Assembly (NCBI GenBank): GCA_028281005.1
Contig: JANQKS010000083.1
Coordinates: 1 to 36,508 of the forward strand
Length of the DNA stretch: 36,508 nt
Direction: 5' to 3'
Source of the DNA: Pseudomonadales bacterium
GTDB taxonomy: Bacteria; Pseudomonadota; Gammaproteobacteria; Pseudomonadales; Azotimanducaceae
The notes beneath the pieces were generated by a model. That model saw nothing but the letters and a program-made list of their open reading frames with translations. It made no database searches and was not told where the DNA came from. The translations under genes were made by a program, and so were the position numbers. Below, in pieces: positions 1 through 36,508 of the stretch (the first letter of the stretch is position 1; the number at the start of each line of letters is the position of its first letter).

Positions 1-294
1 CTGTGCATACAGTGAGCAGATTTGTTCACCTAGGGTGGTGTCGAACGGTACCAAGTGTTTGTTTTGCATGAGGTTTCTCATAGAAAATCGAAGCCTCATC
101 ATACCAAAATACTGGTTATATATACAGTATTAGATATAGATATTTCCGGTGAAAAAAGGACTGCGATGATTAGGGCCTTCGCTTTTTATCTTTAAAGCTC
201 GCAGTGAGATATGACACTGTTTCAGTAGATTCGCGGGTAAAAGGTCTTCGATAGACTCAAGCATTCTTTAAATGCATACGGGACGGTGAACGCC
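1..294. other. AT-rich stretch with no recognised gene
   Basis: I see no convincing open reading frame here on either strand. The part around 100-150 is AT-rich with several TATA-like steps. It lies downstream of the broken DUF4062 gene and could hold the end of another decayed element, but nothing supports a specific call. Confidence 0.4.
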
Positions 295-1283
295 CTAATG
301 AGTTTGTTGGTCCTCGACGGAATGTCCACGCATTCGTCTGACTGACGCGAGAATATTGTCTACCGTCGCGATGGTTGCGGAAATCTCACCTAACATCTTG
401 TTTAACTGGCGAACAGCTAGTCGTTTCGATTTGTTTAAGCTAGTGGTTAATTTGGGGAGTTTTGTGAGCGTTTCTCTGAATTCAATAAGGCCTTGTTCAA
501 CGCCAGGAAGTGTTACCGAAAAAGAAACAAGTCCTACCTCCAAATCCTCAAGTTGATTCGGATCCTGAAATTCTTCATATAGCGATAATGCGTTGCTTAG
601 GGCATCAAAAGCATCTGTCCTGACCTGGGAGTAGGAAGTAATATGCTTTTCTATGTTTCGAGCAAACTGCTCGATGTTCTCTCTTCATCGGATCTTTTGT
701 GTTCTGAAACCGAATCGGATTTCTGGGAGTCTTTTATGGACTCGATTGCGCTGCTAGCGAACTTTTGGATAAGGCTTGCAAGATGGGCACGCAGTGATTG
801 CTCAAAAATCATTGCGTCGTTGAATGTGGAATACAACCCCCCTTTTTCTGACAGAGTCTCGCGAAACTGAATTACTTGTTCGAGTTGGTGTGGATCTACT
901 TTTGATGGAGGGATTCCAGCGTCCTTAAAATAGAACATAATCTCCACAGATCCTGAATCCTGCACAAAGCGGTCGAAAGCGTGTTCAAACTCTTCTAACG
1001 TTCCTGAGCCAGCCCTTGGCGTGGGTGAACCGATCCGCCCCCAAAGGAATCCGATGAAAACGTCGTAATCAGCAAGGAGCTGCGAATTGAGCACGTCCTG
1101 AGGGTCTTGTCCAAAACCGGGTCGTGCGGCTGATTCCCACCGAAGAAGATCCATTCGGATCCCAAACTCCCGACTCCATGTTGCATTTAGTTCTGTAACA
1201 ACGCTTTCACAAATATCTCGCTCTTCTGCTACATCAGATGGAGACGAGAGGAACAGTGTGATGATGGTTTCGGTGCGAGGCAT
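295..1283 (-). pseudogene. DUF4062-domain protein, frameshifted
   Basis: The N-terminal half (1283 down to 651) encodes a DUF4062 domain: the start carries the family hallmark LFLSSPSDVAEER, followed by a DYDVFIGFLWGRIG strand-loop. DUF4062 is usually the N-terminal domain of STAND/NACHT-type signalling or defence proteins. The frame hits a stop at 651-653, but an overlapping frame stays open from about 680 down to 295. That second frame reads as charged helical sequence (for example NIEQFARNIEKHITSY), continuous in style with the upstream part. Removing one GA from the GAGAGA run (plus-strand CT run at about 678-684) joins the two into one protein of about 330 residues. No NTPase domain follows, so even the restored protein would be a short member. 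It is either a pseudogene, a sequencing error in the dinucleotide run, or a phase-variable gene; the sequence alone cannot decide. Confidence 0.7.
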
Positions 1284-1432
1284 TTTGGCCTAATCCTTTT
1301 ATCCCACTGAATTGATTACGAAAGGGCATTTTGAATAGGACCAGCCTCGGTCAAGCTATTTTTAACCACTCGCACCCAGCGTGTTTACGCTGTTGGAACG
1401 GATCGGCGGAAAACGACAAATTCTAACGTAAA

Positions 1433-1636
1433 CTAGTCTTCGAGGATCGACTTGAACCGTGAGTCATACTGAACCCCCAATCCTCCAAAGGCACGCTGAA
1501 GTACTTGTTTGAAAGGACCTGTTGCATCAGGCTGCCTTCTTTTATACAACCGAGCGCTCAATCTATGGACATCGACCACCAGAGGCTGCGAGCTAGCGCC
1601 CCTCACCGTGGAGCACTTAGACACTTCGTTTAACAT
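1433..1636 (-). CDS. possible small ORF or gene remnant, unknown
   Basis: A 67-codon frame beginning with ATG at 1636 and ending in FKSILED. I do not recognise a family. Its start lies 5 nt from the start of the divergent membrane-protein frame at 1641. The composition is protein-like (GPFKQVLQRAFGG) but there is no clear ribosome binding site. It may be a remnant of a decayed gene. Confidence 0.2.
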   Translation of the reverse strand: MLNEVSKCSTVRGASSQPLVVDVHRLSARLYKRRQPDATGPFKQVLQRAFGGLGVQYDSRFKSILED

Positions 1637-1640
1637 TTGG

Positions 1641-1924
1641 ATGTTAGGGACGTTTGCTGTCCTGGTTACGATTCACTTGGTCTGGCGCTACTTGAAACGT
1701 CGAGCACTGGTGGTTACTGCGGTGATGTCTTCGCTGTTTTCCCGCTGTACTTGGCGCGGATTGTTGATCCTGGCACCTTGGCGATTGCCTACATGGAACA
1801 AACAGCCCCTGATGTAATAGTCTTCAGCCCATTGAATGGTCTTTTGCGTCTAGTACTTTTCACGGTAGGCACAGCCGCCACTGTGTATTTCATTTTCCGC
1901 TCTTCCAAAGAAGATCGGGTGTGA
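1641..1924 (+). pseudogene. small three-helix membrane protein, frameshifted
   Basis: Two overlapping frames make sense only together. From ATG 1641 one frame gives a hydrophobic helix (MLGTFAVLVTIHLVW), a basic turn (RYLKRR) and the start of a second helix. At the TTTTCCC run (about 1737-1743) the coding potential moves to another frame, which continues with PLYLARIVDPG, a loop, and a third helix (LLRLVLFTVGTAATVYFIF) before TGA at 1922. Adding one T in the run would restore a protein of about 95 residues with three membrane segments. I do not recognise a family. The break may be real decay or a homopolymer error; the neighbouring DUF4062 gene is also frameshifted. Confidence 0.45.
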
Positions 1925-2080
1925 TCAACAAACAACAATCTACTGCCGTCGGCGCCACGTGCGCCGCACTTCTACTTACATGAAACTGATCAGTGGCTGA
2001 TGTTGCCTTACGAGGTCAGCGGTTTGACGCTGGAAGAAGTTAAGACGCACAAACCTCTCCTGCTGCCGCTGATGCAGTAG
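1925..2080 (+). other. possible coding remnant after the membrane-protein stop
   Basis: The frame that ended at TGA 1922-1924 stays open for another 51 codons to TAG 2078-2080. Its second half reads like real protein (HETDQWLMLPYEV, then SGLTLEEVKTHKP), but it has no start codon near its beginning and no recognised domain. It may be the tail of a degraded gene. A 6-bp GC hairpin with a 5-nt loop lies at 1950-1966. Confidence 0.25.
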
Positions 2081-2107
2081 CGATTTCAACAGCCCGGCGT
2101 CAGGGGT

Positions 2108-2326
2108 TTACAAGAACTTCCTCACTAGGCTGATCAGCGCGGACAGCACCACGGAGATGATAATCATCGACATGAGCGGGAAGTAGAACTGGGATCCCTC
2201 GCGTTTAATGTGGATGTCACCGGGCAAATTGCCAAACCAGCCAAAGATGCCGGTTTTTGCCACGATACCGGCGATCAGCAGGAACACACCCAAGAAGATC
2301 AGCCAGTTGCCTATAGAATTTTGCAT
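2108..2326 (-). CDS. DUF2905 family small membrane protein
   Basis: A 72-residue protein starting at ATG 2326. An in-frame upstream start would only add an unlikely polar leader. It has the DUF2905 layout: an N-terminal membrane helix (WLIFLGVFLLIAGIVAKTG), the central motif FGNLPGDIHIKREGSQFYFPL, and a second C-terminal helix. The family is of unknown function and found in the inner membrane. The gene is transcribed away from the operon that starts at 2390, so the 63-bp gap should hold divergent promoters. Confidence 0.85.
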   Translation of the reverse strand: MQNSIGNWLIFLGVFLLIAGIVAKTGIFGWFGNLPGDIHIKREGSQFYFPLMSMIIISVVLSALISLVRKFL

Positions 2327-2389
2327 GATGTGTGTATTCTCGCACGACACACTCCACAACCGCACGCTTGTGAAAGACCTGGGGAAAAC

Positions 2390-2839
2390 ATGATCGATCT
2401 GGACGTGGCAACTAACGACAACGAGCGTTTAGCGCTGGGCATATTCAAAGCCATGGAAGACGGTACTTTGCCGCAAGCGCTTGAAACTCTGTGCAGCGCT
2501 GACTTTGAGTGGGCAAACTCCGGCTTGCCGACGTTGCACGGGCGCCAGGCGGTGCTCGATCACATGGCCCAAGGCGGCTTTGCGGCGGTGGTGCCGATCT
2601 TAAAAGACATGACCGCGTTCAGTGCAGATCTCCTGCACATCGCCAGCCGTGACAACGTCGTGTTTACCGAACGCATAGATCATCATTGGGATGCCCAAGG
2701 CCGGGATTTAATGACCCCACACATCGCGGGGGTGATCGAGATCCGCGACGGCAAAATATGTGCGCTGCGGGATTTTTACGACGCGGTCTGTTATCAGCAA
2801 GAGCCGCTAGAGCGGGTAGAGCCGGCTGAGTCGGCCTAA
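2390..2839 (+). CDS. SnoaL / limonene-epoxide-hydrolase-like protein
   Basis: A 149-residue protein with the NTF2-like fold: an N-terminal helix (NERLALGIFKAMEDG), then LHGRQAVLDHM and a C-terminal sheet ending EIRDGKICALRDFYD, which is the typical end of SnoaL/LEH proteins. Family members are small cyclases, isomerases or epoxide hydrolases, or non-catalytic ligand binders, so the substrate is unknown. The start at ATG 2390 is preceded by a GGGGAAA ribosome-binding sequence. The frame is open further upstream, but that part overlaps the divergent DUF2905 gene. It is the first gene of a tightly packed operon: the next start lies 2 nt after its stop. Confidence 0.75.
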   Translation: MIDLDVATNDNERLALGIFKAMEDGTLPQALETLCSADFEWANSGLPTLHGRQAVLDHMAQGGFAAVVPILKDMTAFSADLLHIASRDNVVFTERIDHHWDAQGRDLMTPHIAGVIEIRDGKICALRDFYDAVCYQQEPLERVEPAESA

Positions 2840-2841
2840 CG

Positions 2842-3324
2842 ATGAGTTTGATTACACCCCAGCCGGCCGCCTCAGAGCTCGAGGGAATACTGAAACATCG
2901 CCCGGAGCTGCTCGAAAAGTACCGCACGTTTTATCTGAGTTTTTGGCACGACGGTCTGGTACCGCGGCGGGTGTTGGAGTTGTGCCGGCGCCGTGTGGCG
3001 CACATACAGGGTTGTGAGGCCGAACTCGCTTTGTCGGATCCACAGACGCGGCTCAGCCCGGCCGAAGAAACTGCCCTTGCGCAAGGTGATTTCGCGTCAT
3101 TTAGCGCAGCCGAGCAAAGCGCCTTGGTGTTAGCGGAGTCGATGCCGAATGGCGTACATTATATTTCAGACGAAGAAGTTAAGAGGGCGGCGCGTGAGTT
3201 GGGTGAGCCCGCTTGCGTGGCTTTGTTAACCGCGTTGTCTTTTATGGACGTAAACTGCCGTTTAAAAATTGTGTTAGGCGCTGACGTTGCGCCCGGTAGT
3301 TTGCACGACGATATTCTTAACTAA
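2842..3324 (+). CDS. AhpD/carboxymuconolactone decarboxylase-like protein lacking CxxC
   Basis: A 160-residue all-helical protein of the CMD/AhpD-like type (YRTFYLSFWHDGLVPRRVLELCRRRVAHIQGCEAE). In active AhpD-like proteins this place holds a CxxC thiol pair; here only the first cysteine (C58) remains and the second is glutamate (E61). The protein is a clear paralogue of its downstream neighbour: FYLSFWHDGLVPRRVLEL matches the downstream FFDLYAEFWQRGVVGAEIKEM, and both share an EADSAVLALTDAL-like region. It may be a non-redox partner subunit or use a different chemistry. It starts 2 nt after the preceding stop, so translation is probably coupled. Confidence 0.8.
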   Translation: MSLITPQPAASELEGILKHRPELLEKYRTFYLSFWHDGLVPRRVLELCRRRVAHIQGCEAELALSDPQTRLSPAEETALAQGDFASFSAAEQSALVLAESMPNGVHYISDEEVKRAARELGEPACVALLTALSFMDVNCRLKIVLGADVAPGSLHDDILN

Positions 3325-3343
3325 AGCAGATTTGTAGAATAGC

Positions 3344-3856
3344 ATGTCGACCATACCTAGAATCTCTTCAGCCATCGTCGGTCAAGCGGAAGATTTCGCC
3401 TCGGTTACCGCCCACGCACCGGACATGATTGCGCGGTTTTTTGATCTTTATGCGGAGTTCTGGCAGCGCGGTGTGGTGGGGGCCGAAATCAAGGAAATGA
3501 CCCGCCTGCGTAACGCCAGAATTACGGACTGTGGATACTGAAAAAACGTGCGTTTTGACTCTGCCCGTGCGGCAGGGCTGGATGAAGGTAAGGCGGATTT
3601 GATTGAAGACGGTTATGCGCAGCAGTTGTCCGAGGCGGACAGCGCGGTGTTGGCGTTGACCGATGCGTTAATCGGTATTCCTGGGCCGATGCCGGAATCA
3701 CTACAGCAGCAACTGCGGGGACATTACAGCGAGGCGGAGCTGGCGGAGTTGGTGCTTGGGGTAGGTTTGTTTTTGGGCATGTCCAAAGTGCTGATTTCGT
3801 TGGGCTTGGAGCCGGAATCGATGCCCGTTACCGTGATTCCAACGCCGGGTGCTTAA
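3344..3856 (+). CDS. AhpD-like selenoprotein (CxxU), in-frame TGA at 3539-3541
   Basis: Two same-frame segments (3344-3538 and 3542-3856) are separated only by a single TGA. Read through as selenocysteine they give one 170-residue CMD/AhpD-like protein. The local sequence is RNARITDCGY-U-KNVRF with Sec at residue 66, so TGA replaces the second cysteine of the family's CxxC redox motif (C63-G-Y-U66). The residues after it (DSARAAGLDEG) continue the family pattern without a break. A hairpin at 3559-3577 fits a bacterial SECIS. AhpD-like proteins relay electrons in peroxide reduction, and AhpD-like selenoproteins have been reported from marine metagenomes. Start ATG 3344 has only a weak ribosome binding site. 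The next gene starts 3 nt after the stop. The alternative is a simple nonsense mutation, which the position of TGA and the hairpin make unlikely. SelA/SelB/SelC are not in this window. Confidence 0.85.
3559..3577 (+). promoter_or_regulatory. putative bacterial SECIS hairpin
   Basis: A 7-bp stem (CTCTGCC pairing with GGCAGGG, including one U-G pair) closes a 5-nt loop CGTGC at 3566-3570. The loop begins 24 nt after the TGA at 3539-3541. The bSECIS rules ask for a loop about 16-37 nt from UGA, a short stem and a G among the first two loop bases; all are met. It would recruit SelB to insert selenocysteine. Confidence 0.75.
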
Positions 3857-3859
3857 CTT

Positions 3860-5428
3860 TTGGCGTACAACAGTCAGCAGCCTTATCCTTCTCAGCGCGC
3901 CCCGGTAGCAGCGGACAATCTGGTTGCCACGTCACAACCGTTGGCAACCCAGGCTGGCTTGTCGGCATTAGCTCGTGGTGGCAATGCGGTGGACGCGGCA
4001 TTGGCCAGCGCCATTACCCTGACGGTGGTTGAACCCAACAACAATGGGGTGGGCAGTGATGCCTTCTGTATCCTCTGGGACGGTGACGAGCTAGTGGGCC
4101 TCAATGCATCGGGGTGCTCACCGGCGGCCTGGTCATTAGATCGTTTTGCCGGGCGTGAGCGGATGCCAAACCTGGGGTGGGACAGCGTGACGGTGCCAGG
4201 CGCGGTGAGCGCGTGGGTTGCCTTGTCGGACCGTTATGGGCAGCTGCCGTTTGCGGACCTGTTTGTCGATGCCATTGGTTATGCGGCGAACGGATTTCAT
4301 GTAGGCCCTAAGTCAGCACACTACTGGCAGATACTGGAGCCGCACTACAAAGATTTTCCAGCCTTTGTTGAGCACTTCATGCCGCCGCCGGCCGCCGGAG
4401 AGCGTTTTCGTCGGCCCGAGTTGGCACGCACTTTGGATCTGATTGCGGCCAGCAAAGGTGAGGCGTTTTATCGTGGTGAGTTGGCGGATGCCATGGCGGC
4501 TTGTGCGGCGCGCGAAGGTGGCGCCATGACCAAGCAAGACCTCGAAGCGCATGCCTGTTTTTGGCTGGCACCCAGCGAGATCTCTTACCGCGATGTTACT
4601 TTGCATGAAATTCCGCCGAACGGTCAGGGATTGGCGGCGCAGATCGCCTTGGGCATGCTGCGTCATCTGCCCGCTGCAGAAGTGGATTCCGCGCTATGGG
4701 TGCACCAGCAGGTCGAGGCAATGAAAATTGCCATCCGCGCTGCGTTTCAACATTTTGCCGATCCTTGCGCCATGCGCATCAGCGTTGAAGAATTGTTAGA
4801 CGCGGGCATGCTTGCGCAGATGGCGGCGTCCATCGGTGAACGCGCCGCGCCACTGCCTCCGGCTGAGCTCCCGGTGGGGGCCGACACGGTCTACCTGACC
4901 ACGGCGGACGCCAGCGGCATGATGGTGTCTTACATTCAATCCAACTTTATGGCGTTTGGTTCGGGTGTGGTGATCCCGGGTACTGGGATCAGTATGCAGA
5001 ACCGCGGCGCTGGGTTTGTCTTGGATCCACAACATCCCAATTGTGTGGGGCCGTCCAAGCGACCGTTCCATACCATTATCCCCGGCTTTGTTACCGCCGA
5101 GGCTCAGCCGCGCCTAAGTTTTGGGGTCATGGGTGGCCACATGCAGCATCAAGGCCATGTGCAGATGGTCACGCGCATATTTGATCACGGTCAAAATCCG
5201 CAAGCCGCGAGCGACGCGCCTCGCTGGCATGTGCACCCTGATTTTACGGTGAGCTTAGAGCAAGGTTATGCGGAAGAAGTGTGTCAAACGCTGCAGAACT
5301 GGGGGCATCAAGTTACCCTGGGTGGGCAGGAAAGCACTTATGGTGGGGCGCAGCTTATTTTGCGTACCGCTGATGGCTATGTGGGCGCATCCGACCATCG
5401 CAAGGAAGGTTATGTGGGCGGGTTTTAG
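3860..5428 (+). CDS. gamma-glutamyltransferase family protein
   Basis: A 522-residue Ntn-hydrolase of the gamma-glutamyltransferase (GGT) family. The N-terminal part carries the typical GLSALARGGNAVDAALA and EPNNNGVGSDAF. The autocatalytic cleavage site is around T343 (GADTVYLTTAD), and the C-terminal part has GSGVVIPGTGISMQNRG and KRPFHTIIPG. Canonical enzymes have TTH at the nucleophile; here it reads TVY, so cleavage of glutathione itself is not certain. No signal peptide is seen, unlike periplasmic E. coli Ggt. The start is a TTG 3 nt after the selenoprotein stop, so its translation probably depends on read-through of the upstream UGA. It may process gamma-glutamyl or glutathione conjugates made in the same pathway. 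Confidence 0.85.
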   Translation: MAYNSQQPYPSQRAPVAADNLVATSQPLATQAGLSALARGGNAVDAALASAITLTVVEPNNNGVGSDAFCILWDGDELVGLNASGCSPAAWSLDRFAGRERMPNLGWDSVTVPGAVSAWVALSDRYGQLPFADLFVDAIGYAANGFHVGPKSAHYWQILEPHYKDFPAFVEHFMPPPAAGERFRRPELARTLDLIAASKGEAFYRGELADAMAACAAREGGAMTKQDLEAHACFWLAPSEISYRDVTLHEIPPNGQGLAAQIALGMLRHLPAAEVDSALWVHQQVEAMKIAIRAAFQHFADPCAMRISVEELLDAGMLAQMAASIGERAAPLPPAELPVGADTVYLTTADASGMMVSYIQSNFMAFGSGVVIPGTGISMQNRGAGFVLDPQHPNCVGPSKRPFHTIIPGFVTAEAQPRLSFGVMGGHMQHQGHVQMVTRIFDHGQNPQAASDAPRWHVHPDFTVSLEQGYAEEVCQTLQNWGHQVTLGGQESTYGGAQLILRTADGYVGASDHRKEGYVGGF

Positions 5429-5475
5429 AGTTTAGCTACGATGGTGAAACCAAGAGGGAGGGTAGCGAGGGTAAC

Positions 5476-5904
5476 ATGCCGATAAAAAATGTATTTGCGG
5501 AAACCACCGCGCTAAAAGCCAACATCGAAAACCTGAGCGTGGTGCAACTGCAACAGGAAATGGCGGACAACGAAGATCTGTTGGTCATCGATTTGCGGGA
5601 AATCCAGGAGGTGGTGGACCTCGGCACCATTCCCGGCGCCAAACACGTGGCGCGCGGTATGCTGGAGTTTTGGGCGGATCCTGCCAGTCCTTATTACCGT
5701 GATTACTTTGGTGAACATAAACGCACGGTAACGTTTTGTGCGGGTGGTGGACGTTCAGTGTACGCCACGCTGGCTTTGCAAGACATGGGGTATACCGATG
5801 TGGCGCACTTAGAAACGGGCTTTAATGGCTGGCAAAAGGCCGGCGGCGAAGTGCAAGACGTAAGCGCCACCAGCCGCTGGGTGCGTCGGGATTCGCAAGA
5901 TTAG
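5476..5904 (+). CDS. rhodanese-like domain protein
   Basis: A 142-residue single rhodanese domain. The N-terminal half holds LLVIDLREIQEVVDLGTIPGAKHVARG, and the active-site loop is TFCAGGGRSVYATLAL with the catalytic cysteine present, followed by GYTDVAHLETGFNGWQKAGG. Such proteins carry a persulfide and transfer sulfane sulfur to acceptors such as cyanide or thiols. There is no signal peptide, so it is probably cytoplasmic. Start ATG 5476 follows a purine-rich ribosome-binding region. It sits in the operon with the GGT homologue and the AhpD-like pair, which points to thiol or sulfur chemistry. Confidence 0.9.
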   Translation: MPIKNVFAETTALKANIENLSVVQLQQEMADNEDLLVIDLREIQEVVDLGTIPGAKHVARGMLEFWADPASPYYRDYFGEHKRTVTFCAGGGRSVYATLALQDMGYTDVAHLETGFNGWQKAGGEVQDVSATSRWVRRDSQD

Positions 5905-5923
5905 GCGTGACACGGGAGCAGCA

Positions 5924-6961
5924 ATGAAATTTGACATGATGGTCGGCAACAACAGCTGGGCGGATACCGCTCAGCTTGCGCAAAACCTTCAGCAGCACGG
6001 TTTTTCCGGCATGCTGTTTACGGAAGCGGGCACCACGCCGTGGATGCAAATCACAGCGGCCGCCATGGCCGCACCTGAGCTGGAGTATTCCACCGGTATC
6101 GCGGTGGCTTTTCCGCGCAGTCCCATGATAGCGGCACAGATTGCCTGGGAGTTAGCCGCCAATACCCAGGGGCGTTTTCGGCTTGGCTTGGGCAGCCAGG
6201 TGAAAAGCCATGTAGAGCGTCGCTACAGCGCTGAGTTTGATAAACCGGCGCCGCAAATGCGCGATTACGTACAAGCCGTGCAAGCTTGCTTGCGCGCTTT
6301 CCGTGGTGAAGAAAAGCTTAATCACGCCGGCCCTTACTACCAGATGAATTATCTGCCGGGGCAGTGGGCGCCGCCGCGACACGATTACGAAACTGCGGTG
6401 AAGGTGGATATCTCCGCGGTGGGTCCCTATATGTGTCGCTTAGCCGGTGAGCTGTGTGATGGCGTACACGTACATCCCATGCACTCCATGCATTACATCG
6501 AAACTCGCCTGCTGCCCGCATTGGCTGAAGGGGCGGCAAAAGCCGGACGGGACGTGACGGCGGTGGATCTGATGATTCCCCTGTTTGCCGTACCCGGTGA
6601 TAGCCCGGAAGAACGCCAGGCGCTTACTCAACTGGCAAAAGTGCAAATTGGTTTCTACGGCTCCACCCCAAACTATGCGTTTCAGTTTGATGATCTTGGA
6701 TTCACGGGTACGACCGCAAAGCTGGGTGCATTGATGAAAGCGGGTGACTTCCAGGCCATGACCGACACCATCAGCGATGAAATGCTCGAACATTTTGCCG
6801 TCGTTGCAGCCTGGGACGATCTGGCGGACGCGCTTATCAAACGTTACCAAGGCACCGCGCGGCGGGTGGTGTCTTACCTCACGGCCGCGGATCTGGCCCG
6901 TCATCCAGACAATATGGGCCGCTGGGGTGAAGTGGCGCGGGCAGTGACGGCGGTGGGCTAA
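5924..6961 (+). CDS. LLM-class flavin/F420-dependent oxidoreductase
   Basis: A 345-residue protein of the luciferase-like monooxygenase superfamily (TIM barrel). Recognisable segments are the start MKFDMMVGNNSW, the strand EYSTGIAVAFPRSP, GRFRLGLGSQVKSHVERRY, and the C-terminal ERYQG-like KRYQGTARRVVSYL. It most resembles the F420-type branch (the TIGR03617-like group), although the cofactor (F420 or FMN) cannot be read from sequence. The substrate is unknown. It is the last gene of the SnoaL/AhpD/GGT/rhodanese operon, 20 nt downstream of the rhodanese gene, and is followed by a non-coding gap of 148 bp. Confidence 0.85.
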   Translation: MKFDMMVGNNSWADTAQLAQNLQQHGFSGMLFTEAGTTPWMQITAAAMAAPELEYSTGIAVAFPRSPMIAAQIAWELAANTQGRFRLGLGSQVKSHVERRYSAEFDKPAPQMRDYVQAVQACLRAFRGEEKLNHAGPYYQMNYLPGQWAPPRHDYETAVKVDISAVGPYMCRLAGELCDGVHVHPMHSMHYIETRLLPALAEGAAKAGRDVTAVDLMIPLFAVPGDSPEERQALTQLAKVQIGFYGSTPNYAFQFDDLGFTGTTAKLGALMKAGDFQAMTDTISDEMLEHFAVVAAWDDLADALIKRYQGTARRVVSYLTAADLARHPDNMGRWGEVARAVTAVG

Positions 6962-6996
6962 CATCGCTCATAGATATCCCAAAAGATACCGTAGAA

Positions 6997-7095
6997 ATGT
7001 CGCAAAATGCAGTTTTGCATGAACTAATTACTAATTGATACAAAATAGAGCTTAATAATTCGGCTGATAGGTTTAGTATGCGCGTTTTGCGACAT
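6997..7095. repeat. 11-bp inverted repeat upstream of cysD
   Basis: ATGTCGCAAAA at 6997-7007 is the exact reverse complement of TTTTGCGACAT at 7085-7095. A further TTTTGC at 7013-7018 can pair with the left arm to form a tight hairpin. The AT-rich sequence between the arms contains TTGATA near 7037 and TAATAATT near 7053. It occupies the only sizeable gap before the sulfate-activation operon, so it may be an operator or attenuation structure for cysDNC. Confidence 0.45.
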
Positions 7096-7109
7096 CACTG
7101 AGCCGATTT

Positions 7110-8576
7110 ATGGATCTACCCGCAGAACTGTTAGATAACCCCGCCGATCAACCTTATTGGGACACGGCCGGGGTGCATGAGGTGCTGAGCCGTAGCGGCG
7201 ACGCGCAAACTTTACGTTCCACCGAACGTTTTTTGCAGAAAGCCGATTGGTTGCCACAGGCGCTCAATCGCGAGGACATTCGCGATGAACAAAGTCGCGA
7301 ACTCGTTAGCCTGGTGGCGCAATCGCTGGAAGCTGCCATCAAGAAAAAGCGTGCCGCGAGTCTGCTAGTGCAGGTAGCTGAGATCGATGCGGGTGTGTTG
7401 GTCATGGCCAACGATGGCCGCGGCGGGCGTCGCTGGGTGTTTGTGCAACAACTCGACGAGACGAGTTTGGTGGATGCCCTGGATCGCCTTACGGACGGTA
7501 AACCGACCTGGATCTGGCCCCATGGCGACGTCACCGCGTTGTGCCGCGCGCTGCAAGCCAAGGACAACAGTCTCAGCGTCAAGCTCCCCAGCGGCAACAG
7601 TGTGCAGTTGGCGCTGACTGCCTATCGCGGCACGTTACATCTGAAAGAATATCCGCCAAGCCCACCGCGCACAGACGATGAGCTGACCCACCTTGACCGT
7701 TTGGAAGCGGAAAGCATCCACATTATGCGTGAAGTGGTGGCCCAGGCTGAAAATCCGGTGATGTTATACAGCGTGGGCAAAGACAGTTCCGTGATGCTGC
7801 ATCTGGCGCGCAAAGCTTTTTACCCGAGCCCGCCGCCGTTTCCGTTGATGCACGTGGACACCCGCTGGAAGTTCCAGGCGATGTATGACTTTCGCGACCA
7901 AATGGCGCAAGAGGTTGGCATGGAGCTGATTGTGCACATCAATCCGGACGGTGTGGCCAAGGACATGAACCCGTTTGACCACGGCAGTGCGTTGCACACC
8001 GATGTCATGAAGACCCAAGGTTTGAAGCAAGCGTTAGACCAACATGGATTTGATGTGGCGTTTGGCGGTGCACGGCGTGATGAAGAGAAGAGCCGCGCTA
8101 AGGAGCGGGTGTTTTCTTTCCGCAACGCAGCACACCGTTGGGATCCGAAAAACCAGCGTCCGGAGCTGTGGAATATCTACAACGGTTACAAAAAACCCGG
8201 TGAAGGGATCCGCGTGTTCCCACTGTCGAATTGGACCGAGCTGGACATCTGGCAGTACATCTACCGTGAACACATTCCCATAGTACCGCTTTACTTTGCC
8301 GCGGAACGTCCCGTGGTGGAACGCGACGGCATGTTGATGATGGTGGACGACGACCGTATGCGCATGTTGCCCGGTGAAGAGATTCAGACCCGCCGTGTGC
8401 GTTTCCGGACGTTGGGTTGTTACCCGTTGACCGGCGCGTTTGATTCAACCGCGGACAATTTGTCCTCCATCGTGTTGGAGTTGCTGCAGAGCAGAACCAG
8501 CGAACGCCAGGGCCGCGCCATCGATACCGATAGCGCGGGTTCCATGGAGAAGAAAAAACAAGAGGGGTACTTCTAG
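7110..8576 (+). CDS. cysD: sulfate adenylyltransferase subunit 2 (CysD) with N-terminal extension
   Basis: Residues from about 193 to 488 are CysD, the PP-loop subunit that makes APS from sulfate and ATP together with Cys[13 protein letters not shown], the PP-loop SVGKDS at 221-226, [17 protein letters not shown], and a C-terminal [20 protein letters not shown]. The usual family length is about 300 residues. Here about 192 residues precede the domain, with no internal ATG or GTG where normal CysD starts, so the extension is part of the protein. I do not recognise the extension; it looks folded ([20 protein letters not shown], then [18 protein letters not shown]). The conserved DTGWKF reads DTRWKF (R252). 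It overlaps cysN by 1 nt. Confidence 0.9.
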
Positions 8577-10462
8577 TGGCCGAGGAAATCAGAGAAGAGG
8601 TTTTAGAATCCCGGGTGCAGACTTATATCGACACCCAGGCCAATCTTGATCTGCTGCGCTTCATCACTTGCGGGAGCGTAGACGACGGCAAAAGTACGCT
8701 GATTGGCCGCATGTTGTACGAGGCGCAGTTGATTTTTGAAGATCAAGTGACCTCCCTGCAACAAGACTCCAAACGCCAAGGAACACAGGGGGGCGACATC
8801 GACTTTGCCTTGCTGGTCGACGGGCTTGCTGCGGAGCGTGAGCAAGGCATTACCATCGACGTGGCGTACCGTTTCTTTAGTACCGATCACCGCAAGTTTA
8901 TTGTTGCCGACACCCCCGGCCATGAGCAGTACACGCGCAACATGGTGACCGGGGCTTCTACCGCAGACGTGGCGGTGATTTTGGTGGACGCGGTGAATGG
9001 CCTATTGACCCAGACCCGACGGCATTCCTTCATCACCTCTCTGTTGGGTATCAAACACGTGGTCTTGGCGGTCAACAAGATGGACTTGGTGGATTACGAT
9101 CAGGCGGTCTACGAGCAGATTGTGGAAGACTATCGGGAGTTTGCTAAGCAACTTAACTTCACCGACATCACACCGATCCCGCTGTCCGCGCTGAAAGGCG
9201 ACAACGTGATTGAACGCTCGGCTAAAACGCATTGGTATACCGGCCCAACGCTGTTGGGCTTCTTGGAAACTGTGGAAGTCCACAAACAAGAAGACAACAA
9301 GCCGTTTCGTTTTCCAGTGCAGTGGGTGAATCGGCCCAGCGCTGATTTTCGCGGCTTTGCCGGCACGGTATTGGCGGGGTCCATCGCCAAGGGGGATGAG
9401 GTGCGCGTACTGCCGTCCGGCGAGGTGGCCAAAGTTGCAGACATTGTCTTGTATCAAGACAGTCTGCCGCGCGCGCATACCGACCAGGCAGTGACCATCA
9501 CCTTGGACCGTGAAGTGGACGTGTCGCGAGGGGATGTATTGGTCGCCGCAGAAGCGCCCAGCGAGGTATCGGACCAATTTGACGCATCCCTGGTATGGAT
9601 GGATGCGGATGAAGGCTATATCGGCCGCAACTATTGGCTGGTTATCGGTAGTAAACGTGTCAACGCCACGCTCAGCGACATCAAGTTTAAGTACAACATC
9701 AACACCCTCGAGCAACTGTCGACACGCTCGTTCGGCCTAAACGACATCGGCCGGGTGACGCTGAGCTTTGATCAGGTGGCGCCGTTTGAGACCTACGAGG
9801 ATTGTAAAGGTCTCGGCTCCTTTGTCCTGATCGACCGTTACACCCACGCCACCGTGGGTGCGGGCATGATCAATTACGCGCTGCGCCGCGCGAAGAATAT
9901 CCATCGGCACGCCCATGACGTGGACAAAAACGCTCGCGAGCAACTTAAAGGCCACAAAGGCAAAGTGTTGTGGATGACCGGCTTGAGTGGTTCGGGCAAG
10001 TCGACACTGGCCAATGGCGTGGAGCAAGCGTTACACGCGCAAGGCAAACACACCTTTATTCTCGACGGTGATAATGTCCGCCACGGTTTAAACAAAGATT
10101 TGGGGTTCACCGATGCTGACCGGGTAGAGAACATCAGACGTACCGCGGAAGTTGCGAAACTGATGGTGGAGGCGGGTCTGATTGTGATCACGGCCTTCAT
10201 CTCACCGTTCCGTTCAGAACGGGATATGGCCAGGGCGCTGTTTGAAGACGGTGATTTTGTGGAAGTGTTCTGTGACGTACCGTTGGATGTTGCTGAGCAG
10301 CGTGATCCCAAAGGTTTGTACAAAAAAGCTCGACGTGGCGAGCTGCCGCACTTCACGGGTATCGATTCACCCTATGAAGCGCCGCAGTCGGCGGAGATTC
10401 ATATCCGCACTTCGGACATGAGTCTGGAGGAATCGGTGGCCGAGGTGCTGAAGCATGTCTGA
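8576..10462 (+). CDS. cysNC: bifunctional sulfate adenylyltransferase subunit 1 / APS kinase (CysNC)
   Basis: A 628-residue fusion. Residues 1 to about 440 are the CysN GTPase: P-loop GSVDDGKST at 33-41, DTPGHEQY at 112-119, NKMD at 167-170, then the EF-Tu-like barrels. Residues from about 455 are the CysC APS kinase: P-loop GLSGSGKS at 469-476, [28 protein letters not shown] hydrolysis drives APS formation with CysD; the kinase half then makes PAPS. The start is GTG overlapping the cysD stop (TAGTG), so the two are translationally coupled. The fusion is common in proteobacteria. No cysH was found in the window. Confidence 0.95.
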
Positions 10463-10679
10463 TGTGATACGCGATTCGCGTGTCCGCAGCCTCGCAAAAG
10501 CGTTCTCCTGGCGTATCGTCGCGACACTGACAACATCGATCATTGCCTGGGTGATTACCGGCGAATTGGACACCGCCGCGGTGATTGGTGGTATCGAATT
10601 TGTGCTCAAGTTCTTCATTTACTACTTCCATGAGCGTATTTGGGCAGTGATTCCCTGGCGGGCGCCGCGAGCACCGTAG
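10455..10679 (+). CDS. DUF2061 family membrane protein
   Basis: A 74-residue inner-membrane protein. The N-terminus [27 protein letters not shown] and the following [26 protein letters not shown] are the DUF2061 pattern with two membrane segments. Its start overlaps the cysNC stop by 8 nt, so it belongs to the sulfate-activation operon. The function is unknown; genes of this family often accompany cysDN/cysNC, suggesting a role linked to sulfate assimilation. Confidence 0.9.
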
Positions 10680-10692
10680 TAACATCGGGTGC

Positions 10693-12006
10693 ATGAAACG
10701 TGCGCTGGTTGTTGACGATTCTCGATCCGCCCGAGCAGCTCTAAAGAAGCTGCTCGAAGAGCATGAGCTGGAGGTGGCGGAAGCCGATTCCGGTGAAAGC
10801 GCGCTGGATTATTTGAAGCGCGATAGTGTCGATGTGATCTTTATGGACCACACCATGCCCGGCATGGATGGTCTCGAAGCCGTATCGGCCATCAAAGCCA
10901 ATCCGCAAACCGCCACCATCCCGGTGATGATGTATACCACCAAGGAGGGTGAGGTTTACGTAGGCCAGGCCCGTGCCTTGGGAGCGGTCGGCGTATTGCC
11001 GAAAAACGTACAACCGCATCAGTTGTTTGAGATGTTACTTAACCTCGGCCTGGTGCATGACCGCCGCGCCGAGCCACGTCTGTCGGCTGAGCTTACCGAA
11101 GCGGTGGATGAAGTAGATCGGGCGCTCGACAACCAGGCGCTTGGCATGTCGGTGCAGGCCCTGGTGACGCGTATCCTTGAAGACCAACACCTCACCTTAC
11201 GCTCGGATATCCTGCGCAGCCAAAAAACCCTGGCGCGGCAGGTTGCCCACGAAATCCTCAAAGAACAAGCGTTAGCGCCGGAAGACGCAGATGCTCAAGC
11301 CAACGCCTCCAACCCGGCAAAAGGCGGGCAGAGCCGTTCCTGGCTGGCGGTAGCAGGTTTTGTGGCAGCCTTTGTCTGCGCCTTCCTGGCGTTTCAATTT
11401 AAACATCAACGCGATGTCGCCTACCGTGAGCTGGTGGCGGTGGAAACCTCCCGCGCGCAAAGTGATACTGCGGAAGTCAACGAACTCAAGGAAGCGCTTG
11501 GCGGCGCCCAGTCGTCCTCGGCCGAGGTGGTCAGCGCCGCTCTGGGCGGATATGCAGAAGTGCTGAACCAAGACACCGCCACGGACATGTATGAAGATGC
11601 ATTCAGCGAAGCGCTGGCGGATCAGCTGGTTGAGTTACTGCCTTATATAGAGCGTATGGGTTTTGTTGGGGACATCACCTTAACCAGTCACTTGGGTAAC
11701 TTTTGCTTGATGGTGGATGATGCGGGGGTGTATCAACTGGCGCCGGATGACCTGCCGTTGGAAGCCTGCAACTACATGGGCCATGTGCTCGAAAACAACG
11801 ACTATGTGAGTGACCGCCTGTCAGAAGCTTTTTCCCGCTTGTTAGCGGCACAAACCGGCAGCGAGGTGGGGATCAATCTGGTGGCGTTAACTGCGGGTGA
11901 ATCAGAGCCGCTGGTCGACGTAGGTGGCGGGGCGTTGATCGCCACGGCGGGGGAATGGAATCGGGTTGCACGGCAAAACAACCGCGTGGTGATTACATTC
12001 GAATAA
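10693..12006 (+). CDS. membrane-anchored response regulator receiver protein
   Basis: A 437-residue protein. Residues 1-118 are a CheY-like receiver: acidic pair D8-D9, phosphoacceptor D52 in VIFMDHTMPGMDG, T82, and K104 in GVLPKNV. A charged helical linker follows, then one hydrophobic segment at about 217-236 (WLAVAGFVAAFVCAFLAF), a short helical stretch, and a C-terminal region of about 170 residues that I cannot assign (VGDITLTSHLGNFCLMVDDAG, ending in RVARQNNRVVITFE). With one membrane helix the receiver would be cytoplasmic and the C-terminus periplasmic, which is unusual for a response regulator. No histidine kinase is adjacent. It lies 13 nt after the DUF2061 gene and may share its transcript. 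Confidence 0.8.
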   Translation: MKRALVVDDSRSARAALKKLLEEHELEVAEADSGESALDYLKRDSVDVIFMDHTMPGMDGLEAVSAIKANPQTATIPVMMYTTKEGEVYVGQARALGAVGVLPKNVQPHQLFEMLLNLGLVHDRRAEPRLSAELTEAVDEVDRALDNQALGMSVQALVTRILEDQHLTLRSDILRSQKTLARQVAHEILKEQALAPEDADAQANASNPAKGGQSRSWLAVAGFVAAFVCAFLAFQFKHQRDVAYRELVAVETSRAQSDTAEVNELKEALGGAQSSSAEVVSAALGGYAEVLNQDTATDMYEDAFSEALADQLVELLPYIERMGFVGDITLTSHLGNFCLMVDDAGVYQLAPDDLPLEACNYMGHVLENNDYVSDRLSEAFSRLLAAQTGSEVGINLVALTAGESEPLVDVGGGALIATAGEWNRVARQNNRVVITFE

Positions 12007-12052
12007 CCGCTGACGTAAGTCCCAAAAATCAAGAACAAACCAACACCGACTC

Positions 12053-12100
12053 GAACAACGATTACAACAACGTCTACAACAACGCATACAACAAGAAAGA
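12053..12100 (+). repeat. four imperfect 12-nt tandem repeats, non-coding
   Basis: Units at 12053-12064, 12065-12076, 12077-12088 and 12089-12100 follow the pattern vAACAACGnnTA, the last being degenerate. The stretch is purine/C-rich with few T and fills the leader of the SDR gene at 12110. It would give an unstructured CAA-rich 5' leader. Confidence 0.75.
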
Positions 12101-12109
12101 GCACACATT

Positions 12110-12892
12110 ATGAGTTTTGCACCGTTTGATTTAACCGGGCGCGTCGCGCTGATTACCGGCGGCAATGGCGGCATAGGTTTAGGCATGGCGCGCGGCATGG
12201 CTGCCGCCGGCGCGGAAATCTGTATCTGGGGGACAAACCCAGACAAAAACGCTAACGCGCTAGCGGAGCTGTCGTCGTTTGGCCCCAAAGTCACCGCCCA
12301 GGTGTGCGATGTGGCGGACGAACAAGCTGTGGAAGCGGCTTTTGCTCAAGCCCTGGCAGACCATGGCCGTGTGGATGGCTGTTTTGCCAATGCCGGTGTG
12401 GGTGGTCGCGGTACGGGTTTTGACGATATGACCATCGAAGAATGGAATCACATCATCGGGGTCAACCAGACCGGTGTTTTTTTCACATTTCGCGCTGCCA
12501 CCAAACACATGCGCGAACGGGCGCAACAAGGGGATGCCTTTGGACGATTGGTCGCCACCGCCAGTTTGGCGGCCGTTTCCGGGCAGGCGCGGGGTGAACA
12601 TTACGCGGCGGCCAAAGGCGGCATGATCTCCATGATCAAAGCGTTGGCGGTAGAGTACGCACGTTATGGCGTTACCGCACATACGCTGCTGCCGGGGTGG
12701 ATAGAAACCGAGATGACCGAAGGGGCGTTTGCCAATCCAAAATTTGTAGACAACGTGTCAAAACGTATTCCGACGCGCCGTTGGGGGGTGCCGGATGACT
12801 TTTCCGCCATTGCGATCTACATCATGAGCACAGCCAGCAGTTATCACACGGCTGAAACTTTCCTAATCGACGGCGGTTACGCGTCTTTTTGA
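12110..12892 (+). CDS. short-chain dehydrogenase/reductase (SDR)
   Basis: A 260-residue classical SDR. The NAD(P)-binding motif TGGNGGIG lies at 16-23, CFANAG follows, and the catalytic pair is Y165/K169 (YAAAK). The C-terminal LIDGGYASF is typical. The substrate is unknown. It is followed 50 nt later by a second SDR and then the TAXI-TRAP transporter, so this plus-strand group probably imports and oxidises or reduces a small organic compound. The leader carries tandem CAA-rich repeats. Confidence 0.93.
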   Translation: MSFAPFDLTGRVALITGGNGGIGLGMARGMAAAGAEICIWGTNPDKNANALAELSSFGPKVTAQVCDVADEQAVEAAFAQALADHGRVDGCFANAGVGGRGTGFDDMTIEEWNHIIGVNQTGVFFTFRAATKHMRERAQQGDAFGRLVATASLAAVSGQARGEHYAAAKGGMISMIKALAVEYARYGVTAHTLLPGWIETEMTEGAFANPKFVDNVSKRIPTRRWGVPDDFSAIAIYIMSTASSYHTAETFLIDGGYASF

Positions 12893-12942
12893 TACGGTGG
12901 TGATTAACCTGGTCAGGCGCGATAAATAACAGGGAGACACAC

Positions 12943-13875
12943 ATGCAGGATTTTGCCGGCAAAATTGCGGTGATAACGGGGGGTGGTACCGGCATGGGGC
13001 GCGAATTGGCGTTGCAACTGGTGGAGCAGGGTTGTGATGTGGCTATGTGTGATGTCTCGGCAGAGGCGATGCAGGAGAGTGTGGCGCTGTGCCAGGCGGC
13101 CGCACCCCAGGGGATCCGTACTACTGCCCTTAGCTGCGATGTGTCCGATGCCGAGCAGATGCAGCAATTTGCTGAACATGTCAGCGACACCTTTGCGACC
13201 CAACACATCAATTTGCTATTTAACAACGCCGGTATTGCCGGCGGCGGAAGCTTCATTAAGGAGCCCCAAGTTCAGTGGGAGAAGACTTTTAACGTCTGTT
13301 GGGGCGGCGTGTACAACGGCGCGCGGTCGTTTATGCCGATGTTGGTGGCCAGCGATGAAGGGCACATCGTCAACACCAGCAGTATTAATGGCTTCTGGGC
13401 CAGCGCCGGGCCGCAATCCGCCCACACGGCCTACAGCGCGGCTAAGTTTGCGGTGAAGGGGTTTACCGAAGCGTTGATTACCGATCTGCGCCTTAATGCG
13501 CCACACGTGCAGGCATCGGTGGTGATGCCAGGGCATATCGGCACCTCCATCCTGCTCAATTCGCCGCAAATTGATACCGCCGGTGACGACGGCGGTAAGT
13601 CTCTGCTGACCATGATGGGGGTCGATACGGACACCATGAGCGCGGCGGAAATGCAAGCTGCGCTGCAGCAGGCCGGCGAAACCTTTCGTGACAATGCCCC
13701 GACTAGCGCCGCCGAGGCGGCCACCGTGATCCTGGACGGGGTGAAACAATCTCGCTGGCGTATTCTCATCGGCGAAGACGCCCACATCCTCGATGAAATG
13801 GTACGCGCCACGCCGGAAGATGCGTATGAGGTTGAGTTTATTGTGCGGCGTAATGCCATGCGTGATGCGCAGTAA
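12943..13875 (+). CDS. short-chain dehydrogenase/reductase (SDR)
   Basis: A 310-residue SDR with TGGGTGMG at 12-19, LLFNNAGIAGGG, and the catalytic Y164/K168 in YSAAKFAVKG. It is longer than classical SDRs, with a C-terminal helical extension (HILDEMVRATPEDAYEVEF) like that of the protein at 25586-26479. Start ATG 12943 has a good ribosome binding site (AGGGAG). Its 3' end overlaps the start of the TAXI lipoprotein gene by 11 nt, showing one operon. Confidence 0.93.
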   Translation: MQDFAGKIAVITGGGTGMGRELALQLVEQGCDVAMCDVSAEAMQESVALCQAAAPQGIRTTALSCDVSDAEQMQQFAEHVSDTFATQHINLLFNNAGIAGGGSFIKEPQVQWEKTFNVCWGGVYNGARSFMPMLVASDEGHIVNTSSINGFWASAGPQSAHTAYSAAKFAVKGFTEALITDLRLNAPHVQASVVMPGHIGTSILLNSPQIDTAGDDGGKSLLTMMGVDTDTMSAAEMQAALQQAGETFRDNAPTSAAEAATVILDGVKQSRWRILIGEDAHILDEMVRATPEDAYEVEFIVRRNAMRDAQ

Positions 13876-14863
13876 CAAAACCTCTCTGACAATCCTGCTG
13901 GTCCTAGGGGTGTGGTTGTCCGGCTGCGGCGCTGGAGCCGACGGCACCTTGGCGCCAACCTACGCCATCGCTACCGGCGGGCCTGCCGGCCTGTACTATC
14001 CATTTGGCGGGGCGATGGCTTCGGTGTGGTCAAAGCACCTGCCCCACGTGAACGCCAAGGCGGAAGTGACCGGCGGCTCGGTGACCAACGTGATACAGGT
14101 GGCGCGGCAAGAAAGTGAGTTTGGCATCGCCATGGCGGATGTAGTGACCGCGGCCTACCAAGGTGGCGGTCGGTTTCCGCAGCCGTTGCCGCTGCGGGTG
14201 TTACTGAATGCCTACCCCAACATTGTTCACATCCTCACCTTGGCGGATAACGGCATCAGCCAAGTGGCAGACATGCGTGGCAAACGGGTGTCTCTAGGTG
14301 CGGCGGGTTCCGGCACTGCAGTGGCGGCGGAAAACGTGCTCACCGGTTTGGAGGTCGCGTTGTCTGCTATCTCCCCCGCCTATTTGAGTTTTGCTGAGAC
14401 CACCTCAGCGCTGAAGGACGGCACCATCGATGCCGGTTTTGTAGTCGGTGGTTTAGGCTTGGCCGCGGTGACGGAGTTGTCTGTAACCCGCGATATGCGG
14501 CTGGTAGCCCTGAGTGCCGCAGAGTTGGAACAGTTACAAAACCAATATCCCGCCTACAGCGGTTATGTGATTCCCGGGGGGACTTATAACGGGATAGACA
14601 GTGATGTGTCGGCGCTGGGTATCTGGAGTGCTGTTGTGGTGCATGAAACGATGCCGGAGCAACTGGCTTTCGAGCTGACGTGTACCTTGTTTGCCAACAA
14701 AGCTGCCCTGTTGAAGGTATCGCCGGTGGCGCGGGATATGACCGTTGAAAACCTCGACAAGCTTGCGGCAGTGCCGCTGCACCCTGGCACCCAGCGCTAT
14801 CAGCGTTGGGTTGCGGAAGGTGGAGAAGGTGGAGAAGGTGGAGAGCAAAACGCATGCCTATAA
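13865..14863 (+). CDS. TAXI-family TRAP transporter solute-binding lipoprotein
   Basis: A 332-residue protein. An N-terminal signal ends in the lipobox WLSGC (C21), predicting a lipoprotein. The body has the TAXI-family start YAIATGGPAGLYYPFGGAMA and VTGGSVTNVIQVARQE, then MRGKRVSLGAAGSGTAVAAENVL. It binds a solute, probably an organic acid, for the permease encoded next. I chose ATG 13865 because it places the signal peptide correctly. Its start overlaps the upstream SDR stop. The C-terminus ends with a GGE repeat (GGT GGA GAA units), whose AGGTGGAG sequence also supplies the ribosome binding site for the permease gene. Confidence 0.92.
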   Translation: MRSNKTSLTILLVLGVWLSGCGAGADGTLAPTYAIATGGPAGLYYPFGGAMASVWSKHLPHVNAKAEVTGGSVTNVIQVARQESEFGIAMADVVTAAYQGGGRFPQPLPLRVLLNAYPNIVHILTLADNGISQVADMRGKRVSLGAAGSGTAVAAENVLTGLEVALSAISPAYLSFAETTSALKDGTIDAGFVVGGLGLAAVTELSVTRDMRLVALSAAELEQLQNQYPAYSGYVIPGGTYNGIDSDVSALGIWSAVVVHETMPEQLAFELTCTLFANKAALLKVSPVARDMTVENLDKLAAVPLHPGTQRYQRWVAEGGEGGEGGEQNACL

Positions 14864-16770
14864 CCGCTTGGTTTGGACCCGGCGGTCGGATGGTGGTCGC
14901 GTTAGCCGCACTGTTGTCTTTGTTTCAGCTGTGGCAACCGCTGGTGGGTTTTTTCCCACCAGGTGTGGTGCCGTTAGAACATATTTTTGGGCTGTTACCC
15001 GCGACCTATTTCCGTCCGACCCACCTTGGCTGGATCCTGGTGCTGGGGTATCTCGTGTATCCGCTGCAGGGCAAAGAAGGTAAAGAAAACAAAGAAAGTA
15101 ACAACTGGTACCGCTGGTTGGATGGCTTCGCCATCCTCGCCGTGTTGTGGGCTTCAAGCCGCGTCTTGCAGTTTGACTACCAAGGTTTGGACCATCTCCT
15201 GTATGGGCTTGCCAGCGCCGATTTTGTGGCCGGCCTGGTCTTACTGGTGGCGACCTTGGAAATGGCGCGCCGCTCGGTGGGTTTGGTCATGATGTTGGTC
15301 GGCTTGGTTTTCATTTTGTATGCCGCGTTTGGCAATCTACTGCCGGACGTGCTGGCCACCCGGGGTTTCAGTTTTGAACGTATCGTGCGCTTTCAAGTGT
15401 TTACCGGCGCAGGGTTGTTTGGTGCACCCATCGGCATTGCAGCCGGTGCGGTATTCAGCTTTGTCTTGTTTGGCGCGTTTTTGCAGACCACCGGCGCCGG
15501 CAAATTTTTGATAGACCTGTCTTTCGCCGCCGCCGGGCGCTATCGCGGCGGTCCCGCCAAGGCCAGTGTGTTGGCCTCGGCCGCGATGGGCTCACTATCC
15601 GGCAGCGCGATCGCCAACACCGTCACTACGGGATCTTTGACCATCCCGATGATGAAACAGCTAGGATACCGTCCGCACCAGGCGGCGGGTATCGAAGCGG
15701 CGGCCTCCACGGGGGGGCAAATCATGCCGCCGATCATGGGGGCGGGGGCTTTTGTGATGGCTGAGTTCACCAAGACACCGTATGGCGAAATCGTGTGGAT
15801 GTCTTTGTTACCCGCGCTGCTGTATTTCACTTCGGTATTGTTGTACGTGCACATCATGGCGGTCAAGGCGGGTTTTACCGGCATGAAAGACGCCAGCGGC
15901 GTGGCGATGGTGGTCAAAGACGGCTTTCATTTTTTACTGCCGCTGGTTTTGATCACCGTGCTGCTGTTGCAAAACTACTCTCCGGTACTGGTGGGTGTGT
16001 CGGGGTGTGCAGCGGTTGTATTGGCCAGCTTGTTGCGGGCCCATACTCGGGTGAATTTGACGGGTGTGGTGGAAGCGTTACACCGCGGGGCGGTGTTGGC
16101 GGTGCCGATATCGGTGGCTTGCGCTGTGGCTGGCGTAGTGGTTGGCACCATCGGACAGACCGGCATTGGACTGCAGTTTACCGAGTCCGTAGTGGGCTTA
16201 AGTCAGGGGCAGCTGTGGTTGGCGTTGTTGCTGGTGGCCATAGCGGCATTGGTGCTGGGGATGGGTCTGCCTGCCACCGCGGCCTATATCGTGTTGGCTG
16301 TCATGACCGCCCCGGCATTGCAGGAGCTAGGTCTTGCGCTGCTGACGGCGCACATGATGATTTTCTGGTTGTCACAAACTTCAAATGTCACACCTCCCAT
16401 CGCCTTGGCGGCGTTTGCCGGTGCCGGTGTGGCCGGTGCGGCACCGATGCAATCGGCTTTTTCGGCGTTTAAACTGGCCGCGGGTTTGTTTGTTATCCCG
16501 TTGATGATGGCGTACACACCTTTGTTATTGATGGGTGATCGTACGTGGGTGGATGTATTGCTCGCAGGGGGCGTGTGCCTGGCTTTGATTGTGGCCATCG
16601 CCACCGCGGTTGAACGTTACCTGTTTACTGCATTGACCCTACCTTGGGCGGCGTTGAGTGCTGTCAGTGCGGTGCTGTTGTTGGTGCCGAGCACCTGGAG
16701 CCGCGGGGCAGGGTGTGTGCTGTGCAGCGTGGTGGTGGCGGTAAACTACCTCTCCCACCGGCGCCTGTAA
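14854..16770 (+). CDS. TRAP transporter fused permease (4TM/12TM type)
   Basis: A 638-residue, very hydrophobic inner-membrane protein combining the small and large TRAP permease subunits, as is usual for TAXI systems. The large-subunit signature is seen in SVLASAAMGSLSGSAIANTVTTG, then GGQIMPPIMGAGAFVMAE and GMGLPATAAYIVLAV, and a C-terminal SQTSNVTPPIALAAFAGAG. It couples solute uptake to the sodium or proton gradient. I start it at ATG 14854, overlapping the TAXI stop; the longer frame from 14806 begins inside the repeat region and is poor in protein-like character. A loop near residues 70-80 carries KEG/KEN/KES repeats. Confidence 0.93.
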   Translation: MPITAWFGPGGRMVVALAALLSLFQLWQPLVGFFPPGVVPLEHIFGLLPATYFRPTHLGWILVLGYLVYPLQGKEGKENKESNNWYRWLDGFAILAVLWASSRVLQFDYQGLDHLLYGLASADFVAGLVLLVATLEMARRSVGLVMMLVGLVFILYAAFGNLLPDVLATRGFSFERIVRFQVFTGAGLFGAPIGIAAGAVFSFVLFGAFLQTTGAGKFLIDLSFAAAGRYRGGPAKASVLASAAMGSLSGSAIANTVTTGSLTIPMMKQLGYRPHQAAGIEAAASTGGQIMPPIMGAGAFVMAEFTKTPYGEIVWMSLLPALLYFTSVLLYVHIMAVKAGFTGMKDASGVAMVVKDGFHFLLPLVLITVLLLQNYSPVLVGVSGCAAVVLASLLRAHTRVNLTGVVEALHRGAVLAVPISVACAVAGVVVGTIGQTGIGLQFTESVVGLSQGQLWLALLLVAIAALVLGMGLPATAAYIVLAVMTAPALQELGLALLTAHMMIFWLSQTSNVTPPIALAAFAGAGVAGAAPMQSAFSAFKLAAGLFVIPLMMAYTPLLLMGDRTWVDVLLAGGVCLALIVAIATAVERYLFTALTLPWAALSAVSAVLLLVPSTWSRGAGCVLCSVVVAVNYLSHRRL

Positions 16771-16772
16771 GC

Positions 16773-17345
16773 TCAGAGCTTGTAGTACGCTGGCAGCGAT
16801 TCTGCGGCAATGGGTTGCAGTGTGGACATCGGATCTTCCCCGAAGTAGATGTCCTCACCAACCAGTTTGGCATCCGGGTCCGCCGGCCACACGGTGATCA
16901 GTTGGGCATTGCTCAGCCACAATTCGTGATCCTCTACGGCCTGGCCGTTCACTTCATTGATACCCATGGCCTTCAAGTCCGCGGACCTATAAACCTGTCG
17001 GACTCGGCCTTCGGTGATCACCCCGTTGTCGTCGACGATGATGCGCTCTACGACGACGTGGAATTGTTCGCCCCCGCTTGCAAACATAGTGCTGTAGAAA
17101 CCGGCCACCGCCTCGTAGCCTTCAAGCACCATGTTTTCCGGCCCGACCCGCCAGAAGTGGTAGACCGGTTCAGCGGTTAAAGTTGCCATCAGCGGTTCCA
17201 GGCGGCCGTTGATCTCTGCCTCCATATGATTGGCCACTTCTTCCAGCAGTTTTTTGTGGCGCGGGTTGCTGGTGGCGGCAGCCCGGTCACGCAACGGCTG
17301 CCAACTGGCATGTGGATCAAAGGTATGGGGTGCAAAGGCGTTCAT
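16773..17345 (-). CDS. NTF2/SnoaL-like protein
   Basis: A 190-residue protein with an NTF2-like core: helix NHMEAEINGRLEPLMATLTAEPVYHFW, the turn GYEAVAGFYSTMF, and strands ending EDHELWLSNAQLITVW. I start it at ATG 17345; the longer frame extends into the gap before the upstream gene. The family includes ring-hydroxylase-like and isomerase folds, so activity is open. It is the last gene of a minus-strand group of three SnoaL-like genes and a PQQ dehydrogenase, and its end lies 2 nt from the TRAP permease end. Confidence 0.75.
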   Translation of the reverse strand: MNAFAPHTFDPHASWQPLRDRAAATSNPRHKKLLEEVANHMEAEINGRLEPLMATLTAEPVYHFWRVGPENMVLEGYEAVAGFYSTMFASGGEQFHVVVERIIVDDNGVITEGRVRQVYRSADLKAMGINEVNGQAVEDHELWLSNAQLITVWPADPDAKLVGEDIYFGEDPMSTLQPIAAESLPAYYKL

Positions 17346-17376
17346 AGGTTGCTCTCTTCTCGAAATAGGTCTCGAT

Positions 17377-17808
17377 TTAGGCGGGGTAACCCATCCAATC
17401 ACCGCTCATGTCCACAGGACCGCGATACATGCTGCTAAACCGGCGCACCGCGAAGCGCCAGGCGCCGTCTTCCTTGACCAGCTCGTCGTTGTACACACCG
17501 GCCACCCGAAAGCTGTTGCCTTCGGCGTCTTTGATGTTTTCTTGCACGTAAAATCGCGCGGTGGCGCGGTTGCCATCCACGCTGATGATGCCGGGCTGCA
17601 CCCAGTGAAGAACGTTTGGATAACCGGCCATGACGCTGAGCCAGAAGGCTTTGAGGTTTTCACGGCCTTTCACCGGGTCCATACCCGGGGCAAGATGCCA
17701 CTCGCCTTCTGCAGCGAAAGTATTCCCCCATATTTCTGCGTCCCGCTGCATCACGCCGTCGGCATAAACCTGGGCGAGGTGTTGTATGTCTTGAATATCG
17801 TTGCTCAT
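17377..17808 (-). CDS. SnoaL-like / nuclear transport factor 2 family protein
   Basis: A 143-residue protein with the SnoaL_4-type pattern: IQHLAQVYADGVMQRDAEIWGNTFAAEGEWHL, the KGRENLKAFW helix, a HWVQPGIISVDGNRATARFYVQE sheet and DGAWRFAVRRFSSMYRGP. Similar proteins act as small isomerases, dehydratases or ligand binders. Start ATG 17808 overlaps the upstream gene's stop by 4 nt, so the two are translationally coupled. Confidence 0.8.
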   Translation of the reverse strand: MSNDIQDIQHLAQVYADGVMQRDAEIWGNTFAAEGEWHLAPGMDPVKGRENLKAFWLSVMAGYPNVLHWVQPGIISVDGNRATARFYVQENIKDAEGNSFRVAGVYNDELVKEDGAWRFAVRRFSSMYRGPVDMSGDWMGYPA

Positions 17809-18290
17809 GCGCTCGTCTCCGCTGCTGACTGATCTTCTGCTAACCGATAAGGTGCGGCTTCTTCCACCTCACAGTAGAGGCTGGTGAACTGCCAGCGGCC
17901 GTCGATGCGCGCGTAGCGCTCGTTGTACCAGCCGATGATACGGGAGTAGTGCAACTCACCATTTGGGTAAATGCCAGTATAGAGCATGATCAAACGCCAG
18001 TGACCGCTGGCGGTATCACCGTCCACTTCGATGATGGGGTTAAACACGTTGTGGGCCGAGTTGCGGATCACGCCGCTTTTGCCGAGATCGCCAAGCATCT
18101 TCTGGATCGCTACGCGTCCTTCGGCTTTGCCCATGCTGGAAGCTTCCCAAACCGCATCTTCGGCAAACAGCTCCCCAAGTTTGTCCGGATTGTGGTCATC
18201 GTCGCAGGCAGCGCAGTACAACGCCTTGAGTTTGCGGATGGCTTCAATGTCTTCGAGCACCTGCAGACGCTCGGCTAGATGGTCACTCAT
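17805..18290 (-). CDS. SnoaL-like / nuclear transport factor 2 family protein
   Basis: A 161-residue paralogue of the next gene. It has LEDIEAIRKLKALYCAACD at the N-terminus, DKLGELFAEDAVWEASS, then EGRVAIQKML, GHWRLIMLYTGIYPNGE, and IDGRWQFTSLYCE. These are the usual SnoaL_4 landmarks, in which the N-terminal Y/D pair can be catalytic. Its start overlaps the stop of the PQQ dehydrogenase gene by 8 nt. The stack of three such proteins suggests hetero-oligomers or successive steps in one catabolic route. Confidence 0.8.
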   Translation of the reverse strand: MSDHLAERLQVLEDIEAIRKLKALYCAACDDDHNPDKLGELFAEDAVWEASSMGKAEGRVAIQKMLGDLGKSGVIRNSAHNVFNPIIEVDGDTASGHWRLIMLYTGIYPNGELHYSRIIGWYNERYARIDGRWQFTSLYCEVEEAAPYRLAEDQSAAETSA

Positions 18291-20208
18291 AGTCTTTCTC
18301 GCGGGTGGCAGCAGAGGTCGCTGCTGCTGGGGGTTGAGGGGCTAACACCAGCAATAAGTTGCCGGCCATATGATTGTAAATACCGTAACCTGAACTCAGC
18401 ACCAGTTTACCGCCGAACGCAATGGGCCCTGCGGCGCCGCCCAGAGAGCCGCCCCGGGTGGCGGTGCCGAGCACGGTATCGAACGTTTGGGTGGTGTCCA
18501 ACGTCCATAACAATTCACCGGTGTGGACGTCATAACCGCGGGCAAAACCGTCCATCCCACCAGCGACGACGATGTCTCCAACCACCGTGGGTACTTGGGA
18601 AATACCGGGGTGGCAAAACTCCTTCCCTGCGCAACGGTCGAGGTCGATGGTGGACCATAAAATTTCGCCGCTGCTGATGTCCAAGGCGTGCATGCCTGGC
18701 CGCTCTGGATCAGGGTAACTGCGACCGTCGGCCATATCGCTGATGGGCACAAACAAGCGGTCACCGGCCGCCGCCATGCCAAAGTGAATACCGCCTTGAA
18801 TGCCGCCGCGGCCAACCCGGGTTTGCCAGACTAGTTTACCGCTGTCAGGATCCACCGCGTGTACAACACCGGATTTCTGCCCGCCGATCAGCAGGTCGCC
18901 CACACTTTCAGACGTCACCATAAGCGTGGCGCCGCCAAAATCGAAATCAGGACCGTCTTCATCCGGACAGTTTTGCGGGGTAGGTGAGTCACAAGCCACG
19001 TTCCAGGCATCGTTTTCGGTGGCTTGGAACACCCAATTGACCTTGCCGGTGTCCAGGTCAATGGCAAACAACGCATCGGACGTGCTGGTGGCTGGTGAAG
19101 ACATGTTTTCGCCGGTGCCGATGTAAAGCTGGCGGCGTTTGCGATCAATACTGGGGCTGTTCCATACGGTGGCTCCGGATGGACCAATAACATCTGTGCC
19201 CACGGAGGTTTGTTTGAACACGCTGGGGGTTTCTTCAATGGTGTAAGTTTTCCATTGTTGTTCACCGGTGGCGGTGTCCAACGCCAGCACTGAGCCGCGG
19301 AAGGTACAGCACGCGTACTGTGGATCGATGGCCAAGCTCACTTCCAACGAAGATACCGGCACATACAAAGTGTCGCCCGCCAACGACGGCGTGCCGGTGA
19401 TGGTGGCGTTGGGGTGGTCGTCTGCGCGCATGCGCCACAGCTGTTCACCGCTGGCGGCGTCTAAGGCGTAGACATTGCCGAGAATGTCGCCGAAAAACAG
19501 TTGCGACGCTGGATCATCTTGGCCCCAGGGTGAGACGGTTATGCCGGTGCGCACCTCCCCGGAAGCTTGAAAAGACCACACTTGGCAGCCGCTGTCAGCA
19601 TCAAGTGCGTACACGCGGCCGTTGTGGCTGCCGACGAACAGCAACCCCCCGGCAAAAGCAGGCTGGGAGCGCGCGCGGTTGGCGCCGGGGAAACTTAACG
19701 CCCACTGTGGCTTGAGGCGGCTGAAATCAGCGCGGGTGAGACCGGCGGTGTCGGCGTCGATGTAGCGACGGTTGTTGTCCGCCAAACCCCAGTTGGAAGC
19801 CAGTGCGGGTGCCAGCGGGTCAAAGTGTTGGTCCGCCTCGCAGGCGGGGATGTCGAGAACGCTGGCGCCTAATGCTGTGCCGGCCAGAAATTCTGCCACT
19901 GCAACCTTCTCAGCATCCGCTAAGGCGGCAGCTTCGTTCTGCATAATGCCGGTGGTCATCGCCGCCAAAATGGCTTCGGGTGTCATCAGCGCAATCATGT
20001 CTTTGTGCGGTGCCTTGGGTACATTGCCGTCATGGCAGGCCGCGCAAGCGCGCGCAAAAACTGCTTCTCCGCTGTCTGCCTCAGAACTTTTTCCCGAACT
20101 TGCGTCCGCGCTTTGGTCCGTACTTTGTTCCGCGCAGCCCCCTACACACAAACAGAAGCATAACAGACCGGCCATGCGTGCTCGCCGGCTGTTTGATTTC
20201 AATCGCAT
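18283..20208 (-). CDS. PQQ-type beta-propeller dehydrogenase lipoprotein with N-terminal cytochrome c
   Basis: A 641-residue protein. The N-terminal signal has a lipobox ending GGC (C25), then a short repetitive serine/aspartate linker, a haem-binding CAACH at 55-59, and a series of propeller blades (RVYALDADSGCQVWSFQASGE, NVYALDAASGEQLWRM, VLALDTATGEQQWKTY). Adjacent cysteines occur in YACCTFRG, as in quinoprotein alcohol dehydrogenases. The domain order resembles polyvinyl-alcohol-dehydrogenase-like quinohaemoproteins. It would oxidise an alcohol in the periplasm and pass electrons to its own haem. No pqq biosynthesis genes are in the window. It is the first gene of the minus-strand operon with three SnoaL-like genes. 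Confidence 0.85.
   Translation of the reverse strand: MRLKSNSRRARMAGLLCFCLCVGGCAEQSTDQSADASSGKSSEADSGEAVFARACAACHDGNVPKAPHKDMIALMTPEAILAAMTTGIMQNEAAALADAEKVAVAEFLAGTALGASVLDIPACEADQHFDPLAPALASNWGLADNNRRYIDADTAGLTRADFSRLKPQWALSFPGANRARSQPAFAGGLLFVGSHNGRVYALDADSGCQVWSFQASGEVRTGITVSPWGQDDPASQLFFGDILGNVYALDAASGEQLWRMRADDHPNATITGTPSLAGDTLYVPVSSLEVSLAIDPQYACCTFRGSVLALDTATGEQQWKTYTIEETPSVFKQTSVGTDVIGPSGATVWNSPSIDRKRRQLYIGTGENMSSPATSTSDALFAIDLDTGKVNWVFQATENDAWNVACDSPTPQNCPDEDGPDFDFGGATLMVTSESVGDLLIGGQKSGVVHAVDPDSGKLVWQTRVGRGGIQGGIHFGMAAAGDRLFVPISDMADGRSYPDPERPGMHALDISSGEILWSTIDLDRCAGKEFCHPGISQVPTVVGDIVVAGGMDGFARGYDVHTGELLWTLDTTQTFDTVLGTATRGGSLGGAAGPIAFGGKLVLSSGYGIYNHMAGNLLLVLAPQPPAAATSAATREKDYE
20086..20133 (-). 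repeat. four 12-nt repeats in the linker of the PQQ lipoprotein
   Basis: On the minus strand the units are GCGGAACAAAGT, ACGGACCAAAGC, GCGGACGCAAGT and TCGGGAAAAAGT. They encode a four-residue period (AEQS, TDQS, ADAS, SGKS) just after the lipobox cysteine. The same unit type, with GGACCAAAG, occurs at 26869-26928. Confidence 0.8.
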
Positions 20209-20276
20209 GCGGGTTTATCCCTCCTCAACTCCTTGGGTTATGCTAGCAGCATTACATGCCAAATTGAGGGGGCAGA

Positions 20277-20504
20277 TTGGGCGGGCAGATATTTTGGCTG
20301 GCTCTGGCGGCCGGTTGTATATGGCACGGCGTCCAGATTATTTGGGTGGCACCGGTACCGTCACAGTTTGCCAGCGACAAACCCCAGGTTGAAAAAGGTA
20401 CGCCGGAGGCTTTTCAGGTGTTCTGGTTGGATCAGTACGCTTGGATAGGTATTAGTCTGGTTGCGTTTGGGCTTTTGTTGGGCGGGTGGAGGCTGTTGTT
20501 GTGA
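20277..20504 (+). CDS. small membrane protein, unknown
   Basis: A 75-residue protein with TTG start at 20277 after a GAGGGGG ribosome-binding sequence. It has an N-terminal helix (IFWLALAAGCIWHGVQIIWV), a polar loop and a C-terminal helix (WIGISLVAFGLLLGGW). I do not recognise the family. Its stop overlaps the MAPEG gene's start (ATGA-type overlap), so it is likely a partner or coupling leader for that gene. It is divergent from the PQQ dehydrogenase gene, with a 68-bp gap. Confidence 0.65.
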   Translation: MGGQIFWLALAAGCIWHGVQIIWVAPVPSQFASDKPQVEKGTPEAFQVFWLDQYAWIGISLVAFGLLLGGWRLLL

Positions 20505-20899
20505 TGGCTGATGTAGCGCAGGGTGTGATGCCGGCCACCTTGATATACGCCGGTTTGATGGGTTTGCTCAGTGTGCTGCTCGCCAACCACGTCCTGTATG
20601 CGCGGTTACGCGGCCGCAGCTTACCCAAGTGGCAGCCGCCCGCGGCGGAGCGGGTGCAGGCCAATTTTATTGAAAATGTGCCGCTGGCTTTGCTGTTGTT
20701 GTTCTTGGTGGAGTTGGCCGGTGCCCCAGCCATGTTTGTGCATGCCTGTGGTGTGAGTCTGGTGGTTTTGCGGCTGCTGCATGCTTGGGGTCTGGCGCGT
20801 TATGAGGGCGCAAACTACCCGCGCCTGATCGGCGCGCAAGGTACGTTTGTGTTGGTTTCCGTGTTAGCGATGGCGTGTTTGGGGCTGGCGTTAGCTTAG
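20504..20899 (+). CDS. MAPEG family membrane protein
   Basis: A 131-residue, four-helix membrane protein. The MAPEG hallmarks are RVQANFIENVPLALLLLFLVELAG and the later LLHAWGLARYEGANYPRLIGAQGTF. Family members are glutathione-dependent or eicosanoid-type enzymes, or have unknown function in bacteria. ATG 20504 overlaps the preceding stop; the longer frame from 20486 lies inside that gene. Its presence beside SDR genes hints at glutathione-linked detoxification, but that is only inference. Confidence 0.88.
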   Translation: MADVAQGVMPATLIYAGLMGLLSVLLANHVLYARLRGRSLPKWQPPAAERVQANFIENVPLALLLLFLVELAGAPAMFVHACGVSLVVLRLLHAWGLARYEGANYPRLIGAQGTFVLVSVLAMACLGLALA

Positions 20900-20946
20900 A
20901 TTAGCTCAGCTTTGTTTAGCTCAGCTTATTTTAAAGAGAGGGTGGT

Positions 20947-21711
20947 ATGTCTAGATTTGCCGAGAAAAAAGTTGTGGTGACCGGCGCGGGTTCCGGATTT
21001 GGTGCCGCTATTGCGCAACGATTTGCCGCCGATGGTGCGCAAGTGATGTTGTCTGACATCAACGCGGCGGGTCTCGAGGAGGTGGCGCAACAGATCAACG
21101 CTGCTGGCGGCCACTGTCACACACAGCTGTGTAATGTTGCCGAGGAAGACGCGGTGGAAAACCTGGTCAACACGACGCTTGCGTCCCTCGGTGGTATCGA
21201 TGTGCTGGTAAACAATGCCGGCTATTCTCACCACCAGCGGCTGCTGTGGAAAATCAGCGTGGAAGAGTTTGATGCGGTGTTTGCGGTGAATGTCCGCGGA
21301 GTGTTTTTAGGTTGCAAACATGTCATCCCACATATGATCGAAGCGGGCGGTGGCGCCATTGTCAACATAGCCTCTATCGGTGCGGTGGCACCGCGACCTG
21401 GTGTGACCCCCTACAACGGCACCAAGGGCGCGGTCCTGACCATGACCAAAGGCTTGGCGCTGGAGTGCGCGCGGCACAACATACGCGTCAACGCGGTTAA
21501 CCCTGTGGCGGCGGATACCGGTTTTATGAAGGGCGCCATGGGTGTGGATGGCCTCGATGACGAAGCCACCGCACGGTTGGTCACCACCATCCCGCGGGGC
21601 CGTTTGTGTGAGCCCCGTGATGTGGCGGCTGCGGTCACTTTCCTCGCTTCGGATGACGGGGATTTTCTGACCGGGACTGCGATTAATGTGGATGGTGGAC
21701 GCAGCGTTTAA
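20947..21711 (+). CDS. short-chain dehydrogenase/reductase (SDR)
   Basis: A 254-residue classical SDR: TGAGSGFG at 12-19, DVLVNNAGYSHHQ, catalytic Y156/K160 in YNGTKGA, and the C-terminal GTAINVDGGRSV. It resembles the glucose-1-dehydrogenase/3-oxoacyl-reductase type of SDR; the substrate is unknown. Start ATG 20947 follows an AGAGAGGGT ribosome binding site. The preceding 47 bp contain two copies of TTTAGCTCAGCTT-like sequence. It sits between the MAPEG gene and the molybdenum hydroxylase gene. Confidence 0.93.
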   Translation: MSRFAEKKVVVTGAGSGFGAAIAQRFAADGAQVMLSDINAAGLEEVAQQINAAGGHCHTQLCNVAEEDAVENLVNTTLASLGGIDVLVNNAGYSHHQRLLWKISVEEFDAVFAVNVRGVFLGCKHVIPHMIEAGGGAIVNIASIGAVAPRPGVTPYNGTKGAVLTMTKGLALECARHNIRVNAVNPVAADTGFMKGAMGVDGLDDEATARLVTTIPRGRLCEPRDVAAAVTFLASDDGDFLTGTAINVDGGRSV

Positions 21712-21761
21712 GTGTTAGATTTCTGCAAATTTTCGCGATTGTGAACCTCAGAGGAGCTGCC

Positions 21762-24017
21762 ATGGCCGAAGCCGTTGATTACAAGCAAATTGGAACCCGC
21801 CCCATACGTCCGGACGGGGTCGACAAGGTCACCGGACGCGCCCGTTTCGGCGCCGATCTGATCCTACCCAACATGATTCACGGCAAAGTCCTGCGTAGCC
21901 CGCATGCACACGCGCGTATCAAAAGCATTGATCTCAGCGGCGCCCTGGCCATAGACGGCGTATTTGCCGCGGTCAGCGGTGCGGACTTCCCTGCCATCGA
22001 TGGCGGCGGCGAGGTTGGCGGTGAAGGTGGCGGCAGTGTCGGTGATGTGGCCAAAAACATCATGGCGCGGGACAAAGTGCTGTACCACGGTCATGCGGTA
22101 GCCGCGGTGGCGGCGTCTTCACCGGCGCTGGCGGAGCAAGCCCTGGATGCCATCAAAGTAGAATATGAAGCGCTGCCGCCGGTGCTTGATGTGGTGGCTG
22201 CGATGGCGGAAGACTCCCCCCTGGTGGATGAAAACAACTACACCAACTTGCCGGAAAAGCCTGAACAGCCCAGCAACGTCGCCAACATCGGCAAACTGGC
22301 GCGCGGTAATTTAGAAGAAGGGTTTGCGGCGGCGGATCTCATCATTGAGCGCGAATACAAAATCCCCATGGCACACCAAGGTTACATCGAGCCGCACGCG
22401 TGCGTGGCCAATATCGACGAAACCGGCCGAGGATCAGTGTGGTGCTGCACCCAGGGGCATTTTGAGTTCCGTGGTATGACGGCCAAGATCCTTGGCAAAG
22501 AAATGTCCGATCTGAAGTTTATTGCCAGTGAAATTGGCGGCGGTTTTGGCGGCAAAACCGTGGTGTATTTAGAGCCGCTTGCGGTCTTGTTGTCGGAAAA
22601 AGCCGGCCGCCCGGTGAAGATGGCGATGAGTAGAGAAGAAGTGTTTCGCGCCACCGGACCTACTTCAGGCACCGTTGCGCGCATTAAATTGGGTGTCGAC
22701 AACAGCGGCAAAATCACCGCGGCGGACGCCTGGATTGCATTTGAAGCCGGCGCCTTTGCCGGTGCCCCACACATGCCCGGTATCATGACCATCTTTGCAC
22801 CCTACGACATGGAACATTTTGCCGTGCAAGGGTTTGACGTGTTGGTCAATAAACCCAAGGTGGCTGCTTATCGCGCACCTGGCGCGCCGCAGGCCATGCA
22901 CGCCATGGAATGTGCGTTGGACGAAGCCGCCATCCAGCTGGGTATGGACCCCATTGATATCCGCATGTTGAATGCTGCCGACGAAGGCACCCAAGCCCCC
23001 TATGGACCCAAGTTTCCAGTAATTGGATTTAAGGCGTGTTTGGAAGCCGCCAAAAACCACCCTAACTATCAGAAACCCGTACCAGAAGGCGCCGGGCGCG
23101 GAGTTGCTGCGGGTTTTTGGTTCAACATCGGCATGCAATCTTCTGCGGAGATCAACATCAACGAAGACGGCACCGTGATGGTTATCGAAGGCAGCCCGGA
23201 CATCGGCGGCTCGCGCGCTTCTATGTGTCTGATGGCAGCGGAAACGTTGGGCGTGAACTACGACGATGTGCGCGCCCAGGTGGGTGACACCGAAAGCACC
23301 GGCTTCTGTAACGTCACCGGTGGTTCTCGCACCACCTTCGCCACCGGTTTGGCGGTGGTGCAAGCCTGCGAAGACGTCATCGCAGAGTGCAAAAAACGTG
23401 CGGCCATGACCTGGGGTGTGGATGAAGACCAGGTGGTGTGGGAAGACGGACAAGTGCTCCCCGCGCCAGGGGTGAACGCGGATGTGACCCCCATGAGTTT
23501 GGCTGATGTGGCCGCCGGTGCGGCCAAAACTGGCGGACCGATCCAAGGCCGTGCGTCGGTGAATGCCCAAGGTGCCGGCCCCGGCTTTTCAGTGAATTTC
23601 ACGGATATGAAAGTTGATCCCGACACCGGCAAAGTTGATGTACTGAGCTTTACCGCCATTCAAGATGCCGGTACCGCTATCCACCCCTCCTACGTTGAAG
23701 GGCAGATGCAAGGTGGCGCCTCTCAGGGATTGGGATGGGCGTTGAATGAAGAGTACATATTTGACGAAAACGGTGTCATGGAAAATGCCGGTTTCCTCGA
23801 CTACCGCATACCGGTGGCTTCGGATTTGCCGATGATCGACACCGAGATCATAGAGGTGCCGAACCCCAGCCATCCCTATGGTGTGCGCGGCGTGGGTGAG
23901 ACCCCAATTGTTGCACCCTTGGCGGCCACCTCAAATGCGGTCTCTCGGGCTGTGGGCAAACGTATTGCGGACCTACCGTTGTCGCCGCCTAACGTGTTGG
24001 CGGCATTAGACGCGTAG
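21762..24017 (+). CDS. molybdenum hydroxylase (xanthine dehydrogenase family) large subunit
   Basis: A 751-residue molybdopterin-cytosine-dinucleotide-binding subunit of the xanthine dehydrogenase/CO dehydrogenase family. Landmarks: GVDKVTGRARFGADL, LRSPHAHARI, the GGGFGGK loop, AYRAPGAPQAMHAMECALDEAA, and the active-site glutamate E713 in GVRGVGETPIVAP. The enzyme hydroxylates a carbon of an aromatic or aldehyde-type substrate. Its usual partners, the FAD subunit and the [2Fe-2S] subunit, are not adjacent. ATG 21762 is chosen because GAGGAG lies 5 nt upstream. A glycine/glutamate repeat (GGGEVGGEGGGSVG) interrupts the N-terminal domain. Confidence 0.92.
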   Translation: MAEAVDYKQIGTRPIRPDGVDKVTGRARFGADLILPNMIHGKVLRSPHAHARIKSIDLSGALAIDGVFAAVSGADFPAIDGGGEVGGEGGGSVGDVAKNIMARDKVLYHGHAVAAVAASSPALAEQALDAIKVEYEALPPVLDVVAAMAEDSPLVDENNYTNLPEKPEQPSNVANIGKLARGNLEEGFAAADLIIEREYKIPMAHQGYIEPHACVANIDETGRGSVWCCTQGHFEFRGMTAKILGKEMSDLKFIASEIGGGFGGKTVVYLEPLAVLLSEKAGRPVKMAMSREEVFRATGPTSGTVARIKLGVDNSGKITAADAWIAFEAGAFAGAPHMPGIMTIFAPYDMEHFAVQGFDVLVNKPKVAAYRAPGAPQAMHAMECALDEAAIQLGMDPIDIRMLNAADEGTQAPYGPKFPVIGFKACLEAAKNHPNYQKPVPEGAGRGVAAGFWFNIGMQSSAEININEDGTVMVIEGSPDIGGSRASMCLMAAETLGVNYDDVRAQVGDTESTGFCNVTGGSRTTFATGLAVVQACEDVIAECKKRAAMTWGVDEDQVVWEDGQVLPAPGVNADVTPMSLADVAAGAAKTGGPIQGRASVNAQGAGPGFSVNFTDMKVDPDTGKVDVLSFTAIQDAGTAIHPSYVEGQMQGGASQGLGWALNEEYIFDENGVMENAGFLDYRIPVASDLPMIDTEIIEVPNPSHPYGVRGVGETPIVAPLAATSNAVSRAVGKRIADLPLSPPNVLAALDA

Positions 24018-24034
24018 CTACCGCGCTAAAATCA

Positions 24035-24277
24035 TTGGCCAAAGTTGTTTTTCCAGACAGCTTCACCGCCGCCACTGGCGGCGTCCGTGAGATCGCAACC
24101 CATGCGGAAAACTATCGGGCGCTGACGGTGGAGCTGGTGGCGCGTTGGCCTGATCTCAGCGAGCTGTTGGAACGCAGCGCGGTGGCCATCGACGGCCAAA
24201 TCTATCAGGACGCTTTTCTCGAACCCCTCGATGCGGATGCCGAGGTGTTTTTTATGGCTCGCATCGAAGGCGGCTAA
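24035..24277 (+). CDS. MoaD/ThiS-like sulfur-carrier protein
   Basis: An 80-residue protein with a beta-grasp look: VVFPDSFTAATGG at the start, RALTVELVARWPDLSELL, VAIDGQIYQDAFLEPLDADAEVFFMARIEGG. The free C-terminal Gly-Gly is the mark of ThiS/MoaD sulfur carriers, which are adenylated and thiocarboxylated there. It may supply sulfur for the molybdopterin cofactor of the upstream hydroxylase. The start is TTG 24035, 17 nt after the hydroxylase stop; the stop abuts the GTG start of the next gene. Confidence 0.8.
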   Translation: MAKVVFPDSFTAATGGVREIATHAENYRALTVELVARWPDLSELLERSAVAIDGQIYQDAFLEPLDADAEVFFMARIEGG

Positions 24278-25540
24278 GTGGCGCAACCTACGGTTGACCG
24301 TATTGCATCGCTGGATGTGTTACGCGGTTTTGCGCTGCTGGGTATTTTGCTGCTCAACATCATCGGCTTCGGCCTGGTGTCCACCGCTTACTCCAACCCG
24401 CCGGCGGGTTTCAGCCACCCTGCGGATCCCTTTGTCTGGGGTGGGGTGGAATTGTTTGCCGAAGGCGCCATGCGGTGCCTGTTCTCCATATTGTTTGGTG
24501 CCGGGGTGGTGTTGTTCACCACTGGTGCCGCCGGTAAAAGCGCTTCGCTACATTATCGGAGAAACTTCTGGCTGCTGCTGATCGGTTTGTTTGATGCCTA
24601 CGTGCTGTTGTGGAACGGTGACATTCTGATCAACTATGCGCTCTGTGGCGCGCTGCTGTACCTGGTGCGCAACGCATCGCCCGGCAGATTGCTGATTACC
24701 GCCGGAGTCCTGATTGGCTTAATGTCGCTGATGTATACCGGCACCGGCATGGGCATGGGGGCCGCAAAACAGGCGGCGGCACAGGTAGCGGCTGCTGCTG
24801 ACAAGTCGACCTTACCGGCGCAGGTATTGGAGGGTGCCGCCACCTGGGAAGACTTTGCCGGTGGTTTTGTCGGTAGCCCCGAGCAGGACGCGGCTGAACT
24901 GGCCGCGCGGCAGCACTCCTATGCCAGCGCGTTTGCCTGGAACGTGCCAAAAACCAACGAAATGCTGACCTTTGTCATGCCGGTGGTGTTGTTTTGGGAT
25001 GCGTTGGCCATGATGTTACTGGGTATGGCCCTGTACAAATACGGTGTACTTCAAGGGGAACGCAGTTCAGCTTTTTACAAACGCTTGATGCTGATTGGAT
25101 TTGCCTGCGGGCTGTTGGTGAACGGTTACGAGGTGTATCGGGCTTTTGCCGGAGATTTTGCGCTTTTGAGCGTGTTTGCTCAGGCGCAACCCACTTATCA
25201 TATTGGCCGCTTAGGTATGGCCATGGGGTATCTCGGTTTAGTCATGCTGTTGCTGCGCGGCGATCTACTCGGTCGTCTATATGATGGTCTGGCTGCTGTG
25301 GGGCGCATGGCTTTGACCAATTATCTGCTGCATTCGCTGCTGTGTTTGTTCATCTTTACCGGTGCAGGTTTTGGCCTGGTGGGAGAACTGCATCGCTGGC
25401 AGCTGTACTTTGTGGTGGTTGGTATCTGGCTGCTGCAACTTTGGCTCAGCCCATGGTGGTTGGCACGCTACCGTTTTGGCCCCGTGGAGTGGTTGTGGCG
25501 TGGGTTAACTTATGGGGCTTGGCCCGCCTTAAAACGATGA
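24278..25540 (+). CDS. DUF418 family membrane protein
   Basis: A 420-residue polytopic membrane protein. The N-terminus RIASLDVLRGFALLGILLLNI is the conserved DUF418 start, and the C-terminal FLALTNYLLHSLLCLFIF-like segment with WLLQLWLSPWWLARYRFGPVEWLWR is the domain itself. The function is unknown. The GTG start at 24278 directly follows the stop of the MoaD-like gene, so they are co-translated. The link to the molybdenum enzyme may be fortuitous. Confidence 0.9.
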   Translation: MAQPTVDRIASLDVLRGFALLGILLLNIIGFGLVSTAYSNPPAGFSHPADPFVWGGVELFAEGAMRCLFSILFGAGVVLFTTGAAGKSASLHYRRNFWLLLIGLFDAYVLLWNGDILINYALCGALLYLVRNASPGRLLITAGVLIGLMSLMYTGTGMGMGAAKQAAAQVAAAADKSTLPAQVLEGAATWEDFAGGFVGSPEQDAAELAARQHSYASAFAWNVPKTNEMLTFVMPVVLFWDALAMMLLGMALYKYGVLQGERSSAFYKRLMLIGFACGLLVNGYEVYRAFAGDFALLSVFAQAQPTYHIGRLGMAMGYLGLVMLLLRGDLLGRLYDGLAAVGRMALTNYLLHSLLCLFIFTGAGFGLVGELHRWQLYFVVVGIWLLQLWLSPWWLARYRFGPVEWLWRGLTYGAWPALKR

Positions 25541-25585
25541 AACTGAAATTGACAGAGACTTTGAGATCTAAAAACAGGAGAAGAA

Positions 25586-26479
25586 ATGCAGGACTTGGCA
25601 GGTAAAAATGCGTTTATCACCGGCGGCGCCAACGGCATCGGATTTGCCATGGCCCAAGCGTTTTTACGCGAGGGTATGAACGTCGCCATTGTGGATGTGG
25701 ATGCGGACGCCCTGGCGGCCGCCGAGCAGCAACTGGCGGGTAGTAACGCCAAGGTGGTGGCCCTGCAACTGGATGTGACCGACCGTGCACAATTTGCGGA
25801 CGTGGCCGCGGCGGCTGAAAACGCACTTGGCCCGATACATGTGCTGTGTAATAACGCCGGGGTTTACCGTGGCGGCAACATGGATGCGATCACCTACGAA
25901 GATTGGGACTGGGTGATGGGAGTTAATGTAGGCGGCGTGATCAATGGGGTGCAAACGTTGGTGAATCGCATTAAAGCCCACGGCGAAGGCGGACACATCG
26001 TCAACACAGCGTCCATGGCAGGTGTCACCACATCGCCCGGATTGGGGGTCTACAACACCAGCAAGTTTGCGGTGGTGGGTTTGTCAGAAGCGCTGCGCCT
26101 GGACCTTGAGGCGCATAACATTGGTGTCTCCGTGTTGTGTCCCGGTATGGTGCGCACGCGCATCTTAGACAGCGAACGCACCCGACCGGACAGTTTTGCG
26201 GTCAACAGCGATGATGCCGAAGCGGCGGCTCAGGCACACAGTGAAGTGATGCACATGGCGATGAATGCCGGAATCGATCCAACCGAGGTTGCAGATCTAG
26301 TGGTGCAAGGCATCAAACAAAATCAATTGTATCTGTTTCCGCACCCGGAATTAGGCGACGCGGCACGCGAGCGCATGAACGCCATCAGCGAGTCTTTTGG
26401 CGAACCGGACCCTGAGCGGGTCAAGGCGCAAGAAGAGTTTTTATCGCAGTTATTGCAGGTGGGTGATAAGACAGATTAG
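25586..26479 (+). CDS. short-chain dehydrogenase/reductase (SDR)
   Basis: A 297-residue SDR with TGGANGIG at 12-19, VLCNNAGVYRGG, and catalytic Y156/K160 in YNTSKFAVVG. Like the SDR at 12943 it has a C-terminal extension (LYLFPHPELGDAARERMNAI), so the two are probably paralogues. Start ATG 25586 is preceded by AGGAGAAG. It ends by overlapping the stop of the convergent lipoprotein gene. Confidence 0.93.
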   Translation: MQDLAGKNAFITGGANGIGFAMAQAFLREGMNVAIVDVDADALAAAEQQLAGSNAKVVALQLDVTDRAQFADVAAAAENALGPIHVLCNNAGVYRGGNMDAITYEDWDWVMGVNVGGVINGVQTLVNRIKAHGEGGHIVNTASMAGVTTSPGLGVYNTSKFAVVGLSEALRLDLEAHNIGVSVLCPGMVRTRILDSERTRPDSFAVNSDDAEAAAQAHSEVMHMAMNAGIDPTEVADLVVQGIKQNQLYLFPHPELGDAARERMNAISESFGEPDPERVKAQEEFLSQLLQVGDKTD

Positions 26480-27387
26480 CTGCGTGGCCTGAAACCCAGC
26501 AGGCTGGCTTTATAGGTGTCGGGATCACCGTGGTAAATTTTGCCGGCTTGGCTTTGCAGCATGGCTACTGCTTCGCGGTCGCCCGCCAAGTTCACCACCT
26601 CGGAACATTGCCAACCTTGTTCGTCGAACACCTCCAGCAGGGTTTGTCCTAAGGTATACAGATGGGCCGGCTGCAAGCTAACACCGACCACCCAGCGCGC
26701 CTCACACACCGCTACAATACTGCGAAAGTATTTGGGCCGCTCAAGATCACGCTCGGAAATATCCAACAAACCTTCTTCAATGATCCCGGGTCCTACCTGC
26801 ATGGCGCTGTGAAATAAATTGCGCTGGTAGGCATCCTTATGCACCACACCTATGCTTTGGTTCCCGACGTGGTTCCTGCCTTGGTCCCTACTTTGGTCCC
26901 TACCTTGGTCACGGATGCCTAAGATGCGGGTATAACCGTGGCCTTCAACGGGATTCAGCGTCTCGCCGTCAACCTGCAGTAGCCCAACAGGTTGTAGGCT
27001 GTGTAGTTCGGCGACAAAACCACTGCCCACCAGCACCTTCAGGTTGTACTGGGAAAGCGCGGCGCTGGCCGCCAGGCCGCTGCCGGGTGCTGCAACCAAT
27101 ACCGGTTCCACCTGTAGTGGATCTAGCGCCAGCAGCAGGAGTGGGGAGGTTGCGTGTTCTATCACCAACGCTTGGACCCCGTCGGGTAGGGTGGACGCTA
27201 GCGCCTCCTGCCAACTCTGCGAACCCTGCAGAACGCCTGACGGGACGGAGGTTGCGGGCCCTGGGTTAGTGGAGCCGGCACTAGAGGTGTTGGCGTCGCA
27301 GCCCGTCAATGTAGCCATGGCCACCAAGGTGGATAACAAGGCGGCAAAGACACCATATACGCTGCGGATCAATGGCGTTTGACGCAC
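26476..27387 (-). CDS. phosphodiester glycosidase-like (DUF2233) lipoprotein
   Basis: A 303-residue protein starting with GTG 27387. A signal peptide ends in the lipobox TLTGC (C30). The body resembles the NAGPA/DUF2233 phosphodiester glycosidase domain: LKVLVGSGFVAE, FHSAMQVGPGIIEEG, RSIVAVCEARWVVGVSL, and EVVNLAGDREAVAML where the family usually has a LDGG-type motif. Its activity is therefore uncertain. A repeated insert (RDQGRDQSRDQGRNHVGNQ) interrupts the domain. It converges on the SDR gene with a 4-nt overlap and is followed upstream by the DMT gene. Confidence 0.65.
   Translation of the reverse strand: MRQTPLIRSVYGVFAALLSTLVAMATLTGCDANTSSAGSTNPGPATSVPSGVLQGSQSWQEALASTLPDGVQALVIEHATSPLLLLALDPLQVEPVLVAAPGSGLAASAALSQYNLKVLVGSGFVAELHSLQPVGLLQVDGETLNPVEGHGYTRILGIRDQGRDQSRDQGRNHVGNQSIGVVHKDAYQRNLFHSAMQVGPGIIEEGLLDISERDLERPKYFRSIVAVCEARWVVGVSLQPAHLYTLGQTLLEVFDEQGWQCSEVVNLAGDREAVAMLQSQAGKIYHGDPDTYKASLLGFRPRS
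26869..26928 (-). repeat. five 12-nt repeats inside the DUF2233 lipoprotein
   Basis: Minus-strand units are CGTGACCAAGGT, AGGGACCAAAGT, AGGGACCAAGGC, AGGAACCACGTC and GGGAACCAAAGC, encoding RDQG/RDQS/RDQG/RNHV/GNQS. The period is a multiple of three, so the frame is kept. The unit closely matches that at 20086-20133. Confidence 0.8.
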
Positions 27388-27392
27388 GTGTG

Positions 27393-28325
27393 TTACCCTT
27401 TTTGTTTGGGTGGTGTATTTACCAGCACCACGCCGGCGCCGGCCAAGGCAACCGCGATGAGGAAGGTGGTGGTGATGGGGTCATCAAACAGCAGCCAGCC
27501 GAACAACACCCCGAAGATGGGGCTGAGCAACCCGAAAGACGCCATGTTGGACACCGGATAAATGCTGAGGATCCAAAACCACAACAGGAAACCAATGGCA
27601 ACGACCACCACTACCTGACCGGCAAACACCCAGGCGATGGTGGCTGTCATTTCACGTAAGGCGGGGCCAAACAGGGGGGCGATGGCCAATAAAACGACGG
27701 CAGATACTGCCAATTGGTAAAGCAAGTTCATCTCCGCCGAGCAAGTATTAAGGCGACTTGCGCGGGTTAACAAGGCAATACCCGCCCAGAACATGCCGGC
27801 CAGCAGCGCCAGCAAATCGCCGAACCAAGCCATCTCACCGGCGCTGCCTAGATCGCCACCGAAAGCGATAGCCACACCCAGCACGGCAAGGGAAAGGCCC
27901 ACTACTTTGTTACGGTGTAGTGGCTCTTCGGGCACAAAAAAGTGGGCGCCGAGTGCCACCCAGACCGGCATGATGTAAAAAAATAGGCTGACGCGGGTGA
28001 CCGTGGTGTAGTCCAAGGCCAAAAACAACAGACAGAACTCACCGGCAAACAACAATCCGTTGATCACGCCGAGACCCAGCGTGCCGTCGCTGATGGACAA
28101 GCGGCGGCGCATAAAAACGGCAAACGCCAACACCAGGGGAAACGCGCAGGCAGAGCGCAAGCCGGATTGAAAAACCGGGGCCATACCCTCGTTTACAATT
28201 TTCACCAGCGCCTGGTTGAGACCCAGGACAACGCTAAAACCGAGCAGCAAACTGCCGCCGAGCATGTCGATGTGCTGCTTGCGCTGGGGTGTACTTGCGG
28301 GTGCGCTTGGAGATGGGCTGTTCAC
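27393..28325 (-). CDS. DMT superfamily transporter (EamA)
   Basis: A 310-residue inner-membrane protein with ten hydrophobic segments in two EamA repeats. Seen are LGLNQALVKIVNEGMAPVFQSGLR, LDYTTVTRVSLFFYIMPVWVALGA, and VSNMASFGLLSPIFGVLFGWLLFDDP in the second repeat. It is a probable metabolite exporter. GTG 28325 is the longest start; ATG at residue 21 (MLGGSLLLG) is possible. It lies 5 nt upstream of the lipoprotein gene on the same strand. Confidence 0.9.
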   Translation of the reverse strand: MNSPSPSAPASTPQRKQHIDMLGGSLLLGFSVVLGLNQALVKIVNEGMAPVFQSGLRSACAFPLVLAFAVFMRRRLSISDGTLGLGVINGLLFAGEFCLLFLALDYTTVTRVSLFFYIMPVWVALGAHFFVPEEPLHRNKVVGLSLAVLGVAIAFGGDLGSAGEMAWFGDLLALLAGMFWAGIALLTRASRLNTCSAEMNLLYQLAVSAVVLLAIAPLFGPALREMTATIAWVFAGQVVVVVAIGFLLWFWILSIYPVSNMASFGLLSPIFGVLFGWLLFDDPITTTFLIAVALAGAGVVLVNTPPKQKG

Positions 28326-28353
28326 GTGCGCTCTAACGTAGCATGATTACGGC

Positions 28354-28656
28354 ATGCCAGTAAAAAGACCTTCTCCTCGTGCTAAACCTACCGCTGTGGA
28401 CCGTGCTGCCGCACGGCGCATCGTCTGGGTGCGCCTCACCCGCACGGTAGTGTTAGGCACCATCGCCACCATTGTGGCCATCATTTGGCTGGGCGAGCAG
28501 TATGGTGTCGAACGTGACGTCATTTTGGCGTTTCTTGGCACCAGTGCTTTGTTTGTTGGGTTGTTAATCCTGTGCGGATTAATGGCGATGGTGTTGCTGT
28601 GGCTGTTACGCCGCTACATCAAATCTTGGAAGAAGCGATCGCCGCGCGGAATGTAG
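28354..28656 (+). CDS. small basic membrane protein, unknown
   Basis: A 100-residue protein with a basic N-terminus and two membrane helices (TVVLGTIATIVAIIWLG and ALFVGLLILCGLMAMVLLWLLRR). I do not recognise a family. It is divergent from the DMT gene, with a gap of 28 bp, and its last 43 bp overlap the 3' end of the convergent lepB. The hydrophobic pattern and a plausible ATG at 28354 favour a real gene. Confidence 0.6.
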   Translation: MPVKRPSPRAKPTAVDRAAARRIVWVRLTRTVVLGTIATIVAIIWLGEQYGVERDVILAFLGTSALFVGLLILCGLMAMVLLWLLRRYIKSWKKRSPRGM

Positions 28657-29291
28657 TAGTTCTCGTAGTCTAGAGAAAAGGCGATGGCGTTCGCTTTGCC
28701 GAGAATACTATCGCGGTGCACAAAACCAATCACGCGAAAATCCTGGCTGTTATCGCGGTTGTCACCCAACACCAGATAGTGGTCCTCGGGAACCTCGATG
28801 GGGCCAAACGAGCTGCGTATCTGCGGGTGACGTAAACGGTGGGTCATCACTGTGCGCGACTTGCCGAGCACAGTTTCCCGTGCCACTTCGATGTGCGGCA
28901 AGCCATGTGCTACGGGGCCTGGTAAACCTGTCGCGGGGATGTCTTCGTAGGTAGCCACTTCGCCGTTGATGGTGAGGCGGTTCTTTTGCAGCTGCACCTT
29001 ATCTCCCGGCACGCCGATCACCCGTTTGACCAGCAGCTTGGCGTCCTTGGGTGACTCAAAAGTAATCACATCAGAGCGTTCGGGATTGGCCCAACGTGCC
29101 AAGCGTACGAAGGTGAATGGCACACGTAGATCGTAGGCCATCTTGTCCACCACAATGCGGTCCCCTTCGAGGATCGACGGGATCATCGAACCGGTGGGTA
29201 CTTGATTCCAGTCGGCGATGGCGCTGCGGAACAGCAACATCACCACGATGAACAAAATAAAGCCGCGCCATTCGCGCCAGTGTTTACCCAT
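28614..29291 (-). CDS. lepB: signal peptidase I
   Basis: A 225-residue signal peptidase I. One N-terminal membrane helix (FILFIVVMLLFRSAIADW) precedes the catalytic serine S35 in PTGSMIPSI; the general base is K89 in KRVIGVPGD; box E is LGDNRDNSQDFRVIGFV. It cleaves signal peptides at the outer face of the inner membrane. With one membrane helix it is shorter than E. coli LepB, which has two. It overlaps the upstream DUF1244 stop by 1 nt. Confidence 0.95.
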   Translation of the reverse strand: MGKHWREWRGFILFIVVMLLFRSAIADWNQVPTGSMIPSILEGDRIVVDKMAYDLRVPFTFVRLARWANPERSDVITFESPKDAKLLVKRVIGVPGDKVQLQKNRLTINGEVATYEDIPATGLPGPVAHGLPHIEVARETVLGKSRTVMTHRLRHPQIRSSFGPIEVPEDHYLVLGDNRDNSQDFRVIGFVHRDSILGKANAIAFSLDYENYYIPRGDRFFQDLM

Positions 29292-29590
29292 CAGTGTTGT
29301 GTTGAAGCTTCCATGGCAGCCAGTTGTTCTGGGGTGGCTTCAGTTTGGTGGTTGGCTTTCCACTCATCGTAAGTCATACCGTAAATTTTTTGTCGCGCGT
29401 CTTCGAATTCTAGTTCCACGTCTAAATCATCAGCGGCGGCTTTGTACCACTTGGTGAGGCAGTTGCGGCAGAACCCGGCGAGGATCATCAGATCGATGTT
29501 TTGCACGTCTTTACGCTCGTCAAGGTGTTCCAACAAGCGGCGAAACGCGGCGGCTTCAATTTCGGTTTGGCGGGTGGTGGCATCAGACAT
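29291..29590 (-). CDS. DUF1244 family protein
   Basis: A 99-residue protein. AAAFRRLLEHLDERKDVQNIDLMILAGFCRNCLTKWYKAAAD is the characteristic DUF1244 core with its paired cysteines (FCRNC), and YGMTYDEWKANHQTEAT follows. The function is unknown. It is transcribed just before lepB with a 1-nt overlap and 42 nt after yaaA. Confidence 0.92.
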   Translation of the reverse strand: MSDATTRQTEIEAAAFRRLLEHLDERKDVQNIDLMILAGFCRNCLTKWYKAAADDLDVELEFEDARQKIYGMTYDEWKANHQTEATPEQLAAMEASTQH

Positions 29591-29632
29591 TTGAAATTTC
29601 CTTTTGCGGTGGGTGCTTTGGCGACCGCTGGT

Positions 29633-30400
29633 TTAGCGGCGCACAAAAACCCAATCGTTGGTGTTCGACATGGCTGCGTTGTACGCGTAACCCTCATAAT
29701 CGAAAGCGCGTAGTGCTTTGAGCGTGCTTACGCGATGATCAATCATGTAACGTGCCATAAGGCCGCGCGCCTTCTTGGCGGAGAAGGACAAAAAGCGGTA
29801 TTTGCCGTTGTGCCATTCTTTGAAATGTATATGGATGATGCGCGCTTCAATGGCGTCAGGATCCAGCACGTTAAAATATTCATTTGAAGCTAAGTTGACC
29901 AGGATCTCCTGCTTCTGCTCGGCGATGGCGTCGTTGAGCGCCTGGGTGACTTTTGTGCCCCAAAACTCGTAGAGATTTTTGCCGCGCTTGGTGCATAACG
30001 CGGTGCCCATCTCCAAGCGATAGGGGCGTATGCCGTCCAATGGGCGCAGCAGACCATGCAGTCCGCTCAAGATGCGGATGTGCTTCTGGGCCCAATTAAA
30101 ATCCCGCTCGCTTAAGCTGCTGGCATCCAAGCCGATGTAAACGTCACCCTTGAAGGCAAGTGCCGCGGGACGTGCGTGTTGGCGGTCAAACTCCGGCTGC
30201 CACTCGGCGTAGCGGCGGTGGTTGAGGTCGGCCAGCTTGTCGCTGATGTGCATGAGCGACGCCAGTTGTGCGGGCTCGTAGTTGCGCAAGTTTTTGATCA
30301 GCTCCGCGCTGTCGTCGACAAACTCCGGTTGACTGAGTTTTTTGGTCGCAAGGGTCGACTCGTAGTCTAGTGATTTGGCTGGTGAAAGAATGGCCAGCAT
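29633..30400 (-). CDS. yaaA: peroxide stress protein YaaA
   Basis: A 255-residue YaaA (DUF328) protein. It starts MLAILSPAKSLDYES and carries AFKGDVYIGLDASSL, RILSGLHGLLRPLDGIRPYRLEMG and the C-terminal KKARGLMARYMIDHR. In E. coli YaaA limits intracellular iron and DNA damage under hydrogen peroxide. Length and motifs are normal. The gene is divergent from the PP2C phosphatase gene across a gap of about 107 bp, which should hold both promoters. No OxyR-like site could be firmly seen. Confidence 0.95.
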   Translation of the reverse strand: MLAILSPAKSLDYESTLATKKLSQPEFVDDSAELIKNLRNYEPAQLASLMHISDKLADLNHRRYAEWQPEFDRQHARPAALAFKGDVYIGLDASSLSERDFNWAQKHIRILSGLHGLLRPLDGIRPYRLEMGTALCTKRGKNLYEFWGTKVTQALNDAIAEQKQEILVNLASNEYFNVLDPDAIEARIIHIHFKEWHNGKYRFLSFSAKKARGLMARYMIDHRVSTLKALRAFDYEGYAYNAAMSNTNDWVFVRR

Positions 30401-30507
30401 TTAGGTCCTCGTTAGTATGCTTCAGGTGAATTGAGACTGTTTATCAACGGGTTAGACAGTTGATTCTCTAGCTAGTTTACCTGATCCCAGGTACCGTACA
30501 CCACGTG

Positions 30508-31260
30508 ATGAAGATGATCGGTAAGACCCACCAAGGTCTGGTGCGCCTCAACAATGAAGACTGTGTGCACTGCGAACCCGCAGGTCAATTTGCGGTACTG
30601 GCAGACGGGATGGGCGGCTTGCTGGCGGGGGACATTGCCAGTGGTGTTGCGGTGGATGCTGCGTGCAAACAGCTGCGGGATCCGCATCAATCCCGCGCTT
30701 GCGCTGAGGATGTGGCGCACGTTTTGGCGGTGGCCCACGAAGCCGTCGCCGCACGAGCCAGGGACATGCGCTACGTTGGGAAAATGGGCACCACGCTGGT
30801 CATCTGGGCCCAAGGACAAGGACAAGGAAAAGAACAAGGAGCTCAAGGACAACACAGCGCCTATTATGCCTACGTCGGTGATTCCCGCCTGTACACCTAT
30901 CGCCGCGGAGATAGCGGGGGTGAGTTAACCCAAGTGACCCGTGATCACACCATGTCCCAGCGGTTGATTGCGCAAGGCAAGTTGGCGCCACACCTTGAGC
31001 ATTTAGCACCTAACCGCCATGTCCTCACCCATGCAATGGGGTTACCGGGATTGTTCCGGGCCGATTGCGGCGAAGTACCGCCGAGTGATCGGGTGCTACT
31101 GTGTAGCGACGGTTTGTCTGATCTTGTTAAAGCGGCGGAGATCTGTGAGTTGATGGCGACCGAAGATCTGGAAGATTGCGCTAACTTTCTGCTCAAGGCT
31201 GCCCTGGATCGGGGCGGCCGCGATAACGTGAGCGTGGTGCTGATCGAGTTTGACGCTTAA
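30508..31260 (+). CDS. PP2C-family protein serine/threonine phosphatase
   Basis: A 250-residue PP2C phosphatase. Metal-binding and catalytic motifs are all present: GLVRLNNEDCVH, ADGMGGLLAGD, GTTLVIW, YVGDSRLYTYR, TRDHTMSQRL, CSDGLSDLV and GGRDNVSVVLIEF. It dephosphorylates Ser/Thr phosphoproteins in the cytoplasm. No partner kinase is adjacent. ATG 30508 is chosen; GTG 30505 and ATG 30514 are close alternatives. A Gln-Gly repeat (AQGQGQGKEQGAQGQ) has expanded in the loop just before the YVGDSR strand. Confidence 0.94.
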   Translation: MKMIGKTHQGLVRLNNEDCVHCEPAGQFAVLADGMGGLLAGDIASGVAVDAACKQLRDPHQSRACAEDVAHVLAVAHEAVAARARDMRYVGKMGTTLVIWAQGQGQGKEQGAQGQHSAYYAYVGDSRLYTYRRGDSGGELTQVTRDHTMSQRLIAQGKLAPHLEHLAPNRHVLTHAMGLPGLFRADCGEVPPSDRVLLCSDGLSDLVKAAEICELMATEDLEDCANFLLKAALDRGGRDNVSVVLIEFDA

Positions 31261-31279
31261 ACAGCGCCCACACAGACTT

Positions 31280-31285
31280 TATAAT
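31280..31285 (+). promoter_or_regulatory. possible -10 box for bolA
   Basis: A perfect TATAAT lies 27 nt upstream of the bolA start. No good -35 sits at 16-18 nt; the nearest TTGACG is 24 nt away, inside the preceding gene. A -10-dominated or stationary-phase promoter would suit bolA, but this is inference. Confidence 0.35.
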
Positions 31286-31311
31286 GCGCAGTTTTCACAA
31301 ACGGGAAAGTC

Positions 31312-31629
31312 ATGAGTAGCCGTGCCGAACGCATCGAACAAACGCTGGATGCCGGTCTGCAGCTGTTGCACCTTGAAGTAGTGGATGAAAGCGGCAACCA
31401 CAGTGTGCCGCAAGGTGCAGAAAGCCATTTTAAGGTGGTCACCGTCTCGCCGCAGTTTGACGACACGACCCGCATACAGCGCCATCGCCTGATCAATCAG
31501 TTATTACAGAGTGAGTTTGACCGCGGTATGCATGCCTTAGCGATACACGCGTATACCGAACAAGAGTGGCAAGCACGCTTCGGTGAAGCGCCGATGAGCC
31601 CACCTTGCGCTGGTGGCAGCGGTAAATAG
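31312..31629 (+). CDS. bolA: BolA family transcriptional/iron-sulfur regulator
   Basis: A 105-residue BolA protein. SHFKVVTVSPQFDDTTRIQRHRLINQLLQSEF and HALAIHAYTEQEW match the BolA core, and the C-terminal SPPCAGG resembles the end of E. coli BolA. BolA proteins work with monothiol glutaredoxins in iron-sulfur sensing and influence morphology. A TATAAT lies upstream, and the trhO gene starts 6 nt downstream. Confidence 0.93.
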   Translation: MSSRAERIEQTLDAGLQLLHLEVVDESGNHSVPQGAESHFKVVTVSPQFDDTTRIQRHRLINQLLQSEFDRGMHALAIHAYTEQEWQARFGEAPMSPPCAGGSGK

Positions 31630-31634
31630 CAGCC

Positions 31635-32603
31635 ATGCGCCGGGTATTGGCTTTTTACAAATTTGTTGCCGTCAGCGACCCACTGGAGGTGCAGCGAGAT
31701 CTGCTGTTGCTTGGTGAAAAACTCGGGGTTAAAGGCACCATCCTGCTGGCGAGCGAAGGTGTCAACGGCACCATCGTGGGGGAACTGGAGGCTTTGCAGC
31801 AAATGCAGCAAGCGCTGGGCCAACGTTTTGGCGAGCTACCGTTCAAATGGTCCGAGCTCAACGCGGAAAACCTCGGCTTTTACCGCTACAAGGTGAAGAT
31901 CAAACCCGAAATAGTGACCTTGGGGGTGCCGGATTTGGACATGCAGCAGACTGGTGAACACGTCAGCGTAGAGCGCTGGCACCAGTTGCTGGATGACCCT
32001 GATGTTGTGGTGATCGATACCCGCAACACCTATGAAATTGACATCGGCACGTTTCCTCAAGCCGTGAATCCAAACACCACCAACTTTCGCGACTTTCCCC
32101 AGTGGGTGGCGGAACATCTCGATCCGCAAACCAATAAACAGGTGGCGATGTTCTGCACCGGCGGCATACGCTGTGAAAAGGCATCCGCCTATATGCAGCA
32201 AGCAGGCTTCGACAAGGTGTATCAGTTAGACGGGGGGGTGTTGCGATACCTCGAGCAGGTCGAGGTGCAAGAAAACCGCTGGCAAGGTGAGTGTTTTGTG
32301 TTTGATCAACGTGTATCGGTCACCGCAGCGCTGGAACAAGGGCATTTTCAGCAGTGTTTTGCCTGCCGACACCCGGTGTCGGATGAAGATATGGCTTCGG
32401 AGTTTTACGAACAGGGCGTGAGCTGCCCGCACTGTTATAGCGATGAGGCGCTAACGCCGGAGAGTGCTGCTCGTCTAGCGTCTTTGCGTGAGCGCCAACG
32501 TCAAGTGGAGTTGGCGGAGCAGCGGGGCGCTGTGCACATCGGCCAACCGCAAGAGCAGCATGCGCCGATGATTTCCGATTCTCAGAGCAGTGGTTCGAGG
32601 TAG
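31635..32603 (+). CDS. trhO: tRNA uridine(34) hydroxylase TrhO (YceA), rhodanese type
   Basis: A 322-residue TrhO. The N-terminal domain has VRGTILLASEGVNGTIVG-like sequence (GVKGTILLASEGVNGTI), the rhodanese domain holds VVIDTRNTYEIDIGTF and the active cysteine C174 in FCTGGIRCEKASAYM. The C-terminal region carries the paired cysteines CFACRHPVS and SCPHCYSDE. It performs oxygen-dependent hydroxylation of wobble uridine in tRNA. It lies 6 nt after bolA. Its 3' end overlaps the convergent tesA end by 22 nt. Confidence 0.95.
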   Translation: MRRVLAFYKFVAVSDPLEVQRDLLLLGEKLGVKGTILLASEGVNGTIVGELEALQQMQQALGQRFGELPFKWSELNAENLGFYRYKVKIKPEIVTLGVPDLDMQQTGEHVSVERWHQLLDDPDVVVIDTRNTYEIDIGTFPQAVNPNTTNFRDFPQWVAEHLDPQTNKQVAMFCTGGIRCEKASAYMQQAGFDKVYQLDGGVLRYLEQVEVQENRWQGECFVFDQRVSVTAALEQGHFQQCFACRHPVSDEDMASEFYEQGVSCPHCYSDEALTPESAARLASLRERQRQVELAEQRGAVHIGQPQEQHAPMISDSQSSGSR

Positions 32604-33196
32604 CTCCACACCGCATCGAGCAGCAAAGGTTGCGCCTCGGCGGTAGGATGGATGCCGTCGTCCTGCATTAAACCGTCGTCCAGTGCGACGTCGTTCAAGA
32701 TAAAAGGCACCAGGTGGGCACCGGTGCTCTGCGCCACCTCGGCAAATACACTATCAAACGCGCTGGTATATCGTGCCCCATAGTTGGGCGGGATACGCAT
32801 AGCAACCAGCAGCGGCACCGCTCCAGCTTGTTGCACCATGTCCACCATGGCGGTGAGATTGGCGCGAATTTTTGAGATGGGGTAGCCGCGCAAACCGTCA
32901 TTGCCGCCAAGTTCGATGATGACAATAGCCGGGGTGTGTTCGTCGATGACCCCTTGCAGGCGCGCGCGGCCGCCGCCGGTGGTTTCACCGGAGATACTGG
33001 CATTGACGGCACGCCAGGGCTCTTCACGCTCCACTAACGTTTGCGCCAATAGATTCACCCAGCCCAGGTCGCGTTGAAAGCCGTACCCGGCACTGATACT
33101 GTCCCCCAGCACCACGACGGCCTGGGTGGACGAGGCATGTACCGTGGGCATGCCAAAGGTCACAAGCAAAATCACAATCAGGTAGTTAAGTTTCAT
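32582..33196 (-). CDS. tesA: GDSL arylesterase / thioesterase I (TesA)
   Basis: A 204-residue SGNH hydrolase with a signal peptide (LNYLIVILLVTFGMPTVHA), so periplasmic. The nucleophile is in VVLGDSISAGYG; the block III motif is ELGGNDGLRG and the catalytic Asp/His lies in DDGIHPTAEAQ. It hydrolyses acyl thioesters or arylesters. I use ATG 33196 because it places the signal peptide at the N-terminus; the longer frame runs into the divergent ybbA gene. The order tesA / ybbA-ybbP is the same as in E. coli. Confidence 0.94.
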   Translation of the reverse strand: MKLNYLIVILLVTFGMPTVHASSTQAVVVLGDSISAGYGFQRDLGWVNLLAQTLVEREEPWRAVNASISGETTGGGRARLQGVIDEHTPAIVIIELGGNDGLRGYPISKIRANLTAMVDMVQQAGAVPLLVAMRIPPNYGARYTSAFDSVFAEVAQSTGAHLVPFILNDVALDDGLMQDDGIHPTAEAQPLLLDAVWSYLEPLL

Positions 33197-33878
33197 GAGT
33201 TCTACAGTTGTCAGTGGTAAGGGCGTTGAAAAAGTAGTTGATACCGCGGCTGGCAAGCTCGTTATCTTGGATGGCATAGACCTGGAAATCAATGAGGGCG
33301 AAACCGTAGCCATTGTTGGTGCTTCAGGGTCGGGTAAAACCACGCTATTGGGTATTCTTGCCGGTTTAGACAGTGCCACCGGCGGAAGCGTTCAATTGGC
33401 CGGGGAAGAACTGACTTGCCTGGATGAAGAAGCCCGCGCCTTAGTACGCGGCGAACATGTGGGTTTTGTCTTTCAATCTTTTCAGCTGTTGGCCAGCCTC
33501 ACCGCCCTGGAAAACGTCATGTTACCGGCCGAGTTGCGTGGTGAATCCCTGGCGGAAACCCAGGCCGTGGCATTATTGGAGAAGGTGGGCCTGGGAGATC
33601 GCTTAGGTCACTATCCGCGCCAGTTGTCCGGCGGCGAACAGCAGCGTGTGGCCATTGCGCGCGCGTTTGCGTCTAATCCCAGCGTACTGTTTGCGGACGA
33701 ACCCACCGGCAACCTAGACACCCACACCGGTGAACGCATCATAGAGTTGCTGTTTGAATTAAATCGAGAATTTGGCACCACCTTGGTGATGGTCACCCAC
33801 GACAATCGTTTGGCGGAGCGCTGCGGACGCATCATCGCCATCGAGGCGGGCCACATACAGCGCACGGAGACGGCTTAA
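33195..33878 (+). CDS. ybbA: ABC transporter ATP-binding protein (YbbA/LolD-like)
   Basis: A 227-residue ABC ATPase: Walker A GASGSGKTT, Q-loop FVFQSFQLL, signature LSGGEQQR, Walker B VLFADEPTGNLD, and switch VMVTHDN. It pairs with the FtsX-type permease encoded 3 nt downstream in a MacB/LolCDE-like exporter of unknown substrate. Its ATG shares two bases with the start codon of divergent tesA (CATG at 33194-33197). Confidence 0.93.
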   Translation: MSSTVVSGKGVEKVVDTAAGKLVILDGIDLEINEGETVAIVGASGSGKTTLLGILAGLDSATGGSVQLAGEELTCLDEEARALVRGEHVGFVFQSFQLLASLTALENVMLPAELRGESLAETQAVALLEKVGLGDRLGHYPRQLSGGEQQRVAIARAFASNPSVLFADEPTGNLDTHTGERIIELLFELNREFGTTLVMVTHDNRLAERCGRIIAIEAGHIQRTETA

Positions 33879-33881
33879 CAC

Positions 33882-36374
33882 ATGAATTTCAAGTTGGTAC
33901 GGCGTATGGCGATGCGCGACATACGCTCGGGAGAGATGGGTCTGCTGCTGGTCGCCCTCATTGTTGCGGTCGGCACGGTCACTTCCATCAGTTTGTTTGT
34001 GGATCGATTGCACCAAGCGCTGTTGCAGGAGTCGGCCAACTTTCTGGCGGCGGACCGCCAGATATCGAGCTCGCGCGAGATCCCGGAAGAGTTCAAGCAG
34101 GCTGCGGCGGCGCTGGGCTTGGAAACCGCGGATACGTTGAGTTTCCCGTCGATGATATTTGCCGGCGACAACAACCAACTGGTGAGTGTCAAAGCAGTTA
34201 GCAATAATTACCCGCTGCGTGGTGAACTGATTGTCTCAGATGAACCCTTTGAACGTGGCTATCCCATTGCAGACACGCCACGGTCAGGTGAGGTGTGGTT
34301 GGATTCGCGCTTGTTTCCGGCGCTGGGTGTAAAACTCGGCGACATCGTCGAAGTTGGTCGCGCCCAGCTGGTGGTGGGTCGTGTGTTGGTATCGGAACCG
34401 GACCGCGGCGGCTCGTTTTTTGACCTTGGTCCGCGCTTGTTGATGAACATCGACAACGTGCCCTCCACTCAGGTGGTGCAACCCGGCAGCCGGTTGTCGT
34501 ACCGCTTGCTGCTGCGCGGTGAAGAAGCACCGCTGGAAGAATTGAAAAACTCGCTGACCCTAAAACCCAACTACCGCTGGGTGAGCATCCGAGAAAGCAG
34601 CCCGCGCATCGGCTCAGCGTTAGACCGGGCGGAGAGTTTCCTGCTGCTGGGCGGATTGCTCGGCGTATTACTGGCAGGTATTGCGGTGGCTTTGTCGGCC
34701 CACCGTTATGCCGCGCGTCACTATGATCACGTTGGCGTGTTAAAAACGTTGGGTGCCACACCTTCACAAATCCTCACCGGATTTTTAAGCATTTTGCTGT
34801 TGGTGGGCGCCATGGCCATCGCCGGAGGATTGGCCGCCGGCGGTTTATTGCACCTCATCATTGTTGAATTGTTGTCTTCCTTTATACCGGTGGCGCTACC
34901 TGCCCCGGGTTTACGGCCATTTGCCCTGGGCACCGCCACCGGTTTGATCTGTGCACTTTCGTTTGCCATGCCGGCGTTTATCCATCTCAAAGAGGTGTCC
35001 CCCATGCGGGTCATTCGGCGCGATTTAGGCGTACCGCCGGCCAGCCAGTGGCTGTCTTACGGCGCGGCGGTGGCCGGCAGCGTGTTTTTGCTGGTGTGGT
35101 ATTCCAACAGTTTGTTCCTCACCTTTTGGACCTTGGTGGGTGCCGTAGGGGTGGTGCTGGTGTTTGGCAGCCTCGCTTATGGATTGCTGCGCAGCGGCCG
35201 GGTAGTGGGCATGCAGGCGCGCAGCGGTTGGCGTTTGGCGCTGAGCGGATTGCAGCGCCGCAGCCGGGAAAACACCGCGCAGATACTCATCTTCGGCATG
35301 GCCATCATGTTGCTGCTGGTACTGGTACTGCTGCGCACCGCTTTGATTACAGAGTGGCGTTCCCAAGTGCCGGAACAAGCGGCTAACCACTTTGTGATGA
35401 ACATCGCCTCCGACGAAGTGGATGCGGTGCAGGAGCTGATTGACACTCAGGCCACCGCCGGTGATTTTCTCTACCCGATGATCCGCGGCCGGGTAGTGGC
35501 GGTGAACGGTCAGGATGCCAAAGAATATCAAGATGCCTTAACCGATCGCAGTTTTGAAGGCGGCACCCGGCTGATGTCCGAGCGTAACCTCACCTGGATC
35601 GAGGAGATGCCAAAAGACAATCAGGTGGTTAGTGGCGAGTGGTGGTCGGAGGGGTCCAGCAAACCCGAAGTGTCTTTGGAGCAAGAGTATGCCGAAGATT
35701 TCAATCTGCAGATTGGCGATGCGTTGACCTTTGACATCGGCGGCCAGTCCGTGGTGGCGGAAGTGACCAGTATCCGCACCTTGGAATGGGAAAGCATGAG
35801 CCCTAACTTTTTTATCATTTTCTCTCCGGGCGCCTTGCAAGATCTGCCTGCCACCTATATGACGAGCTTCTACCTAGAGCCGTCCAAGAAGGTGTTTTTA
35901 AATACGCTGTTATCCAATCACCCCACCATCACCGTGATCGAAATTGATGCCTTGATTGAACAGGTGAAAAGTATCATCGATCGGGTCACCCAGGCAGTGG
36001 AACTGGTGTTGGGCTTGGTGTTGGCCAGCGGCTGTCTGGTGCTGGTGGCCAGTATTCAAGCCAGTCGTGACGCACGTATGGCTGAACATGCCTTGGTGCG
36101 CACCCTGGGTGGCACACGACGTTTAATTGGCGGCTCCCTGGCGGCGGAATTTATGGTGTTAGGCGCGTTTGCCGGCGTAGTAGCCGTGGTGGGCGCGGAA
36201 ATCACCGTGGCGGTGCTGCAATCTCAAGTGTTTGAGCTCAGCATGCAGTTACATCCGTGGGTGTGGCCGGTTGGTCCTCTCGTGGGTGCGTTCATCATCG
36301 TGATTGTTGGCCTGCTTGGCTCGCGCGCCCTGGTAAACTCGCCGCCCATGTTGGTGTTACGCGGATTAAATTAG
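33882..36374 (+). CDS. ybbP: ABC transporter permease, FtsX-like (YbbP)
   Basis: An 830-residue inner-membrane permease with about ten helices. An N-terminal helix is followed by a long periplasmic domain, then FtsX repeats ([22 protein letters not shown] and [21 protein letters not shown]) carrying the typical LGxT motif of FtsX permeases. Together with YbbA it forms a putative export or lipid/lipoprotein-related complex; the substrate is unknown. Its stop overlaps the next gene's GTG start. Confidence 0.92.
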
Positions 36375-36508
36375 TGCTTGATATTCGCAAGCAGCGCTAC
36401 GAAAAAAACAAATGCCACAAGAAGCTGCGCCGTTTGGTCGGGCAAGCGGTGGCAGATTTTGATCTGCTGCAGGATGGCGACAAGGTCATGGTGTGCCTTT
36501 CCGGCGGC
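36374..36508 (+). CDS. ttcA: tRNA 2-thiocytidine biosynthesis protein TtcA (partial)
   Basis: The first 45 codons of a TtcA-like protein, cut by the window edge. The N-terminus has the TtcA pattern [35 protein letters not shown], ending in the first part of the PP-loop SGGKDS. TtcA thiolates cytidine 32 of tRNA. The start is GTG 36374, overlapping the ybbP stop (TAGTG), so it is in the same operon. Confidence 0.9.

Follow-up and report, generated by a model that had tools for sequence, protein, structure and literature searches.

A probable CMD/AhpD-fold selenoprotein read through an in-frame TGA and encoded behind a second CMD-fold gene in a Pseudomonadales bacterium

Standard ORF calling in a 36,508-nt stretch of DNA from a Pseudomonadales bacterium of the Azotimanducaceae (assembly GCA_028281005.1, contig JANQKS010000083.1; the whole stretch is hereafter the window) gives two short ORFs in succession, one of 65 amino acids (3344–3541) and one of 102 amino acids starting from GTG (3548–3856). 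Is the TGA that ends the first of them a stop, or is it read as selenocysteine (Sec)? Translated with TGA as U, 3344–3856 yields 170 residues closed by a TAA stop, with a single TGA at residue 66, where a CxxC motif has its second Cys; the motif here reads C63-G-Y-U66. The first-pass annotation, made from the letters alone, had called this frame a probable selenoprotein with a C-G-Y-U motif and a single TGA at 3539–3541, and these coordinates hold. It had also expected an automatic annotation to return two truncated proteins or a pseudogene, and ORF calling does give two fragments. The following gene begins 3 nt later, as it had noted, the next ORF having a TTG start at 3860. Its main claim is borne out as well: 3344–3856 very probably encodes a selenoprotein with Sec at residue 66, because the TGA is kept in 16 genes and replaced by a Cys codon at 23 further loci, the Sec machinery is present, a hairpin follows the TGA and the frame beyond it is under selection. 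The features discussed are collected in Table 1.

Table 1. Features of the selenoprotein locus and its neighbourhood (positions in the window).
Feature	Position	Strand	Remarks
SnoaL/LEH-like gene, upstream of the partner gene	2210..2839	+	also at L033 and L038; short 39-residue matches at L020 and L024
Partner gene, CMD fold without CxxC	2842..3324	+	directly upstream, 19-nt gap; homologue upstream in 15/16 Sec loci
Probable selenoprotein gene, CMD/AhpD fold, 170 aa, Sec at residue 66 (CGYU)	3344..3856	+	translation with TGA = U, conservation, profile and fold matches
Codon of E51, counterpart of PA0269 Glu36	3494..3496	+	invariant in 13 A1 rows; assigned from motif spacing, the Glu standing 12 residues ahead of the first Cys in each protein (PA0269 from the available text)
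Codon of C63, first residue of CxxU	3530..3532	+	invariant in 13 A1 rows
TGA probably read as selenocysteine (U66)	3539..3541	+	TGA in 16 genes, TGC/TGT in 23/23 Cys-form loci
Codon of R70, place of the AhpD/PA0269 relay His	3551..3553	+	invariant in 13 A1 rows; Arg in 23/23 Cys forms
Predicted bSECIS hairpin	3559..3577	+	arms 3559–3565 and 3571–3577; loop CGTGC 3566–3570; TGA to loop 24 nt
Gamma-glutamyltranspeptidase-family gene	3860..5428	+	3 nt downstream; matched at 5 other loci
Rhodanese-domain gene	5476..5904	+	matched at 6 other loci
Luciferase-like monooxygenase gene	5924..6961	+	TIGR03617 above cut-off; matched at 6 other loci
CysD-like gene with N-terminal extension	7110..8576	+	matched at 3 other loci
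CysNC gene (sulfate adenylyltransferase/APS kinase)	8576..10462	+	matched at 3 other loci

Conservation of the TGA and selection beyond it

Relatives were collected from several genome sets. A scan of genome contigs gave 12; among 58 genomes around the window's own, 10 had a match (E ≤ 1e-20), with one TGA in eight (the window's genome included, all of the same genus) and none in two. A class-wide sample of 369 genomes returned at E ≤ 1e-25 only the window's genome and one Cys form, and an order-wide sample of 390 genomes at E ≤ 1e-15 had matches in 36 genomes, those examined being loci L045–L073. Once L032, L034, L036 and L037 are merged with L020, L024, L026 and L027, of which they are duplicates, there are 16 distinct Sec-form genes including that of the window, all with TGA at residue 66 and with zero further internal stops; one of them (L031, 44% identity) comes from an Acidimicrobiia assembly. 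Every one of the 23 Cys-form loci examined (L041 and L045–L066, L051 and L055 being second occurrences of L039 and L040) has TGC or TGT at the aligned position. The check on homologue codons proposed in the first-pass annotation thus returned nothing at residue 66 other than TGA or Cys. More distant CMD proteins with no second CMD-like match (L069–L073) stand outside the 23 and outside the Cys-form selA count given below; the frame of one of these, L073, contains a TGA, but away from the aligned site.

The nearest Cys form (L045, genome G705, same family but a different genus) shares 58% identity with the window protein, so that Sec and Cys forms lie adjacent at short distance. In a tree of 34 rows (the 16 Sec forms, 16 of the 23 Cys forms, i.e. 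without L053, L054, L056, L058, L060, L065 and L066, and two members of a second Sec family), in which 9 of 31 inner branches are open, L045 groups with the Sec form L029 inside the Sec clade (support 95/64), and its genome keeps selA. This grouping hints at a change from Sec to Cys.

The reading frame past the TGA is under protein-level selection. Over 12 comparisons with the window, made on 13 of the 16 Sec sequences (L031, L033 and L038 left out), median pN/pS was 0.26 before the TGA and 0.41 after it in frame (codons 67–155), the two shifted frames giving 1.02 and 1.38. These values bear on the simplest alternative, that the TGA is a true stop, an old CxxC gene having been interrupted by pseudogene formation or by misassembly. 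Such a reading would account for the two called ORFs, and the TGC and TGT codons of the homologues are each one base away from TGA. The same TGA is found in 15 other assemblies, however, which makes a local sequence error very unlikely, there is no other internal stop, and both the selection on the in-frame codons and the covarying hairpin described below run against it. We reject a pseudogene or assembly error on the conservation of the TGA, the pN/pS values and the hairpin, and regard its probability as very small.

Selenocysteine machinery and the hairpin behind the TGA

The window's genome (5.1 Mb in 135 contigs, 98.67% complete) carries selA, selB, tRNA-Sec and SelD on a single contig, C47. 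SelA scored 537.3 bits, SelB, which has its winged-helix domain, 452.6 bits, and tRNA-Sec, with anticodon TCA, 71.7 bits. SelD lies above the TIGR00476 cut-off (274.1 bits vs 125), and the same chain reaches 468 bits, under the cut-off of 700, against the SelD-related fusion model TIGR04369 (fusion_not_SelD). The search for selB and selC suggested in the first-pass annotation therefore found both, together with selA and selD. The SelD part follows a pyridine nucleotide-disulfide oxidoreductase domain in one fused chain (L017 1408–3498, minus strand, G000:C47); the available part of PMC2398784 reports an Ndh-SelD fusion from GOS data.

Across the relatives, selA was above cut-off in 13 of the 16 Sec-form genomes vs two of the 23 Cys-form genomes (G705 and G039; Fisher p 5.7e-6, kinship ignored). 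Of the three remaining Sec-form genomes, G009 and G432 had no selA match and G430 a partial one only (positions 1–124, 90 bits). Similarly, selB was above cut-off in seven of the eight Sec-form genomes searched, the exception being G009, an assembly of about 520 contigs with a completeness of 96%; that its missing selA and selB fall in an assembly gap is only a guess.

Bacterial SECIS (bSECIS) elements are expected to have a loop of 3–9 nt, a stem of 4–16 bp, a G in the first two loop positions, a spacing of 16–37 nt and a minimum free energy of −7.5 kcal/mol or below, as listed in the accessible text of PMC13188914. The window hairpin lies within all of these limits, with a loop of 5, a stem of 7, G at the second loop position followed by U, 24 nt between TGA and loop, and −9.9 kcal/mol. 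Calculated on the 19-nt hairpin, the energy falls within that published limit in 15 of the 16 Sec forms, L031 at −6.3 kcal/mol being short of −7.5. In the 16 Sec sequences, from which the structure was itself derived, 98.2% of pair cells are paired vs 30–57% in slid controls, and three of the seven pairs show compensatory changes on both sides (13 such cells). Two of five measures did not beat shuffled alignments in the shuffle control (both-sided pairs 107/500; further pair types 498/500). A third-position pair changes in step in 15 of 16 sequences, TCT going with GCA in nine and TCC with GCG in six; in L022 and L025 the TCC and GCG codons flank a Val that replaces the first Ala. At the same register the 23 Cys-form rows could form 0–5 of the seven pairs. 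Rfam at its gathering threshold gave zero matches in the window.

Hairpin and machinery also bear on whether translation might stop at the TGA and re-initiate at GTG 3548, two small proteins then being made by design. That GTG does lie just 6 nt past the TGA; the Cys-form homologues, on the other hand, run as one open frame across the site, the hairpin fits the bSECIS rules as far as these are available, and the Sec machinery is present. Re-initiation is rejected on these three points, and we would give it hardly more than a marginal chance. A third possibility is that TGA is decoded as some other amino acid, either because the genetic code assigns it to Trp or through a suppressor tRNA; no evidence in favour of this turned up. 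At the 23 Cys-form loci the residue is Cys and never Trp, three window ORFs (8576–10462, 12110–12892 and 24278–25540) terminate in TGA, and the genome encodes Sec machinery; TGA as Trp is rejected on this evidence, and decoding as any other amino acid is in our estimate practically negligible. With Sec as the preferred reading, the hairpin, with its loop 24 nt past the UGA, would recruit SelB carrying Sec-tRNA-Sec (anticodon TCA), and selenocysteine would enter the chain at residue 66, placing C63-G-Y-U66 in the active-site region of the CMD/AhpD fold.

The window's genome also contains a second CMD-like gene with an in-frame TGA, in a C-F-T-U motif (L004, G000:C15:82089–82424, minus strand), which is cut by the contig end and scores 60.8 bits against NF053654, under the cut-off of 310. 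Relatives of L004 in two other genomes (L067 and L068) have the TGA too, with hairpins after it of −14.6 and −12.5 kcal/mol. Their TGA falls at the aligned site, but they belong to another family and form 5 and 3 of 7 pairs at the register of the window hairpin.

Fold, active site and relation to known CxxU selenoproteins

The window protein scores 17.4 bits against the CMD profile PF02627, under its 23-bit cut-off, and all 13 members of alignment A1 (13 of the 16 Sec sequences; L033, L035 and L038 left out) match this profile at E ≤ 10, the best at 1.3e-09. No NCBIfam cut-off was reached by any of the 16 members, the nearest model for the window protein being TIGR01926 (27.8 of 81.8 bits). 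An AlphaFold2 model with Sec modelled as Cys (pLDDT 80.5, pTM 0.75) finds its best fold match in PA0269 of Pseudomonas aeruginosa (2ijc, 2o4d; TMt 0.83). The available text of PMC3141380 gives the relay of PA0269 as Glu36, Cys48, Tyr50, Cys51 and His55 and the general AhpD pattern as Glu-Cys-(His/Tyr)-Cys-His. By motif spacing from these published positions, the counterparts in the window protein would be E51, C63, Y65, U66 and R70: Glu, the first Cys and Tyr are kept, whereas Sec replaces the second Cys and Arg replaces His55. Some relatives have Phe or Leu in place of the Tyr. Arg is invariant in A1 and in 23 of 23 Cys forms, so that its exchange for His is independent of that between Sec and Cys. 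Of the label 'AhpD/CMD-like' used in the first-pass annotation, membership of the CMD superfamily with a PA0269-like fold stands; a strict AhpD it is not, because the relay His is replaced by Arg.

Selenoproteins of this kind have been in print since 2005, when AhpD-like and CMD-like CxxU proteins were reported from the Sargasso Sea (PMC1088965), in agreement with the earlier statement that AhpD-like selenoproteins were already known. The AhpD-like ones were reported again from GOS data in 2008 (PMC2398784), and AhpD/CMD-like selenoproteins appear in reviews of 2022 (PMC9312934) and 2026 (PMC13188914), all as far as the accessible portions of these papers go; MCB9421940.1 and MEE2999090.1 are among the AhpD-like sequences that PMC13188914 names. 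AhpD is absent from the main text of the deep-Sep paper (PMC12013277) in the portion available.

Several of the published groups come close. The AhpD-like selenoproteins of COG2128/YciW (TIGR01926) are, as described in the available text, likewise AhpD relatives with Sec second in CxxU; no member of the present set exceeds the 81.8 bits of that model (best 35.7), although the set may coincide with one of those published groups. The YciW-related (seleno)protein model NF053654 is matched by all 16 members (best E 6e-13, L031), their scores of 20.0 to 48.9 bits all lying below the cut-off of 310. NF041238, the alkylhydroperoxidase-related (seleno)protein also known as Sargasso hypothetical protein 1, is of the CxxU kind too; only L023 and L028 are listed against it at E ≤ 0.001, aligning with the last third of the model (229–337 of 357 positions) at 18.6 and 21.9 bits vs a cut-off of 175, which none of the 16 exceeds. 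With its 357 positions, this model may represent a one-chain counterpart of the two-gene pair described below, and if the first half of such proteins is the partner domain, the window pair would be the split form. The Sargasso 'CMD domain-containing protein' (PF02627) and NF041047 are, from what is available of their description, likewise CMD/AhpD relatives with CxxU; 10 of the 13 A1 members match NF041047 weakly (best E 0.00025), and the Sargasso CMD proteins were compared by description only.

Within this known kind of selenoprotein, three things are new: a sub-family whose 16 members all fall below every NCBIfam cut-off, the Arg in place of the AhpD relay His, and a second, CxxC-less CMD-fold protein whose gene directly precedes that of the selenoprotein in 15 of 16 Sec loci, with matches in the vicinity of the Cys forms as well and, in one case, a fusion to a Cys form. 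The two-subunit arrangement is possibly new as well. The first-pass annotation knew of no description of the operon context, and among the literature matches listed there was no title or abstract start describing either this context or a paired CMD selenoprotein.

The CMD-fold partner and the gene neighbourhood

A homologue of the partner gene lies directly upstream in all Sec loci except L021, where no match was found at E ≤ 1e-4, with gaps of −1 to 63 nt. The model of the window's partner protein (pLDDT 83.5) retrieves CMD-fold chains at the top with probability 1.00, at a best E of only 4.7e-03, so that Foldseek gave no match at E ≤ 0.001; nine of 12 partner proteins match NF053654 at E ≤ 10. 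A second CMD-like match is found at all 23 Cys-form loci (weak at L047 and L055). In L065 (G053:C16) a CxxC-less partner and a CxxC CMD domain are naturally fused, with no stop between them, in an open frame given as 389 residues. At L040 (350–1468, minus strand, genome G039) a Cys-form CMD pair lies directly before the gene of the tRNA 2-selenouridine synthase MnmH, possibly a second link to selenium.

Genes of thiol and sulfur metabolism follow the pair in the window's genus. Rhodanese and luciferase-like genes lie downstream at L020, L024, L026, L027, L033 and L038, the gamma-glutamyltranspeptidase-family gene is matched at L020, L024, L026, L027 and L035, and CysD and CysNC at L020, L024 and L027. 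Matches to the selB profile about 3.4–3.5 kb downstream in G003, G026 and G030 were taken for CysNC. The CysD-like protein of the window has 488 residues, of which only about 189–488 form the CysD part; the N-terminal part had no Pfam match at E ≤ 0.001. None of these downstream genes was matched at L021, L022, L023, L025, L029 or L030, and the sequences of L028 and L031 end too early to judge. Since all loci with these genes belong to the window's genus, they are a local hint only to a role in sulfur or thiol metabolism; the position of the pair in front of them suggests that the substrate may be a low-molecular-weight thiol or another sulfur compound.

How the two CMD-fold proteins relate may be read in two ways. 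The first is a two-gene selenoenzyme, in which a CxxU CMD subunit would be obligately paired with a CxxC-less CMD subunit, a heteromeric branch of the CMD proteins with interchanging Cys and Sec that in the window's genus sits within a thiol/sulfur operon; we put this forward tentatively, at somewhat less than even probability. In the second, the selenoprotein would stand but the upstream CMD gene would be a linked paralogue, the enzyme being a homo-oligomer of the PA0269 type. PA0269 itself forms a hexameric ring in the crystal and by gel filtration, according to the available text of PMC3141380, and L021 has no partner match; against this stand the partner homologue upstream in 15 of 16 Sec loci, the L065 fusion, and the further CMD-like match that accompanies the Cys forms. 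The homo-oligomer, too, we consider plausible at a little under an even chance.

As a redox couple, C63 and U66 would make and break a selenenylsulfide while reducing their substrate, be it a peroxide, a disulfide or some other oxidized thiol, and E51 and R70 would line the active site. The CxxC-less upstream partner would work together with this protein in a hetero-oligomer, as the half that binds the substrate or serves a structural role. For the redox couple with its two lining residues, and for joint work with the partner, we see roughly even odds. Our best guess at the function is a two-subunit thiol or peroxide oxidoreductase.

As ORF calling splits the frame into two fragments and none of the 16 members reaches any NCBIfam cut-off, genes of this sort can easily be overlooked or mistaken for defective copies. 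With the partner gene retained and one fusion among them, the 16 Sec-form and 23 Cys-form relatives offer a clean system for asking what difference Sec makes to an enzyme of the CMD fold, and the same set is suited to the question of whether CMD-fold enzymes act as hetero-oligomers.
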